A stretch of DNA of 56,422 bases from Candidatus Nitrosopumilus sp. (GTDB lineage Archaea; Thermoproteota; Nitrososphaeria; Nitrososphaerales; Nitrosopumilaceae). The stretch is taken from assembly GCF_029882185.1 (NCBI RefSeq), contig NZ_JAOULD010000001.1, positions 1 to 56,422 of the forward strand, read 5' to 3'. Both the position numbers and the translations under genes were made by a program. Under the pieces are notes generated by a model. That model ran no database searches, was not told where the DNA came from, and saw only the letters and a list, made by a program, of their open reading frames with translations. How positions within the stretch are numbered: position 1 is the stretch's first letter; each line of letters starts with the position of its first letter. Shown here piece by piece: positions 1 to 56,422 of this stretch.

Positions 1-122
1 GCTTTCTTAGCTGCAGTTTTTCTAGTAGCTTTTCTCTTTGGAGCTGCTTTTGTTGCTGCCTTTCTCTTTGGAGCTGCTTTCTTAGCTGCAGTTTTTCTAG
101 TAGCTTTTCTCTTTGGAGCTGC
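1..122. repeat. In-frame direct repeat, 75-bp period
   Basis: The 47 bases at 1-47 recur exactly at 76-122. The period is 75 bp, or 25 codons, so expansion or contraction keeps the frame of the Lys/Ala-rich gene. Confidence 0.85.
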
Positions 123-179
123 ACTGGTAGACTTTTTAGTTGATCTACGTTTAGTTGCAGCTTTTCTTTTTGTAGCCAT
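1..179 (-). CDS. Lys/Ala-rich histone-H1-like basic protein, partial
   Basis: The gene runs off the left edge; its ATG is at 177-179, leaving 59 codons. The peptide begins MATKRKAATKRRSTKK and then consists almost only of Lys, Arg, Ala, Thr and Pro, built from units such as AAPKRKATRKTAAKK. This resembles the C-terminal tails of eukaryotic H1 and bacterial HU/Hc1-like proteins, which bind DNA through charge. I infer a chromatin or nucleoid role; there is no folded domain in the visible part. The repeats are exact at DNA level over 47 bp with a 25-codon period, so copy number may vary between strains. A ribosomal or other basic tail attached to a domain beyond the edge is the main alternative. 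Confidence 0.7.
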   Translation of the reverse strand, partial: MATKRKAATKRRSTKKSTSAAPKRKATRKTAAKKAAPKRKAATKAAPKRKATRKTAAKK

Positions 180-478
180 AACTGAATCCGCATTTTCATC
201 GTTTTTCAGTGGTTAAACTAAAGAAATTTACACAAATTGATTACTATTTATCGAGTAAATTTTTTTATTTTTTTTATTTTAGATCGTATTTTTTATTTCA
301 ATTTTTTATTTCAATTTTTTGATTTGATTTTTTATTTTTAGATCATATGTTTTTTTAAAAAATAGATTAACTGTGCCATATTTCATTCGTAAACGTGTCT
401 TTTTTTAAACGCTGTTGTTTTATTTCATTTTTTTAAAATTTTAGATCTGATATTTTTTCTATTTCTTGATATCTTTAA
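180..478. other. T-rich intergenic region
   Basis: This gap between two minus-strand genes is dominated by runs of T on the plus strand, with three copies of TTTTAGATC (near 279, 337 and 440). The upstream signals of the Lys/Ala-rich gene lie at about 180-225, including a TTTAGTTTAACC stretch on the minus strand. I see no ORF or RNA structure. Confidence 0.4.
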
Positions 479-1588
479 CTAAACACCACGTCTTTTGATG
501 ATTGTAAGTACGTCTTCATCAAGTAAAACATGATTCAAGCCTACTCTTTGACCTCCAAACTTTACACTCTTTCCCCAGACTAAACCATATCTGAACTCTT
601 TTCTCAATCGTCTGTGCATTTTATTACAAATATCTTCTACAGTGTCTCCTTCTCTTGCAATAAATGGTTCTTTGAAATCTGTTTCACCTCCTTTTGGCCG
701 CATGTAAATTCTAATGAATTTTAATTTTTCATAAATTTTCTCTTTTAGTATTTCAATATTTATGTCTGAATTTGCGGATACTTCTACCACGTCTGATTTA
801 ATTTTTGTTTTCAAATCTTTTAGAAATGCGTCATCAACCAAATCTATTTTGTTTAATACTGTAAGTGCTTTGGAATAACTAATGTTGCCTGCAATATGAT
901 CAGCTAGCTGTTCAGATGTTATGTCTTCTCTTATTACTACTCTGGCACTAACTAATCCATACAGATGTAAGATGTCCTTCAAATGTTTCTCTGTAATTTT
1001 TGTTAACTTTACTTGCTGTGCAATTGCAATTCCTCCCATTGATGCTTTTTCAATTGTTATGTTTGGCGGTAATTGGTTTAATCTAATTCCTATGTTTCCT
1101 AATTCATTTGTTAAAACATCTTCATGATATGGCTGAAACACATCTAATACTAATAGAACTAAGTCTGCGGTTCTGGCAACTGATAAAATTCTTTTTCCTA
1201 ATCCTTTGCCCGTAGATGCACCTTTGATAATTCCTGGCAAATCCAATACCTGGATCTTCGCACCTCTGTATTCCATCATTCCTGGAACTACAGTTAATGT
1301 TGTAAACTGAAAAGCGCCTATTGTAGATTTGGCACCCGTCATTTTGTTTAATAGCGTTGATTTTCCTACACTTGGCAATCCTATGAAAACAACAGTTGCA
1401 TCTCCTGTACGTCTAACATCGAATCCATCTTGCTTCATTCCTGATTTTTTTGCAACTTCTGATTCTTGCTCTCTTTTCAGTTTTGCAATCTTTGCCTTTA
1501 GTAATCCAATGTGGTGCTCAGTCGCTTTATTGATCTGAGTTTTTGCCATCTCGTCTTGAATTGCTTTGATTTTTTCAGGAATTCCCAT
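479..1588 (-). CDS. DRG-family GTP-binding protein with TGS domain
   Basis: This 369-residue protein is a TRAFAC-class GTPase of the DRG/Obg group. A helical N-terminal segment rich in Lys and Glu precedes the G domain. The P-loop GLPSVGKST lies near residue 70, the G3 motif DLPG near 117 and the G4 motif NKID near 246. The last ~75 residues form a TGS domain. DRG proteins associate with ribosomes and translation factors in eukaryotes; a ribosome-linked role here is inference. An in-frame GTG lies one codon upstream, but ATG at 1586-1588 is the likelier start. Length matches the family. It is divergent from the phosphatase at 1678. Confidence 0.93.
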   Translation of the reverse strand: MGIPEKIKAIQDEMAKTQINKATEHHIGLLKAKIAKLKREQESEVAKKSGMKQDGFDVRRTGDATVVFIGLPSVGKSTLLNKMTGAKSTIGAFQFTTLTVVPGMMEYRGAKIQVLDLPGIIKGASTGKGLGKRILSVARTADLVLLVLDVFQPYHEDVLTNELGNIGIRLNQLPPNITIEKASMGGIAIAQQVKLTKITEKHLKDILHLYGLVSARVVIREDITSEQLADHIAGNISYSKALTVLNKIDLVDDAFLKDLKTKIKSDVVEVSANSDINIEILKEKIYEKLKFIRIYMRPKGGETDFKEPFIAREGDTVEDICNKMHRRLRKEFRYGLVWGKSVKFGGQRVGLNHVLLDEDVLTIIKRRGV

Positions 1589-1677
1589 CACTAGTCAAAT
1601 CCGTTTACATTCTTTTCAAATAAAACCGTATTACTTGGGTTAGTAGCAAATATTATTCGGTTCTAAAAACAGTTTTT

Positions 1678-2373
1678 GTGAAAAAGAGAACGTTTGCAGT
1701 GGATATTGATGGTACTATTACTGAAAACGGTGGTGGTCGAATTCATCTGGATGCTCTAGAGGCATTACGACGTTTAACCGTCATGGGTCATAATGTCATT
1801 TATGTCACAGGACGTTCTTCTGTTGAAGGATTTCTACTTTCTGTTTTTGGTGGGACCACAAAAATTGCTGTGGGTGAAAATGGGGGTTGTATTACATTAG
1901 GTTCTAATGATCATATTTTGTTGGGTAAAATTGATGAATGTAAAAGTGCTTTTGATATGATAAAAAGTAATATTGACAATGTGAAAGAGAAGTGTGTCTT
2001 TCCTAGGATGACTGAAGTTGTTTTGGAACGGACTTTTGACTTAGATCTTGCTAGAAAACTGCTCTCCGAAAAAAATATTTCTGTAGAATTGTCTGATAGT
2101 CAATATGCATATCATATCAATTCTTCCGGTGTTAACAAAGGAACTGGTTTTACAAAGATTATGGAGAAATTATCTATTTCACGTGACGATGTAATTGCAA
2201 TTGGTGACAGTGCAACTGACATTCCTCTGTTTAAAATAGCAAAAACTAGTATTGCTTTAGGGAATGCATCCGATCAGGTAAAATCTGAAGCAAATATGGT
2301 GGTGTCTGCAAGTGCAGGTGATGGTGTTCTTGAAGCATTAGATAAATTAGCACCTATACTATCTAAGATATAG
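1678..2373 (+). CDS. HAD-family phosphatase, archaeal phosphoglycolate phosphatase type
   Basis: The 231-residue protein starts with GTG and shows HAD motif I as DIDGT (Asp9 nucleophile, Asp11 acid/base). The motif IV region is IGDSATDIPLF near residue 175, and the conserved GENGG stretch is near 64. The cap insertion between motifs makes it a Cof/IIB-type HAD, close to archaeal phosphoglycolate phosphatases such as the Thermoplasma enzyme. The reaction would be hydrolysis of 2-phosphoglycolate or another small phosphate ester; the substrate is not readable from sequence. Its stop is two bases before the argS start, so the two are probably cotranscribed. Confidence 0.82.
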   Translation: MKKRTFAVDIDGTITENGGGRIHLDALEALRRLTVMGHNVIYVTGRSSVEGFLLSVFGGTTKIAVGENGGCITLGSNDHILLGKIDECKSAFDMIKSNIDNVKEKCVFPRMTEVVLERTFDLDLARKLLSEKNISVELSDSQYAYHINSSGVNKGTGFTKIMEKLSISRDDVIAIGDSATDIPLFKIAKTSIALGNASDQVKSEANMVVSASAGDGVLEALDKLAPILSKI

Positions 2374-2375
2374 TA

Positions 2376-4262
2376 ATGACATTCAAATCAATACTGGATG
2401 AAATTGAGAATAATCTGAACAAAATACTATCTGATCTATTCTTGTCTGACGTACAGTTCTCCGTTGAACCTGCCAAACCTGGATTTGGTGATGTTAGCTC
2501 TAACATTGCTTTCTTGCTTGCAAAACAACTCAAAAAAAGCCCTCAAGAAATTGCTAAAATGCTCTCTGAAAAATATTCTTCTTGTAGAAATACTCTTGTT
2601 TTAAAATCTGAATCTCATCCATCTGGGTATCTTAATTTCTATGCAAATTGGGACAATCTAAACCAGTTGATTTTATCTGAATCTCATCTTGAAACTTGTG
2701 GTGATGTTGATATTGGAAATGGATCAACAATAGTGGTTGAACACACAAGTGTAAATCCAAACAAGGCGCTTCATATTGGACATGTCAGAAATATAATAAT
2801 AGGAGATACTATTTCTCGAATTCTACAAAAAGCAAAATACAAAGTCAATGTGTTAAACTACATTGATGATTCTGGACTTCAAGTTGCAGATATCATAGTC
2901 GGATTCACACATTTTGATTATGATCAAGAACCTCCAAATGGAAAAAAATTTGATCATTACTGTGGTGATAATGTTTATGTTAAAACGACTGAAAAATACG
3001 AGGCTGATCCTGGTCTTGAAGATATTCGAAAAAATGTTCTAAAAGAACTTGAAGATGGAGATTCTGAAATTGCAAAATTTGCAGATACCATAACTAGGAG
3101 GGTATTGGCAGGACAACTTGAAACTTGTTGGAATCTTGATGTCACATATGATTGCCTAAATTTTGAATCTCAAATAATTCGTTCTGGTTTATGGGATAAA
3201 ATATTTGAAAAACTAAAAGAAATGAAACTCATTGAATTTGAAAATGAGGGAAAAAACAAAGGCTGTTGGGTAATTCGTGGCGAAGGTAAGGAAGAGGACA
3301 AAGTAATTGTCCGTAGCAATGGGACTGCTACCTATATTGCCAAAGATATTCCATATGCTGCCTGGAAACTAGGCTTACTTGCAGATCCGTTCAATTATGA
3401 AAAATATCCCTCAGAACAGCCAAATTCACGTATTTTGTGGCAAACTACTTTGGATAAAACAAATCCCATCTCCAAAAATTTTACTGGAGAAAAAGTTGTC
3501 ACTGTAATTGATTCTAGACAGGCTAGATTACAAAAAATAATCACTAGTTTGATGGGGAAATTTAAATCGACACCAGACGCATATAGTCATCTTGGGTATG
3601 AGTCAGTCACTCTAAGTTCTGAAACTGCAAAAACTCTTGGTTTGGACACTGATGGGAAACAAGCTCAAATGTCTGGACGTAAAGGATTGTATGTAAATGC
3701 CGATTCCGTATATGATATTCTAAAAGAGAAAACAAAAGACGAAACTAAAAAAAGACATCCTGAAATGAGTGATTCTGAAATTGATTCCATTGCTCATTTA
3801 GTATCTGTTGGAACTTTGAGATATGAAATGATAAAACAAGATTTAGATAAAATTATCACTTTTGATTTGACAAAATCTCTTAGCTTAGAAGGTGACACTG
3901 CACCTTACATTCAATATACTTATGCAAGAGCATCTCGAATTCTGGAAAAATCTAATCGTACTCCGACAATTGATGTGAATTTCTCTTTGTTGAAAGAAAA
4001 ACATGAATTGGACCTGATCAAAAACATTGGGCTTTTTAATTTACAAGTTAGAGATGCTACAAACAATCTTTCGCCTAAAGTTATTGCAAGATATTGTCAT
4101 GATCTGGCAGTGGCGTTTAATTCATTTTATGAAAAATCAAAAGTGTTGGATTTGAACAATGTTGATCTTGAAAATGCTCGGTTATGTTTGGTGACTTCTT
4201 TTAAAATCGTTTTAGAAAAAGCATTATCTCTTTTAGGAATCAAAGCTCCTGACAAAATGTAA
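2376..4262 (+). CDS. argS: Arginyl-tRNA synthetase
   Basis: The 628-residue protein is a class I aminoacyl-tRNA synthetase that charges tRNA-Arg. It has an N-terminal Arg-specific additional domain (about residues 1-100), the HIGH signature as HIGHVRN near 132, and MSGRKG in the KMSKS position near 432. A C-terminal anticodon-binding helical domain ends the chain and contains the typical YARASRI stretch. Length is usual for archaeal ArgRS. The start is ATG two bases after the phosphatase stop, which indicates an operon. A strong hairpin follows the stop codon. Confidence 0.96.
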   Translation: MTFKSILDEIENNLNKILSDLFLSDVQFSVEPAKPGFGDVSSNIAFLLAKQLKKSPQEIAKMLSEKYSSCRNTLVLKSESHPSGYLNFYANWDNLNQLILSESHLETCGDVDIGNGSTIVVEHTSVNPNKALHIGHVRNIIIGDTISRILQKAKYKVNVLNYIDDSGLQVADIIVGFTHFDYDQEPPNGKKFDHYCGDNVYVKTTEKYEADPGLEDIRKNVLKELEDGDSEIAKFADTITRRVLAGQLETCWNLDVTYDCLNFESQIIRSGLWDKIFEKLKEMKLIEFENEGKNKGCWVIRGEGKEEDKVIVRSNGTATYIAKDIPYAAWKLGLLADPFNYEKYPSEQPNSRILWQTTLDKTNPISKNFTGEKVVTVIDSRQARLQKIITSLMGKFKSTPDAYSHLGYESVTLSSETAKTLGLDTDGKQAQMSGRKGLYVNADSVYDILKEKTKDETKKRHPEMSDSEIDSIAHLVSVGTLRYEMIKQDLDKIITFDLTKSLSLEGDTAPYIQYTYARASRILEKSNRTPTIDVNFSLLKEKHELDLIKNIGLFNLQVRDATNNLSPKVIARYCHDLAVAFNSFYEKSKVLDLNNVDLENARLCLVTSFKIVLEKALSLLGIKAPDKM

Positions 4263-4266
4263 TGTT

Positions 4267-4295
4267 CTAGAGAGATAAGGATATTATCTCTCTAG
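4267..4295 (+). terminator. 12-bp perfect hairpin after argS
   Basis: CTAGAGAGATAA at 4267-4278 pairs exactly with TTATCTCTCTAG at 4284-4295 around a 5-nt loop. It begins four bases after the argS stop. No T tract follows, so it may act in RNA 3'-end protection or processing rather than as a simple terminator. Confidence 0.55.
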
Positions 4296-4300
4296 GGATG

Positions 4301-4361
4301 CTTTACTGAGTCGAAACTCTGTAAAGTATCTTGGCGTGCAAACCAATTATTGTTTGGCAAG
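4301..4361 (+). ncRNA. Candidate structured RNA, two hairpins with a 13-mer shared with 41.6 kb
   Basis: The first hairpin is CTTTAC-t-GAGT-CGAA-ACTC-t-GTAAAG at 4301-4326. It is followed by TTGGCGTGCAAAC (4331-4343), which forms part of a second possible hairpin: CTTG/CAAG outside and CAAAC/GTTTG inside, 4330-4361. The same 13-mer, again just after a small hairpin, occurs at 41590-41602 in another intergenic region. The stretch is richer in GC than its surroundings. RNA function is inferred; strand is assumed from the argS direction. Confidence 0.4.
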
Positions 4362-4778
4362 TTCAATTGAGCCATAAATGTTTGGTTTTAGTGCGTTATT
4401 TTCTGAAAATCCATATTTTACAATAATCATTATTATTTTTTTACAGAATTTTCATAGTTGGCTTATTGGCGCTAAAACCAGCCCTACTAAGTTCATAAAA
4501 AATATCTTGATTTACGTATGGATGATTTCAAATATGAAGACTAACATGACCCACTTTAAAATTCAATATTACGTCAATGATGATTCCAAATTATGCCCTT
4601 GTCTTCTTATCTTTGAACAATAACAAAATTTCAAAAAATTACCTACAGTTGCAGAATGTAGAATAGTTCCAACTAAAGAAAAACATGTGAAACCACAGAG
4701 AGATAATGCAAAAAGCACAGGCTGCAAAAAATAATGTTGGTCACATTCAAAAACTGTCTCAAATCGTTGAGTAGGTGA
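4362..4778. other. Intergenic region without a convincing gene
   Basis: An ORF of 81 codons from 4378 exists on the plus strand, but its composition (Ile and Phe runs, no motif) looks random. I see no TATA-like box at the right place, no RNA fold and no repeat beyond the element just upstream. Confidence 0.4.
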
Positions 4779-5150
4779 TTATTTCCTGGGTTTTCGAGGG
4801 TTTTTCTCATAAAATTTCTCGATATTCTCATTCCATTCTTTGTTATCTGGAAGTTTTGTACGATCATGAGGTCTTTTTCCATTGATTGACAATGTCGTAC
4901 TGTTATCTTGATAAAATCTGTCTGTTTCATTTATGAGGATTTCTAGAAATCCTGATGCCCCTTTGGCTTCTTCCCCTTTAGGTTCTCTATGATTCAAAAT
5001 GAATTTTGCAAGTGTCTCGATCTTTGCTATTTTTATTCTGTATTCACTAAGAATTCTATGCTCTAAAGAAATCATTTCATTTTGATGGTATTTTACTAGT
5101 GTATCTTCATTTCGGTTTGGTTTTTCTTGAAAAATTGACTGTTTAACCAT
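4779..5150 (-). CDS. Hypothetical protein coupled to the upstream gene
   Basis: I do not recognise this 123-residue protein. It starts MVKQSIFQEKPNRNED and is charged, predicted mostly helical, with no membrane segment and a basic C-terminus (KNPRKPRK). A longer in-frame ORF reaches 5204, but ATG at 5148-5150 overlaps the stop of the upstream gene by eight bases (ATGGTTAA), a normal arrangement for translational coupling. The two products therefore probably act together. Function is unknown. Confidence 0.6.
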   Translation of the reverse strand: MVKQSIFQEKPNRNEDTLVKYHQNEMISLEHRILSEYRIKIAKIETLAKFILNHREPKGEEAKGASGFLEILINETDRFYQDNSTTLSINGKRPHDRTKLPDNKEWNENIEKFYEKNPRKPRK

Positions 5151-5655
5151 ACATTGATTTGTCAATTGTAGCATCTGTTGTATTGCCTTGTGTTGAAAAT
5201 CCACTAAAATTTGAACGAAGAATTTTTTGAATATGTGCTGAAACTCTTGCTACATTATCCCACGTATTGTGAAATGAAACTCTATCTAGAATCTCTTCAT
5301 CCACATGAGAAAATATGGCCAATCCTGCAATGTTTTCACCCTCTTTGATCCATTGATGGCCTACGTGGCATATGGTGCAAATTTCACTTATCTCCATTAT
5401 TGCTTTTGAAAATGATGGATTTTTAATTACTAATAATTTTGAATCCTGAGATGGAAAACGCATATTTACATTCACATGGATTCTATCCATTCTGTTTGCA
5501 TTTTTACTAATTATCACATTTGCACCTACGTGAAATTGCCAGTCTATGATCTTACTTTTTTCTTGAATTTTCTTGGTTTGATCTTCATAATTGATGTTTG
5601 TTACTTTGATATATTCTTCAACTAGGTCTTTCATTTGTTCTGATGTTTTTGCCAT
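5143..5655 (-). CDS. Conserved hypothetical protein, possibly DUF2299-like
   Basis: The 170-residue product begins MAKTSEQMKDLVEEYIK; another in-frame ATG lies at 5665-5667. The pattern is an N-terminal helix, then beta strands with alternating hydrophobics (WQFHVGANVIISKN, DRIHVNVNMRF), then a long helical part. It recalls archaeal DUF2299 proteins, which have a small chaperone-like alpha/beta fold, but I hold that assignment loosely. A single CTICH stretch is not enough for a metal site. It overlaps the next gene by eight bases and leads a two-gene operon. Confidence 0.6.
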   Translation of the reverse strand: MAKTSEQMKDLVEEYIKVTNINYEDQTKKIQEKSKIIDWQFHVGANVIISKNANRMDRIHVNVNMRFPSQDSKLLVIKNPSFSKAIMEISEICTICHVGHQWIKEGENIAGLAIFSHVDEEILDRVSFHNTWDNVARVSAHIQKILRSNFSGFSTQGNTTDATIDKSMYG

Positions 5656-5700
5656 AATCTTAATCATTATCCGCTGGATATGTGCATAGAAAAAAAGGAG

Positions 5701-5838
5701 TTAATGGCTGTGTCCACAACCACAGGAATCATGACCTTCATGTCCTTGGGATTCTTTTCCTGCGCATCTGGAACATTTGTCTGATCCCATTGGAGAGAAG
5801 AAACTAATCCCACATGACACACATTTCATGTTTGACAT
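5701..5838 (-). CDS. Small zinc-ribbon protein with His/Cys-rich tail (45 aa)
   Basis: The ORF reads from ATG at 5836-5838 to TAA at 5701-5703. Cys6 and Cys9 (KCVSCG) pair with Cys22 and Cys25 (KCSRC) to make a four-Cys zinc ribbon. The tail GHEGHDSCGCGHSH carries further Cys and His residues that could bind a second metal such as zinc, copper or nickel. Dense ligand spacing makes a chance ORF unlikely. It stands alone between minus-strand neighbours. A metal-storage or nucleic-acid-binding role is inference only. Confidence 0.75.
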   Translation of the reverse strand: MSNMKCVSCGISFFSPMGSDKCSRCAGKESQGHEGHDSCGCGHSH

Positions 5839-5923
5839 ACTAAATCTAAAAAATTGCTGTATTTAATGAATACGTATTATTTGGAATAAGAAAAATGATG
5901 CCTTTTGAAATCTCTTGGGAAAA

Positions 5924-6247
5924 TTATTCTTCTTTTTTCTGAAATACTCTGTATTCTCCAATGATGGAATTACATTTATGACAAGTATATTGCCCCCTTT
6001 CTATCAAAATCAATCCGTCTGCAACTGCCTCATTTGGTTTCTCCTCAATCTGTATTTGTGTTGCTCCTTCAAATTCTGAATTACATTGTTTGCAAAAATG
6101 CTTTGACATTTTTGTTGTATCTAGTTTTTCAAGTGATGACAAAAAATGTTTATCAATATTTGGAACAAGTTTTGATTTTGTTACTTGTTCGTCTGTTAGA
6201 TCTGCATAAATCCATCCTCCTGAACCCTCTAGTTGAATTTCTGTCAA
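5924..6247 (-). CDS. Zinc-ribbon protein (107 aa)
   Basis: The product has two CxxC knuckles, HFCKQCNSEF near residue 50 and YTCHKCNSII near 88, about 36 residues apart, consistent with a zinc-ribbon domain. The N-terminal 45 residues are acidic and unassigned. The start codon is TTG at 6245-6247: no in-frame ATG fits, and a TTTTTTAATG box on the minus strand about 24 nt upstream suits a leaderless transcript. Function is unknown; such proteins are often transcription- or translation-associated. Confidence 0.72.
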   Translation of the reverse strand: MTEIQLEGSGGWIYADLTDEQVTKSKLVPNIDKHFLSSLEKLDTTKMSKHFCKQCNSEFEGATQIQIEEKPNEAVADGLILIERGQYTCHKCNSIIGEYRVFQKKEE

Positions 6248-6323
6248 TCTGTTCTATTGTTTTGATTGGCATTAAAAAACTGTTTGAATCTATCACTTCT
6301 AAAAACTGGTTTTCTTCTGGAAA

Positions 6324-6352
6324 AAAAGTCAGTCTCCTTTACTTTGGAGACT
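6324..6352 (-). terminator. Hairpin plus T tract, minus strand
   Basis: On the minus strand AGTCTCC (6352-6346) pairs with GGAGACT (6337-6331) around an 8-nt loop, then GACTTTTTTT follows (6330-6321). This is the most classical intrinsic terminator shape in the window and implies a minus-strand transcript ending here. Confidence 0.65.
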
Positions 6353-6424
6353 CTGTAATGCATTAACTAGTTTATGTGAGCATTGGGCTCTTCCAGCTAA
6401 CGCCGCAAGATGTCTCTGACTCAA
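6329..6424 (-). CDS. Possible 31-aa protein or small RNA ending at a terminator
   Basis: A TTG-initiated ORF from 6424 encodes MSQRHLAALAGRAQCSHKLV and eleven further residues, ending in a TGA inside the terminator hairpin stem. The stretch is more GC-rich than its flanks. A GTTTTTTAAC box lies roughly 25 nt upstream of the TTG, as in nearby leaderless genes. Either this is a small basic protein or the transcript itself is the product; sequence alone cannot decide. Codons GCG GCG are unusual for this genome. Confidence 0.4.
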   Translation of the reverse strand: MSQRHLAALAGRAQCSHKLVNALQSLQSKGD

Positions 6425-6666
6425 TACATCAATTAGGGCAATGTTTTTGTTAAAAAACTAGAATCAAAAATTATTACTTTTAGGTTAAATTTCTAAACAT
6501 CCGATCAATAACATTTAGAAACAACTAATTCTTCCATAATTTTCTCAAATTTGAAGAAATTTTAGAGAATCCCTCATAATAATTGTCAAAACAAAAATGT
6601 TCTATGCTCTGATTGAGATTGAATTCTATCATATGGGTAATTTCAGATGTCATATTGGTTATGATA

Positions 6667-7101
6667 TTAATTTGAATGATCTGCTATCTTTTCTTTTGAA
6701 TGATCATAAAGTATTCTTGCTTGTTGCCATGAATACCATACAAAACTCCATATCAAATCATCTATCTCTTGACGTTGTTTTTCTGTAATTTGCATATTTC
6801 GTAAATTATAGATTATTTTGCCTCTCATGGTGCCTAATCTGATTCCTAACATCATACACTCTCTATTGTTTTTGGGCAATGTTTTGCCTCTGAAATTTTC
6901 AGGAGCAGAATCAAATGACTTAAAATGTTCTGGTTTCCATTCAAATTTTGACTTATCAAAAACTTCAAGGATTAATGTTACTGTGTCGTAATCTAGTTTT
7001 TTCTTATTTAATTTTTCTTTAATTAATTCCTCTGAAATATTTTTAATTTCTCTATTGAGTTTTTTCTCTAATTCTTTGAAAGATTTTGATTTTTCACTCA
7101 A
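6667..7101 (-). CDS. Hypothetical charged helical protein (144 aa)
   Basis: The N-terminal half is Lys/Glu-rich and likely coiled or helical. The C-terminal half has aromatic content (DDLIWSFVWYSWQQARILYD) suggesting a packed helical bundle. I recognise no family. The start is TTG at 7099-7101, placed 25-30 nt downstream of the CTTAAG box at 7126-7131, so the transcript is probably leaderless. It belongs to the group of four genes sharing that promoter. Confidence 0.65.
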   Translation of the reverse strand: MSEKSKSFKELEKKLNREIKNISEELIKEKLNKKKLDYDTVTLILEVFDKSKFEWKPEHFKSFDSAPENFRGKTLPKNNRECMMLGIRLGTMRGKIIYNLRNMQITEKQRQEIDDLIWSFVWYSWQQARILYDHSKEKIADHSN

Positions 7102-7122
7102 TGATATGTTGCATGAAATTGT

Positions 7123-7138
7123 AAACTTAAGCGTATTG
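7123..7138 (-). promoter_or_regulatory. Shared CAATACGCTTAAGTTT promoter, copy 1
   Basis: Read on the minus strand this is CAATACGCTTAAGTTT. Its centre lies about 27 nt before the TTG start at 7101. Three other copies lie upstream of minus-strand small genes at 7304, 8379 and 8571. Confidence 0.7.
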
Positions 7139-7160
7139 GTATCTTTTTGAATCTTGTTTT

Positions 7161-7280
7161 TTATTTTTTTCTTTTGTTATCTTTTTCATTAAACACAAGA
7201 TCAGAATCGCCCTCCTTTTTTTTCCATTTCTCAAATTCTTTTTTCTGTTTAATCATTTTCTCTCTATATTCTTCTTCCAT
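7161..7280 (-). CDS. Small highly charged protein (39 aa)
   Basis: The ORF runs from ATG at 7278-7280 to TAA at 7161-7163 and reads MEEEYREKMIKQKKEFEKWK followed by KKEGDSDLVF and a Lys-rich end. It is a single amphipathic helix by composition. The main support is the promoter: the CTTAAG box at 7307-7312 is 27 nt upstream, the standard distance for a leaderless archaeal start. No function can be assigned. Confidence 0.6.
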   Translation of the reverse strand: MEEEYREKMIKQKKEFEKWKKKEGDSDLVFNEKDNKRKK

Positions 7281-7303
7281 TTTGAACTATCTATGATGTT
7301 TGC

Positions 7304-7319
7304 AAACTTAAGCATATTG
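7304..7319 (-). promoter_or_regulatory. Shared CAATATGCTTAAGTTT promoter, copy 2
   Basis: Minus-strand reading CAATATGCTTAAGTTT differs from copy 1 at one base. It is 27 nt from the ATG at 7280. Confidence 0.7.
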
Positions 7320-7326
7320 ATACTAT

Positions 7327-7515
7327 CTAAGAATTAATGAATACCTTTGAGTTTGAAACAGTCATCATTTCTACCATTGTAACTGGAATGCATGTCTTGT
7401 TGGACACTTCTTCCATTTCCTCTTTGTGTTTTTCTTTTAGATGTTTTAGAAATTCTTCCTCTTCTATGTTGTTTTGTTTGTAATTGCAAGATGGAAAAAC
7501 ACAATTGAAATTCAA
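7327..7515 (-). CDS. Small C2H2 zinc-finger protein (62 aa)
   Basis: The N-terminal half contains a classical finger pattern: Cys5 and Cys10 (CVFPSC) and, after a helix-forming stretch, HLKEKH. The remaining 30 residues are unassigned. The start codon is TTG at 7513-7515, with a TTAAAAA box on the minus strand about 25 nt upstream, so again a leaderless TTG start. A single finger of this kind could bind DNA, RNA or protein; no partner is visible. Confidence 0.65.
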   Translation of the reverse strand: MNFNCVFPSCNYKQNNIEEEEFLKHLKEKHKEEMEEVSNKTCIPVTMVEMMTVSNSKVFINS

Positions 7516-7554
7516 TGGTGTATTTTGACTATGTTTGTTTTTAAGAATTTACTA

Positions 7555-7662
7555 TTATCTCATGGTGGTATATGAAACATACAAAATGACTGAAACTATG
7601 ACTGAAATTCCTATGATAATCCCCATTTCTTTTCTTGAAAAGACACTTACTCTAAAACTCAT
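7555..7662 (-). CDS. Single-helix membrane peptide (35 aa)
   Basis: ATG at 7660-7662 opens MSFRVSVFSRKE followed by a ~20-residue hydrophobic helix (GIIIGISVIVSVILYVSY) and a short TTMR end. Positive residues before the helix suggest the N-terminus faces the cytoplasm. A TTATTAAGG box lies about 25 nt upstream on the minus strand. One-helix peptides often modulate larger membrane complexes, but no partner is indicated here. Confidence 0.5.
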   Translation of the reverse strand: MSFRVSVFSRKEMGIIIGISVIVSVILYVSYTTMR

Positions 7663-7780
7663 GAATTCTTTTAAAATTTTGACCTTAATAATCTACATTT
7701 GAGAGACATTTGATTTTGATGTCTTGTTTTTGGCATGTACAAAAGATAAAGAAAAATCAGCAGGTTGCATAATTGGTTTT

Positions 7781-7798
7781 AACAACTAACTAGTTGTT
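7781..7798. promoter_or_regulatory. 18-bp palindrome upstream of the 7872 gene
   Basis: AACAACTA and TAGTTGTT are exact inverted repeats separated by two bases. The site lies 74-91 nt before the ATG at 7872, in a gap between divergent genes, and is shaped like a dimeric regulator site. Confidence 0.4.
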
Positions 7799-7871
7799 GG
7801 AGTTTAGAATCTAATCGATATTTTATTTTGAACTTGAAAAACATATATCCAGTTTATTTGCAATTTGAAAA

Positions 7872-8225
7872 ATGGATAGAATTGGATTAATTGAAGGATT
7901 AGAACAAGCAAAAGTCAGAGAAACACTAAACGTAATGCTTCGAGACAAAGGGCATGAATTTCAAGAGCTTGCAAAAACACTAAAAATCCCTGAAACCGCT
8001 GATGACTGGCAGGTAATTGTCTTAAAGTTCTGTCTTGACTTTGAAGACTGTCTGAAAATTTGGACAGATTCTGAAGAACCAAATTCTATCAAAAACACAA
8101 AATGTATGACAATCATGCGAGAGCTTGCAAAAGGCAAAAAGAATTTCTCTGAAATTATCAACATGCAAAACGTAGCTCAAACTTTATTCTCAGAGTTCCA
8201 TGAGACATACAAAAGAGTGGCATGA
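7872..8225 (+). CDS. Helical protein, paralogue of the 41052 gene (117 aa)
   Basis: This all-helical protein aligns along most of its length with the product at 41052. Shared positions include EF-ELxK, W--xVLxFxLDxEDxxKxW and the final EFxExYKR. The central part has a Trp-rich helix (DDWQVIVLKFCLDFEDCLKIW). I know no named domain for the family; the second half could be a winged-helix-like segment (IMRELAKGKKNFSEI). A regulator role is possible but unproven. Start ATG is clear. Confidence 0.75.
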   Translation: MDRIGLIEGLEQAKVRETLNVMLRDKGHEFQELAKTLKIPETADDWQVIVLKFCLDFEDCLKIWTDSEEPNSIKNTKCMTIMRELAKGKKNFSEIINMQNVAQTLFSEFHETYKRVA

Positions 8226-8250
8226 AATATTTCTCAAAACTTTTTAGAAT

Positions 8251-8346
8251 CTAGGGTGCACCACTAATTTCATCAAGAAATCCAATTACAAAAATTACTG
8301 CAACTACAGAGGCTATTCCCAAATTACGATGTAATTTCAGATTCAT
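8251..8346 (-). CDS. Single-helix membrane peptide (31 aa)
   Basis: ATG at 8344-8346 encodes MNLKLHRNLGIASVVAVIFV and eleven more residues, with one hydrophobic helix and a basic N-terminus. A shared CTTAAG promoter lies 36-41 nt upstream, leaving a leader of roughly a dozen bases. It could be a membrane subunit or a cleaved signal-like peptide. Evidence is promoter position and composition only. Confidence 0.5.
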   Translation of the reverse strand: MNLKLHRNLGIASVVAVIFVIGFLDEISGAP

Positions 8347-8378
8347 TTTCTTTTCTTGGGATGGGCTTGACTCATTAC

Positions 8379-8394
8379 AAACTTAAGCGTATTG
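8379..8394 (-). promoter_or_regulatory. Shared CAATACGCTTAAGTTT promoter, copy 3
   Basis: Identical over 16 bases to copy 1 on the minus strand. It drives the 31-aa membrane peptide. Confidence 0.65.
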
Positions 8395-8430
8395 ACGAGT
8401 TTAGAATCTAAGCAGTATAATAGACTTTTT

Positions 8431-8538
8431 TCATTTGTGACAATCGCAACTGCAACTATTTGGAATACGTCTGTGGTTAAGACATTCCATACAGTCTTTA
8501 CTTCGTCCACTTTTTACCCTTAACCATTCTTTGTCCAT
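8431..8538 (-). CDS. Small zinc-binding protein, CxCDCH family (35 aa)
   Basis: ATG at 8536-8538 to TGA at 8431-8433. The peptide has DCMECLNH, then after eight residues CSCDCHK. The same order (CxxCxNH then CSCDCH) appears in the 44-aa product at 35378, so this is a small family. Six Cys and two or more His in 35 residues imply one or two bound metals. It follows shared promoter copy 4 with a short leader. No function is known to me. Confidence 0.72.
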   Translation of the reverse strand: MDKEWLRVKSGRSKDCMECLNHRRIPNSCSCDCHK

Positions 8539-8570
8539 TCTTTTCTAATCCTTGTTATTCCAAATTGTGT

Positions 8571-8586
8571 GAACTTAAGCATGTTG
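8571..8586 (-). promoter_or_regulatory. Shared CAACATGCTTAAGTTC promoter, copy 4
   Basis: Three mismatches to copy 1, two to copy 2. It lies upstream of the 35-aa zinc protein. Confidence 0.6.
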
Positions 8587-8695
8587 TCATTCTCAAATTT
8601 TTGAAAAATTAGTCGCCATATTGACTAAATCTGCTATTGGTTAAAAGGTCTAATCAGATCAGTAGATTCTTATCTAAAATTTTTAGGAAAAATGC

Positions 8696-9619
8696 ATGGC
8701 AAAAATCAAACAAAATTCCCCGGTACTGTTCTTTTATAATAATTCAAAAAAATGGTTGACAAAAATTTCAAAAAATGAATCTTTTCATACTCATATAGGA
8801 ATACTGAAACATTCTGATGCAATTGGAAAAGAATATGGCTCCAAGTTAATCACAAACAAGGACAAGTATGTCTATCTTCTTGAACCTACGATGTATGATT
8901 ATGTAATGAGAATTCAACATGGGACTCAAATCGTGTATCCAAAAGATATTGGTTACATTATTGCAAGAGCTGGGATAGGTGATGGTCAAAAAATATTAGA
9001 AATTGGAACTGGTAGTGGCTCGTTGACTTCGTTTGTCGCAAGTGTTGTTAAACCTCGTGGACATGTATACACATTTGATGTGGATGAAAATTTTATGAAG
9101 ATTGCTGAAAAAAATATCAAAAAAGCAGGAGTTTCAAAATATGTGACACAACATAATTTGGATTTGAAGACTGTTAAAAAAATGCCTCTGGAAAACATGG
9201 ATGTTGCATTAATTGATTTAGGTGATCCTTGGGTTGTTATTCCTCAAGTTAGGCAGATGCTTAAAGGAAGCGGTAGCATATTTGCAATTTGTCCTACGAT
9301 GAATCAATTGGAAAAATTAACTATGGCTTTAGTTGAAAATGAGTTTACTGATATTGAATCCACAGAACATATTATTCGAAATATTGAAGCTAGGGAAGGA
9401 AAAACAAGACATTCTTTCCAAGGTATTGGTCATACGACATACTTGTGCTTTGCAAGAAAGGCCTTTTTTGATAGGGATACTCAAATGTCTCCGGAAAACT
9501 CTTCATCTCGTGATACTAAAACAAGCTCAAAACCTGTAAAGAAATCTATCAAAACAACCAAAAAAATAACAAGCACCGTAAAGAAATCAAAAACAACCAA
9601 AAAATCCTCTAAAAAATAA
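8696..9619 (+). CDS. trmI: tRNA (adenine-N1)-methyltransferase, TrmI type, with basic tail
   Basis: The 307-residue protein has an N-terminal small beta domain and a Rossmann methyltransferase core with EIGTGSGS near residue 101 and DLGDPW near 180, typical of TrmI. The enzyme uses S-adenosylmethionine to methylate A58 (and A57 in some archaea) of tRNA. The last ~45 residues are an added Lys/Thr/Ser-rich tail (for example KKSIKTTKKITS) resembling the histone-like repeats at the left edge. The tail probably aids RNA binding. The core length fits the family. Confidence 0.9.
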   Translation: MAKIKQNSPVLFFYNNSKKWLTKISKNESFHTHIGILKHSDAIGKEYGSKLITNKDKYVYLLEPTMYDYVMRIQHGTQIVYPKDIGYIIARAGIGDGQKILEIGTGSGSLTSFVASVVKPRGHVYTFDVDENFMKIAEKNIKKAGVSKYVTQHNLDLKTVKKMPLENMDVALIDLGDPWVVIPQVRQMLKGSGSIFAICPTMNQLEKLTMALVENEFTDIESTEHIIRNIEAREGKTRHSFQGIGHTTYLCFARKAFFDRDTQMSPENSSSRDTKTSSKPVKKSIKTTKKITSTVKKSKTTKKSSKK

Positions 9620-9674
9620 CTCTGGCTGTCTACATAAAACAAGATTTATTCGGCTATTTCTTAGAAGATAACAC

Positions 9675-10538
9675 ATGATAAGAAAGAATCTAACTTTATC
9701 CATTGTAAAAAAATTCATTCCTGCTAGAAAAGCAAAATCTAGAAAGGGAGATAATGGTATTGTCCTTGTTGTTGGTGGAAGCTATATCTATCACGGTGCT
9801 CCGATTTTATCTTCTATTGCTGCATTGAAATGTGGTACAGATCTTGTTTATACTTCAGTTCCCAAAGTTAACGTTACTCCTACTAGATCAATCTCTCCTA
9901 ACTTGATTGTAATTCCATTAGTTGATCAAAAACTAACTCTTGGTGCTGTAAACAAGCTAATTGGTGCATTACCTCATAATTTGCATTCAGCTACAATAGG
10001 CATGGGTCTTGCAATCCAAGAAAAGAACTCTCTATTGCATTTTGTCAAATCCTTACTTGATAGAGATGTTAGGTTGTCGTTGGATGCAAGTGCATTAATT
10101 CCCGATGTGTTGCCTTTACTTGCAAACAAAAATGTTGTAGTTACTCCTCATGCTGGGGAGTTTAAACGATTATTTGGTGAATCTCCATCAAATGCTAAAA
10201 ATGAAAGAATCAAACTAGTAGAGAATAAGGCTAAAGAGTTTGGAATTACTGTGTTGTTAAAAGGAGCTACTGATGTAATTTCTAATGGTTCTATCACTTA
10301 TCTTAATGAGAAGAAAACTCCTGCAATGACTGTTGGTGGAACAGGTGATGTTTTGTCTGGATTAGTTGCTGGATTATTATCTGTTAATAGAAATCCTTTG
10401 GAATCTGCAGCAGCTGCTACATTTGTCAATGGTTTGGCAGGTAAATCTGCACAAAAAAAATTAGGATTACATATGACTTCTATGGATCTTTTAGATGAAA
10501 TTCCCATTGTCATGAAGCCTTTTGACAGAATTGTGTGA
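9675..10538 (+). CDS. nnrD: ADP/ATP-dependent NAD(P)HX dehydratase
   Basis: The 287-residue protein is a ribokinase-fold enzyme of the YjeF C-terminal family. It repairs hydrated NADH and NADPH at the expense of a nucleotide. The anion-hole signature GGTGDVLSG lies near residue 222, a VTPHAGEF motif near 156 and the VVGGS glycine stretch near 31. The YjeF N-terminal epimerase domain, fused in many archaea, is absent. It is seven bases ahead of the M20 peptidase, likely one transcript. Confidence 0.9.
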   Translation: MIRKNLTLSIVKKFIPARKAKSRKGDNGIVLVVGGSYIYHGAPILSSIAALKCGTDLVYTSVPKVNVTPTRSISPNLIVIPLVDQKLTLGAVNKLIGALPHNLHSATIGMGLAIQEKNSLLHFVKSLLDRDVRLSLDASALIPDVLPLLANKNVVVTPHAGEFKRLFGESPSNAKNERIKLVENKAKEFGITVLLKGATDVISNGSITYLNEKKTPAMTVGGTGDVLSGLVAGLLSVNRNPLESAAAATFVNGLAGKSAQKKLGLHMTSMDLLDEIPIVMKPFDRIV

Positions 10539-10545
10539 CTAGAAT

Positions 10546-11898
10546 ATGTCTTTCACAAAACATATTGATTCTCATATGGATGATCTTGTCGCTGATTTGC
10601 AAATGCTGATTCGTCAACCAAGTGTATCTGCAAAAAACGAGGGAATTGAAGAATGTGCAAAATTAGTGCAAAAATTATTAAAAAAATCAGGTGCTAAATC
10701 CGAAATTTTGAGATTGAGGAAAGGTGTTGCTCCAATTGTATATGGTGAAATAAAATCAAAACAAAATCCTGAAAAAACCCTGATGTTTTACAATCATTAT
10801 GATGTGCAACCTGCTGAACCCTTTGATTTATGGGATGATCCTCCATTCAGTGGTGTCAAAAAAGGCAATAAAATTTTTGGAAGAGGAGCATCTGATGACA
10901 AAGGAGAACTAATTACTAGAATCAAAGCAGTTGAGGCATATCTTAAAACAACTGGTGATGTTCCATGCAATATTAAATTTGTAATTGAAGGTGAAGAAGA
11001 AACTGGTAGTGAACATATTGAAGATTATTTGAAAAAATACAAAAAGAAGTTTTCTTGTGATGGTGTAATTTGGGAATTTGGATATGTTGATGCAAAAAAT
11101 AGGCCTATTGTTGGGCTTGGCATGAAAGGATTACTCTTTGTAGAACTATCTGTACAAGAATCCGTCCGTGATGCTCATTCAAGTTTGGCAGTTTTGATAA
11201 AAAACCCTGCATGGAGATTAATTGAAGCTATAAACACACTTCGAAATTCTGATGGTAAAATTCTCATTAAAGACTGGTACAAAGAAGTTTCATCTTTATC
11301 TAAAAATGATTTGGGCATTATTCAAAAAGAACCTTTTGATGAAAACGTATTTAAAAAAGAATTTGGAATCAAATCTTTCGTAGGTAACAAGAAGGGTTTG
11401 GAGGCAAAAAAAGCATTGGTTGGAGATGCAACTTGTAACATTGCAGGATTTGTTTCTGGTTACACAGGAGATGGTGCAAAGACGGTTCTTCCTGGAAATG
11501 CACTTGTAAAAATAGATTTTAGACTGATTCCTAAAATGGATCCAAAAAAACAAGTATCTAGATTAAAAAAACACCTAAAATCAAAAGGTTTCTCGGATAT
11601 TCGAATCAAAGTATTTCATGGAGAGGCTGCTGCTAGAACAAAATCTTCACACCCTTTTGTTTCTCAAGTAAAGGCTGCTGCTGACAAATCTTTTGGTAAA
11701 TCCATCCTAAATGTATCAAATGCAGGAACTGGGCCCATGCATCCTTTTGTAGAAATTCTAAAAGCTCCGTGTATCTCTATAGGAAGCACATACATGTTTT
11801 CAAGAATACACTCTCCAAACGAGTTTGCAAGAATTGATTTACTCAAGAAAACTACAAAATGCATGTGTATGATAATGGATAACTTTGGAAAAAACTAA
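10546..11898 (+). CDS. M20 family metallopeptidase (dipeptidase-like)
   Basis: The 450-residue protein keeps the M20 metal ligands: His and Asp in NHYDVQP near residue 83, Asp in GRGASDDKGE near 118, the catalytic Glu pair in EGEEETGSE near 150, and a late IHSPNE His. A lid/dimerisation domain sits between about 190 and 310. The WDDPPF stretch after the first ligand is typical of the carnosinase/dipeptidase branch rather than ArgE. It probably hydrolyses peptides or N-acyl amino acids in the cytoplasm; exact substrate is unknown. It ends overlapping the DoxX 3' end by four bases, tail to tail. Confidence 0.88.
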   Translation: MSFTKHIDSHMDDLVADLQMLIRQPSVSAKNEGIEECAKLVQKLLKKSGAKSEILRLRKGVAPIVYGEIKSKQNPEKTLMFYNHYDVQPAEPFDLWDDPPFSGVKKGNKIFGRGASDDKGELITRIKAVEAYLKTTGDVPCNIKFVIEGEEETGSEHIEDYLKKYKKKFSCDGVIWEFGYVDAKNRPIVGLGMKGLLFVELSVQESVRDAHSSLAVLIKNPAWRLIEAINTLRNSDGKILIKDWYKEVSSLSKNDLGIIQKEPFDENVFKKEFGIKSFVGNKKGLEAKKALVGDATCNIAGFVSGYTGDGAKTVLPGNALVKIDFRLIPKMDPKKQVSRLKKHLKSKGFSDIRIKVFHGEAAARTKSSHPFVSQVKAAADKSFGKSILNVSNAGTGPMHPFVEILKAPCISIGSTYMFSRIHSPNEFARIDLLKKTTKCMCMIMDNFGKN

Positions 11899-12326
11899 TG
11901 AAGACATCTAGGTAATTTCTTGATTACTTGTACAAGTGATATTCTGCCAGGACCTGCAATCATTATGAGTAATGCCGATGCAAGTAAAATCAAATCTAAT
12001 TCTACTCCCCCTTTTCCAGTAATGCTTGATGCTCCTTTTACCATAAAAATTGCCCCCAACATAATGACTGAAATTAACGATGCTGATAATCTACTCAATA
12101 CTCCAATAATTATCAAAATGCCCGGAATTAATTCTGCCAATGCAATAGGAATTTGCATTTCTGCTGGTAATCCCATGTTAGGTAGATTTTCTGCAAATCC
12201 TGGATTAAATTTTGAAATTCCGTGAAGAATGAAGATCACTCCTAAGGCTGATCTTAATCCCATAAAGACAATGTCGTTTAGAAATTTCTCCCTAATCTCT
12301 GCAGTTGTCAATGCGTTCTTCTTCAA
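11895..12326 (-). CDS. DoxX-family membrane protein
   Basis: The 143-residue protein has four hydrophobic helices and the DoxX hallmark ALGVIFILHGISKF near residue 30, followed by a Pro-containing ELIPGILIIIG helix. DoxX proteins are small quinone-associated or redox membrane proteins; the role here is unknown. The start is TTG at 12324-12326, because an in-frame stop lies two codons upstream. The gene is divergent from the proteasome subunit and convergent with the M20 peptidase. Confidence 0.85.
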   Translation of the reverse strand: MKKNALTTAEIREKFLNDIVFMGLRSALGVIFILHGISKFNPGFAENLPNMGLPAEMQIPIALAELIPGILIIIGVLSRLSASLISVIMLGAIFMVKGASSITGKGGVELDLILLASALLIMIAGPGRISLVQVIKKLPRCLH

Positions 12327-12406
12327 TTTTCAGTATAATTATTTTGCCCATGAATTACACGTTAAATGTAGAAAGCCCTTTATTATGCGGCAAAATTATT
12401 TCAAAT

Positions 12407-13003
12407 ATGTCAATGTATATGCCAGGAGCAACTGCTGTTGGAATTACTTTTGATGGTGGTGTAGTTTTTGCGAGTGAAAAAAGGATCGCATTTGGAAACT
12501 TTTTGGTAAGTAAAACTACAAAGAAAACATTCCCTATTACTCCTAAGGTTGGTGCAACTTGTGCTGGTCTTGTGGCTGACATGCAAATTTTGACATTACA
12601 AATTGCAGCACTTGCCAAAATTAGAAAGATGGAACTAAAAAGAGATGTTCCTCCAAATACTGTAGCCAAAATGATGTCAAATATGATGTATGAAAGAAGA
12701 TACTTTCCACTATTGACTCAAGTGATCGTAGGTGGAGTTGTTGACAAACCTATCATGTATACTCTTGATCCTTTAGGTTCAGTACTTCCCGATGAATTTG
12801 CTGCAGTTGGAACTGGAGCTGAAATGGCGTTAGGTGTTTTAGATCCTCAATTCAAACCAAACATGACTAAAGATGAGGCAGTTGATTTAGCAAAACGTGC
12901 AGTTCGTGCAGCTGCTCTTAGAGATTCTGCAAGCGGTGATGGAATCGATATACTTGTAATCACTAAAGATGGCACCGAAGAATATTCAGAAGATATCAAG
13001 TAA
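12407..13003 (+). CDS. psmB: Proteasome beta subunit lacking the catalytic Thr1
   Basis: The 198-residue protein is a 20S proteasome beta subunit by length and by the pattern ATAVGITFDGGVVFASEKR. The usual mature N-terminus TTTVG is replaced: the residue after MSMYMPG is Ala, not Thr. Position 17 is Glu instead of Asp, while Lys33 is kept. By family knowledge Thr1 is the nucleophile, so this subunit should be inactive, like the non-catalytic beta of Sulfolobus. A longer ORF starts at 12305 but would overlap the divergent DoxX start. ATG 12407 gives a typical short propeptide and has a TTTATTATG box about 25 nt upstream. Confidence 0.9.
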   Translation: MSMYMPGATAVGITFDGGVVFASEKRIAFGNFLVSKTTKKTFPITPKVGATCAGLVADMQILTLQIAALAKIRKMELKRDVPPNTVAKMMSNMMYERRYFPLLTQVIVGGVVDKPIMYTLDPLGSVLPDEFAAVGTGAEMALGVLDPQFKPNMTKDEAVDLAKRAVRAAALRDSASGDGIDILVITKDGTEEYSEDIK

Positions 13004-13025
13004 TCAAAATTTTTAAAAATTCTAT

Positions 13026-13502
13026 TTAATCGTAAATTGTTTTACCTGTTTCCCAAAATCTGTCTGAGATATAATGTATATTTTTAATGACTTCTCCTTT
13101 TTCCATATTTTCTAATTCTGAGCTTGCGACTAATGACTTTCCAATTGCTAAAAATTTATGTTGTGATTCTTCAACAATACAAACAAGTTTATCTTTTTCA
13201 AACTCTGTAAATTTTTTAATGCCTGGTCTCATCACGTTTGCTCCTTTACACATGAATTTGACTGCTCCCATGTCTACAGTTACTGATGGAAATTTCTCCA
13301 ATGTTTCTGTTTCTGATAGAAATGGAAGGTAATCATTATCTACCTTTAAAATTTTAATTCCACTACCTGTGATGATTTGTGCGTCATCCAGTATTTGATG
13401 AACTTTGACATTTTTAATTTTAGGGAATTCTATTCCCCATCTTTCTGAAACTGTTTTTAAAAGTGCAGATGTTTCACTTTTTGAAATTAAATTAGACTTC
13501 AA
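13026..13502 (-). CDS. PUA-domain RNA-binding protein (MCTS1-like)
   Basis: The 158-residue protein has an N-terminal pre-PUA segment (about 1-75) and a C-terminal PUA domain starting near SVTVDMGAVKFMCKGANVMRPGI, with the typical GANVMxPGI loop. The arrangement matches archaeal homologues of MCTS1/Tma20, which bind the ribosome or tRNA. A translation-related role is inference. It overlaps the upstream homoserine dehydrogenase stop by four bases (ATGA), so the two are cotranscribed. Confidence 0.85.
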   Translation of the reverse strand: MKSNLISKSETSALLKTVSERWGIEFPKIKNVKVHQILDDAQIITGSGIKILKVDNDYLPFLSETETLEKFPSVTVDMGAVKFMCKGANVMRPGIKKFTEFEKDKLVCIVEESQHKFLAIGKSLVASSELENMEKGEVIKNIHYISDRFWETGKTIYD

Positions 13503-14509
13503 TCTCTAGCAATCTCTTGTCTGATATCTAACAAATCTCTGAGAATTGAACTGGCAGTTTCCATTCCTCCTGCACCTTTTCCGATAATTGTTTGAGTTCC
13601 TGAATGTTCTGAAGTAAATGCAATTGCATTTAATGTTCCGTTAACACATAGGGGATCATCATTAGATACTTCCTTTGGTCCTACTATGAGATCTTTGTTA
13701 CATGAAGCAATTAATTTGATTGAAGAATTATTTTTTGAGGCTTTTTTGATATCTTCAGAAGTGATTTTTCTGATTCCTGTACAGTTAATGTCTGGAAGTG
13801 TTACTTTCATTCCCATTACCCAGTTTGCTAAAATGACTAATTTTGCTGCTGCATCTAATCCATCTAAATCTAAAGATTCGTCAGCTTCGACATATCCTTT
13901 ATCTTTTGCATCTTTTAGCGCATCATTATATGATATCCCTGTCCCCATATTTGTTAAAATGTAATTTGTGGTTCCATTGAGAATACCAGCAAATGATGTA
14001 ATTCTTTCCCCTCTAAGGCTGTTTTTAGCATAATCTAGAATTGGCGTACCTCCTCCAACTGTACCGCTAAATTTGAACATGACTTGATTGTATGTTGCAA
14101 GTTCAAGCAATGAAGGAAATGCCAAAGCTAATGGTCCTTTGTTAACTGAAATCACATGCATTCCTTTTTTCATTGCAGTAGTAATGTGTGTCATTCCAGG
14201 CTCTGCATCTTTGTAGTTGCTTGCTGTGGTCTCGATGAGAACATCAGCTTCTATGTTTTTCAACATGTCTATTCCTGACATCGTATTTTTCTTGTCTGCA
14301 TATTTTTTTACAGTTCCAAATTTTTTCTTCACATAAATCAATCTGTTAAAATCTAATCCTGATTGATCTACTGCACTTCCTTTACTATCAAACACTCCTA
14401 CTATTCTTGGTTTTAATCCGTATTTTGCATAAAGATCTTCTGATCTAGAATCAAATAATTTTACTAAGCTTTGACCTACTACTCCAAAACCACATAATAT
14501 GATTCTCAA
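13499..14509 (-). CDS. hom: Homoserine dehydrogenase
   Basis: The 336-residue enzyme reduces aspartate semialdehyde to homoserine, a precursor of threonine and methionine. The nucleotide-binding GFGVVG is at residues 7-12. The catalytic region includes NKGPLA near 123, GGGTPILD near 152, and the LNGTTNYIL signature near 172. There is no C-terminal ACT domain, so feedback control through that domain is not expected. It shares a 4-nt overlap with the PUA gene downstream. Confidence 0.94.
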   Translation of the reverse strand: MRIILCGFGVVGQSLVKLFDSRSEDLYAKYGLKPRIVGVFDSKGSAVDQSGLDFNRLIYVKKKFGTVKKYADKKNTMSGIDMLKNIEADVLIETTASNYKDAEPGMTHITTAMKKGMHVISVNKGPLALAFPSLLELATYNQVMFKFSGTVGGGTPILDYAKNSLRGERITSFAGILNGTTNYILTNMGTGISYNDALKDAKDKGYVEADESLDLDGLDAAAKLVILANWVMGMKVTLPDINCTGIRKITSEDIKKASKNNSSIKLIASCNKDLIVGPKEVSNDDPLCVNGTLNAIAFTSEHSGTQTIIGKGAGGMETASSILRDLLDIRQEIARD

Positions 14510-14639
14510 ACCATTTCATTCCTTTTTGTTATGTTATCTTGTGTCATTATGTTTCTCTTAATTTTCTTATCATTAATTGTGTTTTATTAATAATTTTTGA
14601 ATATTATTTTACCTGTGGCATTTCTTTGATTATTTGTGG

Positions 14640-15047
14640 CTATTCTACATTATTGTCATTTTCATGTTGTAATGAAATAGAATTGATACAATATCTTTGA
14701 TTTGTCGGATTTGGACCGTCATCAAACACATGACCTAGATGTGCCCCACATCTGTTACAATTAACTTCTGTACGAACCATCCCGTATGTTGAATCTGAAA
14801 TATATTCAATTTTTTCTTCTGAGATGGGTTCCCAAAAACTTGGCCATCCTGAGCCTGAATCAAATTTGGTATCTGATGAAAAAAGTTCCTCTCCACAGCA
14901 CACGCATTTGAAAATTCCTTTTAATTTGGTATTGTTATATTTTCCAGAAAAAGGCGGCTCTGTTCCATGATTGATGCAAATTTCGTACTGATCTGGAGTG
15001 AGTTGTTTTTTCCACTCTTCTTGGCTCTTCTCAATTTTCTCTATCAT
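14640..15047 (-). CDS. msrB: Peptide-methionine (R)-S-oxide reductase
   Basis: The 135-residue protein repairs oxidised methionine. The zinc site is Cys48/Cys51 and Cys97/Cys100, and the catalytic Cys120 sits in RYCINSIS. The FDSGSGWPSF and GAHLGHVFDDGP signatures are intact. Single-domain MsrB, no fusion to MsrA. It lies just downstream of the ThyX-like gene in the same direction with a 35-bp gap. Confidence 0.95.
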   Translation of the reverse strand: MIEKIEKSQEEWKKQLTPDQYEICINHGTEPPFSGKYNNTKLKGIFKCVCCGEELFSSDTKFDSGSGWPSFWEPISEEKIEYISDSTYGMVRTEVNCNRCGAHLGHVFDDGPNPTNQRYCINSISLQHENDNNVE

Positions 15048-15082
15048 GACATTTTTTGTCGTTTCAATTATTAGAGTTTTTT

Positions 15083-16702
15083 CTATTTTTTCAATTTTTT
15101 TCTCTTTTCTTCGGTTCTTTTTTCAGACTCGAATCGTTCCAAATCATATTCTTTCATATCTACATACTTCATAATTTTGCTTAAATTTGGATGAACTTTG
15201 TTTATTTGTTTGAACATTTGCTGTGCAACTCTTCTGTAATCCACATGTCCTTGTGGAACTGTTCTTAACTCAATTAGATGACATGCTTCTCTGAGATTGA
15301 ATTTCATAAAATATGGATAGTTGTATCCAAAGTTTACTACATATTGTCCTTGTTCTGGATATTTTGTTCTGATTTTATCAAATGTTTCTTTTGTTTTGTC
15401 CATACAATCTTTGAAGTCCTTCTCTATTCCTAAAATTTTTATTTCATTTGGCATGTTATATCCGTGATCTGTTGTAAGAAGCTGTCTCTGTAGAGTTAAT
15501 GCTCTGTGTCTGTGGAAATCTCTGAACATTCCAAAATTGTTACACAAATCAAATGTATAGTAAATATTTTCAAATGCTCTTGATGGTCTGTGACGTCTGT
15601 TTGCTCTAATTTCTGTAAAATCTTTGATGATTAGAATTTTTTTCTCATTGGGCATTTTTTTTACTTGTTGCAGAATATTTTGGTATGATGTGCTAGGAGA
15701 TTGATCATATATTATACTAGTGATGATCTTATCAATGGATTTTTTTTCTGGTTCATAATCTACAAGTTTCGTAATCATTCCTTTTTTTGGATTGGGTTTG
15801 ATTTCTTTTGAAGAAATTGATTTTGATTTATTTTTAATGTCTTTGAGGTATTTCTGAAATGCTTTACCGTATTTGTCATCGGCTCTTCTTACGAATGATT
15901 TGATAGTGGTGTCTAGCTCTTTCTTGATTTTTGAGGCTAAATCTTGCTCTTCTTTTAGCTCAGATGCCCCTAAAACCGTTAAAAGATATTCAAACGCTCG
16001 TCCGTTTCCGGTAATGCCAACATTTGTTAAAGTTGATGCAGGTAATAATCCTCTTAGAATATCAAGTGCTTTAGCTTTAGTTGATCCACGATAAATCATG
16101 TTCGCTGATTTTATGTCTGATTTATTTTTTAATTTGTGAAATAATTTTTCTTTTCCATCTGTAGAATCTTTGAAGGTGTATTTTTCTATTGGATATTTTT
16201 CTCTTACATAGTTTACCATCGGTTCAATATTTTTTGAATAAATATCAAATGAAAAATTACAACTATCTTCATACATATCTGCAAAACGCGATTTCATTAT
16301 TTCAGGATCTCTGTAAAATCTATACTTTCCTTTTTCTTTTTTGTTCCAAGCAACATATCTGGATGATTTTTCCAAATATGACAACCCTATTCTCCTATCT
16401 TCAATTTTTTTTACTGCAATGTTTGATAATCCTTCAATTGCAATTTGTGCTTCACCTAATTCTGCAACTGAGTCATCACCATATTCTAAAAGTACCCTAT
16501 TGTAAAATTCATCTCCTCTGTTTTTATTTTTTAAAAATTCATCAAGAAATATTCGTCTCATACTTTTGTCAGTTCGACTATACCTTGACATTAATGCACC
16601 ACGATCAACTTGACGTGGAGTAATTATTGCAAAGACATTGTCTTCTGTATTTGAAAAGTGATCTGATAGAATCTTTTTTTCTTTGATTGAGAATTCTGAC
16701 AA
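15083..16702 (-). CDS. Tandem ThyX-like protein with split signature
   Basis: The 539 residues form two ThyX-like halves. Flavin-dependent thymidylate synthase normally has one ~220-residue domain with RHRxxSxxxxSxRY. The first half has [14 protein letters not shown] at 103-116: the S and SxRY parts are kept but RHR is changed. It continues with [24 protein letters not shown], matching the ThyX C-terminal part. The second half has RHR intact near residue 397 ([15 protein letters not shown]) but lost SxRY, then [18 protein letters not shown]. Whether it makes dTMP or another flavin-type reaction is unknown. The charged C-terminus is an extension. Confidence 0.75.
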
Positions 16703-16734
16703 TAACGATATGTCAATTCACAATTATTAATAGT

Positions 16735-17028
16735 CTATTTCTTTTTTCCAATTTGAATTAGATCTGGACCTTTATCTCTGTCTTTATCTTGACCCTTTGC
16801 TTGCCATCTGAGTAATACTTGTTTGAATGCTTCAGCATCTTCTTCGCTTTCTGTATACATCAAAGTTGTAACCCAGTATCCTTTTTTGGCCGTTTTTCCA
16901 CCGATGGAATTCATCCAAAAATCACTTGGAAGAGTCTCCGTCGCTTTATTGTTTGGATCCTTTGTGGCTTCAGTCCATCTACTTGCAACAAAATTCAAAA
17001 TTTGTTCAAGTTCTTCTTTTTGAATCAT
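16735..17028 (-). CDS. Conserved hypothetical small protein (97 aa)
   Basis: I do not recognise a family. The sequence is compact, with conserved-looking aromatic and Gly positions (PSDFWMNSIGGKTAKKGYWVTT) and a charged C-terminus (KGQDKDRDKGPDLIQIGKKK). No membrane segment or metal site. It is divergent from cdvA with a 134-bp shared upstream region. ATG at 17026-17028. Confidence 0.65.
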   Translation of the reverse strand: MIQKEELEQILNFVASRWTEATKDPNNKATETLPSDFWMNSIGGKTAKKGYWVTTLMYTESEEDAEAFKQVLLRWQAKGQDKDRDKGPDLIQIGKKK

Positions 17029-17131
17029 AAGCCTGTTATTTTGTCTCTAGATTTTAAAATTACTAAAATTCAATCGATTTTCAGTTTAGTGAATTTAATC
17101 TTACTAAAACTAAAAACATTTCTTACACTTT

Positions 17132-17141
17132 GTCGGTTATA
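17132..17141 (+). promoter_or_regulatory. TATA-like box of cdvA
   Basis: TATACAAATC at 17132-17141 lies about 27 nt before ATG 17163, supporting a leaderless cdvA transcript and this start over the TTG at 17130. Confidence 0.55.
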
Positions 17142-17162
17142 CAAATCTCTAAACTATCACAC

Positions 17163-18041
17163 ATGACAAACAACGATATCGAAATTATCGGTAAAAATGT
17201 CAAAGACATGTACGGAACATTCATGGGCAAAGTCGTAGGAACAATAACTGATATTGACGGAAGTATACAATCCGTCGGCATTGACTGCGGTTCTCAAGGA
17301 TTACAGCAAATCCAATATGAGCAATTAGTAGTTCAAGGCGAAGTTGTTATTTTTATTCCAAAATGGAGACTAGACTCACAAAGACTCATTAGAGAAAAAC
17401 AATTAACTCTACGTCGATTGAAAGCATTGATTGACATTGTTTCAGAAAATGATGACATGAAAGCAGATGCAGAAATAATTCATGAAAAATACAAGTCAAA
17501 ACTTGTATCATTAGATGAAACAGAACGTGAAATCAAAGCAATACTTGAGACAAGATTGAATGAGTTAAATGAACAAATGAAGTCAGCTAAAATGTTATCG
17601 TTTGATGCAAAAATACAATACAAGAGCAATGAAATCTCTGACACAACATTTGAGACCGTGAAATCATGCACAACTGAGGTAATTGAGCATGTAACTCACG
17701 AAACAGCAGAAATCGCAAATGTGCAGAATAGAATTGCAGATCTTAAATTGGAAGTGCACGAGATAACATCTCCTCCAACATCAGACATCCAAGAATCAGC
17801 CGTTTCATATCTGGAGACTTCTGAACCACAACAAGCAGTTCAGACAATACTTCCAGAAGTACCAGTCGAATCAACAGTAATATCTTCAGAACTCATTGAG
17901 GCCCCTAGTATCCCTATACCAGAACCTCCTACTGAATCTGAAACAACCTTTGCATTTCCAGAACCACCCCAACAGGTGACCGCAGAAACTTCAAAAGACA
18001 ACAATGATAACGATTGGCTTGCAAGAATGGAAGCACAATAA
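17163..18041 (+). CDS. cdvA: Cell division protein CdvA
   Basis: The 292-residue protein has an N-terminal PRC-barrel-like beta domain (about 1-75; GTFMGKVVGTITDIDG). A long coiled coil (about 80-205) and an acidic Pro/Glu/Ser-rich linker follow. The short C-terminal tail NDWLARMEAQ would be the ESCRT-III (CdvB) binding region by analogy. CdvA recruits CdvB filaments at the division site in Crenarchaeota and Thaumarchaeota. As known for this phylum, cdvB and cdvC are not neighbours here. The codon use and the T-rich end suggest a well-expressed single gene. Confidence 0.9.
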   Translation: MTNNDIEIIGKNVKDMYGTFMGKVVGTITDIDGSIQSVGIDCGSQGLQQIQYEQLVVQGEVVIFIPKWRLDSQRLIREKQLTLRRLKALIDIVSENDDMKADAEIIHEKYKSKLVSLDETEREIKAILETRLNELNEQMKSAKMLSFDAKIQYKSNEISDTTFETVKSCTTEVIEHVTHETAEIANVQNRIADLKLEVHEITSPPTSDIQESAVSYLETSEPQQAVQTILPEVPVESTVISSELIEAPSIPIPEPPTESETTFAFPEPPQQVTAETSKDNNDNDWLARMEAQ

Positions 18042-18070
18042 TTTTTTTATATTCTTTTTTAACATTTAGA
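18042..18070 (+). terminator. T-rich cdvA terminator
   Basis: The sequence after the stop has T7 at 18045-18051 and a second T6 run near 18056. Archaeal transcription commonly ends at such tracts without a hairpin. Confidence 0.5.
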
Positions 18071-18095
18071 AAGATCTAAATTCATACACTTTTTG

Positions 18096-20015
18096 ATGTC
18101 TGAGACATATCTAATTGGATTAGGAAATAATGATGATGATTTAAGGAAAAAGGCTGATTGTGATTTTGTATCTTTTTGGGATAATCAAGCAAAACAATTG
18201 TCCTGGTTTTCTCCTTGGGAAAAAACACTTGATTGGAAGCCTCCTTTTGCAAAATGGTTTGTTGGAGGCACGATCAATGCATCATATAATGCTCTTGACA
18301 TTCATCAGGAGAAAAAAGATGAAAAATCTGCCATTTTATGGGAGGGAGAAAATGGGGAATCTCGTAATGTCACATATGGTGAAATGTTCTCACAAGTAAA
18401 GAAATTTGCAAACGTCCTCAAATCTTTAGGTGTTCAAAAAGGTGACAGAGTCACAATATATCTACCAATGGTCCCAGAACTAATAGTTTCAATTCTTGGA
18501 TGTGCAAGAATTGGCGCAATACACACTGTAATTTTTTCTGGTTTCAGTGCGACCTCGATTAAAGATAGAGTATTTGATTCAAAATCCAAAGTTATCATTA
18601 CTGCTGATGGAGGCTATAGAAGAGGAAAAGTTGTAAAACTCAAAGATGTGATTGATGATGCAATAAAAAACATTGATTTTGTAGAACATGTAGTAGTTCT
18701 TGAAAGAACCAAAAATAAAATTTCAATGGCCTCTAAAGACAAATTTTGGAATGAGTTGATGAACAATGCTTCAGATTCATGCAATGCTGAAGAATTGTCC
18801 AGTGATCACCCTCTTTACATTTTGTATACTTCTGGTACTACTGGAAAGCCAAAAGGTGTGTTGCATGGAACTGGTGGATATTTGACTCATCTATATTCCA
18901 CCTTCAAATGGGCTTTTGATATTAAGGACTCTGATGTCTTTTTTTGTACTGCTGACATTGGCTGGGTTACAGGACATAGCTATGTTGCATATGCTCCATT
19001 TCTACATGGTGCAACACAAGTGATGTATGAAGGTGCTCCTGATTTTCCAGATGCATCACGTATGTGGTCTATTTTACAAAAATACAAAGTAACAATTTTT
19101 TACACAACTCCTACTGCTTTGAGAATGTTTATGAAATTTGGAGATGCAATTCCAAATTCATTTGATCTTTCAAATTTAAGATTACTTGGAACCGTGGGAG
19201 AGCCAATTAATCCAGAAGTTTGGAAATGGTATTTTAAAACAATTGGAAAAGAAAAATGCCCTATAATTGACACTTGGTGGCAAACTGAAACTGGTGGTAT
19301 GCTTATATCTCCGCTTCCTGGATTGGATACTATTCCTCTTAAACCCGGTTCTGGAACCCGTCCGATTCCTGGTGTGAATGTCTCTGTAGTTGATGAAAAT
19401 GGGGATGATCTTCCTGCAAACACAAAAGGCTATCTTGTAATCAAAGATCCATGGCCCGGAATGCTCTTAACATTGTGGAATGACGATGAGAAATACAAAA
19501 CAGTATACTGGTCAAAATATGAAAATCGCTATTATCCTGGTGACTATGCTCTAAAAGACGATGATGGATACTTTTGGCTTTTGGGACGTGCAGATGATGT
19601 TCTAAAAGTCGCAGGTCACAGAATTGGAACTGCTGAACTTGAGAGCTGCATTGTGTCTCATTCTGTTGTGGCTGAATCCGCAGTGTGTGGAATCCCAGAT
19701 GAAGTTAAGGGAGAAGTCATAATTGCATTTGTGGTTTTAAAACAGGGTGTAAATTATGATTCTAAAGAATTGGCGAAGGAAATTTCTAATAAAATTAGAA
19801 CTGACATTGGATCAATTGCAACTCCTAAACAAATCTACTTTGTTTCGAAATTGCCTAAAACTCGCAGTGGAAAAATAATGAGAAGATTACTGAAAGCAAT
19901 TGGAAATAACGAAAAAATAGGTGATGTAAGTACTTTGGAAGATGGAGCTGCAGTAACAGAAGTTCAACAAGTTTTTGATGAATTTCAAAAATCTATAAAA
20001 TCTAATTTAAACTGA
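18096..20015 (+). CDS. acs: Acetyl-CoA synthetase, AMP-forming
   Basis: The 639-residue protein is an ANL-superfamily acyl-CoA synthetase. The phosphate-binding loop is YTSGTTGKPKG near residue 244. Adenine-site motifs include DTWWQTETGG near 392 and the hinge region GRADDVLKVAGHRIGT near 504. The catalytic Lys lies in TRSGKIMRR near 590. It activates acetate (or possibly propionate or 3-hydroxypropionate) with ATP and CoA. ATG at 18096 follows an in-frame TTG; length is normal for Acs. Confidence 0.92.
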   Translation: MSETYLIGLGNNDDDLRKKADCDFVSFWDNQAKQLSWFSPWEKTLDWKPPFAKWFVGGTINASYNALDIHQEKKDEKSAILWEGENGESRNVTYGEMFSQVKKFANVLKSLGVQKGDRVTIYLPMVPELIVSILGCARIGAIHTVIFSGFSATSIKDRVFDSKSKVIITADGGYRRGKVVKLKDVIDDAIKNIDFVEHVVVLERTKNKISMASKDKFWNELMNNASDSCNAEELSSDHPLYILYTSGTTGKPKGVLHGTGGYLTHLYSTFKWAFDIKDSDVFFCTADIGWVTGHSYVAYAPFLHGATQVMYEGAPDFPDASRMWSILQKYKVTIFYTTPTALRMFMKFGDAIPNSFDLSNLRLLGTVGEPINPEVWKWYFKTIGKEKCPIIDTWWQTETGGMLISPLPGLDTIPLKPGSGTRPIPGVNVSVVDENGDDLPANTKGYLVIKDPWPGMLLTLWNDDEKYKTVYWSKYENRYYPGDYALKDDDGYFWLLGRADDVLKVAGHRIGTAELESCIVSHSVVAESAVCGIPDEVKGEVIIAFVVLKQGVNYDSKELAKEISNKIRTDIGSIATPKQIYFVSKLPKTRSGKIMRRLLKAIGNNEKIGDVSTLEDGAAVTEVQQVFDEFQKSIKSNLN

Positions 20016-20223
20016 TTTCCTTTTCATAAAGTTCATAATCCTTCTTCAAAATACTTGTTTTTTCATGTATTGACATGATGTCTCTTTCAATATTTCTTAC
20101 AACTTATCTCTATGCTTCTTTGGATATCTTGATACTTTTTGGTTTTATGCCTAATTTCCTATATGTAACTTGATGATTCTATAAATTATTAGGCATAAAT
20201 AGATATTATTGTTAATTTGCTAT

Positions 20224-20406
20224 ATGAATATGGCTGGATATCTAGGAAACAAATCTGATAACGTGGTTCATCATTTAGCAGAAATGACACCTGATTGTAA
20301 AATTGTTCAGATTAAAAAATCTGAAAAAACCTATTTTATTCCTGATACTCTAGAAGAGGCAATAAAAGAAAAGTTCATCCGTTGCAAATATTGTATCCAA
20401 TCTTGA
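20224..20406 (+). CDS. Small protein with C-terminal CxxC (60 aa)
   Basis: The product begins MNMAGYLGNKSDNVVHHLAE and ends EKFIRCKYCIQS. The visible features are one CxxC near the end and two His in VVHHLA, which could make a metal site. A TAAATTATTAGG box lies about 40 nt upstream. A second ATG lies at 20230. The 208 bases before it (20016-20223) show no gene. Function unknown. Confidence 0.5.
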   Translation: MNMAGYLGNKSDNVVHHLAEMTPDCKIVQIKKSEKTYFIPDTLEEAIKEKFIRCKYCIQS

Positions 20407-20631
20407 CATTCATTATATCTTATATTCATTAAAAATATTTTTTAATTTTTAGAAATTTTCACCAGTAAACCCTGATCTGTTTTTTTGAATATTATGTTCT
20501 CGAGAATTTACCAAAGTGACTATATGTTTGATTGAAAATTTATTTTTAAGACTATGTTGTGATGGATATATTTTACAATCATTATATATTTTGTTTAATA
20601 TACGATTATCTGTGTTTTTGATGAATTTAAT

Positions 20632-21162
20632 CTATTTTTTTAACTCGTTAAAATCAATCCTAGATAACATCTCAAACATCTCTTTTAATCCGTCATATTC
20701 TGATTTTGAATTTTTATCTAACTGATCATATTCTTTAACTTTGATTTCATCTAACTTGGAATTTGATTCTTTGAAGAATTTTTGATATTCATTTATTTTT
20801 TCATCCGTCATTTGTTTTAAATCAAAGATGACTGTATTGCTTCCAAGTAAATTTTTGTTCTCGTCATACAAACTAGTGGCTTGTAATAATCCTGAAAAAG
20901 TTTCTCCGTTTTGTTTTTTAAAAGTAATTTTTCTATCGCTCACTTTTCCAGTATCGAACCAAATCTTTAATGAATTGTTCATATCCTCCCAAGATTCTTT
21001 TGGAACGTGCTCGAAAATTGACTTTCCTATGATTTCTGATTTCACATATCCAAGATTTGCCGCATAAGTGGAATTACAGTCTAAAATCACGCCTATGGAG
21101 TTTATTCTTCTCCACATTATGGGTGCATCTTTGAGCGTCTTTCTGGCTTCTGTCTGTGGCAT
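20632..21162 (-). CDS. PAS-domain sensory protein without output domain
   Basis: The 176-residue protein has one PAS domain at about residues 15-118 (VILDCNSTYAANLGYVKSEIIGKSIFEHV and RKITFKKQNGETFSGLLQA). A Lys/Glu-rich helical tail follows. No histidine kinase, HTH or cyclase domain is attached. It likely senses a small ligand or redox state and passes the signal by protein contact. Orphan PAS proteins are common in ammonia-oxidising archaea. Neighbouring gaps on both sides (20407-20631 and 21163-21443) are AT-rich and hold nothing I can name. Confidence 0.85.
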   Translation of the reverse strand: MPQTEARKTLKDAPIMWRRINSIGVILDCNSTYAANLGYVKSEIIGKSIFEHVPKESWEDMNNSLKIWFDTGKVSDRKITFKKQNGETFSGLLQATSLYDENKNLLGSNTVIFDLKQMTDEKINEYQKFFKESNSKLDEIKVKEYDQLDKNSKSEYDGLKEMFEMLSRIDFNELKK

Positions 21163-21443
21163 TTTTTTTAAATTGCATTGACTAGTTATTAAATTGAAAT
21201 CTTAGAACCACTGGTTAGGGTTGAAAAACACCTTTTTTCTTCACAAGTTGACTTTTCATTTCTGACTGCCTAAGTTTAATTTTGTATCCGCAAAGTGACT
21301 AGTAAATTCGTCACTCTTGATATGTCTTAGGAATTATTGATAATTAAAAATAGTTGATTTTGGAATTGATTTTTTAGAACTTTGTAATGTTGCTTGACCA
21401 CAAGATTAGTCAAACTCTGAAGTATAAAAGATGAATTTGTGAG

Positions 21444-22466
21444 CTAAAACCACTGATCGAGATTTTGACTCTTTTTTTCCAAGGCCTTTTTTAATCGATT
21501 CAATGTTGACTGAATTCTGTCTTCAGAAAAACTTCTTTCTTTAACTAAATAATTTGTTACTCCTTCATAATCTACTTCGTTAAACACAATTTCATCGACC
21601 TGTGCCACTTCTGGATTTAAGAATATTTTTCTGATTTGCTCAAAATCTATCTCCTTTAGTTGTTCTTGAATCTGTGGAATGTCTTCTAATCTTGAATGTT
21701 GTTTGATTAATTTCATTGCTGTTTTTGGGCCAATTCTTTCAAATCCGTTTGGATTAAAATCAGTCCCAATCAAAATACCTACGTCAATTAATTCTTCTCT
21801 TGTCATTCCGATTACGTCTAATGTCTTTTGGGTTTCAATAATTTCTGGCAATATGTCTATGTAGGTATTTCTGTTTGGAATTTTTCTCCGTCCGCTTGTT
21901 GTAAAATTTCTTACCAGTCTTTTTGCTCCACATAAAATTGAGTCGTAATCTTGACTAGCTGAAGCGTATGCTTGTCCAGTATTTGTTAAATGTGCTGCAG
22001 TAGCTTCACCTTCGGATGGTGCTTCAATGTATGGAATTCCAAAATATGTCAGAAATTGTTTTGATTCTTTTACCATTCCATCTTTCATGCTAGTTGTTTG
22101 CTGTGCAAATTTTCTTGCTTCTTCCATATTTCCTTCAGCAACTGCCTTTTCATATTTCACTGTGGCGTCCTTTTTGATTTGTTTTCTGCGCTCAATTTCG
22201 GCCGTCTTTAATGATGGTGGCTTTCCATCAAAAACATAGACTGGCTTGATTCCAAGAGACAAAAAATTTACGTTTCTGTAGAGCAAACCGCTTAGATGGC
22301 TGGTAATTCTACCTTCTGAGTCTGATAATTGTAATCCGTCTGGTCCTCTAATGCTTGCTAAAAATTGATAAATTGCATTGTATGCATCAATTGCAATCAC
22401 CCTGTTTGAAAATGCCTCAAGTGTTGTTTTCTCTCTGACTACCAGTTCTTTTAGGTTTAATCCCAT
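21444..22466 (-). CDS. fen: Flap endonuclease 1
   Basis: The 340-residue nuclease removes 5' flaps during Okazaki fragment maturation and repair. N-region residues include [13 protein letters not shown] and VFDGKPP. The internal XPG region shows [13 protein letters not shown] near 157 and the second acidic cluster [11 protein letters not shown] near 176, then [21 protein letters not shown], the helix-hairpin-helix. The C-terminus SQNLDQWF is a PCNA-binding PIP-like box in which Gln at the usual first position is replaced by Ser. Length is normal for archaeal FEN1. Confidence 0.96.
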
Positions 22467-22545
22467 GGATTTTCTTTCATCTTTCAGGTATTTTGTGTTT
22501 ATCTCTTCAAATTGATCGATATTTCAGATGTGTCTTGAAATCGAT

Positions 22546-22555
22546 TTTAATATAG
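22546..22555 (+). promoter_or_regulatory. TATA-like box for the TTG-started 22575 gene
   Basis: A TTTTAATATAG stretch lies about 25 nt before the TTG at 22575, which supports that unusual start and a leaderless transcript. Confidence 0.45.
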
Positions 22556-22574
22556 AAATGACCTATTCAAACTA

Positions 22575-22841
22575 TTGCCTTCACTGAAATTACCATTACA
22601 TTTACAGGATAAAATTTTTGAAATCAAGTATAATTCTGACGATGCCATATCAAGAATAATCTCTTATTTTCCTTTTTCTGACTCTGAACGACAAGAAATT
22701 CGTTCTATTTTAGCAGATACTGTTTTTAACGAATTTCATTCTATTTTCACAGATTTTGTAAGTGATGATGAATGGAACAGAACTAAAGATCAAATAAAAA
22801 AGAAATTCAGAGGTGAATTATTTGATATTGGCAAAATCTAA
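22575..22841 (+). CDS. Hypothetical acidic small protein (88 aa)
   Basis: The protein is soluble and helical, with the pattern SDSERQEIRSILADTVFNEFHSIF suggesting a small helical bundle. No family recognised. The only usable start is TTG at 22575 (the nearby ATG at 22559 is in another frame with an early stop), and the TATA-like box fits. It lies 43 bases upstream of the tRNA-Ser gene, same strand. Confidence 0.6.
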   Translation: MPSLKLPLHLQDKIFEIKYNSDDAISRIISYFPFSDSERQEIRSILADTVFNEFHSIFTDFVSDDEWNRTKDQIKKKFRGELFDIGKI

Positions 22842-22884
22842 TTTCAGCAATTCGCTTTATTATGGTGAATATATCAGAATAGTT

Positions 22885-22966
22885 GCCGAGATAGCCAAGT
22901 AGTACGGCGGCCGTCTCGAAAACGGCTACGCGCAAGCGTGCGGGGGTTCGAATCCCTCTCTCGGCG
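22885..22966 (+). tRNA. tRNA-Ser (anticodon CGA)
   Basis: The acceptor stem is GCCGAGA/TCTCGGC with discriminator G at 22966. The D arm is GCC/GGC, the anticodon stem is GCCGT/ACGGC with loop CTCGAAA (anticodon CGA), a long variable arm ACGC-GCAA-GCGT marks a class II tRNA, and the T loop is TTCGAAT. It decodes UCG. CCA is not encoded and there is no intron. Confidence 0.96.
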
Positions 22967-23108
22967 TTGACTTTTCCCCTTTATACCCTCTATTTACAAC
23001 ATATTGGTAATGAATCAGACAACCTTACATGAAATCCATCATATGAAATCATGATACAATAACCAATCCCTCTTAAGCCAATCTTACAAACCATTCTTAC
23101 AAGTCATC

Positions 23109-23210
23109 ATGATCATCGCCTGCACCTTATGCAAGAGGCAACTTCCGTTTGATGAATGCAGGGTCATGTGTGATCACTGGAATCATCACAAGTGCATCTG
23201 GTTAGGCTGA
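23109..23210 (+). CDS. Small Cys/His-rich zinc protein (33 aa)
   Basis: ATG 23109 to TGA 23208-23210. The peptide reads MIIACTLCKRQLPFDECRVM and then CDHWNHHKCIWLG. It holds CxxC, a second Cys pair (C17, C21) and an HxxHHKC cluster, dense enough for a metal fold. GC content is higher than in the flanks, which supports coding. It stands alone between the tRNA and the UspA region. Function unknown. Confidence 0.6.
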   Translation: MIIACTLCKRQLPFDECRVMCDHWNHHKCIWLG

Positions 23211-23520
23211 AGATGTTTTGTTGATTAAATCTTGTTCAAAAAATATACTGTGGATAAACAAATGTTTGATATGTCTTCAAATCTCTTTTTATTCCACAAT
23301 TACACACAATATATGACAGTAATCAAGTAATTCCAAACATTACAAAAGTATCTGTATTGTTGTAGTGATTAGTTGCTATATGCAACAAAGTGGTTTTGGT
23401 TTCTGTCATGCTTTTTCACAATAACCAACACTCGATATAAAATTCAGTCCAGAAAAATAGGATCTAACAACTCTAACTAGTTCTAGAAATCAATTCATGT
23501 TATGATTAAAGGAATCTTGG
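23211..23520. other. Intergenic, nothing recognised
   Basis: AT-rich stretch between the 33-aa zinc protein and a doubtful 61-aa ORF. I found no stable hairpin, repeat or good promoter. Confidence 0.4.
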
Positions 23521-23706
23521 ATGTCTTTGCAATACCAGTTGGAGTTTGGGGGTCAAATTAATTCAAATCCTTTCAGTTTAGGTTCAATTCCACAAGGATT
23601 CAATCATCAAATTGAGGATAGAATTGACGCAGATATGGATGGCGCCAGACTTTCCATACTGTTCACTCTTGATAAATTTACACTGAATTATTATTTCAAA
23701 AAATAA
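23521..23706 (+). CDS. Doubtful hypothetical ORF (61 aa)
   Basis: The ORF starts MSLQYQLEFGGQINSNPFSL and ends with LNYYFKK. It is amphipathic with no motif. It could be real, since it fills the gap in the direction of the next gene, but an overlapping short ORF in another frame and lack of a clear TATA-like box leave it weak. Confidence 0.3.
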   Translation: MSLQYQLEFGGQINSNPFSLGSIPQGFNHQIEDRIDADMDGARLSILFTLDKFTLNYYFKK

Positions 23707-23751
23707 TAAAAATAGAATGATATTAATTTACAGTCGTAATAAACCGATTAA

Positions 23752-24192
23752 ATGCCATTTCGTAAAGTAGCTGTTGCAATAATCACCCCCACACATACCA
23801 AGAAATCATTTGAACTTGGTCTTGAAATGGCTAAAAAATTTGATTCAGAATTAACTGTGATAGAATGTATGTATAAAACCCCTCCAAAGTTTTATTTTTT
23901 TGAAACAAAGTCCGATAAAAAAACAACCCAAAATCAGGTTACAAAACTTGAAAAAGAATTAAAAAATTGGAAGTCTATTGCTCAGAAACAAGGAGTACCT
24001 ATCAAAACAAAATTAGCATTGACTGACAATATTTCACATTGGGTAGTTGACTATGTTAAAGATAATAAAATTGATTTATTGATTGTAGATTATCCAAAAC
24101 TATCCATGGAAGAAATAACTCTTTTTGATGATATCATAAATGTAATTCATCATAAATCTCATTGTCATATTTTAACGACAAAACATTCATAG
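23752..24192 (+). CDS. Universal stress protein family (UspA-like), nucleotide motif lost
   Basis: The 146-residue protein has the UspA alpha/beta fold signature: a first strand KVAVAIITPTHTKKSFELGLEMAKKF, a strand-helix with ELTVIECMYK, and late strand DLLIVDY. The ATP-binding Gly-rich loop of the family (Gx2Gx9GS) is absent; the equivalent region reads YPKLSMEEITLFDD. It may therefore be a non-nucleotide-binding, dimeric stress protein. The start ATG is clear. No operon partner. Confidence 0.8.
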   Translation: MPFRKVAVAIITPTHTKKSFELGLEMAKKFDSELTVIECMYKTPPKFYFFETKSDKKTTQNQVTKLEKELKNWKSIAQKQGVPIKTKLALTDNISHWVVDYVKDNKIDLLIVDYPKLSMEEITLFDDIINVIHHKSHCHILTTKHS

Positions 24193-24277
24193 GCTATATC
24201 TTAATGCCTTTCAAAAGCAAACTGTTAGAATGTGGGTTTACAAAATGTTTAAACTAACATGACCCTTGAAACTTGTT

Positions 24278-24463
24278 ATGACTAATGAAATCGAATCAAA
24301 AATTCATGAATCTAATGTTTCTACTGCTGAATTAATTTCCCATTTTAGAGAAAAATGCAAAATTTGTGGACATCACAGAATAATGCATAACGAACTAGGT
24401 GTGTGTGAGGGTGTTATGAACAAACCATGTACTTCTGGCTGTGATCATTTTGAAGCAGAATAA
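24278..24463 (+). CDS. Cys/His-rich small protein (61 aa)
   Basis: From ATG 24278 the peptide reads MTNEIESKIHESNVSTAELI and later CKICGHHRIMHNE, CEGVMNKPCTSGCDHF. Five or six Cys and four His form a likely zinc site. An in-frame TTG upstream at 24266 is an alternative start. This HHRIMHN-type knuckle recurs in small archaeal proteins of unknown function. It lies between UspA and the nitroreductase. Confidence 0.65.
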   Translation: MTNEIESKIHESNVSTAELISHFREKCKICGHHRIMHNELGVCEGVMNKPCTSGCDHFEAE

Positions 24464-24524
24464 GTACTCTTTTCATTTCTAAGGCTTTCTAATTCTTTAA
24501 TAGGATATTTTTTTTACTGTTATT

Positions 24525-25172
24525 ATGAATTCAGAAAAAGATGGGGAAAAAATCTATCCGTTGGGGTATGAACCCGAAATAACCACTGATGCTCCAGATG
24601 ACAATGTACGAAATAATTTGTTGAATTTTATTTTAAAATCTGGCCCTACTGAAGTTGTTGATACTGATTTGTTTGCCGTAATGGCAAAGAGACGTTCCAC
24701 AAGAAAGTTCAAAGACAAACCTGTTGAAACCACAAAAATTGATAAAATTATTGCAGCCGCTGATACTGCTCCAACTGCTGGCAATTTTCAAGGATTTGAA
24801 ATATTTTACATTAAAAGCCCTGAAAAGAAAAAACTTTTGGTTGGTGCTTGTAATAAACAACCATATGTTGATGCTCCTGTTGTATTGGTTTTCTGCAAAA
24901 ACCCATCCAGAGTGAAGCTTGATTTTCCAGAATCTGTTTTAAAAAAGTTTGCTATACAGGATGCAACTCTTGCAGCAGGCTATTCTCAATTGGCAGCTCA
25001 GGCCTTGGGTTTGAGTTCAATTTGGATTGGAATGTTTGATGAACAAAAAGTAATGGATATCATAGGAACTGATCTTGTTCCTTCTTCTGTGCTGTGTATT
25101 GGATATCCTGAACAAACAAAATTCCCAAAGCCAAGACGAAATCTAAAAGATTTGGTCCATGTTTCATGGTAG
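24525..25172 (+). CDS. Nitroreductase-family flavoprotein
   Basis: The 215-residue protein shows the family opening RRSTRKFKDKPVETTKIDKII near residue 52, which positions FMN phosphate contacts. AADTAPTAGNFQGFEI and the late AAQALGLSSIWIG helix contact the flavin. These FMN enzymes reduce nitro compounds or quinones with NAD(P)H, and some do dehalogenation or cofactor synthesis. An extra ~45-residue N-terminal segment precedes the core. Substrate unknown. Confidence 0.88.
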   Translation: MNSEKDGEKIYPLGYEPEITTDAPDDNVRNNLLNFILKSGPTEVVDTDLFAVMAKRRSTRKFKDKPVETTKIDKIIAAADTAPTAGNFQGFEIFYIKSPEKKKLLVGACNKQPYVDAPVVLVFCKNPSRVKLDFPESVLKKFAIQDATLAAGYSQLAAQALGLSSIWIGMFDEQKVMDIIGTDLVPSSVLCIGYPEQTKFPKPRRNLKDLVHVSW

Positions 25173-25222
25173 ATTACAGAAAATTATCCATCTTTAAATA
25201 ATGTTGGATTCTTGATTATTTT

Positions 25223-25456
25223 ATGACAGATGCATATGTTATGTTGAATTGTGAGTTGGGTGCTGAAGCTGAAATTATTGAGCAGTTAAAAGAACTAGAA
25301 CAGGTGGTAGATGTTTTTGAAACAATTGGAACACATGACATGATGGTGAAACTACAAGCAGAAAACTTTGAAAAGATTCGTGAGATTGTATCCTGGAATA
25401 TTCAAAAACTGAAAAATGTTCGTTCAACTGCAACCCTGATAAAAAAAGATAATTAA
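25223..25456 (+). CDS. Stand-alone Lrp/AsnC ligand-binding (RAM) domain
   Basis: The 77-residue protein is only the effector-binding half of Lrp regulators (MTDAYVMLNCELGAEAEIIE, then VFETIGTHDMMVKLQAENFE). There is no helix-turn-helix. Such proteins form rings and may bind amino acids or modulate full-length Lrp proteins such as the one at 48903. It sits 50 bases after the nitroreductase. Confidence 0.9.
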   Translation: MTDAYVMLNCELGAEAEIIEQLKELEQVVDVFETIGTHDMMVKLQAENFEKIREIVSWNIQKLKNVRSTATLIKKDN

Positions 25457-25478
25457 GATTAGGCCTTATCTCAATTAA

Positions 25479-25655
25479 ATGATTGATGAAAAAAACGAAA
25501 TTGAGAAATTAATAGATAATATGATTACTAGTGGCGATGAATTAGTAAATAATCTCAAAACTGTTTTGCCTAATTCTTTGTCAGAATCTATGGTGATGTT
25601 TCATGAATCAAATGTGGCAAACCTCAAGAAAATCAAAAGGTTTTTGAATAAATAG
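25479..25655 (+). CDS. Small helical protein (58 aa)
   Basis: ATG 25479 to TAG 25653-25655; the product starts MIDEKNEIEKLIDNMITSGD and ends KKIKRFLNK. It is a soluble helical peptide in the same direction as, and 22 bases after, the RAM-domain gene, so an operon is likely. No family recognised. Confidence 0.55.
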   Translation: MIDEKNEIEKLIDNMITSGDELVNNLKTVLPNSLSESMVMFHESNVANLKKIKRFLNK

Positions 25656-25720
25656 ACCCGTATCTTTGATTCATGTGATTTCTACTATATCCTTTTTAAT
25701 CCTTGTTTGAAATTCATACT

Positions 25721-26101
25721 ATGGGTAGGTCTAGGACAATTACAATGACTGTGAAAAAGAAAACAGGTGATGCATTTGACGCAATTTTGAACATGCCTTC
25801 TAAGATGATGCCTGATGCAAAAATCAACGATTCTGGATGGTGGTCATTTACTGGCCCTCATGGAAAATCCAAACTAAAATTTAACGAAAACAAATCTTTG
25901 GGAATTTTAGATCATAAATTTATTGATGAGGAATCTTCATGGGATGTTCCAATGAGAGTTGTTTCCAATGGTGATTTTTCTGAAGTTATTATCACCTTGA
26001 ATAAACCTGATGAAATAACTGATGAACAATTTGATCAAAGAATGGATGAACTCAACGAAATGTTTGATTCGATGAAAAATATTTTAGAGTCCCAACCTTG
26101 A
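25721..26101 (+). CDS. SRPBCC-like (START fold) protein
   Basis: From ATG 25721 the 126-residue protein reads MGRSRTITMTVKKKTGDAFD, then DSGWWSFTGPHGKSKLKF and an amphipathic C-terminal helix (MDELNEMFDSMKNIL). This strand-helix-strands-long-helix order matches the SRPBCC ligand-binding fold. Some family members bind hydrophobic ligands or enzymatically modify polyketides; role here unknown. A TTTTTAATCC box fits 25 nt upstream, so the in-frame TTG at 25703 is not needed. Confidence 0.65.
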   Translation: MGRSRTITMTVKKKTGDAFDAILNMPSKMMPDAKINDSGWWSFTGPHGKSKLKFNENKSLGILDHKFIDEESSWDVPMRVVSNGDFSEVIITLNKPDEITDEQFDQRMDELNEMFDSMKNILESQP

Positions 26102-26266
26102 TGTCTTAGATATTTGTGACTAGTTAAAATACACATTATTCTTCAAGATTAAATGCAAATTTGGTTATGTTATACTGAGAAAAAATGCCCTATGAAGAAT
26201 ATATTTTCAAAGATTAAAAGAAAAAAGTCCTGAATAATATAAAAAATTAGAATCTAAAAAATAGTC

Positions 26267-26599
26267 CTAATCCGAATCATCTGAGTTTTGGTTATTTCCT
26301 GGACCTACCATATCTTTTGGTTTAACTCTATTGTCCCAATCTCCACGTGTACCTTTAATCAATGATATGATCCCTACACCAATCAATACTATGACAACTC
26401 CAAAAAACATAGTCTGATCAAATATCTTAAATGAACAATTGATTTCTATTGGTGGTGAATTATCTGAATATTCATAACATGTGCCGAATTGATTTGATTC
26501 AAGAGTTGCTGCTTGATAATTCTGACCAAATCCTCCCAGAATTACAAATCCTGCAAAAACTAACACGATCCCAATGATGATAAATCTCATGTCGCTCAT
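26267..26599 (-). CDS. Two-helix membrane protein (110 aa)
   Basis: Helix 1 (FIIIGIVLVFAGFVILGGF) and helix 2 (FFGVVIVLIGVGIISLI) flank an exposed loop with two Cys (GTCYEYSDNSPPIEINCSF) that could form a disulfide outside. The C-terminus is hydrophilic and Asn/Asp-rich. No named family. An alternative start at the ATG three codons later is possible. Confidence 0.65.
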   Translation of the reverse strand: MSDMRFIIIGIVLVFAGFVILGGFGQNYQAATLESNQFGTCYEYSDNSPPIEINCSFKIFDQTMFFGVVIVLIGVGIISLIKGTRGDWDNRVKPKDMVGPGNNQNSDDSD

Positions 26600-26652
26600 G
26601 ACTTTTTTCTTAATTAATCATATTTACATATTGACTAGGATGAAATCTAGTG

Positions 26653-27114
26653 TTATTTTTCAAGAGATGCTTTGAGATTTTCAAGCGATGCTTCGTAAAA
26701 TGCACCTAAAAATACCACAAAATCCAAGAATTGTTTTTCAGACATTTTCTTGCTATTTAGATATGATTGCCATGTTAATTCAACAAGGTTTTTGGATTTT
26801 GACTTTATTGAAATTGTTGCAACATACGCTCTTAGTGGCAATCCTTCTGTTGCAATATATGTGAAATATTCTCCTTTTTTCCATGCCACTATGTGTTCCT
26901 CAATTTTGTTTCCATCTTCAAATGTGATTAATCTTATTGCTCCTACATCCTTTTTCCTTTTAGATAGATATGTTGTTTTTTTAACATCTACAACCCATGT
27001 TGGCAATCCTGCAATGTTGCTAATTTTTTTCCATACTTTGTCTTTTGATGCTTTGATTTTGATTGTTTTTTTGACTGTCCCTGTATGAAATGTTTTTTTT
27101 GCAATTTTTACCAT
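26653..27114 (-). CDS. SRPBCC / coenzyme-Q-binding-like protein
   Basis: The 153-residue protein opens with KTIKIKASKDKVWKKISNIAGLPTWV, the standard start of polyketide cyclase/dehydrase and CoQ-binding START-like proteins, and ends in a long helix. Likely a lipid or aromatic ligand carrier. It is divergent from the coiled-coil gene at 27192. Confidence 0.85.
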   Translation of the reverse strand: MVKIAKKTFHTGTVKKTIKIKASKDKVWKKISNIAGLPTWVVDVKKTTYLSKRKKDVGAIRLITFEDGNKIEEHIVAWKKGEYFTYIATEGLPLRAYVATISIKSKSKNLVELTWQSYLNSKKMSEKQFLDFVVFLGAFYEASLENLKASLEK

Positions 27115-27191
27115 GCATTTCTACAAAATATGCTGAATTTTAAATTTTAATTGTACAACCATTTTTAATCCCCTGAAGGAAAAGATAACAA

Positions 27192-28478
27192 ATGGTCTTT
27201 GGATGGGTTAAAAAGAAAGAAGAAGAAAAATCTATTGAAGAAATTCCTCAAAATAAAGAAATTTTGCTTGCGGATGTACCTAAAATAATCTCTAAAATTG
27301 GAGAATTACGCAAATCTCAAACTCTGAATGAAATAAACGGTTTGAGAAATAGTACCGAACCTCTAATCAAAGATTTGATAAAAATTGGTAATGCTCTTGA
27401 AAAAGACAATTTGAACATTGATGATATAGACAAACATCTTGCAATCATTGTAGTGCGTGGTAAAAAACAGGTTATTGACATGATCAAAAAGGATGTAATC
27501 TCATTACCTAAAATCTCTTCTTTTGATGATGCTGAAAAATTAAACTCGGTTTTGAGTCTAATTCTCAAAAAAGTAGGAGATGTTTTGGGAAGACAAACTA
27601 GAGTCATACACATTTTTGCAAAAAAATATGCTTCACAATTAAAAGAAAATCTCGAGGTAATGAATGCAAATCGTTCTGAAATTAATAAAATATTAAAAAA
27701 TTATGACTCTACAAAATCTCTTTCTGATGAGATAAATGATGCAATAAAACAAATAAAAAATTTAAGTAATTTACATGAAGAAAAATTGCAAAAAATTACA
27801 GATGCTAATGAAAATGCCAAGTCAACTCAAGAAAAAATAAATGATATTCAAAATTCGATTGATCATATCAAATCGTCTGAAGATTACAAAAAATATCTTG
27901 ATTTGAAAAATACTTTGAATAAATTTGCAACACAAAAATCAAAAATCAAAGATCAAATTAACACTCAATTTACTAAAATCTCTAGACCTTTGAGTAGATA
28001 CGAATATGCTTCATCTTTAGATAAAGATGAAAAGAATATCTTGTCTATTTTGGTGACCGAACCGTTTGATGTATTGTCTTTTGATAATAAAGATTCTATT
28101 ATTGTGATTCTTGAAAATGTACGAAAAGGTGTTTCATCTGGTTCTATATCTGTCAAAGATGTCGATAAAACATTTTCTCAAATTACTGAGCTTGAAGAGT
28201 CTTTGGATGGCTTTATCAAACAAGTTTTAGAATATAATGAAAAATACCAAGAAATGAAAAATAATGTAAATTTCCTAATGCCTGATAATCTGGGTTCTTT
28301 GGAAGATGATCTTGAAAAAAACACTTTATTGTTTGATGAATATAGACTCAAATCTAAAACTTTTCAAGATGAAATAGATGAAATAGATTCAAAAATTCCT
28401 GAACTTGTGTCTAAAATTGAACAAAAACTGCGACAGTTTTCTAACACTCGGTATACTGTTTTACTATCTCAAAATTAA
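27192..28478 (+). CDS. Large coiled-coil protein (428 aa)
   Basis: Most of the chain is predicted coiled coil. The N-terminus MVFGWVKKKEEEK is basic and amphipathic, possibly membrane-associated. A central region (about 75-150) is denser in hydrophobics, and a short globular segment with Pro (SRPLSRYEYASSL) lies near 260. It resembles other long archaeal coiled-coil proteins but no named family. Four genes in the same direction follow with short gaps: JAMM protease, membrane zinc-ribbon protein and a small protein, so a common task is likely. Confidence 0.7.
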   Translation: MVFGWVKKKEEEKSIEEIPQNKEILLADVPKIISKIGELRKSQTLNEINGLRNSTEPLIKDLIKIGNALEKDNLNIDDIDKHLAIIVVRGKKQVIDMIKKDVISLPKISSFDDAEKLNSVLSLILKKVGDVLGRQTRVIHIFAKKYASQLKENLEVMNANRSEINKILKNYDSTKSLSDEINDAIKQIKNLSNLHEEKLQKITDANENAKSTQEKINDIQNSIDHIKSSEDYKKYLDLKNTLNKFATQKSKIKDQINTQFTKISRPLSRYEYASSLDKDEKNILSILVTEPFDVLSFDNKDSIIVILENVRKGVSSGSISVKDVDKTFSQITELEESLDGFIKQVLEYNEKYQEMKNNVNFLMPDNLGSLEDDLEKNTLLFDEYRLKSKTFQDEIDEIDSKIPELVSKIEQKLRQFSNTRYTVLLSQN

Positions 28479-28503
28479 ATTAGTTCCAAACCTATGTTCT
28501 ATT

Positions 28504-28902
28504 ATGTTCTTCAAAAAGAAAAAATTTGAACGTAAAGTAATGTTGAAAAAAGATGTTCATGATAGTATTCTGTCATTTTGTCAAATGAAGCACCCAAATG
28601 AAGGAATTTTGATTTTAAAAGGAAAATCAAAAAATGGCGAGGTAAAAATAGATGGACTTGTGATTCCTCCTTTCAGTGAAACAGGTCCTACTTTTGCAGG
28701 TTTTCCTCATTCTTTCTTACCTTTTGACATGAGTTATGTTGGAATTGTTCATTCACATCCAAGTGGTTCTGCAGAGCCTTCTGTAACTGATTTACATAAT
28801 TTTTTTGGTTTGGTATCAATGATTGTAAAGTCTCCATATGATGATGATTCTATTTTTGCATGGGATAGTAGCGGCAATCCTATTCCTCTATCCATTGAAT
28901 GA
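28504..28902 (+). CDS. JAMM/MPN+ metalloprotease
   Basis: From ATG 28504 the 132-residue protein has all JAMM zinc ligands: Glu33 (NEGILIL), His83 and His85 and Asp96 in HSHPSGSAEPSVTD. This fold cleaves isopeptide bonds of ubiquitin-like modifiers or removes C-terminal peptides of sulfur-carrier proteins. No ubiquitin-like partner is visible in this window. A longer ORF starts at 28405 but lies inside the preceding gene. It follows the coiled-coil gene by 25 bases. Confidence 0.88.
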   Translation: MFFKKKKFERKVMLKKDVHDSILSFCQMKHPNEGILILKGKSKNGEVKIDGLVIPPFSETGPTFAGFPHSFLPFDMSYVGIVHSHPSGSAEPSVTDLHNFFGLVSMIVKSPYDDDSIFAWDSSGNPIPLSIE

Positions 28903-28934
28903 TTTGAGAAATATGCTGATAATGCAGAACAAAA

Positions 28935-29315
28935 ATGAAGAAACTTTATATCCGTTTTAACGATACTTTTAATGACTTGAATCCTCAACTCAAGAGATAT
29001 TATATTTTCTTAGGCGCATCTTTGGTATTTAGTATCGGATTGCAAATAGGACTATCAGCTCTTGGCGTTCCGTGGTTTATCAGCATAGGATTAGTTATGG
29101 CAATTTTCATCTTGTTGCCAATGATTATGCGAAGACGTCAAATGAGTAAAATGGGCAGCTATGGAAGTGATTCTGGGACTGGTGGAGGATTCTTTGGAAT
29201 GGGTTCACAAGGTGGTTCTGGCGGTGTTAGATACGTATGTCTTGTATGCAATAACAAACACAAAGGCGGAACTTGTCCACGATGTGGTTCTAAAATGCAA
29301 AGAGCCGATTTTTAG
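28935..29315 (+). CDS. Membrane protein with C-terminal zinc ribbon (126 aa)
   Basis: Two hydrophobic helices (YYIFLGASLVFSIGLQIGL and WFISIGLVMAIFILLPMIM) are followed by a Gly/Ser-rich linker (GSDSGTGGGFFGMGSQGG) and a four-Cys ribbon, VCLVC and CPRCG. The ribbon would lie in the cytoplasm. It could anchor a partner such as the JAMM protease at the membrane; that is inference from context. Confidence 0.75.
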   Translation: MKKLYIRFNDTFNDLNPQLKRYYIFLGASLVFSIGLQIGLSALGVPWFISIGLVMAIFILLPMIMRRRQMSKMGSYGSDSGTGGGFFGMGSQGGSGGVRYVCLVCNNKHKGGTCPRCGSKMQRADF

Positions 29316-29325
29316 ATGAAAAGAT

Positions 29326-29637
29326 ATGTCATTGGATGAACTTCGTAAAAAAGTGATTTTCCATAATTCAGTTGATGTATGGATTGCAATATGTTCAGAA
29401 AAAAATGTTAATTGGACAAATCCTGAAGAATACAAAAAATTCATTGCGCATTTATTAAAAAATAATCTGAATCTAAAGGCGTTTAATCTCTGTGCTCATG
29501 AAGCAGGTGCTACTGAGGACGAAAAAGTAAAATTTACAGAAACTTTGGCCGAGACAAAAGAAGATCCTAATTCTCTAACATATACCATCAAACTAAATGA
29601 TGCCGCTTTAGATATAATTCGCAGTTATTCTACATGA
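29326..29637 (+). CDS. Hypothetical helical protein (103 aa)
   Basis: The product opens MSLDELRKKVIFHNSVDVWI and is soluble and helical, with SYST at the end. No family recognised. It follows the membrane protein by ten bases and ends next to the convergent permease gene. Confidence 0.65.
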   Translation: MSLDELRKKVIFHNSVDVWIAICSEKNVNWTNPEEYKKFIAHLLKNNLNLKAFNLCAHEAGATEDEKVKFTETLAETKEDPNSLTYTIKLNDAALDIIRSYST

Positions 29638-31005
29638 TTATCTTTTAAGTTTAGGATTAATTATTGCATCTAAAGCATTGCCGATAAACACAAAGGCTAA
29701 TCCTGTTATTGCTATCATGACTCCTGGTGGCATGATCCACCACCACATTCCTCTTGCTGCTGCTCCAAACGTATTTGCATCATGTAAGATTTGGCCCCAT
29801 GTTGGAAATGTTGGGTCTCCTAATCCTAGAAAACTTAATCCTGCCTCTGTGGTTATTGCAGCTGGAACTGAAATTGCAATACTTGCAAATGCATATGGTA
29901 ATAATTGAGGCACAATATGTTTTAGAATTATTTTAGAATCTTTTTGACCCATCATATTTGCTGCATCAACATAGCCTCGAGTTTTAATTTGAAGTGACAT
30001 GCTTCTTGATACTTTTGCTATGCCCACCCACCCAAATACCATCAAAAATCCTACCATCACAAATATGCTATTACTGATTGTTACTGAAAGAATTATGAGA
30101 AATGGTAGTGCTGGCAATGCATAGATGACATCATTAAATCTCATCATTACTTCATCTGTTTTTTTGCCTTTGTAACCTGCATATACTCCATAAAGCAATC
30201 CTGCAACAACTGATGCAATTGATACTGCTAGACCTATGAACAATGCTAGAGGAGTTCCCCAAAGCAATCCTATTGCCAAATCGCGTCTTAATTCATCTGT
30301 GCCCATTATCCCAAATGCCTTACCTCCTACAATCAGTTTTGATTCATAAATTCGGTTTTCTGAATTTATTCCATACAGATCTATCAAAAAAATATAGTCT
30401 CCTTTCAGTGGCTCATTTACATGGGTTTTTGAAAACACAATATCTTCTGCAGATAGTCTTTTGAATTCAAATTCAAAATTCTCTGATTGTAATGACAAGT
30501 TTTTCTTTATTGCTTGTTCAGTTGAAAAAATCCTTTCACTGTGAACGGTTTTCTCATTTGAATAAGGAAGTGCTGTTGTAAGTAAATTCAATTTAACTCC
30601 GTCTGGTCGTATGACTGACATTTGTAGGAGCGGATTGCCTGAATATTCTGATGAGAATTCATAGATGAAATCATTTGGAAAATCAACATAATCGAAATTT
30701 AATCCAAACTGATGCGATATTAATTCTATTTCCTCACTTGTTATTTTTTTTATGTTAGGCTCATTCAAAATTTTATGTTCTGGAATTTTTTCACTCAAAA
30801 ATATGTTAATCCAAATAGGAATCGCTACTTTTGGATTTTCAATCCAGTTACTTGGATTGTTCCATTCTTGAAATGTTTCTATTGGGATGGCAATTATTGC
30901 TATGATTGAAACTATTCCAAGTGTCAAAAGAATTACTATTCCTGCAATTCCCATCTTGCTTTTGAGAAATTCTTGTTTGATTTCTTGTGGAGCAATGTTA
31001 TTCAA
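29638..31005 (-). CDS. Peptide/nickel-type ABC transporter permease, DppC-like
   Basis: The 455-residue protein has one N-terminal helix, a ~190-residue extracytoplasmic domain rich in charged residues, then five helices of a BPD permease domain with the EAA-type loop near ANMMGQKDSKIILKHIVPQLLPYAF and LSFLGLGDP. The large extracytoplasmic insert is longer than in bacterial DppC. It overlaps the DppB-like gene by four bases. No ATPase or substrate-binding protein gene is in the window, so substrate is unknown. Confidence 0.88.
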   Translation of the reverse strand: MNNIAPQEIKQEFLKSKMGIAGIVILLTLGIVSIIAIIAIPIETFQEWNNPSNWIENPKVAIPIWINIFLSEKIPEHKILNEPNIKKITSEEIELISHQFGLNFDYVDFPNDFIYEFSSEYSGNPLLQMSVIRPDGVKLNLLTTALPYSNEKTVHSERIFSTEQAIKKNLSLQSENFEFEFKRLSAEDIVFSKTHVNEPLKGDYIFLIDLYGINSENRIYESKLIVGGKAFGIMGTDELRRDLAIGLLWGTPLALFIGLAVSIASVVAGLLYGVYAGYKGKKTDEVMMRFNDVIYALPALPFLIILSVTISNSIFVMVGFLMVFGWVGIAKVSRSMSLQIKTRGYVDAANMMGQKDSKIILKHIVPQLLPYAFASIAISVPAAITTEAGLSFLGLGDPTFPTWGQILHDANTFGAAARGMWWWIMPPGVMIAITGLAFVFIGNALDAIINPKLKR

Positions 31006-32066
31006 TTATCTGTCCTCACTCTAGGATCAAAATATCCATAAAGCAAATCTGCAATGAATATGCTGATTAAGAAAAACACTGTTAGTAGATATGTTGCACC
31101 TATAATTACTGGAAGATCCATTACTGTAATTGCCTCAAAATACAATCTTCCCATTCCTGGCCAATCAAAAACAGCTTCTGTTATTATCGCACCTCCCAAT
31201 GATCCTGACAAACTTAATGCCAAAATTGTCACGATTGGTGGTGCTGCATTTTTTAATGCATGTGTATAGATAATTTTCTTTTGAGTGATTCCAATTGTTT
31301 TCTTTGCTATGATGAAATCCTCTTGCATGATTCCTACCATGAAATTTCTCACAAGATATGCCCATGACCCAAAACCAATCATCACAATTGTGATTAATGG
31401 TAATGCCATGTGGTATAGTAGTGATCCAATATATTCAGGATCAGACGATGGGATATCCGGTGTTGCCCTAGGTGGAAATACTTGCCATGTAAATGCAAAT
31501 AAAAATATCATCAACATTCCTATCCACCATACTGGAAAGCTAGAACTGATAATTGCAAAACTTGATGTTATTCTATCTATACCCGAACCTACTTTACTGC
31601 TAGAAAAAGCTCCTAGAAATATCCCAATAATTGAAATGATAATTGTTGCAGTTGTAAATAGTAACACTGTTCTAGGTAATTTTTCAAATAGTATGTCTTT
31701 AACATCTGAAGATCCCTCATCACTAGTTAGAAAGGTAGCATGGCCAAAATCTAACAATATGATCTTATACATTGTTACTCCTATTCTTTGAGGAGAATAC
31801 CATGGCTCGTCTAATCCCAAAATTTGAATTCTTTGATTAATTTGGGTTTGAATAAATCCTTCAAATTCTTCTACTGATGAAAAACTTTCTGCGATAGAAG
31901 GGTTTTCTGTAATTTCTGATCTAACTTGAAACACAATGCCTTGTTTTAAAATCGTGTCCATATTTGAGCCCACAAGCGCAATTGTGATTAATAGAGTAAT
32001 CATCAATACTCCAAACATAGTGATTATTCTGGTGGCAACATATTTTTTCATGCCCAATAATCTCAA
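31002..32066 (-). CDS. Peptide/nickel-type ABC transporter permease, DppB-like
   Basis: The 354-residue protein has the DppB layout: an N-terminal helix, a periplasmic loop region with an amphipathic helix, then five helices. The cytoplasmic loop motif is KKTIGITQKKIIYTHALKNA, and GGAIITEAVFDWPGMGRLYFEA follows, typical of family permeases. The ATG at 32051 (MKKYVATR) is the likelier start; 32066 is also in frame. It forms a heterodimer with the next gene. Confidence 0.88.
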   Translation of the reverse strand: MRLLGMKKYVATRIITMFGVLMITLLITIALVGSNMDTILKQGIVFQVRSEITENPSIAESFSSVEEFEGFIQTQINQRIQILGLDEPWYSPQRIGVTMYKIILLDFGHATFLTSDEGSSDVKDILFEKLPRTVLLFTTATIIISIIGIFLGAFSSSKVGSGIDRITSSFAIISSSFPVWWIGMLMIFLFAFTWQVFPPRATPDIPSSDPEYIGSLLYHMALPLITIVMIGFGSWAYLVRNFMVGIMQEDFIIAKKTIGITQKKIIYTHALKNAAPPIVTILALSLSGSLGGAIITEAVFDWPGMGRLYFEAITVMDLPVIIGATYLLTVFFLISIFIADLLYGYFDPRVRTDN

Positions 32067-32144
32067 AGAAGATAATCAGTTTATAACAATAGTTGTTTTT
32101 CCCACAGTTTATTACTACATGAGATTACTGAGATTTAGAAAGAC

Positions 32145-32477
32145 ATGTCCTTTGATAGAGAAAGAGAAATGCATACCACAACATGTGGTGACTGTGGAAA
32201 TGAATGTCAAGTGCCATTCAAGCCAAAAGAAGACCGACCTGTTTATTGCAGGGAATGCTTCCAAAACCACAAACCAGCTCCAAGACAAGGTGGCGGTAGA
32301 TTTGGTGGAAGATTTGGCGGTGATCGCGGCTCTAGATTTGGTAGAAGAGACGACAGACCACGTGAAATGCATGATGCAAAATGTGGTGACTGTGGAAATG
32401 ATTGCCAAGTGCCATTCCAACCAAAAGAAGACCGACCTGTTTATTGCAGGGAATGCTTCCAAAACCACAAAAATTAG
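32145..32477 (+). CDS. Duplicated zinc-ribbon protein with Gly/Arg-rich linker
   Basis: Two nearly identical modules (CGDCGNECQVPFKPKEDRPV then CRECFQNHK) flank an RGG-like linker (RQGGGRFGGRFGGDRGS). Each module has four Cys for zinc and an RPVYCRECF signature found in archaeal and bacterial cold-shock-like or RNA-associated CxxC proteins. The RGG linker suggests RNA binding. The two modules are also similar at DNA level, so the duplication is recent or kept by conversion. Divergent from the DppB gene. Confidence 0.85.
   Translation: MSFDREREMHTTTCGDCGNECQVPFKPKEDRPVYCRECFQNHKPAPRQGGGRFGGRFGGDRGSRFGRRDDRPREMHDAKCGDCGNDCQVPFQPKEDRPVYCRECFQNHKN
32184..32273 (+). repeat. 90-bp module repeat, copy A
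   Basis: Copy A of the zinc-module repeat; copy B lies at 32382-32471 with only a handful of mismatches. The period is 198 bp. Confidence 0.85.
32382..32471 (+). repeat. 90-bp module repeat, copy B
   Basis: Copy B of the same repeat; ends at AACCACAAA just before the stop. Confidence 0.85.
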
Positions 32478-32555
32478 AACAATCGTTTTGAGTAATTTTC
32501 AAAACTCTTTTATTTTATAAAACAAAGATTTAGAATCTTCAATGGTTGCCAAATA

Positions 32556-32753
32556 TTGTTGAATAATATTCCCTCTAGAGAAAAAATCAAACCTGGATTA
32601 TCAGTTAGTATCATACAAAAACATGATCAAAGAACAGGAAATTTGACTATGGGTAAAGTTAAACGAATTTTAACTTCAAGTGAATTTCACCCTCATGGAA
32701 TCAAAGTTGAATTAGATTCTGGTAAGATAGGTAGGGTCCAACATATAATTTAA
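32556..32753 (+). CDS. YwbE-family protein (DUF2196)
   Basis: The 65-residue protein matches YwbE: KIKPGLSVSIIQKHDQRTGN then TSSEFHPHGIKVELDSGKIG and RVQHI at the end. It is a small beta-barrel-like protein, wide in bacteria and archaea, unknown function. The start is TTG at 32556; no ATG is in frame and the nearby ATG at 32541 hits an early stop. A TTTTATAAAA box lies upstream. Confidence 0.85.
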   Translation: MLNNIPSREKIKPGLSVSIIQKHDQRTGNLTMGKVKRILTSSEFHPHGIKVELDSGKIGRVQHII

Positions 32754-32756
32754 AAT

Positions 32757-32816
32757 CAGACGAGAGTGAAACGAACTCTAGGCTTTACTAAGGAAGAAAA
32801 GCAAGTCTCTCGTCTG
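32757..32816 (+). ncRNA. 60-nt element closed by a 10-bp stem
   Basis: CAGACGAGAG (32757-32766) pairs perfectly with CTCTCGTCTG (32807-32816). The inner 40 nt have a possible GCTTT/AAAGC stem (32782-32786 with 32798-32802). It begins three bases after the YwbE stop. No T tract follows, so it reads better as a structured RNA or 3'-UTR element than a terminator. RNA function is inferred. Confidence 0.5.
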
Positions 32817-32901
32817 CAACATATAGGCTACCAAATAATATAAACATTTTATGAACTTATGAAAAATAACAGATAAAACTTTGGTGTTTTCTTGATTTTG
32901 T

Positions 32902-33147
32902 ATGAGTGCCAACACCATTCGAAAAGCTAAGAAATTAGTTGAAAGTGGGGGCGTAGTAAAAATTGAAGATGATTTATTTCAAATCAAATCTTCATCTGAT
33001 CCTGAAAAATCTTATTTCGTAACTTCTGATTCTTGTGAATGTTCTGGATTCAAAAATTTCTATAAATTTCACCATGGAAAAGGTCTAAAGGCAAATTGCT
33101 CTCATTTAGAAGCTGTCCGAATATTCAAAGATAAAAATTCTGAATAA
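32902..33147 (+). CDS. SWIM-type zinc-finger protein (81 aa)
   Basis: The CxCx(n)CxH SWIM pattern is visible as CECSGFKNF then NCSHLEAV near residues 48-69, preceded by a beta hairpin typical of the domain. SWIM domains bind DNA or protein. It is a minimal, stand-alone version. ATG at 32902; the gene ends one base before the convergent ArsC-like gene. Confidence 0.88.
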   Translation: MSANTIRKAKKLVESGGVVKIEDDLFQIKSSSDPEKSYFVTSDSCECSGFKNFYKFHHGKGLKANCSHLEAVRIFKDKNSE

Positions 33148-33148
33148 T

Positions 33149-33484
33149 TCATTTCAAATTTTTTACATCTACTTTTCCAACAATTGCCTTATTTTTTATT
33201 ATAATTATTGGGCGTAAAATCAATCCTGGGTATTTTATCATCAGTTTGATCAGTTGTGTGTCTGTTTTCTTACTCTTTTCTAAGTTTAATTCTTTGTACA
33301 TTTTGTCTCTTTTTCTTAGAAGTTCTGATGGTTTTTTACCGGCCATTTTTAAGATTTTTTTGAACTCCACCTCGGAGAATGGATCTTTGAAAAAATCTCT
33401 TTTCTCGATATCTTTTCCCATTCGTTCGATTTCTGAAATTGTCTTTTTACATGTGATACATGTTGGTTTGTGAAATACTTTCAA
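33149..33484 (-). CDS. ArsC/Spx-family thioredoxin-fold protein
   Basis: The 111-residue protein begins MKVFHKPTCITCKKTISEIE, a CxxC thioredoxin-fold start as in Spx/ArsC-like proteins, and ends RPIIIIKNKAIVGKVD, the typical final strand. Classical arsenate reductase needs Cys12 and an Arg set; Cys9 and Cys12 are present. It could be a disulfide-based regulator or arsenate reductase. I favour the Spx/ArsC-like name without a substrate. Confidence 0.8.
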   Translation of the reverse strand: MKVFHKPTCITCKKTISEIERMGKDIEKRDFFKDPFSEVEFKKILKMAGKKPSELLRKRDKMYKELNLEKSKKTDTQLIKLMIKYPGLILRPIIIIKNKAIVGKVDVKNLK

Positions 33485-33608
33485 TCTGAATATTTTTTCT
33501 ATGTCTAATTAAAAATTGTTTGGAGGCATTTTAGAACAATAATAAAATCTGTGTTTCTTTGTTTTTTAATATTTTTTGAATATATGACCCTTGACATTTA
33601 GCAAATGA

Positions 33609-34508
33609 TTATTCTTCATTTGTTTGATTTTCTTCTGTCGTTTCTTCTAAATGTTCTTGATTAAATTTTTCAATACTTTCTTTTGGTGTTGAAAGCATTT
33701 TTAGATATACTTGCATGGCTTCCTCATACGTACTACCATTGACTAACATTTCTTGTTTAATCTTATTTGCTTCTATGAAATTATTTTTTGTAAAGTTCAA
33801 TTGTTGTGCAATAAGGTCTTGAATTTCTGGATTCACGCTTTTAATATATTGATCATATTGCCATCCTTCAAAAATTCCTGCTCTTGGGTTGTGTTCTTCA
33901 ATGGCCTGCACTCTTAGTTTTTCTGAGATTATTCTTTGTTTTTCTATGTGGATTCGATCCTCATTTGATTCTCTTGCCTCTGCTTGTTCTTGAATTAATT
34001 CATCTAATAGTTTGTGATAATATTTGAATAAAGTTTGACCTATTGGATTTTTTTCAAAATCACTTTCATTTGAACTCAGATATTTTATTGCTTCTTCAGT
34101 GGATAACTTTTCTTGTAATATTGAAATTGGTGAAACATCTCCTTTTACTTGAAATTCTGTACTTGTTAATCCTGTCATTCCATACCATGATGCAATAACG
34201 TTAACAGTGTATGTTCCTGGAATCCTCTGAAAATTCTCAAATTCTCCTTTAAAATGACCATCGGGGGTCGTGTATATTTTGGTGGTGTCTGATCCTGTTC
34301 TGATTAGAACTTCTACTCCTCTGGTTGGCTCATATGCGTGATTGACTACTCTTCCTGTAACCACGACAGTATCTCCTTGAAATACTACTGCGTTCTCAAC
34401 ATTTGCTTCCACTATGAATTGCCATAGTTCTGCTTGGGATGTTGGAATGAATGAAAATATCATCAAAAATGCAAATAATCCTATGAATACAGCCTTGTAA
34501 TTGTACAC
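33609..34508 (-). CDS. Exported protein with carboxypeptidase-regulatory-like domain
   Basis: A signal peptide (MYNYKAVFIGLFAFLMIFSF to TSQA) leads a 299-residue protein. An Ig-like domain at about 27-125 (VVFQGDTVVVTGRVVNH) has the form of carboxypeptidase-regulatory or Big-type extracellular repeats. The rest is a charged helical region (QEQAEARESNEDR) ending in a Glu/Thr-rich tail. Probably cell surface associated; no enzyme motif. Confidence 0.75.
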   Translation of the reverse strand: MYNYKAVFIGLFAFLMIFSFIPTSQAELWQFIVEANVENAVVFQGDTVVVTGRVVNHAYEPTRGVEVLIRTGSDTTKIYTTPDGHFKGEFENFQRIPGTYTVNVIASWYGMTGLTSTEFQVKGDVSPISILQEKLSTEEAIKYLSSNESDFEKNPIGQTLFKYYHKLLDELIQEQAEARESNEDRIHIEKQRIISEKLRVQAIEEHNPRAGIFEGWQYDQYIKSVNPEIQDLIAQQLNFTKNNFIEANKIKQEMLVNGSTYEEAMQVYLKMLSTPKESIEKFNQEHLEETTEENQTNEE

Positions 34509-34663
34509 ATCAGATACTTTTGATTTTTGCAGTTAAGACAATGTATGAATAAAAATTCGCTATTTTTCAACTTTTATTGAGCAATTTTCCATCTGGAGAC
34601 TCAATTTCATTACTTATCGTCACCACCGACTCTTAAACTATGAGAACAATGTTATCCTAAATC

Positions 34664-35323
34664 ATGGATTTGGAAAAATTCCGAAACGATGTTTCTGAGA
34701 TGACTGATAAGCTCTCAAAAAATCTTAAAGAAAACGATGTCTCCAAACTTCAGTATGTCCGACAACAGTTAATCGAAATGTATAGAAAAAACCTAGTTAA
34801 AATCAACCACTCTATTTTGGAATTGATTTGTGCTAGCACTTTAATTTCACGGGGTTATGCTGTTGAGGTTGAAAAAGATATCACTGACATTCTTGTGTGT
34901 GATATTTTTGCAAAGAAGGGCGGCGGTAACACGATAATTGAAATTGAAACGGGTTTTACTCCTCCAGAACATGCAATGGATACTATAGATTATTTCTCTG
35001 CAAGAATCATGAGCAAGATTGCAAGATATAGCCAATATTGTTCAAAATTTTCATTGGCTACCCCCGTGGTTGGAATTTTACCTATATCCAAAATTTTCTT
35101 GTTGCCGCCAAATGCAAGAAAAAAAGAAGATGTACAGAAAATCAAAGATTTATGTGATCGTTATTACAAAAATCCTTCAATAAAATATGATGATATCTTA
35201 AATGCTCATCTTCATTCTATTTACTTGATTAATATCGATAAAGGATTTGCCAAAGAACTTGATCCTCAAGGATATGTTGATTTAACTGATCGTCTTCTAA
35301 ATAGAAGCGAAGTAAACTATTAA
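34664..35323 (+). CDS. Conserved hypothetical protein, possible nuclease-like fold
   Basis: The 219-residue protein has an N-terminal helical region and then a core with GYAVEVEKDITDILVCDIFA followed by NTIIEIETGF. A D-(X)n-ExE arrangement in a strand-turn-strand setting recalls restriction-endonuclease-like folds, where ExK is usual; the Lys is missing here. I treat the fold as a guess. Conserved in this phylum by my recollection only. Confidence 0.55.
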   Translation: MDLEKFRNDVSEMTDKLSKNLKENDVSKLQYVRQQLIEMYRKNLVKINHSILELICASTLISRGYAVEVEKDITDILVCDIFAKKGGGNTIIEIETGFTPPEHAMDTIDYFSARIMSKIARYSQYCSKFSLATPVVGILPISKIFLLPPNARKKEDVQKIKDLCDRYYKNPSIKYDDILNAHLHSIYLINIDKGFAKELDPQGYVDLTDRLLNRSEVNY

Positions 35324-35377
35324 ATTCTATATGTGGAGAAAAAATTCAAATTCTCCTTTTATTTTACTCAAACTAAG

Positions 35378-35512
35378 ATGATATGTGCTGCATGTGAGAC
35401 AAGAAAACATTTTGAATGTATTGATTGCATGAATAATCATAAGACGCATCTTTGTAGTTGTGATTGTCATGATGAAAATACAGAACCACATGAAGTTGGC
35501 AAAACTCATTAA
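35378..35512 (+). CDS. Small zinc-binding protein, CxCDCH family (44 aa)
   Basis: ATG 35378 to TAA 35510-35512. It reads MICAACETRKHFECIDCMNN then HKTHLCSCDCHDENTEP. It shares CxxCxNH and CSCDCH with the 35-aa product at 8431, plus an extra N-terminal CxxC. Eight Cys in 44 residues imply two metal sites. It ends three bases before the convergent PAC2 gene. Function unknown. Confidence 0.72.
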   Translation: MICAACETRKHFECIDCMNNHKTHLCSCDCHDENTEPHEVGKTH

Positions 35513-35514
35513 AT

Positions 35515-36195
35515 TTAGTTTTTGAATTTTTTTTCTATTTCTTGGGCTCTGATTTCTAATTGACTTGTACTTCCTAATTTTCTATATGTTAATTTTTCAA
35601 GTGTTTTGATTATGCTAATGGATGATCTATATTGTGGAATTTCAGGCTCATTTAGTTCTCCATACATGCCGATACCTTGTATGTTATTTTTCTTTGCAAA
35701 ACCTAAAATCAACCCGTTAAATCCTGTAATGATTGATTTTTGTGGGGTTACTTCAACATCTAATCCTTCTATTTGTTTTGTCAATTCCTGTGATGTCGTA
35801 GTGATGTATGTCTTTGGTTTATTGTCAAAAATTCGATTTGTATGAAAACCACCCAATGTATAGATAAATTTTGCAGAATATTTCTTTGCAATATCTATGA
35901 CATCTTGACATAAAGCATTCAATTCATTGTTGCTTTGTGGTTGACCCTTGCCTCCACCAAATATTATTAAATCATCTGTGTATCTATATTCCCATTTTTC
36001 ATCTGGAAGATCGATATATCCACCCCTGTCAACTATGTATGTTGGAAATGGTGTTTTTGCAGTTCTGAATGTTTTTGTTTGAAGTGACTCATTGATGAAA
36101 TTTATGACTATACTTCCAACGTTTCCCATGTCTTGCATAGCTGCAATTATTATTGGTTTTTTTATATCTGGTTGTTTGTTTTGAATGAATTCCAC
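35515..36195 (-). CDS. PAC2-family protein
   Basis: The 226-residue protein matches the PAC2 family (proteasome assembly chaperone 2 relatives): PIIIAAMQDMGNVGSIVINF near the N-terminus and YTLGGFHTNR near 116, then IPQYRSSISIIKTLEKL near the end. In archaea related PbaA/PbaB proteins associate with the proteasome alpha ring. A proteasome link is suggestive given psmB in the same window, but the genes are 22 kb apart. Confidence 0.82.
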   Translation of the reverse strand: MEFIQNKQPDIKKPIIIAAMQDMGNVGSIVINFINESLQTKTFRTAKTPFPTYIVDRGGYIDLPDEKWEYRYTDDLIIFGGGKGQPQSNNELNALCQDVIDIAKKYSAKFIYTLGGFHTNRIFDNKPKTYITTTSQELTKQIEGLDVEVTPQKSIITGFNGLILGFAKKNNIQGIGMYGELNEPEIPQYRSSISIIKTLEKLTYRKLGSTSQLEIRAQEIEKKFKN

Positions 36196-36610
36196 CTATA
36201 TTCTAAAATTTGATGAATTTTAAACTTATGTTGTAATCAAAAATATTGATTTTTGTATACTTGGATTTTGATTTTTCAAATTATTGGTTTTTATTCCGAT
36301 AATTTTTCTGAAAAATTTAAATTCATTTAATAATTGTCTTATTTCTTGAAAAGAAAATTTTTCAAAATTTAATTGAAAATATGATTTGATCTATTTTCAG
36401 AATTTTGTTATTTCTGTTCTTGTTTCTGGGCGTAAAAATTTCTTTAAAGTTTAATCATTTGTCTAATTTGAGCCTAGGTTCTACTGAAAATTTCCCCTAA
36501 AAATTGAAACTAGTATCATATTTTAACTCTTGTAGATTTTTCATTCTTTTTTGATGATCGAGAAAAAATATGAAGATTCATAAGGCAATAAAACTTTCTG
36601 TCGACAAATT
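36196..36610. other. AT-rich intergenic region
   Basis: The 415 bases upstream of the helicase are AT-rich, with several TTTTTCAAA-like repeats around 36270-36365. I see no ORF with support and no stable structure. A promoter for the helicase at 36611 likely lies in its last 50 bases. Confidence 0.4.
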
Positions 36611-38335
36611 ATGGAAACATCCATGGAAAACATTGGCACATTGGAATATGTCCTTGATAAATATTCCAAAATCTGGAGCTGGAAAGTCACAGGTGATCGT
36701 GCAGTGAGTATGATTTCTCGACTTGTCTCTGAGGCATGGTATGGCGAAAATGTAAACGAAATAATCATTCCTGATAACATCGAAACTGTAAAACAACTGA
36801 AATTAATTATGGATCGCTATCCTCTTGAAATTCTATCTAAATCAATATGGCAAAGAAAAATTGTAAAAACATATGCTCCAAAACCTACATTGCCTCCTGT
36901 TAAACTTAAACTAAAACGAGCAAAAACTGGTGAACAATTCCGAGGCAAATTACTTAATTTCCAAAAGGAAGGATTGGATTTTCTGTTAAAATCTTCTGGC
37001 AATGCTTTATTGGCCGATGAAATGGGTCTTGGAAAAACTGTTCAAACACTATCTTATGCTGCAACTGAAAAACAAACATTCCCTCTTTTGGTTGTTGCGC
37101 CATTAGTTACTCTAAATAATTGGGAAAGGGAAATTGAGAAATTCCTGAAAAAGAAAAGTCGAAATGGAAGAATTGTCGAATCAGAGTCCCCCAGTGTTAC
37201 TCTTATTAGAACTGGTAAATCTCAGGAATTACCAAAAACTGACATTTACATAATTAATTATGAATTACTTCTCAAAAGAAATGATGATTTATCTAAAGTA
37301 GGACTAAAAACAATTGTTTGTGATGAAGTACATAACTTAAGATCAAAAACAACTCAAAAATACAAAGCAGTAAAAAAACTAGCAGCATTACCTTCAGTTC
37401 TTTATAGAATTGGATTATCTGGAACTCCAATTTATAATCGTGGTTCAGAAATTTGGCCCATTATTGATATCCTAAAACCTGGATTGCTTGGTAGTTTTAA
37501 GGAGTTCTGTGAGTACTTTTGCTATGTCAATGAAAAAGGAAAAGCAATTGTTTTGGAAAATAAACGTGCTTCACTAAGAAATGAATTACAAAAACATGTG
37601 ATGCTTCGCAGGAAAAAAGCTGATGTCTTAAAGGAACTTAAAGATAAAGTACGCTACAAGGAGGTTATTGCAGCAGATACTGATTACTATCTTGAGGAAT
37701 TGGATAAAATTTGGAAGAAAGTTGAGACAGAACAGAAAGACGCTGATAGTGAATTTTCCAAATCTGCATCATATAACAGAGCAATTCAAAGTGAAAGACA
37801 AATTGCAGGTATTGCAAAACTTCCACACGTAATCAATTTTGTTAAAAATATTATGGAAATTGAGGAAAGTGTTGTTGTCTTTTGCCATCACAAGGTAATT
37901 CACAAACTATTGCATGATAGTCTTCAGGAATTTTCTCCTGTATCTATTATTGGTGGGCAATCCGATTCAACTCGTCAAGAACAAATAGACAAATTCCAAA
38001 GAGGAGAATCAAAACTGATGATTGCAGGTATCCGTGCTGGAAATGTTGGTATCAATTTGACTAGGGCAAAATATGTTATTTTTGCAGAATTAGATTGGAG
38101 TCCTGCAATTCATAGACAAGCTGAGGATAGGTTGCATAGAATTGGTCAGAAAAATACTGTATTTGCATATTATTTGATTGGAAATGGCACTTTGGATGAT
38201 CATGTAGCTAATGTCTTAGTTGACAAAAGTTATGAGATTGATGAAATCATGGATGAATCAAAAGAGAATTATGAAAATAAAGACAAGGCTGAACTCATTC
38301 TAGCTCAGATTCAAGACAAGGTTCGCTCAAAATAA
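36611..38335 (+). CDS. SNF2-family helicase
   Basis: The 574-residue protein has SNF2 motifs in order: Q/I region LNFQKEGLDFLL, Walker A ADEMGLGKT near residue 137, DEVH near 238, SGTPIYNR near 273, and motifs V-VI including GIRAGNVGINLTRAKYVIFAE and QAEDRLHRIGQ near 510-525. It belongs with SMARCAL1/Rad54-like archaeal proteins, which remodel or reanneal DNA-protein complexes with ATP. A ~95-residue N-terminal domain (WKVTGDRAVSMISRL) is unassigned. Its exact DNA task is unknown. Confidence 0.92.
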   Translation: METSMENIGTLEYVLDKYSKIWSWKVTGDRAVSMISRLVSEAWYGENVNEIIIPDNIETVKQLKLIMDRYPLEILSKSIWQRKIVKTYAPKPTLPPVKLKLKRAKTGEQFRGKLLNFQKEGLDFLLKSSGNALLADEMGLGKTVQTLSYAATEKQTFPLLVVAPLVTLNNWEREIEKFLKKKSRNGRIVESESPSVTLIRTGKSQELPKTDIYIINYELLLKRNDDLSKVGLKTIVCDEVHNLRSKTTQKYKAVKKLAALPSVLYRIGLSGTPIYNRGSEIWPIIDILKPGLLGSFKEFCEYFCYVNEKGKAIVLENKRASLRNELQKHVMLRRKKADVLKELKDKVRYKEVIAADTDYYLEELDKIWKKVETEQKDADSEFSKSASYNRAIQSERQIAGIAKLPHVINFVKNIMEIEESVVVFCHHKVIHKLLHDSLQEFSPVSIIGGQSDSTRQEQIDKFQRGESKLMIAGIRAGNVGINLTRAKYVIFAELDWSPAIHRQAEDRLHRIGQKNTVFAYYLIGNGTLDDHVANVLVDKSYEIDEIMDESKENYENKDKAELILAQIQDKVRSK

Positions 38336-38950
38336 CTAGATTTCTAACTTGTCTTTTATCTTTGATAATTTTTCTACAATTGTATTTTTCTTTGTTTGTT
38401 CTAACTGAGAATCTTGAATTTCTTTTCTAATTTCATCTATGATGCTCAAAATTTCTATTTCTGATTTTGGTTCTCCAAATTTTACGTTTTCAAATCCATC
38501 CGTGTCTGTTTTGTCTATTGTCTCAATACCTTCTGGGAGAATTTCATACACTTTGATTATTCTTTCTCCAATCCTTTGTGGTGACATTAATACAAATTGA
38601 TTTTTTCGTAATTTTTCAATTTCGTCGAATAGTTTTTCTTTTGAAACTTTTAGAATGTCTTCAATTTGTTCTATGTTACATGATTTGATTTGTAACAACC
38701 GTAATATTTTTGCCCATATTGGAATGCTATTGGCCCAAAGAATTTCTCTTGCTAATTGTGTAATTGTAAATGATCCGTCACTGTTTAGGGAAATCATTTT
38801 TCTGTCTTTTAATGTAGCAAGAGCATCTAAAAGTTTACCGACTCCTAACCTTTTCAATTCTGAATTTTCTAGATTATTTTCATTAAATGTTCCATTCTTA
38901 TTAATTGCTAAATGCAAAATTTCTAAATCCACTGTACCTAGTTTTCTCAT
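38336..38950 (-). CDS. Winged-helix-like hypothetical protein (204 aa)
   Basis: Two segments look like winged helices: about 5-65 (LGVGKLLDALATLKDRKMISL, then SFTITQLAREILW) and about 80-130 (CNIEQIEDILKVSKEKLFDEI). The C-terminal third is a coiled region. A DNA-binding or replication-associated role is likely from fold only. It is convergent with the helicase and divergent from SOD. Confidence 0.65.
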   Translation of the reverse strand: MRKLGTVDLEILHLAINKNGTFNENNLENSELKRLGVGKLLDALATLKDRKMISLNSDGSFTITQLAREILWANSIPIWAKILRLLQIKSCNIEQIEDILKVSKEKLFDEIEKLRKNQFVLMSPQRIGERIIKVYEILPEGIETIDKTDTDGFENVKFGEPKSEIEILSIIDEIRKEIQDSQLEQTKKNTIVEKLSKIKDKLEI

Positions 38951-39023
38951 ACTGACATCTCTTTTTCAAGATTTATCATTCTTTGCACTTGAAGAATATA
39001 TGTGGATTACACTGTTCTGAATT

Positions 39024-39647
39024 ATGGTTCAATATGATCTTCCAAAATTGCCTTATGGATACGATGAACTGGAACCATTTATTGATACTGAGACTATGAA
39101 AATCCATCATCAAAAACATCATCAGGCATATGTTGATGGTTTAAACAAAGCACTTGCAGATGTTGGAAGTGCATCTCACCCCCAATACATTTCATCTATA
39201 CTATCTGATTTGAAATCAATTCCTGAATATGGTAGAGGTACAATCAACTTTTTTGGTGGAGGTTTTGAAAATCATAGATTGTTTTGGGAAACGATGATCC
39301 CTGACAGTGATGGAATCCCTGGTGGGCAATTAGAGGATCAAATTGATGTTTATTATGACAGTTTTGATAACTTCAAAAAAATTTTTTCAGAAAGAGCAAT
39401 TGCCATTCAAGGAAGTGGCTGGTGCTGGTTGGTTTTTAATTCGACATATCATAAAATTGAAATCATTACAACTGAAAACCAAACTAGTCCTTGGACCCTT
39501 GGAAAATTCCCTTTGTTGGGGTTGGATGTTTGGGAGCACTCATACTATTTGAAATATCAAAATAAAAGGCCGGACTATGTTAAAGCCTGGTGGAATGTTG
39601 TTAATTGGGATTATGTGGGAAATAGATTTTCAGAACTTGCTAGTTAA
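39024..39647 (+). CDS. sod: Superoxide dismutase, Fe/Mn type
   Basis: The 207-residue enzyme has metal ligands in TETMKIHHQKHHQAYVDG and in DVWEHSYYLKYQNKRPDYV. The central FFGGGFENHRLFWETM motif carries the second His. Fe or Mn cannot be told from sequence. High-quality codons suggest strong expression, expected for an ammonia oxidiser that makes reactive species. The start is ATG 39024. Confidence 0.95.
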   Translation: MVQYDLPKLPYGYDELEPFIDTETMKIHHQKHHQAYVDGLNKALADVGSASHPQYISSILSDLKSIPEYGRGTINFFGGGFENHRLFWETMIPDSDGIPGGQLEDQIDVYYDSFDNFKKIFSERAIAIQGSGWCWLVFNSTYHKIEIITTENQTSPWTLGKFPLLGLDVWEHSYYLKYQNKRPDYVKAWWNVVNWDYVGNRFSELAS

Positions 39648-39697
39648 AATTTTTAATTTGGACAAATTCTTTTAAACAAACATTTAACTTCAATCAT

Positions 39698-40945
39698 ATG
39701 AACAAGAGTCTAAGATACATTGCACTTCTAGCAATTTTACCCTTGTTTACAGCAGGAATGACTGCAGATTACTTTTCAGATGCTGAAGCACTGAAGAGTA
39801 AAGGTACCGGAACTTCCAAATACGGTTCTGCTACTGGAATCTGTGGATTACAACTCTGTTCTGAAATTCCAGGTGGCAAAGCATCTTGGGAAGCAGGACA
39901 AGAACAAGATATTCCTGTAGCTCCAGTTGAAGAAACTAAAATGGAAAAAACCCCTGAGGATGAAATGACTGAAGCTGACATGGGTTCTGTACTTAGATTA
40001 TCAAGAGCGAATGTTCCAGCAACAATCCCTATGCATCAAGGTTACTATGATGGTGAGGATGTTTATTTCATCATCACTGACTCTAGTGATCCAACACATG
40101 CAGATATGATTACTGCAAATCAAGGATGGCAAGTAGAACTTGCTCCTTTGTTAAAGAACACTCCTGCAGCAGCACTTTCAAAAACATACATGTTCACAAA
40201 TGGCATTGAAGGAGACGGTGTACATAGTTTCCAAGGTGAGGTCTTTACAAGCACCCCTGCACAAGCAGATGTGTACAGTGCATTGACTTCACATGTCCAT
40301 GTAACATGGAATGAAGGTACTACTCCGAGAATACTTGATTCTGAAACAATGATTCTTGCAGCAGCTGAGAATGACGAAATTACATTGACATCGATTGATG
40401 TAGTTTTGAATATGCCACAAATCATTTGGCCTGAAGGTCAGATGATGATAAAAGATGTGGATTTAACAGATACTACACCTTATGGTGGCGGTCAGGTTCT
40501 TGATATAGATACAGAAGAGATGAATGTGACTTTCATAGCTCATCGTGGATGGGGTCCAGATGGTAGAACCATCTATTACATTGTAACAGATGCTACTCCA
40601 AGTGGTCCTGCTAAAATGATGGGCGTTGCAAACTCACCAACATCTGCAAAATTGATTGCAAATTCAGCAGCAGTAGATTTGTATCAATTCAAAAATGGTT
40701 TATCAGGTACTGGTCCATTAGGATTTCAACCTGGAATTGCAGCAGGAGCTCCCGGTGATGATAACTATTCTCCAATGTGGAGAATCTTTGTGATTGGTTG
40801 GGATGATCCTGAAAATGCACAGTTACTTGAAACTATTGATGATGTGAACGCCTACAAAGAAGCTGGCTTGATTGATATTGGTATTGCGCGTCCAATGAAT
40901 AGTGACCATGTTGTTAACTGTCCATTCATTGACCCATTCCAATGA
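39698..40945 (+). CDS. Exported protein with two repeated domains (415 aa)
   Basis: A signal peptide (MNKSLRYIALLAILPLFTAG) leads a low-complexity linker with Glu/Met/Pro and then two copies of a ~140-residue domain. Shared steps are: DVYFIITDS / TIYYIVTDA; TYMFTNGIEGDGVHSFQGEV / LYQFKNGLSGTGPLGFQPGI; and YSALTSHVHVTW / YSPMWRIFVIGW. The latter form (NGLxGxGPxGFQPxI) occurs in other exported thaumarchaeal proteins. Ligand unknown. Composition and codon use suggest high expression. Cys after the signal are few, so disulfides are minor. Confidence 0.75.
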   Translation: MNKSLRYIALLAILPLFTAGMTADYFSDAEALKSKGTGTSKYGSATGICGLQLCSEIPGGKASWEAGQEQDIPVAPVEETKMEKTPEDEMTEADMGSVLRLSRANVPATIPMHQGYYDGEDVYFIITDSSDPTHADMITANQGWQVELAPLLKNTPAAALSKTYMFTNGIEGDGVHSFQGEVFTSTPAQADVYSALTSHVHVTWNEGTTPRILDSETMILAAAENDEITLTSIDVVLNMPQIIWPEGQMMIKDVDLTDTTPYGGGQVLDIDTEEMNVTFIAHRGWGPDGRTIYYIVTDATPSGPAKMMGVANSPTSAKLIANSAAVDLYQFKNGLSGTGPLGFQPGIAAGAPGDDNYSPMWRIFVIGWDDPENAQLLETIDDVNAYKEAGLIDIGIARPMNSDHVVNCPFIDPFQ

Positions 40946-40947
40946 TT

Positions 40948-41002
40948 CTCTTTTTTTAACTAAACATTTGTTAATTTTTTTTTACTTTTTTTTAATATAT
41001 TT
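40948..41002 (+). terminator. T-rich terminator after the exported protein
   Basis: Three T runs (T7, T9 and T8) occur in 55 bases after the stop, in line with archaeal poly-T termination of a strongly transcribed gene. Confidence 0.5.
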
Positions 41003-41051
41003 TCAGAAAATCATCTACCTAGTTTATCTTTGATAGTGAGTAAATACAATC

Positions 41052-41426
41052 ATGAGTATAGCCGGAATGTATATGTTAAATTCAGGAGTATATAGACCAG
41101 AAAAAATTCAGCAAGCTCTAGATATGTTATATCTAGACCGGAAAAATGAATTCCGTGAATTGTCTAAGATCCTTCTCACTGAAAAAGCTCTTAATGCAAT
41201 GCCTAGATGGAAAGAATTTGTTTTAAATTTCAGTCTAGATGTTGAGGATGCTTTTAAAACATGGTCTGGTCAAAGTCCTTTGGCTTCAAGCTCTCCACAA
41301 AAAGCTTTGACTTTGTTAAGACAATTAGGACGTGGTAAGACATCGATGAATCAACTTGCTCACCTACTAAATATCTCATACAATCTATCATGTGAGTTCA
41401 AAGAGATTTACAAACGTCTAAAATAA
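41052..41426 (+). CDS. Helical protein, paralogue of the 7872 gene (124 aa)
   Basis: This is the second member of the family seen at 7872. Shared landmarks are NEFRELSKIL, PRWKEFVLNFSLDVEDAFKTW and CEFKEIYKRL. A clear first ATG at 41052; later ATGs (41070) are possible. The LLRQLGRGKTSMNQLAHLL segment could be helix-turn-helix-like. No named domain. It follows the exported protein by about 100 bases with a T-rich terminator between. Confidence 0.75.
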   Translation: MSIAGMYMLNSGVYRPEKIQQALDMLYLDRKNEFRELSKILLTEKALNAMPRWKEFVLNFSLDVEDAFKTWSGQSPLASSSPQKALTLLRQLGRGKTSMNQLAHLLNISYNLSCEFKEIYKRLK

Positions 41427-41783
41427 TTTTTTTTATTTTGAATACCTAAATTTGGCTTTGTTTTAGTTATTTGTAATGGATTTCATGTTGGAGGTCAAAT
41501 TATCTCATGGACTTTACAAACCTGAGTCTTGATATTTCCTAATATTGTTCAGATTTTTTTAATTCAAACCAATACTCGGTAAACCGTATTTGGCGTGCAA
41601 ACTAATCTCTTACTCATGAAATGATGCTATTTGTGTGATAAAAGATGGCACTTGCGATGTTTATGAATGTGAAAAATACGAATCGTTTTTGTGTGAAATA
41701 AGAAATGATTAATTTTCAATGATGAAGAACATAGTATACTTTTGATAATGCACAAGAACATGAAAAAATTCATCAGGTAAAAA
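41427..41783. other. Intergenic region holding the second hairpin/13-mer element
   Basis: Besides the element at 41571-41602 I see only short Cys-containing ORFs without a start (near 41625-41715). No promoter could be placed with confidence. Confidence 0.4.
41571..41602 (+). ncRNA. Second copy of the hairpin plus TTGGCGTGCAAAC element
   Basis: A small hairpin (CGG-TAAA-CCG at 41577-41586, flanked by AATA/TATT) precedes TTGGCGTGCAAAC at 41590-41602. The 13-mer is exact against 4331-4343 and the preceding context ACTCxGTAAA is also shared, though the hairpins differ. The role is unknown; strand follows copy 1. Confidence 0.35.
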
Positions 41784-41918
41784 ATGAAAAATATCTATTA
41801 TTACAAAGTTTGCTATAAGTTAAAAATTATAAACCAACTGGCAAATTCTGATGATGGGTGGGAATGCAAAACATGTGAAAATTTAATTAATATACATGGT
41901 CATGTGATTATATCATGA
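41784..41918 (+). CDS. Small protein with CxxC and His pair (44 aa)
   Basis: ATG 41784 to TGA 41916-41918; the peptide begins MKNIYYYKVCYKLKIINQLA and later has WECKTCENLINIHGHVIIS. CxxC plus HGH could bind one zinc. It lies just upstream of another small Cys-rich protein and TFB. Evidence is composition only. Confidence 0.42.
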   Translation: MKNIYYYKVCYKLKIINQLANSDDGWECKTCENLINIHGHVIIS

Positions 41919-42010
41919 TCTTGCACATTTTATCTAGATTTTAAATTCTGCAAAGTTAGTATGTACTAATTTTACATGCCTTTAATACAAACAACAACAT
42001 AACCTAATTG

Positions 42011-42169
42011 ATGAACTCTTGTAGAAAGTGTGGATGTGGAATGGAAGTATACCAAAATTGTCATGTTTGTAAAAAACCCATTGAGTTTGTTTGCCACAAA
42101 TGCAATCGAAATACTGATAAAGAAATCCATTCTGATTGTATTGTTAAAAAAATATCTGTTTCAGCTTAG
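42011..42169 (+). CDS. Small multi-Cys zinc protein upstream of TFB (52 aa)
   Basis: ATG 42011 to TAG 42167-42169. It reads MNSCRKCGCGMEVYQNCHVC then FVCHKCNRNTDKEIHSDC. Four CxxC-like pairs imply two zinc ribbons. A CTTTAATAC box lies about 26 nt upstream. It ends nine bases before the TFB start, so it is probably the first gene of the TFB transcript. Function unknown; a transcription-associated role fits context. Confidence 0.7.
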   Translation: MNSCRKCGCGMEVYQNCHVCKKPIEFVCHKCNRNTDKEIHSDCIVKKISVSA

Positions 42170-42178
42170 TGAATATTT

Positions 42179-43108
42179 TTGCCAATTTTACAAAAAATTA
42201 CGAAAGAAAAAGCATTTTGCAATTTTTGCCATGCTTCCAAATTTGTGACTGATGATGTTACAGGTGAGATTGCATGTTCTAATTGCGGATATGTTATTTT
42301 GGAAAATACAGAAGATCGAGGCCGAGAATGTAGACTCATTTCAGATACAGCAGACACCACTAGAACGGGTCCTGGATTGACACTAAAAAGACACGATCAA
42401 GGATTAAACACGGTAATTGGAATTCAAAATAAAGATGCAGTGGGAAAACCACTCTCTTCAAAAACCACTCAAATGTTTGGCAGATTGCGAAAATGGGATA
42501 GTAGATCACAAACAAAAAATTCTGCAGACAGAAATCTTCGATTTGCACTACAAGAATTTGACAAAGTGCAATCAAAATTAGGTCTTTCAGACACAGTGAT
42601 TGAACGAGCATGTTTTTTTTATAGAAAGGCGATTGAGAGAAATATTATTCGTGGCAGAAGTGTAAAATCAATTGCTGCGGCATGTTTGTATGCGTCATGT
42701 AGAGATTTAGAACACAATAGAACTCTAATGGAAATTGCCAATCCGTTTGCAGTTCATAGAAAAGAAATTGCCAGAGCATACCGTGTATTGTTTAGAGAAT
42801 TAAGATTTGAAGTGTCAATTGCAGATCCAATTAAATCCATTACCAAGCTTGCAAGCAAGCTTGGGATATCTGAAAAAACAATTCGAAAAGCAGTACAAAT
42901 TTTAGATGCGGCCCAAGATGCAGGAATTGTAGCTGGTAAAAATCCAGAAATCATTGCAGCTGCTGTAATTTATGCTGCATGTGTAATTACAAATGAACCC
43001 ATATCTCAAGTTGCAATATCTGAGGTAGCAGGAACTAGTACAGTTTCAATAAGAAACAGGATTATAGAGTTTAAAACAAAACTAGATTTGTTTTCAACAA
43101 TAAACTAG
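42179..43108 (+). CDS. tfb: Transcription initiation factor TFB
   Basis: The 309-residue protein has the N-terminal zinc ribbon (Cys14, Cys17, Cys33, Cys36), a B-reader/linker region (RTGPGLTLKRHDQGLNTVIG) and two cyclin-like repeats (about 110-200 and 205-300). TFB bridges TBP and RNA polymerase at BRE/TATA promoters. The start is TTG at 42179, nine bases after the upstream gene's stop. Thaumarchaea carry several TFBs; this one sits among small Cys-rich genes and may be a promoter-specific version. Confidence 0.93.
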   Translation: MPILQKITKEKAFCNFCHASKFVTDDVTGEIACSNCGYVILENTEDRGRECRLISDTADTTRTGPGLTLKRHDQGLNTVIGIQNKDAVGKPLSSKTTQMFGRLRKWDSRSQTKNSADRNLRFALQEFDKVQSKLGLSDTVIERACFFYRKAIERNIIRGRSVKSIAAACLYASCRDLEHNRTLMEIANPFAVHRKEIARAYRVLFRELRFEVSIADPIKSITKLASKLGISEKTIRKAVQILDAAQDAGIVAGKNPEIIAAAVIYAACVITNEPISQVAISEVAGTSTVSIRNRIIEFKTKLDLFSTIN

Positions 43109-43113
43109 GATAC

Positions 43114-43410
43114 ATGACTTTGTTCAAAAAGAATGCCACATTACAAGCAAATAAGAATAATCTGTTAATTGCACCCAAAGCCACTAACATTCCCGGATCA
43201 TATAGAGAATGTCAACAAGGAGATTGCCTTAGATTAATTCCAGGTCTTTTCGTTAGATGTCAGGATCATAGAACAGATATGGCGTTTACAGGATTGGACT
43301 GTCTCACATGTGAAATCATAAGAAAAATGCTTTTGCATATCTACAGAGAGTTGCATTGTAAAGATGTATTTGGAGAAATAATGGGGATGTATTTTGGTAA
43401 AAGATCATAA
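43114..43410 (+). CDS. Hypothetical Cys-containing protein (98 aa)
   Basis: The product includes YRECQQGDCLRLIPGLFVRC and LDCLTCEIIRKMLLHIY, giving six or more Cys that could bind metal. It starts ATG 43114, five bases after the TFB stop, so it is likely cotranscribed. No family recognised. Confidence 0.6.
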   Translation: MTLFKKNATLQANKNNLLIAPKATNIPGSYRECQQGDCLRLIPGLFVRCQDHRTDMAFTGLDCLTCEIIRKMLLHIYRELHCKDVFGEIMGMYFGKRS

Positions 43411-43705
43411 TAACTCAAATGTCTCAAAAGATAAGGAATTCAAGATAACACTATCCATAGAAGACATTGACAAAATTGATGAAGAAATTAAAAACATTGA
43501 GAAAAATTCAAAAAAATCTCTTGAAGATTCAAAGATAGTAGAGATGAATCAAATGGATATTAAAAGAAATCAAAATACGATAAAGGGGGTAAGTTTACTT
43601 AACACCTGCATAAATTGTGATGATGATTTTATACCAATAAACAGTATGATTAATGAAAAAATTTGTAAACTCTGTTTAGAAAAACAACCTCTCAAAGATC
43701 CATAA
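43394..43705 (+). CDS. Hypothetical acidic protein with C-terminal CxxC pair (103 aa)
   Basis: The start TTG at 43394 overlaps the previous gene by 17 bases. The N-terminal two-thirds are Lys/Glu/Asn-rich and helical. The last third has CINCDDDF and CKLC, a four-Cys zinc ribbon. A downstream ATG-like start cannot be excluded, but overlap is usual in this cluster. Function unknown. Confidence 0.55.
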   Translation: MVKDHNNSNVSKDKEFKITLSIEDIDKIDEEIKNIEKNSKKSLEDSKIVEMNQMDIKRNQNTIKGVSLLNTCINCDDDFIPINSMINEKICKLCLEKQPLKDP

Positions 43706-43972
43706 TTTCACGTATCTGAATAGTTAATTCAGTCCTTACTTACAGATATGCCAACTCACACCACTACGTTACTGCTATTATGTCTTAATGAGCTTCATTT
43801 TATTCTGGTTAAGTAGAATGAACATCCCACAGTTACAAGATACTAAAATCAAACTAAATTCTAGGCACAGTAGAACTCAAAAAAGAACCGTCATAGGGCC
43901 AATTCCAATTCACTTTACACTTTGACATTCTTTTAAAAAACATTTTTAGGCAAACTGAAGTCTACTGATTTT

Positions 43973-44224
43973 ATGGATTTCATGTTGGAAGAAGAATTGA
44001 TTGATCTGATGACTTTTTGTCTCCAGAATCCAAATTCTATAGAAATTTCTAATAAACACAAAAGAATTACTGAAATTGGTCATGAGTTATTTGTTGATGG
44101 GGGCGTTGATGCCTTGGAAAATTTCTTTTTTGTATTGAAAAATAGGATTACTGAAGAAATAGAAAAAGATCCATCCCCAATGCGTTCGCTATGGAATGGT
44201 CTTACTGATAAATGGCAGTACTAA
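43973..44224 (+). CDS. Hypothetical helical protein (83 aa)
   Basis: The product starts MDFMLEEELIDLMTFCLQNP and is acidic and helical; an alternative ATG is at residue 4. No family recognised. The region 43706-43972 before it has no supported gene. Confidence 0.55.
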   Translation: MDFMLEEELIDLMTFCLQNPNSIEISNKHKRITEIGHELFVDGGVDALENFFFVLKNRITEEIEKDPSPMRSLWNGLTDKWQY

Positions 44225-44242
44225 ATCTCTCTAGTGAAAAAT

Positions 44243-44386
44243 TTATCCTCTACCGATTCTGAAAATGGCTGTACTGCATTTTGGGCATGTGCCTTTGATT
44301 GCAGGTTTACCATTTTTCATGGTGTATGGCTTAGGGCCGCCGATTTCTCGTTTGTCTCGACACTTCACACAATATCCTATTGTCAT
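44243..44386 (-). CDS. DUF5679-type zinc-ribbon protein (47 aa)
   Basis: ATG at 44384-44386 to TAA at 44243-44245; reads MTIGYCVKCRDKREIGGPKP, then KNGKPAIKGTCPKCSTAIFR. Two CxxC knuckles with the typical YCVKCR, KNGxPAxKGxCPxC landmarks identify DUF5679, a small protein widespread in archaea and bacteria. Unknown role. A plus-strand ORF covers the same bases but is its shadow. Confidence 0.85.
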   Translation of the reverse strand: MTIGYCVKCRDKREIGGPKPYTMKNGKPAIKGTCPKCSTAIFRIGRG

Positions 44387-44567
44387 ATTGTCTTTAGGCT
44401 CAAGGTCATATTAGCGAGAACTTGTTGAATTTTTTTCACTATTAGACAAATCTCCGATCCTATTTATCATGTTGCAGACCAATTTTTTCACATCTGATGT
44501 TTTTTTGATAATTCTATGAACAATTGATTAGAACTTTTTAAATAATTATATTTTTTTTCGTAAAAAT

Positions 44568-44993
44568 TTAACTTATGCTGATTTGTATGTTGACAGATTC
44601 TGCCAACGCCTTGTGATTTACTGGAAATCCCTCCCATAGAAAAATTTCTGCAGTAAATTCTCCTGCATCTTGAGGTACCCAAAATACAGAGGTGTTCCAC
44701 TTCTGATGCGGATTTAATTCACCACTAAACCATGCTATCTTTACAATCATGTCTTCAGAATTTTTGATTTGAACAAGATAATTAAATTTCTGAGACTTTT
44801 CTTGATTGTTTGTTATATCTGCGGCAATCTGAATTTGTTGATCAACATTTATTTTATTTCCAATAGGTGCTCCGAACGCATTTACTAATTTTGGGTCTCC
44901 AATTGACGCTCTTTCTAATTCTGTCAGGGCAAATACTGGGGTGATACTTGGAATGATCATAAGTAATACTAGTACTATGCCCCTGCCTAACAC
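44568..44993 (-). CDS. Exported Ig-like protein (141 aa)
   Basis: The product has a signal peptide (MLGRGIVLVLLMIIPSITPV) and a beta-rich mature part with NKINVDQQIQIAADITNNQE and FTAEIFLWEGF, like CARDB or FlgD-type Ig domains in archaeal surface proteins. Start is GTG at 44993; an in-frame stop lies seven codons upstream, so the start cannot be far off. Confidence 0.65.
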   Translation of the reverse strand: MLGRGIVLVLLMIIPSITPVFALTELERASIGDPKLVNAFGAPIGNKINVDQQIQIAADITNNQEKSQKFNYLVQIKNSEDMIVKIAWFSGELNPHQKWNTSVFWVPQDAGEFTAEIFLWEGFPVNHKALAESVNIQISIS

Positions 44994-45062
44994 GATTTTT
45001 TGGACATTTTTTAGTTACAAAAGCGTTTCTGCACACGTTTTTTCTTGTTGATTCTGATTTTT

Positions 45063-46514
45063 TTAAAATTCTTCTAGATTTTGCATGATTGTGCTCTTTG
45101 TGGTAATGATTTTGCCTGGATTGAGGATATTATCCGGATCAAAATATTTTTTGATTTTTTTAAAAACTTCGTAATTTTTTACCCCGTACTGCTTTTTGAT
45201 GAATTCTGATCTTGCCAATCCATCTCCGTGCTCTGCAGTAATAGTTCCTCCCAACTTCAAGACCTCGTTGAAATATTCTTTTGCTATGTTTTTTACAATT
45301 ATTCTTTTTTTTCTGTTAGAAATTAGTCTTACATGCACATTTCCATTTCCTGCATGACCATAAACGATTGATTGTGTATTGTACTTTTCATTTATTTTAT
45401 TCAAAATTAAAAATACTTTTGGGAGATTTTTTAATGGCACTGCGGCATCTTCTATTATGTGAGGAATGCGGTTTTCTTTTTTAATTGATTTTAAACTATA
45501 GTGTAATGATGAATCTCTATACTTCCACCATTTTTCAATATTTTTACATATGTGTATTTCTTTAACAATTTTACCTGTTGTAATTTGATTAATTTTTTTC
45601 ACATTTGTTATAATTTTATTATCATATTCTACAAATAATAGACACATACTGTTCTTATCAAATTTATAATTTATTTGATCAAATGTACTCTTATCTACAA
45701 ATTCAAGTGCAGACGGGTTTGTTTTATTGATTATGTTGCAGTTTATTGCAGCTTTGATTATTGAATCATATTGAATTACAAAAAGAACTCTTTTCTTTGG
45801 GTTGTTTTTAATTTTTAATTTTGCAGATAATATTATTCCTAATGTTCCTTCTGAACCTATTATTACTTTATGTGTGTCTTTTATTGTTTTTATCTTATCT
45901 AATCTATATCCTGAAGAATTTTTTGTCACGTTTGGAAATTTTTTACGCTCTATACTGTTTGTTATTTTGATAATCTCTTTAGATTTTTTATTATTTTTTG
46001 GAAGAGTCATTTTCCACCCACTTCCATCAATAAACGTTATTTCCTCAACATTGTCTATCATACTTCCGTATTTCAAACTTCTACTTCCACTTGAATTATT
46101 TCCCAACATCCCTCCTACTGAACAAAATGATCCGATTGATGGGTTGGGAGGGAAAAATTTTTTAGATTTTTTCAATACTTTATCCAAATTCCCTTTTAGT
46201 ACTCCTGCACCGGCATTGACATGATTTTTGTTTATTACAACCGAATCAAAATTTTTCATATCTAATATTATTCCTGTATTCAATGCACTCCCCACAAGAC
46301 CTGTTCCTGCACCTCTTACAGTAACAGACATGTTCATTTTTTTCGCAATTTTTACAGTATTGATAACATCTTTTTCATTTTTTGGAATCACTATTATTTT
46401 TGGAACAATTTTGTAAGAACTTGCATCGACTGAATAATACTCTTTGAACTCATCTGTAGAATGGATGTTTCCTAGAATTTTTGATCTTAATATTTCTAAA
46501 ATTGATTCTTTCAT
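45063..46514 (-). CDS. FAD-binding oxidase, GlcD/D-lactate dehydrogenase type
   Basis: The 483-residue protein has a PP-loop FAD-binding domain with VTVRGAGTGLVGSALNTGII near residue 58 and SIGSFCSVGGMLGNNSSG near 127. The GSEGTLGIILSAKL motif is near 220, and the C-terminal cap ends with TAEHGDGLARSEF and FDPDNILNPGKI. Enzymes of this family oxidise D-2-hydroxy acids such as glycolate or D-lactate. No GlcE/GlcF partners are next to it, so the electron acceptor is unknown. The gene is nine bases downstream of the HD protein. Confidence 0.9.
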   Translation of the reverse strand: MKESILEILRSKILGNIHSTDEFKEYYSVDASSYKIVPKIIVIPKNEKDVINTVKIAKKMNMSVTVRGAGTGLVGSALNTGIILDMKNFDSVVINKNHVNAGAGVLKGNLDKVLKKSKKFFPPNPSIGSFCSVGGMLGNNSSGSRSLKYGSMIDNVEEITFIDGSGWKMTLPKNNKKSKEIIKITNSIERKKFPNVTKNSSGYRLDKIKTIKDTHKVIIGSEGTLGIILSAKLKIKNNPKKRVLFVIQYDSIIKAAINCNIINKTNPSALEFVDKSTFDQINYKFDKNSMCLLFVEYDNKIITNVKKINQITTGKIVKEIHICKNIEKWWKYRDSSLHYSLKSIKKENRIPHIIEDAAVPLKNLPKVFLILNKINEKYNTQSIVYGHAGNGNVHVRLISNRKKRIIVKNIAKEYFNEVLKLGGTITAEHGDGLARSEFIKKQYGVKNYEVFKKIKKYFDPDNILNPGKIITTKSTIMQNLEEF

Positions 46515-46523
46515 ATGGTAATT

Positions 46524-47840
46524 TTATATTTCGATTCTATAGTAATCCCATCTCTCTGGATCAAATAAGGTTACAAATTCTGCTCGTTCCTTAGTTATTC
46601 TGGATCTGATTACATCTCGTAATGCAAAACTCGTCATATACTTGAATTTCATTGAATGAGCCTGCATGATAAACATGTGACGCATTTCACTTCCTCCTTT
46701 CAATCCCCAGTAACCCATTTTCAATGCTAAAGGCTCTAAAAATATTGTATTTTCTAAACCATAATTTTCGTCTCTGATTTCTTCACGTAATTTGTAATTC
46801 TCCAGCGGCCCTCCTTTTGCAAATCCTATTACTTCCCCCTCTTTGTCATTTAATCTCAAAGTGTTGATAATTACTCTGGGGTCTTTGACTGTTTTTTCAA
46901 AATTGTCTCTTTCAAATTGCAACGGTCTTGGCAATTCCATGAATATCTCGTACAATGAATCAATAAACTTTGGATCATTTCTTGTTGTCATTGACTCAAT
47001 TGTTGGAATCAATTTTAAATTATCATATGAATAATTTGCTTGAATCGATATCTCTTGCTGTCTGATTCTCATAAATGACAGTACTGTGTCAAAGAAATTT
47101 TTCCTCATCTCCTTTGGCAGTACCTTGAGAATTGCTTTTGCCATGTCTGTCTCTTTGTTTAATAATTCTTCAAAATATGCCACTGCACTCCTGACAATTA
47201 ATGATGGTTTCCATGCCAATGCATGTGCATTCATTTTTGCCATCTCCATGGCTTTTGCAAAATCTCCTAATGCATAACCACTAACTCTATCTACTACGGA
47301 AAGATACCGTCCTATTTCCATTATGTGTTTTTGATACTGCAAGTTGTTTCTTGTTAAATCTGAATTGTTAAAACATTCTTTGATTTGTTCTTCTGCATTT
47401 TGTTTTAGCTTTCCACTCCAAGGATAAGTGGTTCTCAAAATTAACACCTTGATAATCTCCAGGTCTAAATTTGCTACCTTGATTAGATTACGTAGCTTTT
47501 TGTCCATTGAAATAAACTTTAAAACACTTTCTTCGTGAGGTTTGTCTACATTTTTTTGAGGATCAAAATCATGAAATAAAGCTGAAACATAAAGATATTT
47601 TATATCTTCATCTGTGAATTGGATTTGATTTTGTTTAGCTGCTAAAAGTGAAACATACATGACTTCTAATTCGTGATTGATGTTATGGTACCCGTAATAT
47701 TCTGTTCCCAGTCCCTGGCTTTCAAATAGGTCGATGGTATAATCTAACATCTCGACATAACAATCCTCTTCTAACTTGCTCTCTACCATTAAACTAAGAA
47801 TTTCGTTTTTCATCGAATGGGTATTTGCAAATTGCTGCAA
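46524..47840 (-). CDS. HD-domain protein with GNAT-like C-terminus
   Basis: The first ~200 residues hold an HD phosphohydrolase signature: His52 and His56 (YHNINHELE), His90-Asp91 (ALFHDFD) and a late Asp near 197 (VVDRVSGY). The C-terminal ~170 residues (VIGFAKGGPLEN, then LEPLALKMGYWGLKGGSEMR) resemble an acyltransferase fold. The combination might link a nucleotide-cleaving domain to an acetyltransferase; no target is known. The start could be residue 1 or Met10. It is divergent from a soluble gene and upstream of the FAD oxidase. Confidence 0.7.
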   Translation of the reverse strand: MQQFANTHSMKNEILSLMVESKLEEDCYVEMLDYTIDLFESQGLGTEYYGYHNINHELEVMYVSLLAAKQNQIQFTDEDIKYLYVSALFHDFDPQKNVDKPHEESVLKFISMDKKLRNLIKVANLDLEIIKVLILRTTYPWSGKLKQNAEEQIKECFNNSDLTRNNLQYQKHIMEIGRYLSVVDRVSGYALGDFAKAMEMAKMNAHALAWKPSLIVRSAVAYFEELLNKETDMAKAILKVLPKEMRKNFFDTVLSFMRIRQQEISIQANYSYDNLKLIPTIESMTTRNDPKFIDSLYEIFMELPRPLQFERDNFEKTVKDPRVIINTLRLNDKEGEVIGFAKGGPLENYKLREEIRDENYGLENTIFLEPLALKMGYWGLKGGSEMRHMFIMQAHSMKFKYMTSFALRDVIRSRITKERAEFVTLFDPERWDYYRIEI

Positions 47841-47938
47841 TATTCTTTGAACTGGTTTCGAGTTTTTAAAGATGATCTCTTGTGGTTTTCATGCTAATGT
47901 TAGAAAGATTCAATAGAATTACGATTTGGAACTTTTGT

Positions 47939-48343
47939 ATGTCATTTAATATGCAATTATTGGAAAATCTGATGGCTTTTATTGAAAAAAATTCTCCAAC
48001 ATTTACGCTGTATGTGAATAATCAGACTTTTCCGATCGCCAGTACATCAATTTCAAATTCCCCAATACCTGTTAATGAACCAACTACTCGTGGTGGGGTA
48101 TATTTTTCAGACAAATTTGCCTATAAAATGAAATGTGTTGTTGAGGATCTTTCTGTTGTTCCATTATTGACAAAAAAAATGCTTGGTCCTAATACTGAAT
48201 TTGGAGAACTCAAAATTACCACTCAGATTGAATCTGACGGTAAACCTGTCTCTGTTGAGATTTTTACTAATTTGACAAACAGTGTTCAGACTCCTGAATC
48301 TATTGAACTCAGTATGATTATTGTAAAATTGGAATCTGTTTAA
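47939..48343 (+). CDS. Hypothetical beta-rich protein (134 aa)
   Basis: From ATG 47939 it reads MSFNMQLLENLMAFIEKNSP then many short strands with VYFSDKFAYKMKCVVEDLS. No signal peptide or family recognised; an upstream in-frame start at 47882 is also possible. The gene's last four bases overlap the convergent J-protein gene. Confidence 0.6.
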   Translation: MSFNMQLLENLMAFIEKNSPTFTLYVNNQTFPIASTSISNSPIPVNEPTTRGGVYFSDKFAYKMKCVVEDLSVVPLLTKKMLGPNTEFGELKITTQIESDGKPVSVEIFTNLTNSVQTPESIELSMIIVKLESV

Positions 48344-48894
48344 CCTATTTTTAGATATCTGTCATACTTTTCTCTGCTTTCTTTATCTGATAGCACTTCG
48401 TATGCTTTGTTGAGTTTAGCCATTTCTTCTTCGGAATCTTCTCTTGTTTTATCAGGATGGGTTTTTTTTGCTAACTCTCTGAATTTTTTTTTGATTTCTT
48501 CTGGAGTGGCATTGTTGGGAACTCCTATGATTTCATAATAATTTGGTAATTCATCATTATTTACTGCATCTCTGAATTCTTTGTCTTCTTTTGTATTTCT
48601 ACGTTGACCTAGTTCTTCATAATCATCTCCCCAATCTGAGTGGTATTTTTCAAACGTCTTGTCTTTTTTAGATTCCAACTCTTCTTTATCATATGATGTT
48701 TTTTTCCTAAGAATGATGTCTCTTGCAAGAAACAGAAATACTCCTAAAACTGCAATCGCAAAACCTGAAAACAAAATAATTTTTTCTTCATCTGAGACTT
48801 CCAATTCCATGTCCAGATTTCCATTTTGGGCATGTCCTGTTTGTGATACTCCAAAGACTATTGCAAAAATCATAAAAATTATAATTTTTTTCAT
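48340..48894 (-). CDS. Membrane-anchored J-domain protein
   Basis: The 184-residue protein has an N-terminal signal-like helix (MKKIIIFMIFAIVFGVS) and a second helix (IILFSGFAIAVLGVFLFLA), then a hydrophilic linker and a C-terminal J domain with HPD at 146-148 (KKTHPDKT) and YEVLSDKESREKYDRY. The J domain would face the cytoplasm and stimulate DnaK ATPase. No G/F or Zn-finger part of classical DnaJ. Archaea with DnaK often have such specialised co-chaperones. Confidence 0.88.
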   Translation of the reverse strand: MKKIIIFMIFAIVFGVSQTGHAQNGNLDMELEVSDEEKIILFSGFAIAVLGVFLFLARDIILRKKTSYDKEELESKKDKTFEKYHSDWGDDYEELGQRRNTKEDKEFRDAVNNDELPNYYEIIGVPNNATPEEIKKKFRELAKKTHPDKTREDSEEEMAKLNKAYEVLSDKESREKYDRYLKIG

Positions 48895-48902
48895 TTTTAT
48901 CC

Positions 48903-49346
48903 CTATGATAATCTAAAATCTTCTTTTGTGGTGTTGAGTACTACGTGAGTTATCGTATTTTCCACATTTGTAATAGATGCTAAGCCCTTTACAAACCTGC
49001 TCAATTCATCTCTTGCCTTGAATTTTGCAATGACTATGGTGTCTGTTGAACCTGTAATATCGTATACTCCGCAAACATTTTCAAATTTTGCTATCTCATC
49101 TTCTATGTCCACAATTTTATCGTTTTTGGCAATAATCTCTATTATTGCAGTTAATGAATATCCTATTTTTTCATGGTCAATTATTGCAGAATATCTTTGA
49201 ATTACTTTCTCTTTTTCTAATTTTTTGATTCTGGATAGAACGGTAACTGTTGACAACCCAAGCTTTAGCGCTAACTGTCTTGCTGATTGCCTTGCATCTA
49301 CTAGTAGATGATTGATGATTTTTTCATCTGTTTTATCTAAGACCAT
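48903..49346 (-). CDS. Lrp/AsnC-family transcription regulator
   Basis: The 147-residue protein has an N-terminal winged HTH (TDEKIINHLLVDARQSARQL, then GLSTVTVLSRIKKLEKEK) and a C-terminal RAM domain (VCGVYDITGSTDTIVIAKF). It likely senses an amino acid or other small ligand and regulates its own or nearby genes. Stand-alone RAM protein at 25223 may be a partner. It is eight bases upstream of the J-protein gene on the same strand. Confidence 0.93.
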   Translation of the reverse strand: MVLDKTDEKIINHLLVDARQSARQLALKLGLSTVTVLSRIKKLEKEKVIQRYSAIIDHEKIGYSLTAIIEIIAKNDKIVDIEDEIAKFENVCGVYDITGSTDTIVIAKFKARDELSRFVKGLASITNVENTITHVVLNTTKEDFRLS

Positions 49347-49469
49347 GCTCTGTAATTGTGAAAAATATATTTAAAATTTCACTAAATTCGTATAAATTTG
49401 TTTAATTTTATCTGTTTATCTACTATGACCTATTTTCAAATTTAATACTCATGAAATGCGTATTGATTT

Positions 49470-49697
49470 ATGGATGACATTGAGGTTCTTGTCAAAAAAG
49501 GACAATCTTTAATGAACGAGATGAAATTTGATGATGCTCTTGGGTTCTTTGAGCAAGCTTTGCTTCTAAATCAAAATGATCCTGATCTCTGGAATCATAA
49601 AGGAGTTGCTCTACGCAGTTTGGGAAGGTATGAGGAATCTATGGATTGCTTTAACAAGTCTCTTGAAATTGAACCTCGAGACAAAAATGCATCTTGA
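49470..49697 (+). CDS. Small TPR protein (75 aa)
   Basis: Two TPR repeats are visible (GQSLMNEMKFDDALGFFEQA and LWNHKGVALRSLGRYEESMD). The protein is a minimal scaffold for protein contact. It ends shortly after the second repeat, and the 92-base gap to the next TPR gene suggests an operon or a split gene. Confidence 0.85.
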   Translation: MDDIEVLVKKGQSLMNEMKFDDALGFFEQALLLNQNDPDLWNHKGVALRSLGRYEESMDCFNKSLEIEPRDKNAS

Positions 49698-49789
49698 AAT
49701 TTTATGATTATTGCATTATGTCGTATTCCGGTTGAAATGCTATTTACTATAAGTCAATCTATATTATTAACAAAATATTATCAAAGACG

Positions 49790-50287
49790 ATGGGTAGTAA
49801 AACAGAGAAGATGCTTGCACAAGCTTTTGAATATACTGAGGATGGAAACTATTCTGATGCCTTGAAATTATATGATTTGGCATTACAAGAAGAACCTGAG
49901 AATTCTAGTATACTAATTGACAAAGGGGTGACTTTGCAAAATTTGGGAAAACTAAAGCTTGCAATTAAACAATATGATAAAGCTCTTGAAATTTCACCCA
50001 CAAATCTTGACGCACTGCTAAACAAAGGTGCAGTATTGCATTCTCAAGAAAAATATCTTGAAGCTATTGATTGCTATGATCTCGCATTAAAAATTGATAA
50101 AAAATGTGCCATGGCTCTTGCTTACAAAGGCCTCTCTATGGGAGAAATGGGTGAATTGCAAGATGCAATCAAACTTTTCAAAAAAGCACTGTCTATTGAC
50201 AAACACTATGATTTAGCAAGCATTTCCAAAGACACAGCGCAAGAATTACTAAAATCGATTAATGAAAAAAAGTCTAGAATACAGTGA
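49790..50287 (+). CDS. TPR protein (165 aa)
   Basis: Four TPR motifs run from about residue 4 to 145, with consensus steps such as GNYSDALKLYDLALQEEPEN and EKYLEAIDCYDLALKI. A Lys-rich tail follows. Start ATG 49790. It is tail-to-tail with a small C2H2 protein whose 3' end it overlaps by 14 bases. Confidence 0.9.
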   Translation: MGSKTEKMLAQAFEYTEDGNYSDALKLYDLALQEEPENSSILIDKGVTLQNLGKLKLAIKQYDKALEISPTNLDALLNKGAVLHSQEKYLEAIDCYDLALKIDKKCAMALAYKGLSMGEMGELQDAIKLFKKALSIDKHYDLASISKDTAQELLKSINEKKSRIQ

Positions 50288-50447
50288 CGTCTCCAGGTGC
50301 TGGTTCTCTTTTATTCTGCTTTTCATTTTTTTCAAAGAAATCAACATGTGTCAAATTTTGATGTTCCCGTAATTTGTCTATGTTTTCAAACCCTTCATGA
50401 CAAAGATAGCATTTTGGTTTGTGTTCATCAATTAGAGGAAGTACCAT
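50274..50447 (-). CDS. Small C2H2 zinc-finger protein (57 aa)
   Basis: ATG at 50445-50447 to TAG at 50274-50276; it reads MVLPLIDEHKPKCYLCHEGF, then ENIDKLREHQNLTH. The C-x2-C-x12-H-x4-H finger is classical. It overlaps the end of the TPR gene by 14 bases. C2H2 fingers are rare as free-standing genes in bacteria but frequent in archaea. A DNA- or RNA-binding role is likely. Confidence 0.72.
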   Translation of the reverse strand: MVLPLIDEHKPKCYLCHEGFENIDKLREHQNLTHVDFFEKNEKQNKREPAPGDVTVF

Positions 50448-50664
50448 GATTGATACTGTGTGATTGCCTACTTATTTCTTGAGAATATGAGGTTCTGGGC
50501 ATGTTAAAACAAAATAACCCTAATTCCAATCATAAATATACAAACTTTCACTCTAAATTCATCTGTATTTGATCTAGAATGAGTATCTGAAATTCATGTA
50601 GTTTATAGGATGAAAAAAACTATCTCTTGTAGAATGAAGGTATTCTAGAGCTTGATAATGAAAA

Positions 50665-50775
50665 ATGATTAAAGAAAAATGCGATCGTTGTGGTGCCAAC
50701 TTGGGAACAGAAAGTAAAAAAACTAAACAGAGGTTTTGCGGAAACTGCAAAAAGAAATTTGACTTGTATCGGTGA
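50665..50775 (+). CDS. Small zinc-ribbon protein (36 aa)
   Basis: ATG 50665 to TGA 50773-50775. It reads MIKEKCDRCGANLGTESKKT and then RFCGNCKKKFDLYR. Two CxxC knuckles separated by 15 residues make one zinc ribbon. It lies between a C2H2 gene and the HAD phosphatase, same strand as the latter. Function unknown. Confidence 0.72.
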   Translation: MIKEKCDRCGANLGTESKKTKQRFCGNCKKKFDLYR

Positions 50776-50827
50776 CGATTTACTGTATTTTGACATATAT
50801 TCTCAAAAAATGACTGGGTTTTAGAAA

Positions 50828-51457
50828 TTGGAAAAACCTGTGGTAATATTTGATTTTGATGGAACTATTGCCAATACTTTGGATTCTCTAATATCTATAA
50901 TGAATGATCTTTCTGATGAATTTGGGTTCAAAAAGATCAAAGAAAGTGATGTGGAATATCTACGAGGAAAAAAATCACGTGAAATTCTAAAACATCTTGG
51001 GATTTCAATATTCAAACTTCCTTTTGTAATTAGAAAGGTTAGACGAGAAATCAATTCTCATATTGCACTTTTATCTCCTTCTGTAGATTTACTTCCAGTA
51101 TTGAAATTACTTAAGGCAAATGGTTGTCATGTGGGGATTGTCACAACAAATATTGAAGAAAACGTGAGAAAATTTCTACACGCAAATAACTTGGATTTCT
51201 TTGATTTCTTTTACACTGCAAAGAAAGTTTTTGGCAAAGATCGAACTATCTCTAAAATCATTAAAGAAATGAATGTTGAAAAATCTAATGTTTATTTTAT
51301 TGGTGATGAAGTTCGTGATATTGAAGCTGGCAAAAAGGTTGGCATCAAAACAATTGGTGTGAGTTGGGGATATAATACAAAAAATGCCCTTGAAAAAGAA
51401 CGTCCTGATTATCTGATTGATTCTCCTCTGGAACTCGAAAAAATCCTTCTTTCTTGA
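50828..51457 (+). CDS. HAD hydrolase, phosphoglycolate phosphatase-like
   Basis: The 209-residue HAD protein has motif I FDFDGTIANT with Asp9 and Asp11, a helical C1 cap, motif II VGIVTTNIEE near 100 and motif IV FIGDEVRDIEAGKKVGIKTIGV near 160. It is the Gph/PGP-like branch (distinct from the Cof-type at 1678). Start is TTG at 50828. Substrate unresolved. Confidence 0.88.
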   Translation: MEKPVVIFDFDGTIANTLDSLISIMNDLSDEFGFKKIKESDVEYLRGKKSREILKHLGISIFKLPFVIRKVRREINSHIALLSPSVDLLPVLKLLKANGCHVGIVTTNIEENVRKFLHANNLDFFDFFYTAKKVFGKDRTISKIIKEMNVEKSNVYFIGDEVRDIEAGKKVGIKTIGVSWGYNTKNALEKERPDYLIDSPLELEKILLS

Positions 51458-51510
51458 CAAATTAGCCTCAAAACTATTGGAATTCATATTATTTCACTAA
51501 GGAATATATC

Positions 51511-52629
51511 ATGATGGGAAAACAAATCATCATGCTAGAACAACTAGTTGGAGATTCCCAGGCATTAGATCGTGCCTTATCTGGAGAAGAACTGTCGTAT
51601 AATGATGGTCTTGAATTAATGAACTATGATAATTTGCATTTACTTGGTGCTGTTGCAGATAATGCTAGAAAAAACTTGGTTGGTGATACTGTTACTTTTG
51701 CAGCATCCTATTACATGAACTATACCAATGTGTGTGCAGCTAGCTGTCAGATGTGTGCATTTTATCGTAAAGACGGTGCTGATGATGCGTATACTCTAAC
51801 TCCCCAAGAAATTGAACAGCGCGTTGGAATTGCAAAACAGATGGGTGCAACTGAAGTTCATATCGTAGGAGGATTTCATCCTAAACTTCCTTTGGAATAC
51901 TATGAGGATATGATGAGAACGATTAAAAAAAATCATCCTCAGTTAAACATCAAAGCATTAACTGCAGCTGAGATTTACTATTTATCGAAATTGACAAAAA
52001 ATTCTACAAAAGAAATCTTGTCTCGTCTCAGGGCTGCAGGACTTGATTCAATGCCTGGAGGCGGTGCTGAACTATTTCATCCAGACATTAGGGGAAAAAT
52101 TGTCAGAGGAAAATGTACTGGACAACAATGGCTTGATGTCATAGAAGAAGCTCATAATATGGGTATCAAAAGTAATGTTACGATGCTTTATGGACATATT
52201 GAAAAGCCTGAACACGTCGTTGATCATCTAATCAAAATCCGTGAATTACAAAAGAAAACAAATGGTTTTCTGACTATGATTCCTTTGAAATTCAGTTTGG
52301 ATAATACAGAATTAGAACAAGAACATTTGGTCAATAATGAATGCTCATCTGTTTATGATTTGAGGATTATTGCATTATCTAGATTGATGCTTGCAAACGT
52401 CTTGAACAACATCTCTGTTTATTGGGTCGCATATGGGAAAAAGCTCGCACAAGTAGCTTTGTCTAATGGTGGAAATGATTTGGTAGGAACTGCATTCTCT
52501 GAGGAAATCTATAAGGCTGCTGGAAAATCTACCTCTTCTTCAGTTGAAGAACTAGCAACAATGGTCAAAGAAATAGGCCGTATGCCTGCTCAAAGAAATA
52601 CTCATTTTGATATTTTGAAAAAATTCTAA
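51511..52629 (+). CDS. mqnE: Aminofutalosine synthase, radical SAM enzyme (MqnE-like)
   Basis: The 372-residue protein has the radical SAM cluster CAASCQMC (Cys75, Cys79, Cys82) and the MqnE-family landmarks TEVHIVGGFHPKLPLEYYED, GLDSMPGGGAELF and NVTMLYGHIEKPEHVVDHL. MqnE joins S-adenosylmethionine to a chorismate-derived intermediate in the futalosine route to menaquinone. MqnC and CofH share the fold, but the SMPGGGAE stretch is MqnE-like. ATG 51511 or 51514 may be the start. mqnD lies 2.5 kb downstream on the other strand. Confidence 0.88.
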   Translation: MMGKQIIMLEQLVGDSQALDRALSGEELSYNDGLELMNYDNLHLLGAVADNARKNLVGDTVTFAASYYMNYTNVCAASCQMCAFYRKDGADDAYTLTPQEIEQRVGIAKQMGATEVHIVGGFHPKLPLEYYEDMMRTIKKNHPQLNIKALTAAEIYYLSKLTKNSTKEILSRLRAAGLDSMPGGGAELFHPDIRGKIVRGKCTGQQWLDVIEEAHNMGIKSNVTMLYGHIEKPEHVVDHLIKIRELQKKTNGFLTMIPLKFSLDNTELEQEHLVNNECSSVYDLRIIALSRLMLANVLNNISVYWVAYGKKLAQVALSNGGNDLVGTAFSEEIYKAAGKSTSSSVEELATMVKEIGRMPAQRNTHFDILKKF

Positions 52630-52931
52630 CTCATCTGTTTTTTAATAGATTCTAGTTTTTCCTCCATTTTGAGATGTTTGTCTCTCCTTGAATCTATTTT
52701 GATTATCACTTCAACTCTTGCAATTCCTAAATTATGAACAGTTTCCATCATTTGTTTTGTCGCAGAGTTTATCGTCTCTATGTTATCTGATTCTAGAATT
52801 GTCCCCATTGCATTGATTTCGTATCTGAGATTCTCAATTTTTTGAATGGATTCTATTGCTTTTGCAATGTAAAAACTAGCACTGGTGGTTTTTGTTGCCA
52901 TGGGATAAATGCTGATTTCTGCCTGAATCAA
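52626..52931 (-). CDS. DUF77/MTH1187-family protein
   Basis: The ~101-residue core IQAEISIYPMATKTTSASFY then NAMGTILESDNIE and RVEVIIKIDSRRDK matches the DUF77 (thiamine-binding-like) family, a ferredoxin-like fold that forms oligomers; some relatives bind thiamine or other small ligands. A longer ORF reaches 53030 but would overlap the upstream membrane gene by 59 bases, so I place the start at TTG 52931. The gene overlaps the end of mqnE by four bases. Confidence 0.7.
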   Translation of the reverse strand: MIQAEISIYPMATKTTSASFYIAKAIESIQKIENLRYEINAMGTILESDNIETINSATKQMMETVHNLGIARVEVIIKIDSRRDKHLKMEEKLESIKKQMS

Positions 52932-52971
52932 TGATATGTCTGTTAGATTATTTGAGATTAAAAGTTTTGAA

Positions 52972-53247
52972 TCATTCTGCAGGCTTTTTCTCTTTTCTTT
53001 TAACACTGTCTTTTTTCCGTCTTGCTCCAAAACTAATCAATACTAGTAAGAATCCAATCCCAATTAAAATCCCTGACAACATTTGGTAAGCTTGATTTTG
53101 ATCTTCAGATATCATCAAATGAATAATTTCTTCCTCACTCATTCCTGCTTGGCCTGTTGGTTGATCAGCAGATATTATTGTTACAATTATTCCTACAACA
53201 ATCATCACAATGCCTCCTGCTAGAATTTTTTTATCCACTAAGACCAA
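52972..53247 (-). CDS. Two-helix membrane protein (91 aa)
   Basis: Helices are ILAGGIVMIVVGIIVTIIS and ILIGIGFLLVLISFG. The loop between is acidic (MSEEEIIHLMISEDQNQ), and the end is a Lys-rich tail. No named family. It is upstream of the DUF77 gene on the same strand and may be cotranscribed. Confidence 0.6.
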   Translation of the reverse strand: MVLVDKKILAGGIVMIVVGIIVTIISADQPTGQAGMSEEEIIHLMISEDQNQAYQMLSGILIGIGFLLVLISFGARRKKDSVKRKEKKPAE

Positions 53248-53359
53248 TTCAAAATATTATAAATTTTCATCATATATTAGGTATTTCCAAATAATCTTTT
53301 TTGGCACTATGCAAAATATTATCACTAGGCTATATACAACGTTTGAACTTTTTTAATTA

Positions 53360-53980
53360 TTGAACTCAAAAATTGAATCTTTGATTGTTTTTGCAATAAT
53401 GGGTGGTGTCTTGCTGCCTGCACGGCTGTTGTTTACAGAATTTGTATCTGATGATTGGCTTGGCTCTTTGGGTGTAATTTCTGCAATTTCTCTTGCTGTA
53501 ATTGTGCTTGCAAAGAAGAATAAGCTTTGGTTTTTTGGACCTATGCTTGAAAGACAAATTTTCAAATTTCAAAAAGGTAAACGTGGAATATTGATCTTTG
53601 CCGAATCTGCATTTCTACTAGTTGTTTTGGGAACCATGGTTTTTGCAATTGATCAAGGCTATTCCCAACATTCAGAACAAAAGAATATGCCCATTTCAGA
53701 AACCGTGTATCAGTCAAACCATGTCCTAGAATCTGCCAAAAAAATGACTCCGTCCGATTGGATATTTGGAACTTTGATGGCTCCTGTTGGCTTTGTTACG
53801 GCATTTCCTCAAATGAGTGCTGCAATGGCATCAATTGATCAAAGCATGGATGGGTGGCTGATGCATTTTTACACTGTGGGATTTGTAGAATACCTTGAAC
53901 TCGTAGGAATTTTGCTATATTATAGAATCTTATACAGAGGAAAAACCATGAATTTGAAATTAAAAACTCCGGTTCAGTAA
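53360..53980 (+). CDS. Multi-helix membrane protein (206 aa)
   Basis: Four or five hydrophobic helices (for example LIVFAIMGGVLLPARLLF, VISAISLAVIVLA, LIFAESAFLLVVLGTMVFAI and WLMHFYTVGFVEYLELVGIL). A hydrophilic loop of ~35 residues lies between helices 3 and 4. Start is TTG at 53360. It sits between the two menaquinone genes but has no motif linking it to quinone. Confidence 0.65.
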   Translation: MNSKIESLIVFAIMGGVLLPARLLFTEFVSDDWLGSLGVISAISLAVIVLAKKNKLWFFGPMLERQIFKFQKGKRGILIFAESAFLLVVLGTMVFAIDQGYSQHSEQKNMPISETVYQSNHVLESAKKMTPSDWIFGTLMAPVGFVTAFPQMSAAMASIDQSMDGWLMHFYTVGFVEYLELVGILLYYRILYRGKTMNLKLKTPVQ

Positions 53981-54050
53981 TTTGAATATTTTTGTTGACT
54001 GTCCTTGTTTTCAAATTAGTTGAATGATTCTTTTGAAATCTTCTAGTTTT

Positions 54051-54341
54051 TTAAAACCCTTCAGGAGGTCTTTGGACAAAAACATTGCAAACTAGGGCAT
54101 CTGTTTTTTCATCTCTATACTGAACATTACATGAAACAAATTTTCCTTCAAGTGCTCTTTCTAAATCTTCTTTGGTCTTCTCTTCATATTGTGGTTGGTC
54201 TGGATCATCAATCTTGCTCATGATGATTTTCTCAACTTTGCCGTATTGTTCCTGATTGTCTTTTCTTGTATGGCTGATTAACAATTCAAAAGCATTGTTT
54301 GTAAGAATGTTGAGAACTGCGCCCCCGATCCCATCTCCCAT
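54051..54341 (-). CDS. Hypothetical protein (96 aa)
   Basis: The product reads MGDGIGGAVLNILTNNAFEL, then KFVSCNVQYRDEKTDALVCN. It is mixed alpha/beta with two Cys. No family recognised. It lies just downstream of mqnD on the same strand with a 27-base gap, so it may be in that transcript. Confidence 0.6.
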   Translation of the reverse strand: MGDGIGGAVLNILTNNAFELLISHTRKDNQEQYGKVEKIIMSKIDDPDQPQYEEKTKEDLERALEGKFVSCNVQYRDEKTDALVCNVFVQRPPEGF

Positions 54342-54368
54342 GTCTTCTAAACTTTTTTTGTTCTATAA

Positions 54369-55196
54369 TTACTTGCTGGCAATACTGATTTTAAAATCTG
54401 GGACAAGTTCTTTTTCTTTTGCCATTCTGAACAGTCTTCTTATGGATTCTTCTCCTGCATCTCCCATGTTGACAGTTACGCTGTTTACGTACATTTTTAC
54501 AAATTTCTCAATCAAACTCCTTTCTTTTCCTCTCGCATATTGCATGGCGTAATCTATCGCATCATCAAAATGCTCAATTCCAAATTCAATTGATGATTGC
54601 AGGTATTTGTCAAATTTCACTATTGTATCCATGCCAAGATCTGCTCTCATGACATTAATTCCTAGTGGCACGGGTAACCCCCCTGTTGTTTTATCCCACC
54701 ACTCCCCCACGTCTAAAATTTTGACATTTCCTTCTTGCTCATAAGACAACTGAGTTTCATGAATTACTAGTCCAACATCCACTTTGCCTGATTTGACTGC
54801 TTCTGGAATATCACTAAAATTCATTTCAACATAATCGAATTTCCCAATCATTAATTGCAATAGTAAAAATGCCGAAGTCATTTTTCCTGGAATTGCAATT
54901 TTACATTTTTTAATCTCATCAATTGTCATCATTTTTCTAGCTGTAACTATGGGGCCGTAATTAATTCCAAAACTTCCCCCACTTCTCAAAATTACATATC
55001 CTGGAATGTATGCACATGCATGTACTGAAACTGCTGTCACATCTAGTTTTGGATCTGTTGCTTTCTGATTTAATTTCTCAATGTCCTCAATGACATGATT
55101 TACCTTAAAATCTGGTGATGGAATTTTTCCTGTAAACATTCCATAAAACATGAATGCATCATCAGAATCAGGAGTGTGTCCTACAGAAATTTCCAT
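54369..55196 (-). CDS. mqnD: 1,4-dihydroxy-6-naphthoate synthase (MqnD)
   Basis: The 275-residue protein has the MqnA/MqnD-type periplasmic-binding-like fold: GHTPDSDDAFMFYGMFTGKI at the start, TAVSVHACAYI near 56, the GSFGINYGPIVTARK loop near 75 and GGLPVPLGINVMRA near 175. MqnD converts a cyclic futalosine product to dihydroxynaphthoate. I start at ATG 55196 (MEISVGHT); an in-frame ATG at 55229 would add 11 residues and would remove the promoter site. Neighbour mqnE supports the pathway. Confidence 0.9.
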   Translation of the reverse strand: MEISVGHTPDSDDAFMFYGMFTGKIPSPDFKVNHVIEDIEKLNQKATDPKLDVTAVSVHACAYIPGYVILRSGGSFGINYGPIVTARKMMTIDEIKKCKIAIPGKMTSAFLLLQLMIGKFDYVEMNFSDIPEAVKSGKVDVGLVIHETQLSYEQEGNVKILDVGEWWDKTTGGLPVPLGINVMRADLGMDTIVKFDKYLQSSIEFGIEHFDDAIDYAMQYARGKERSLIEKFVKMYVNSVTVNMGDAGEESIRRLFRMAKEKELVPDFKISIASK

Positions 55197-55210
55197 ATGT
55201 TTTTGCTTAA

Positions 55211-55231
55211 TTTTGGTAATAAATACCAAAA
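55211..55231. promoter_or_regulatory. Inverted repeat in the mqnD/SIS divergent promoter
   Basis: TTTTGGTA (55211-55218) and TACCAAAA (55224-55231) are exact inverted repeats with a 5-nt spacer. The site is 15-35 nt upstream of the mqnD ATG and contains GGTATTTATTACC on the mqnD strand, where the TATA box is expected. A regulator bound there would block mqnD transcription. Confidence 0.5.
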
Positions 55232-55278
55232 CCTATGATGATAGTTTTTCTAATATATGGCAAAAATAAATCTTCATT

Positions 55279-56181
55279 ATGAACTCAATAGATGCTTTTG
55301 AAGAAGATATTAAATTACAAACAAATTTTCTAAAATCATTCAAAAAACAAAAAACAATTTCTCTCAAAAAACAAAAAAATGTTCTCTTTACTGGGAGTGG
55401 TGATTCACTAGTTTCTTCTCTGCTTGCAGAATCATTTTCAGGGGGATTAGTAAAAGCAATGGACCCTCTTGACCTATATCAAAATAAAGAAATAGCAAAA
55501 TCAAAACACGTGTATTTTGTATCCATTTCTGGAAATACAATTACAAATATCAAAGTTGCAAAGATTGCAAAAAAATCCACTGCAATCACATCCCAATCTC
55601 AGAGTAGGCTTGCAAAAGCATCTGATTGTTTAATCTTACTTGATTCTCCAAATAGTGGAATTTTTACTGCTGGTAGTATTTCTTTTTTGGAAAGTGCCTT
55701 AACGTGCATTTCTTTAGTAAAAAATATCAAAATTCCAGATACTTCTCTATTTAGAACTGCCCAGAGATCTGCTCAAAAAGTCAAAGTTTCAAATCGTATT
55801 TTTGTTTTGGGAAATCTTTATACTTTTCCTGTAGCAATGTATTGCGCTGCAAAATTTTATGAAATTTTAGGCTATGATGTACATTATTCCAGAACAGAAC
55901 AGTTTTCTCATATGGAGTTGTTTTCTATAAAAAAAGGCGACACTGTGATAATTTTTGAAGAGAAAAACCCTTACACAAAACAATTGGGGCAAAATCTAAA
56001 GAAAATTGGAATCAATGTTATTCATCCTATAATGCCTTCTGAAATACTATCTCAAGTGGTTTTTTGTATTTTCTTTTCTCAGACGGTTGCTCTTTTTGAA
56101 GCAAGAAAGAGAAGAAAAAAAGAATGTCATTTTGTCACTGCAAAAAAGATTCGCGATGTTTCCAACCAAATGATCTATTGA
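55279..56181 (+). CDS. SIS-domain sugar isomerase-like protein
   Basis: The 300-residue protein has two SIS domains. Landmarks are NVLFTGSGDSLVSSLLAESF near 34, FVSISGNTITNIKVAKIAKKSTAITSQ near 85, and YDVHYSRTEQFSHMELFSIKKGD near 200. SIS proteins bind phosphosugars; it resembles GlmS-isomerase or PGI/PMI-like families but lacks the glutamine-amidotransferase part. Substrate unknown. It is divergent from mqnD. Confidence 0.8.
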   Translation: MNSIDAFEEDIKLQTNFLKSFKKQKTISLKKQKNVLFTGSGDSLVSSLLAESFSGGLVKAMDPLDLYQNKEIAKSKHVYFVSISGNTITNIKVAKIAKKSTAITSQSQSRLAKASDCLILLDSPNSGIFTAGSISFLESALTCISLVKNIKIPDTSLFRTAQRSAQKVKVSNRIFVLGNLYTFPVAMYCAAKFYEILGYDVHYSRTEQFSHMELFSIKKGDTVIIFEEKNPYTKQLGQNLKKIGINVIHPIMPSEILSQVVFCIFFSQTVALFEARKRRKKECHFVTAKKIRDVSNQMIY

Positions 56182-56229
56182 TCTTTTAGAAGGCTAAGGT
56201 TTAATACCTGAATCCTAAGTTTTGCGAAT

Positions 56230-56422
56230 ATGGTAAAATTCAAGTCTACCGGTGAGGTTCTAAAAATCATCAAGAACAAAGACCAAATTAGAAACTTTGG
56301 TGTAATTGCTCACGTAGATCACGGAAAAACCACGATGAGTGACAGTCTTTTGGCATACTCTGGAATTATTGCCCCCTCTGCTGCTGGGAAAGCTCTGGCA
56401 ATGGACTTTGATAAAGAAGAGC
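56230..56422 (+). CDS. fusA: Translation elongation factor 2, partial
   Basis: The visible N-terminal 64 residues include the P-loop [19 protein letters not shown], identical in layout to archaeal EF-2 (translocase GTPase of the ribosome). The sequence runs off the right edge. ATG at 56230. The gene follows the SIS gene by 48 bases on the same strand. Confidence 0.95.

Follow-up and report, generated by a model that had tools for sequence, protein, structure and literature searches.

A conserved four-gene cluster around an AfJAMM-type JAMM protease in Nitrosopumilaceae, a possible membrane-held and partner-dependent module

In a stretch of 56,422 nucleotides from a Nitrosopumilaceae archaeon (the window), four genes on the forward strand encode a coiled-coil protein (CC), a predicted JAMM protease (JAMM2; the other JAMM of the genome is called JAMM1), a zinc-ribbon protein (ZNR) and a protein of 103 residues (U103), separated by gaps of 25, 32 and 10 nt. 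Gene order and strand are retained in 33 of 34 sampled Nitrosopumilaceae genomes. We tentatively read this cluster, with a probability of about 0.4, as a membrane-held, partner-dependent JAMM isopeptidase module whose cluster mates are candidate cofactors. The first-pass annotation had placed the cluster exactly (27192-29637), and its view of a conserved cluster with an intact JAMM holds. The membrane-linked complex that it put forward is a guess from sequence, compatible with the two-helix ZNR and with the hydrophobic-lysine N-terminal tails of JAMM2 and CC. Among the open-licence PubMed Central matches listed (titles and abstract openings) we found no description of the four-gene cluster, which may be described in print.

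Table 1. Features of the cluster and its upstream flank (window coordinates)
Feature	Position	Strand	Basis or remark
SRPBCC neighbour (Polyketide_cyc2/SRPBCC)	26653-27114	-	across divergent intergenic region from CC
Divergent intergenic region, 77 nt, upstream of cluster	27115..27191	.	
CC, 428-aa coiled-coil protein	27192..28478	+	gene call; AlphaFold2 model
CC N-terminal tail MVFGWVKKK, consensus MVFGWGKKK	27192..27218	+	near-invariant, disordered in model
JAMM2, 132-aa predicted JAMM/MPN+ metalloprotease, AfJAMM type, ATG start	28504..28902	+	motif, profiles, tree
JAMM2 N-terminal tail MFFKKKKF	28504..28527	+	hydrophobic-lysine start
Glu33, predicted catalytic residue of JAMM motif	28600..28602	+	invariant in 20 orthologues
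HSHPSGSAEPSVTD, JAMM2 residues 83-96, HxHx7Sx2D, predicted metal-binding part	28750..28791	+	alignment and motif pattern
ZNR, 126-aa predicted membrane protein, two hydrophobic segments and C-terminal zinc ribbon	28935..29315	+	
ZNR predicted zinc ribbon C102..C117 (Cys 102/105/114/117)	29238..29285	+	sequence
U103, 103-aa protein, low-confidence winged-helix-like model	29326..29637	+	

The full JAMM motif claimed for JAMM2 is intact. The protein scores 47.2 bits against Pfam Prok-JAB (cut-off 25), residues E33, H83, H85, S93 and D96 are invariant among 20 aligned orthologues, and the pattern EXnHS/THX7SXXD is present in 80/80 named family loci and in 84/85 wider loci, the sole exception (L309) carrying a TAG inside its JAMM match. 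A simple test finds the hydrophobic-lysine start in 76 of 78 Nitrosopumilaceae JAMM2 proteins. The best solved relative is the Archaeoglobus fulgidus protein AfJAMM, with 1.3e-11 by phmmer and 2.6e-21 by profile; the next protein in the profile search reaches only 1.4e-5, and PfJAMM1 is absent at a threshold of 0.01. JAMM1, which resembles PfJAMM1 (about 1e-13), and JAMM2 form separate clades with support 100/100 in a tree that holds neither an AfJAMM nor a PfJAMM1 row. Against the NCBIfam desampylase model NF041370 (HvJAMM1 type), JAMM2 scores 25.3 bits and JAMM1 52 bits, both below the curated cut-off of 130. Judged by sequence, JAMM2 is thus nearer to AfJAMM than to the SAMP protease PfJAMM1 and would belong with the type 2 archaeal JAMMs. 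Membership in a CBASS type II or Bil E1-E2-JAB defence operon was rejected: there is no E1 in the 101 JAMM2 loci, and JAB models match partially, the best PADLOC JAB stretches covering about 24-29 residues around the motif and not the whole protein.

The AlphaFold2 model of CC (mean pLDDT 87, pTM 0.62) consists of a helical bundle at about residues 37-173 and a long coiled-coil hairpin at about 175-420. Residues 1-9 are each conserved in at least 90% of 50 aligned rows, and pLDDT lies below 50 over residues 1-18. A further conserved region of CC spans residues 81-154. Matches of CC to coiled-coil proteins in Pfam and NCBIfam (SipB, SMC, chemoreceptors), all below cut-offs, and profile matches to coiled coils and designed bundles in the PDB were set aside as uninformative. 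The top Foldseek row for the model is a chain of the 60S ribosome/UFM1-E3 complex (E 0.013, TM 0.25, rmsd 22.7), and for residues 37-173 VIA returns unrelated bundles with Z 9-11; we claim no fold for CC because Z values of this size are common for helical proteins. ZNR bears out the two-helix zinc-ribbon protein claimed earlier: its hydropathy peaks at about residues 22-46 and 42-65, and 73 of the 74 family proteins keep the CxxC..CxxC pattern, the remaining one having X there. For U103 (model mean pLDDT 76.4) the structure search returned nothing at E <= 0.001. Its structural rows, none above Z 3.6, include winged-helix proteins, some of which are COP9 chains (Z 3.0). Neither the CC nor the U103 model thus found a decisive structural match.

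All four genes are present in 72 of 80 named Nitrosopumilaceae loci, and the gap between ZNR and U103 is at most 35 nt in 72/72 loci. Since order and strand persist while the identity of CC drops to about 30% within the family, we conclude that the cluster is not due to chance. The four genes might still be mere neighbours in a region of conserved order, encoding proteins that do not work together, which we regard as unlikely. Such a region would fit the neighbouring genes for SRPBCC and an ABC permease, which are also kept in two other Nitrosopumilaceae genera (L041 and L047, judged by eye), the JAMM2 neighbours that differ from family to family, and a JAMM2-ZNR spacing of 0.6-4.3 kb in some genomes (2/33 in one set, 6/76 in another). 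It fits less well with short gaps that survive wide divergence, CC identity going down to 38% in 79 loci, or with a second family, f8, in which JAMM2 and U103, and in one genus also ZNR, remain linked without CC, which is located elsewhere, and with different flanks. By eye, JAMM2 and U103 lie on the same strand less than 2 kb apart in 15 of the 31 f8 genomes holding both. One family-type locus (L155), cut by no contig end, has JAMM2 without the other three genes.

Co-occurrence of the four genes, proposed in the first-pass annotation as a check, is therefore strict in Nitrosopumilaceae, partial in one other family and absent or unlinked beyond. Outside Nitrosopumilaceae, inspection by eye never placed CC within 5 kb of JAMM2, and detectable CC is missing from 49 of 90 JAMM2 genomes. 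Over 85 loci with 30 family labels no general neighbour of JAMM2 emerged. The commonest adjacent gene encodes a class I glutamine amidotransferase (22/23 loci within 300 nt, four family labels); a glyoxalase II-like hydrolase and, by eye, an epimerase-like gene occur elsewhere, and for the amidotransferase and the glyoxalase the matches score under the curated thresholds that would give an exact name. In the outside family f10, 22/23 loci have the proteasome alpha gene no more than 1.5 kb from JAMM2, and the sequence of the remaining locus stops close to JAMM2. This linkage is confined to one family among the 85 loci and was found in 0 of the 62 other fetched loci.

The earlier premise that neither a ubiquitin-like modifier nor a sulfur carrier is present applies to the window and fails for the genome. 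The genome encodes one E1, the second JAMM, JAMM1 (L001), and two ubiquitin-like (UBL) domains, both as N-terminal fusions, UBL-E1 and UBL-Cgi121, so that UBL and E1 occur in the same genome as in a SAMP/UBL system. The suggested search for UBLs ending in GG thus did recover two GG-bearing domains, with the GG internal instead of terminal: it is invariant in 12/12 aligned UBL-Cgi121 and 15/15 aligned UBL-E1 proteins and is followed by variable sequence. Makarova and Koonin had described UBL fusions to E1 and Cgi121 in Thaumarchaea in 2010 (PMC2948915, as excerpted). With both UBLs locked in fusions, a protease is needed to free them.

That JAMM2 alone cuts these UBL-GG-E1 and UBL-GG-Cgi121 precursors and frees mature GG ends seems improbable to us. 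Both detected UBLs indeed sit in fusions with an invariant GG, and in the excerpts at hand JAMMs elsewhere cleave such fusions or precursors, MoaD-MoaE by DRJAMM, SAMP1-MoaE by HvJAMM1 and SAMP precursors by CsJAMM. The fusion cutter HvJAMM1 is, however, closer to JAMM1 by the desampylase scores given above, and a JAMM1-like gene directly precedes UBL-E1 in other families (6/7 fetched loci, which were picked because the matches lay side by side). The PfJAMM1-like JAMM1 is therefore the likelier of the two to cut the UBL fusions. JAMM1 also tracks UBLs, occurring in 1/14 genomes without and 98/137 with a detectable UBL (p = 3e-6). JAMM2 does not follow them (11/14 versus 113/137, p = 0.72, with UBL detection possibly incomplete), and no convincing UBL or E1 lies near JAMM2 in 101 loci (the window, 20 and 80 others). 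Five control loci were positive for UBL in the same flank search, four of these also for E1; the two weak UBL-profile matches near JAMM2 (E 0.025 and 0.83) both fall in CC frames. The phyletic independence, which extends to G010, a genome on one contig with a listed completeness of 100% that has JAMM2 but yields no UBL to either of two profiles, would suit a JAMM2 substrate that is not a beta-grasp ubiquitin-like protein, the UBL work being left to JAMM1. So would the neighbours of JAMM2 elsewhere (amidotransferase, hydrolase, epimerase-like) and the inactivity of AfJAMM on all substrates tried, ubiquitin derivatives included, in the excerpted report (PMC300881). We hold this to be somewhat doubtful: E1 is encoded in 8 of the 11 genomes that have JAMM2 and no detected UBL, so that a UBL may have been missed, and prokaryotic JAMMs with a reported substrate act, in the literature excerpts consulted, on UBLs or UBL fusions.

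In the preferred reading of a membrane-held, partner-dependent module, JAMM2 would be a latent enzyme like AfJAMM and Haloferax volcanii JAMM2 (HvJAMM2), active only together with partners, which in Nitrosopumilaceae would be CC, U103 and ZNR. CC could act as scaffold, and the module could be anchored at the membrane by ZNR together with the hydrophobic-lysine N-termini of JAMM2 and CC. Once active, JAMM2 would strip UBLs from conjugates and allow their recycling, and the simple cutting of the two fusion precursors would be done by JAMM1. Cluster conservation, kinship with AfJAMM, the literature on HvJAMM2 and AfJAMM, the GG fusions and the f10 proteasome and f8 U103 linkages speak for this reading. 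Against it stand JAMM2 not tracking UBLs, the lack of a convincing UBL or E1 nearby, CC being unlinked outside the family, the proteasome linkage missing elsewhere, L155, and the CC and U103 models without a decisive match. A bolder version, which we consider quite unlikely, has CC, JAMM2, U103 and ZNR assembled into a streamlined lid-like complex, anchored in the membrane, by which the otherwise silent AfJAMM-type protease is turned on. If true, this would supply the partners speculated on in 2016 for the type 2 JAMMs of archaea and would parallel, in archaea, the activation of JAMMs in COP9, BRISC or the proteasome lid. The cluster offers three candidate partners, all unstudied proteins, for a JAMM in an ammonia-oxidizing archaeal family; they may be the missing helpers of a JAMM group that is apparently inactive alone, and the partner question becomes testable.

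Eukaryotic JAMMs are activated within the 19S lid, COP9 and BRISC complexes, where the JAMM needs helical or winged-helix partners; for U103 the structural hints in this direction are weak (Z up to 3.6), and they show no PCI domain. The desampylases HvJAMM1 and PfJAMM1 share superfamily and catalytic motif with JAMM2 and resemble JAMM1, while JAMM2 lies far below the desampylase cut-off and in the other tree clade. CsJAMM (Csub_C0703) is, by the excerpted description, numbered next to a SAMP gene. In MoaD-MoaE and the other UBL fusions cut by JAMMs, a larger protein likewise begins with a GG-bearing UBL; in the present genome the fusion partners are E1 and Cgi121. AfJAMM (AF2198; PDB 1oi0, 1r5x) has the minimal MPN+ domain and motif of JAMM2 but differs from it in the hydrophobic-lysine tail and the family-specific cluster, and the excerpted AfJAMM text mentions no gene partner. 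A functional parallel comes through the grouping of A. fulgidus JAMM with HvJAMM2 of the SAMP-proteasome system in 2016 (PMC4895103): according to the excerpted text, jamm2 deletion stabilises TBP2, whose turnover by the SAMP-proteasome system requires HvJAMM2, and neither recombinant HvJAMM2 nor the A. fulgidus JAMM grouped with it is active alone. Partners are only speculated on, and none is named in that text.

The coiled-coil protein CC, the metalloprotease JAMM2, the membrane zinc-ribbon protein ZNR and the 103-aa protein U103 are encoded by a real cluster, which is conserved across Nitrosopumilaceae and built around JAMM2 with three uncharacterised mates. As the first-pass annotation had read it, the four genes run in one direction with short gaps. 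The window forms contig C80 of a genome of 1.66 Mb (102 contigs, 99.28% complete); in the named collection, the close relatives of this genome belong to Nitrosopumilus and to other members of Nitrosopumilaceae. JAMM2 scores 47.2 bits for Prok-JAB (Pfam; cut-off 25), and CC, ZNR and U103 match no Pfam family above cut-off. Elsewhere in the window, the proteasome subunit is by eye of beta type, its true start probably lying further in. CdvA is a component of the archaeal division machinery. The 219-aa protein resembles, by eye, a 228-aa protein encoded immediately 3' of JAMM2 in L033 (5549-6235, family f2).

Features of the window and UBL fusions (UBL, ubiquitin-like domain) of its genome
Feature	Position or locus	Strand or orientation	Remarks
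Proteasome subunit gene	12305-13003	+	PF00227, 163 bits; ~15.5 kb from JAMM2
CdvA gene	17130-18041	+	PF18822, 92.5 bits
SRPBCC-like gene	26653-27114	divergent, upstream of cluster	Polyketide_cyc2
CC	27192-28478	+	first of four consecutive genes
JAMM2	28504-28902	+	25 nt after CC
ZNR	28935-29315	+	32 nt after JAMM2
U103	29326-29637	+	10 nt after ZNR
ABC permease gene	29638-31005	convergent, downstream of cluster	BPD_transp_1
110-aa protein	32145-32477	+	two near-identical zinc-ribbon-like halves, GGRFGG-rich linker (by eye)
219-aa protein	34664-35323	+	no Pfam match
UBL-E1	L055		442 aa; N-terminal ThiS-family domain
UBL-Cgi121	L053		257 aa; N-terminal ThiS-family domain

Of 151 genomes sampled from the order, 125 have a match for JAMM2 (124 without G002, whose match is a JAMM1 locus), 77 for CC, 95 for U103 and 76 for ZNR. 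All four genes occur in 34/34 genomes of the window's family, with the same order and strand in 33; the 34th, G084, carries CC-JAMM2 and ZNR-U103 on two separate contigs. JAMM2 and ZNR are further apart in two genomes, G129 (2.3 kb) and G147 (4.3 kb), and CC-JAMM2 spacing is ~290 nt in three family genomes. Eighty loci from a second collection gave all four genes in 72, CC, JAMM2 and ZNR in four, CC and JAMM2 in three and JAMM2 alone in one (L155); by coordinates the seven partial loci are cut by a contig end and L155 is not. Here ZNR and U103 lie ≤35 nt apart in 72/72 loci, and JAMM2-ZNR spacing exceeds 600 nt in 6/76. One family genome (G024) holds a second JAMM2 copy (L042, 4934-5413), 67% identical to the window's and adjoined, by eye, by a CBS-domain-like gene; in the phylum search several other genomes give two JAMM2-profile matches, not necessarily all JAMM2.

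The suggested co-occurrence of the four genes holds within the family, but outside it CC was not seen near JAMM2 and is often without a match. Beyond the family, 43 genomes give CC matches, with identities of 18-28%, a range in which resemblance between coiled coils may mislead. In none of them (0/43) do CC and JAMM2 share a contig at a distance of ≤5 kb, many CC matches being on other contigs, and CC is unmatched in 49/90 JAMM2-bearing genomes outside the family. In f8, by a guess Nitrososphaeraceae, JAMM2 and U103 share a strand <2 kb apart in 15/31 genomes holding both (by eye), and in genus g38 of f8 ZNR stands in between, as the sequences of L050, L196 and L202 confirm. Since f8 retains these links and CC was not seen near JAMM2 outside the family, JAMM2-(ZNR)-U103 looks like the older unit, which CC joined in Nitrosopumilaceae. 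In f3, a broken zinc-ribbon frame lies 3' of JAMM2 (L040). Over 85 loci and 30 family labels JAMM2 has no general neighbour. A proteasome alpha gene lies <1.5 kb away on the opposite strand in 22/23 f10 loci, the 23rd ending near JAMM2, and in 0/62 loci outside f10. In several families (L036, L034, L037, L051) the gene immediately beside JAMM2 codes for a class I glutamine amidotransferase, whose nearest match, below cut-off, is GMP synthase subunit A.

The window genome encodes a second JAMM, JAMM1 (L001, contig C35). The best PDB match of JAMM2 is AfJAMM (1.3e-11; as a profile 2.6e-21, next protein 1.4e-5), and PfJAMM1 is missing among the matches listed. JAMM1 matches PfJAMM1 best (about 1e-13), and AfJAMM is missing among its matches at 0.01. 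In a midpoint-rooted tree with 46 rows, the 19 JAMM2 rows separate at 100/100 support from the other 27, made up of JAMM1 and UBL-adjacent sequences, and a long branch lies between the two sides. The JAMM2 profile matches 148/300 phylum genomes at E ≤ 1e-8, a few weakly.

The first-pass annotation saw no ubiquitin-like modifier or sulfur carrier here. This stands for the surroundings of JAMM2: the flanks of 101 loci contain no convincing UBL or E1, and two weak UBL-profile matches (E 0.025, 0.83) both fall in CC frames. It does not stand for the genome, which has one E1 and two ThiS-family domains, each N-terminal in a larger protein. Such UBL-E1 and UBL-Cgi121 fusions of Thaumarchaea were reported in 2010 (PMC2948915). 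To that report we add that the GG after the UBL is invariant (12/12 UBL-Cgi121, 15/15 UBL-E1 aligned sequences) and that the stretch behind it varies in length and sequence, as expected if GG were to become a free end. JAMM1 is the likelier precursor-cutting enzyme, because JAMM1-like genes directly precede UBL-E1 elsewhere: immediately 5' in 6/7 loci of other families, chosen because their search matches stood side by side. By eye, a cysteine-synthase-like gene precedes the JAMM1-like gene in four of these six; in L185, L186 and L204, likewise of other families, cysteine-synthase-like gene, JAMM and UBL-E1 are consecutive. This row recalls the mycobacterial mec-cysO-cysM operon.

JAMM2 is kept in 11/14 genomes without a detectable UBL versus 113/137 with one (Fisher p = 0.72), and JAMM1 in 1/14 versus 98/137 (p = 3e-6); relatives are not independent in these tests and most UBL-less genomes are of one genus. 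A second, order-specific UBL profile was run, with E values up to 0.5, on these 14 genomes plus three positives; it found a UBL in G023 and all three positives and none in the 11 UBL-less genomes holding JAMM2. That JAMM2 presence does not track UBL detection argues against a UBL substrate for JAMM2. A divergent UBL may have been missed, as 8 of these 11 genomes have an E1. In G010 (L167), listed as complete, the E1 has by eye an extra rhodanese-like C-terminus, and no ThiS/MoaD-type protein was detected.

CC is modelled with fair confidence (mean pLDDT 87, pTM 0.62) as a helical bundle followed by a helix of 85 residues and a coiled-coil hairpin, and the model gave no discriminating structural match. 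Its residues 1-9 (consensus MVFGWGKKK) are nearly invariant yet disordered in the model, and JAMM2 of the family starts in the same style (MFFKKKK in the window). By a simple test, 76/78 family JAMM2 proteins have a hydrophobic start rich in lysine; in a 20-row alignment so do 5/8 family and f8 rows, two of the three failures beginning upstream of the tail, and 2/12 others. Of the CC tails 39/74 pass, a low rate because the test requires four basic residues. The tails could be membrane or partner contacts; alternatively, they could act on translation start. ZNR has two hydrophobic segments and then a C-terminal zinc ribbon, whose CxxC pairs are retained in 73/74. U103 is modelled as a small alpha/beta protein (pLDDT 76), and for the most part its top VIA rows are winged helices, with chains of the COP9 signalosome among them and no Z above 3.6, a likeness we take as a lead only.

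The membrane-linked complex guessed at in the first-pass annotation would fit the ZNR hydrophobic segments and stays a guess; the link of JAMM2 to UBLs is one we infer, and it is partly contradicted. JAMM2 would be an isopeptidase held at the membrane and active only with partners. This mechanism is the one best supported by published data on JAMM2's group, and we hold it tentatively, at a probability of about 0.4, mainly because JAMM2 does not track the detected UBLs.

Precedents for JAMM cutting of UBL fusions or precursors are described for DRJAMM on MoaD-MoaE (PMC8832034), HvJAMM1 on SAMP1-MoaE (PMC4443979) and CsJAMM on SAMP precursors (PMC6043591). JAMM2's own group has long been without a substrate shown in vitro: the assays described for AfJAMM on ubiquitin derivatives, casein and D-alanine compounds were all negative (PMC300881), and recombinant HvJAMM2 is reported as not functional, like the A. 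fulgidus JAMM placed in the same protein group (PMC4895103). HvJAMM2 is linked to the window's JAMM2 here through AfJAMM. According to the same report, H. volcanii jamm2 is required for TBP2 turnover via the SAMP-proteasome system, and a need for partner proteins is speculated for the HvJAMM2 group (PMC4895103).
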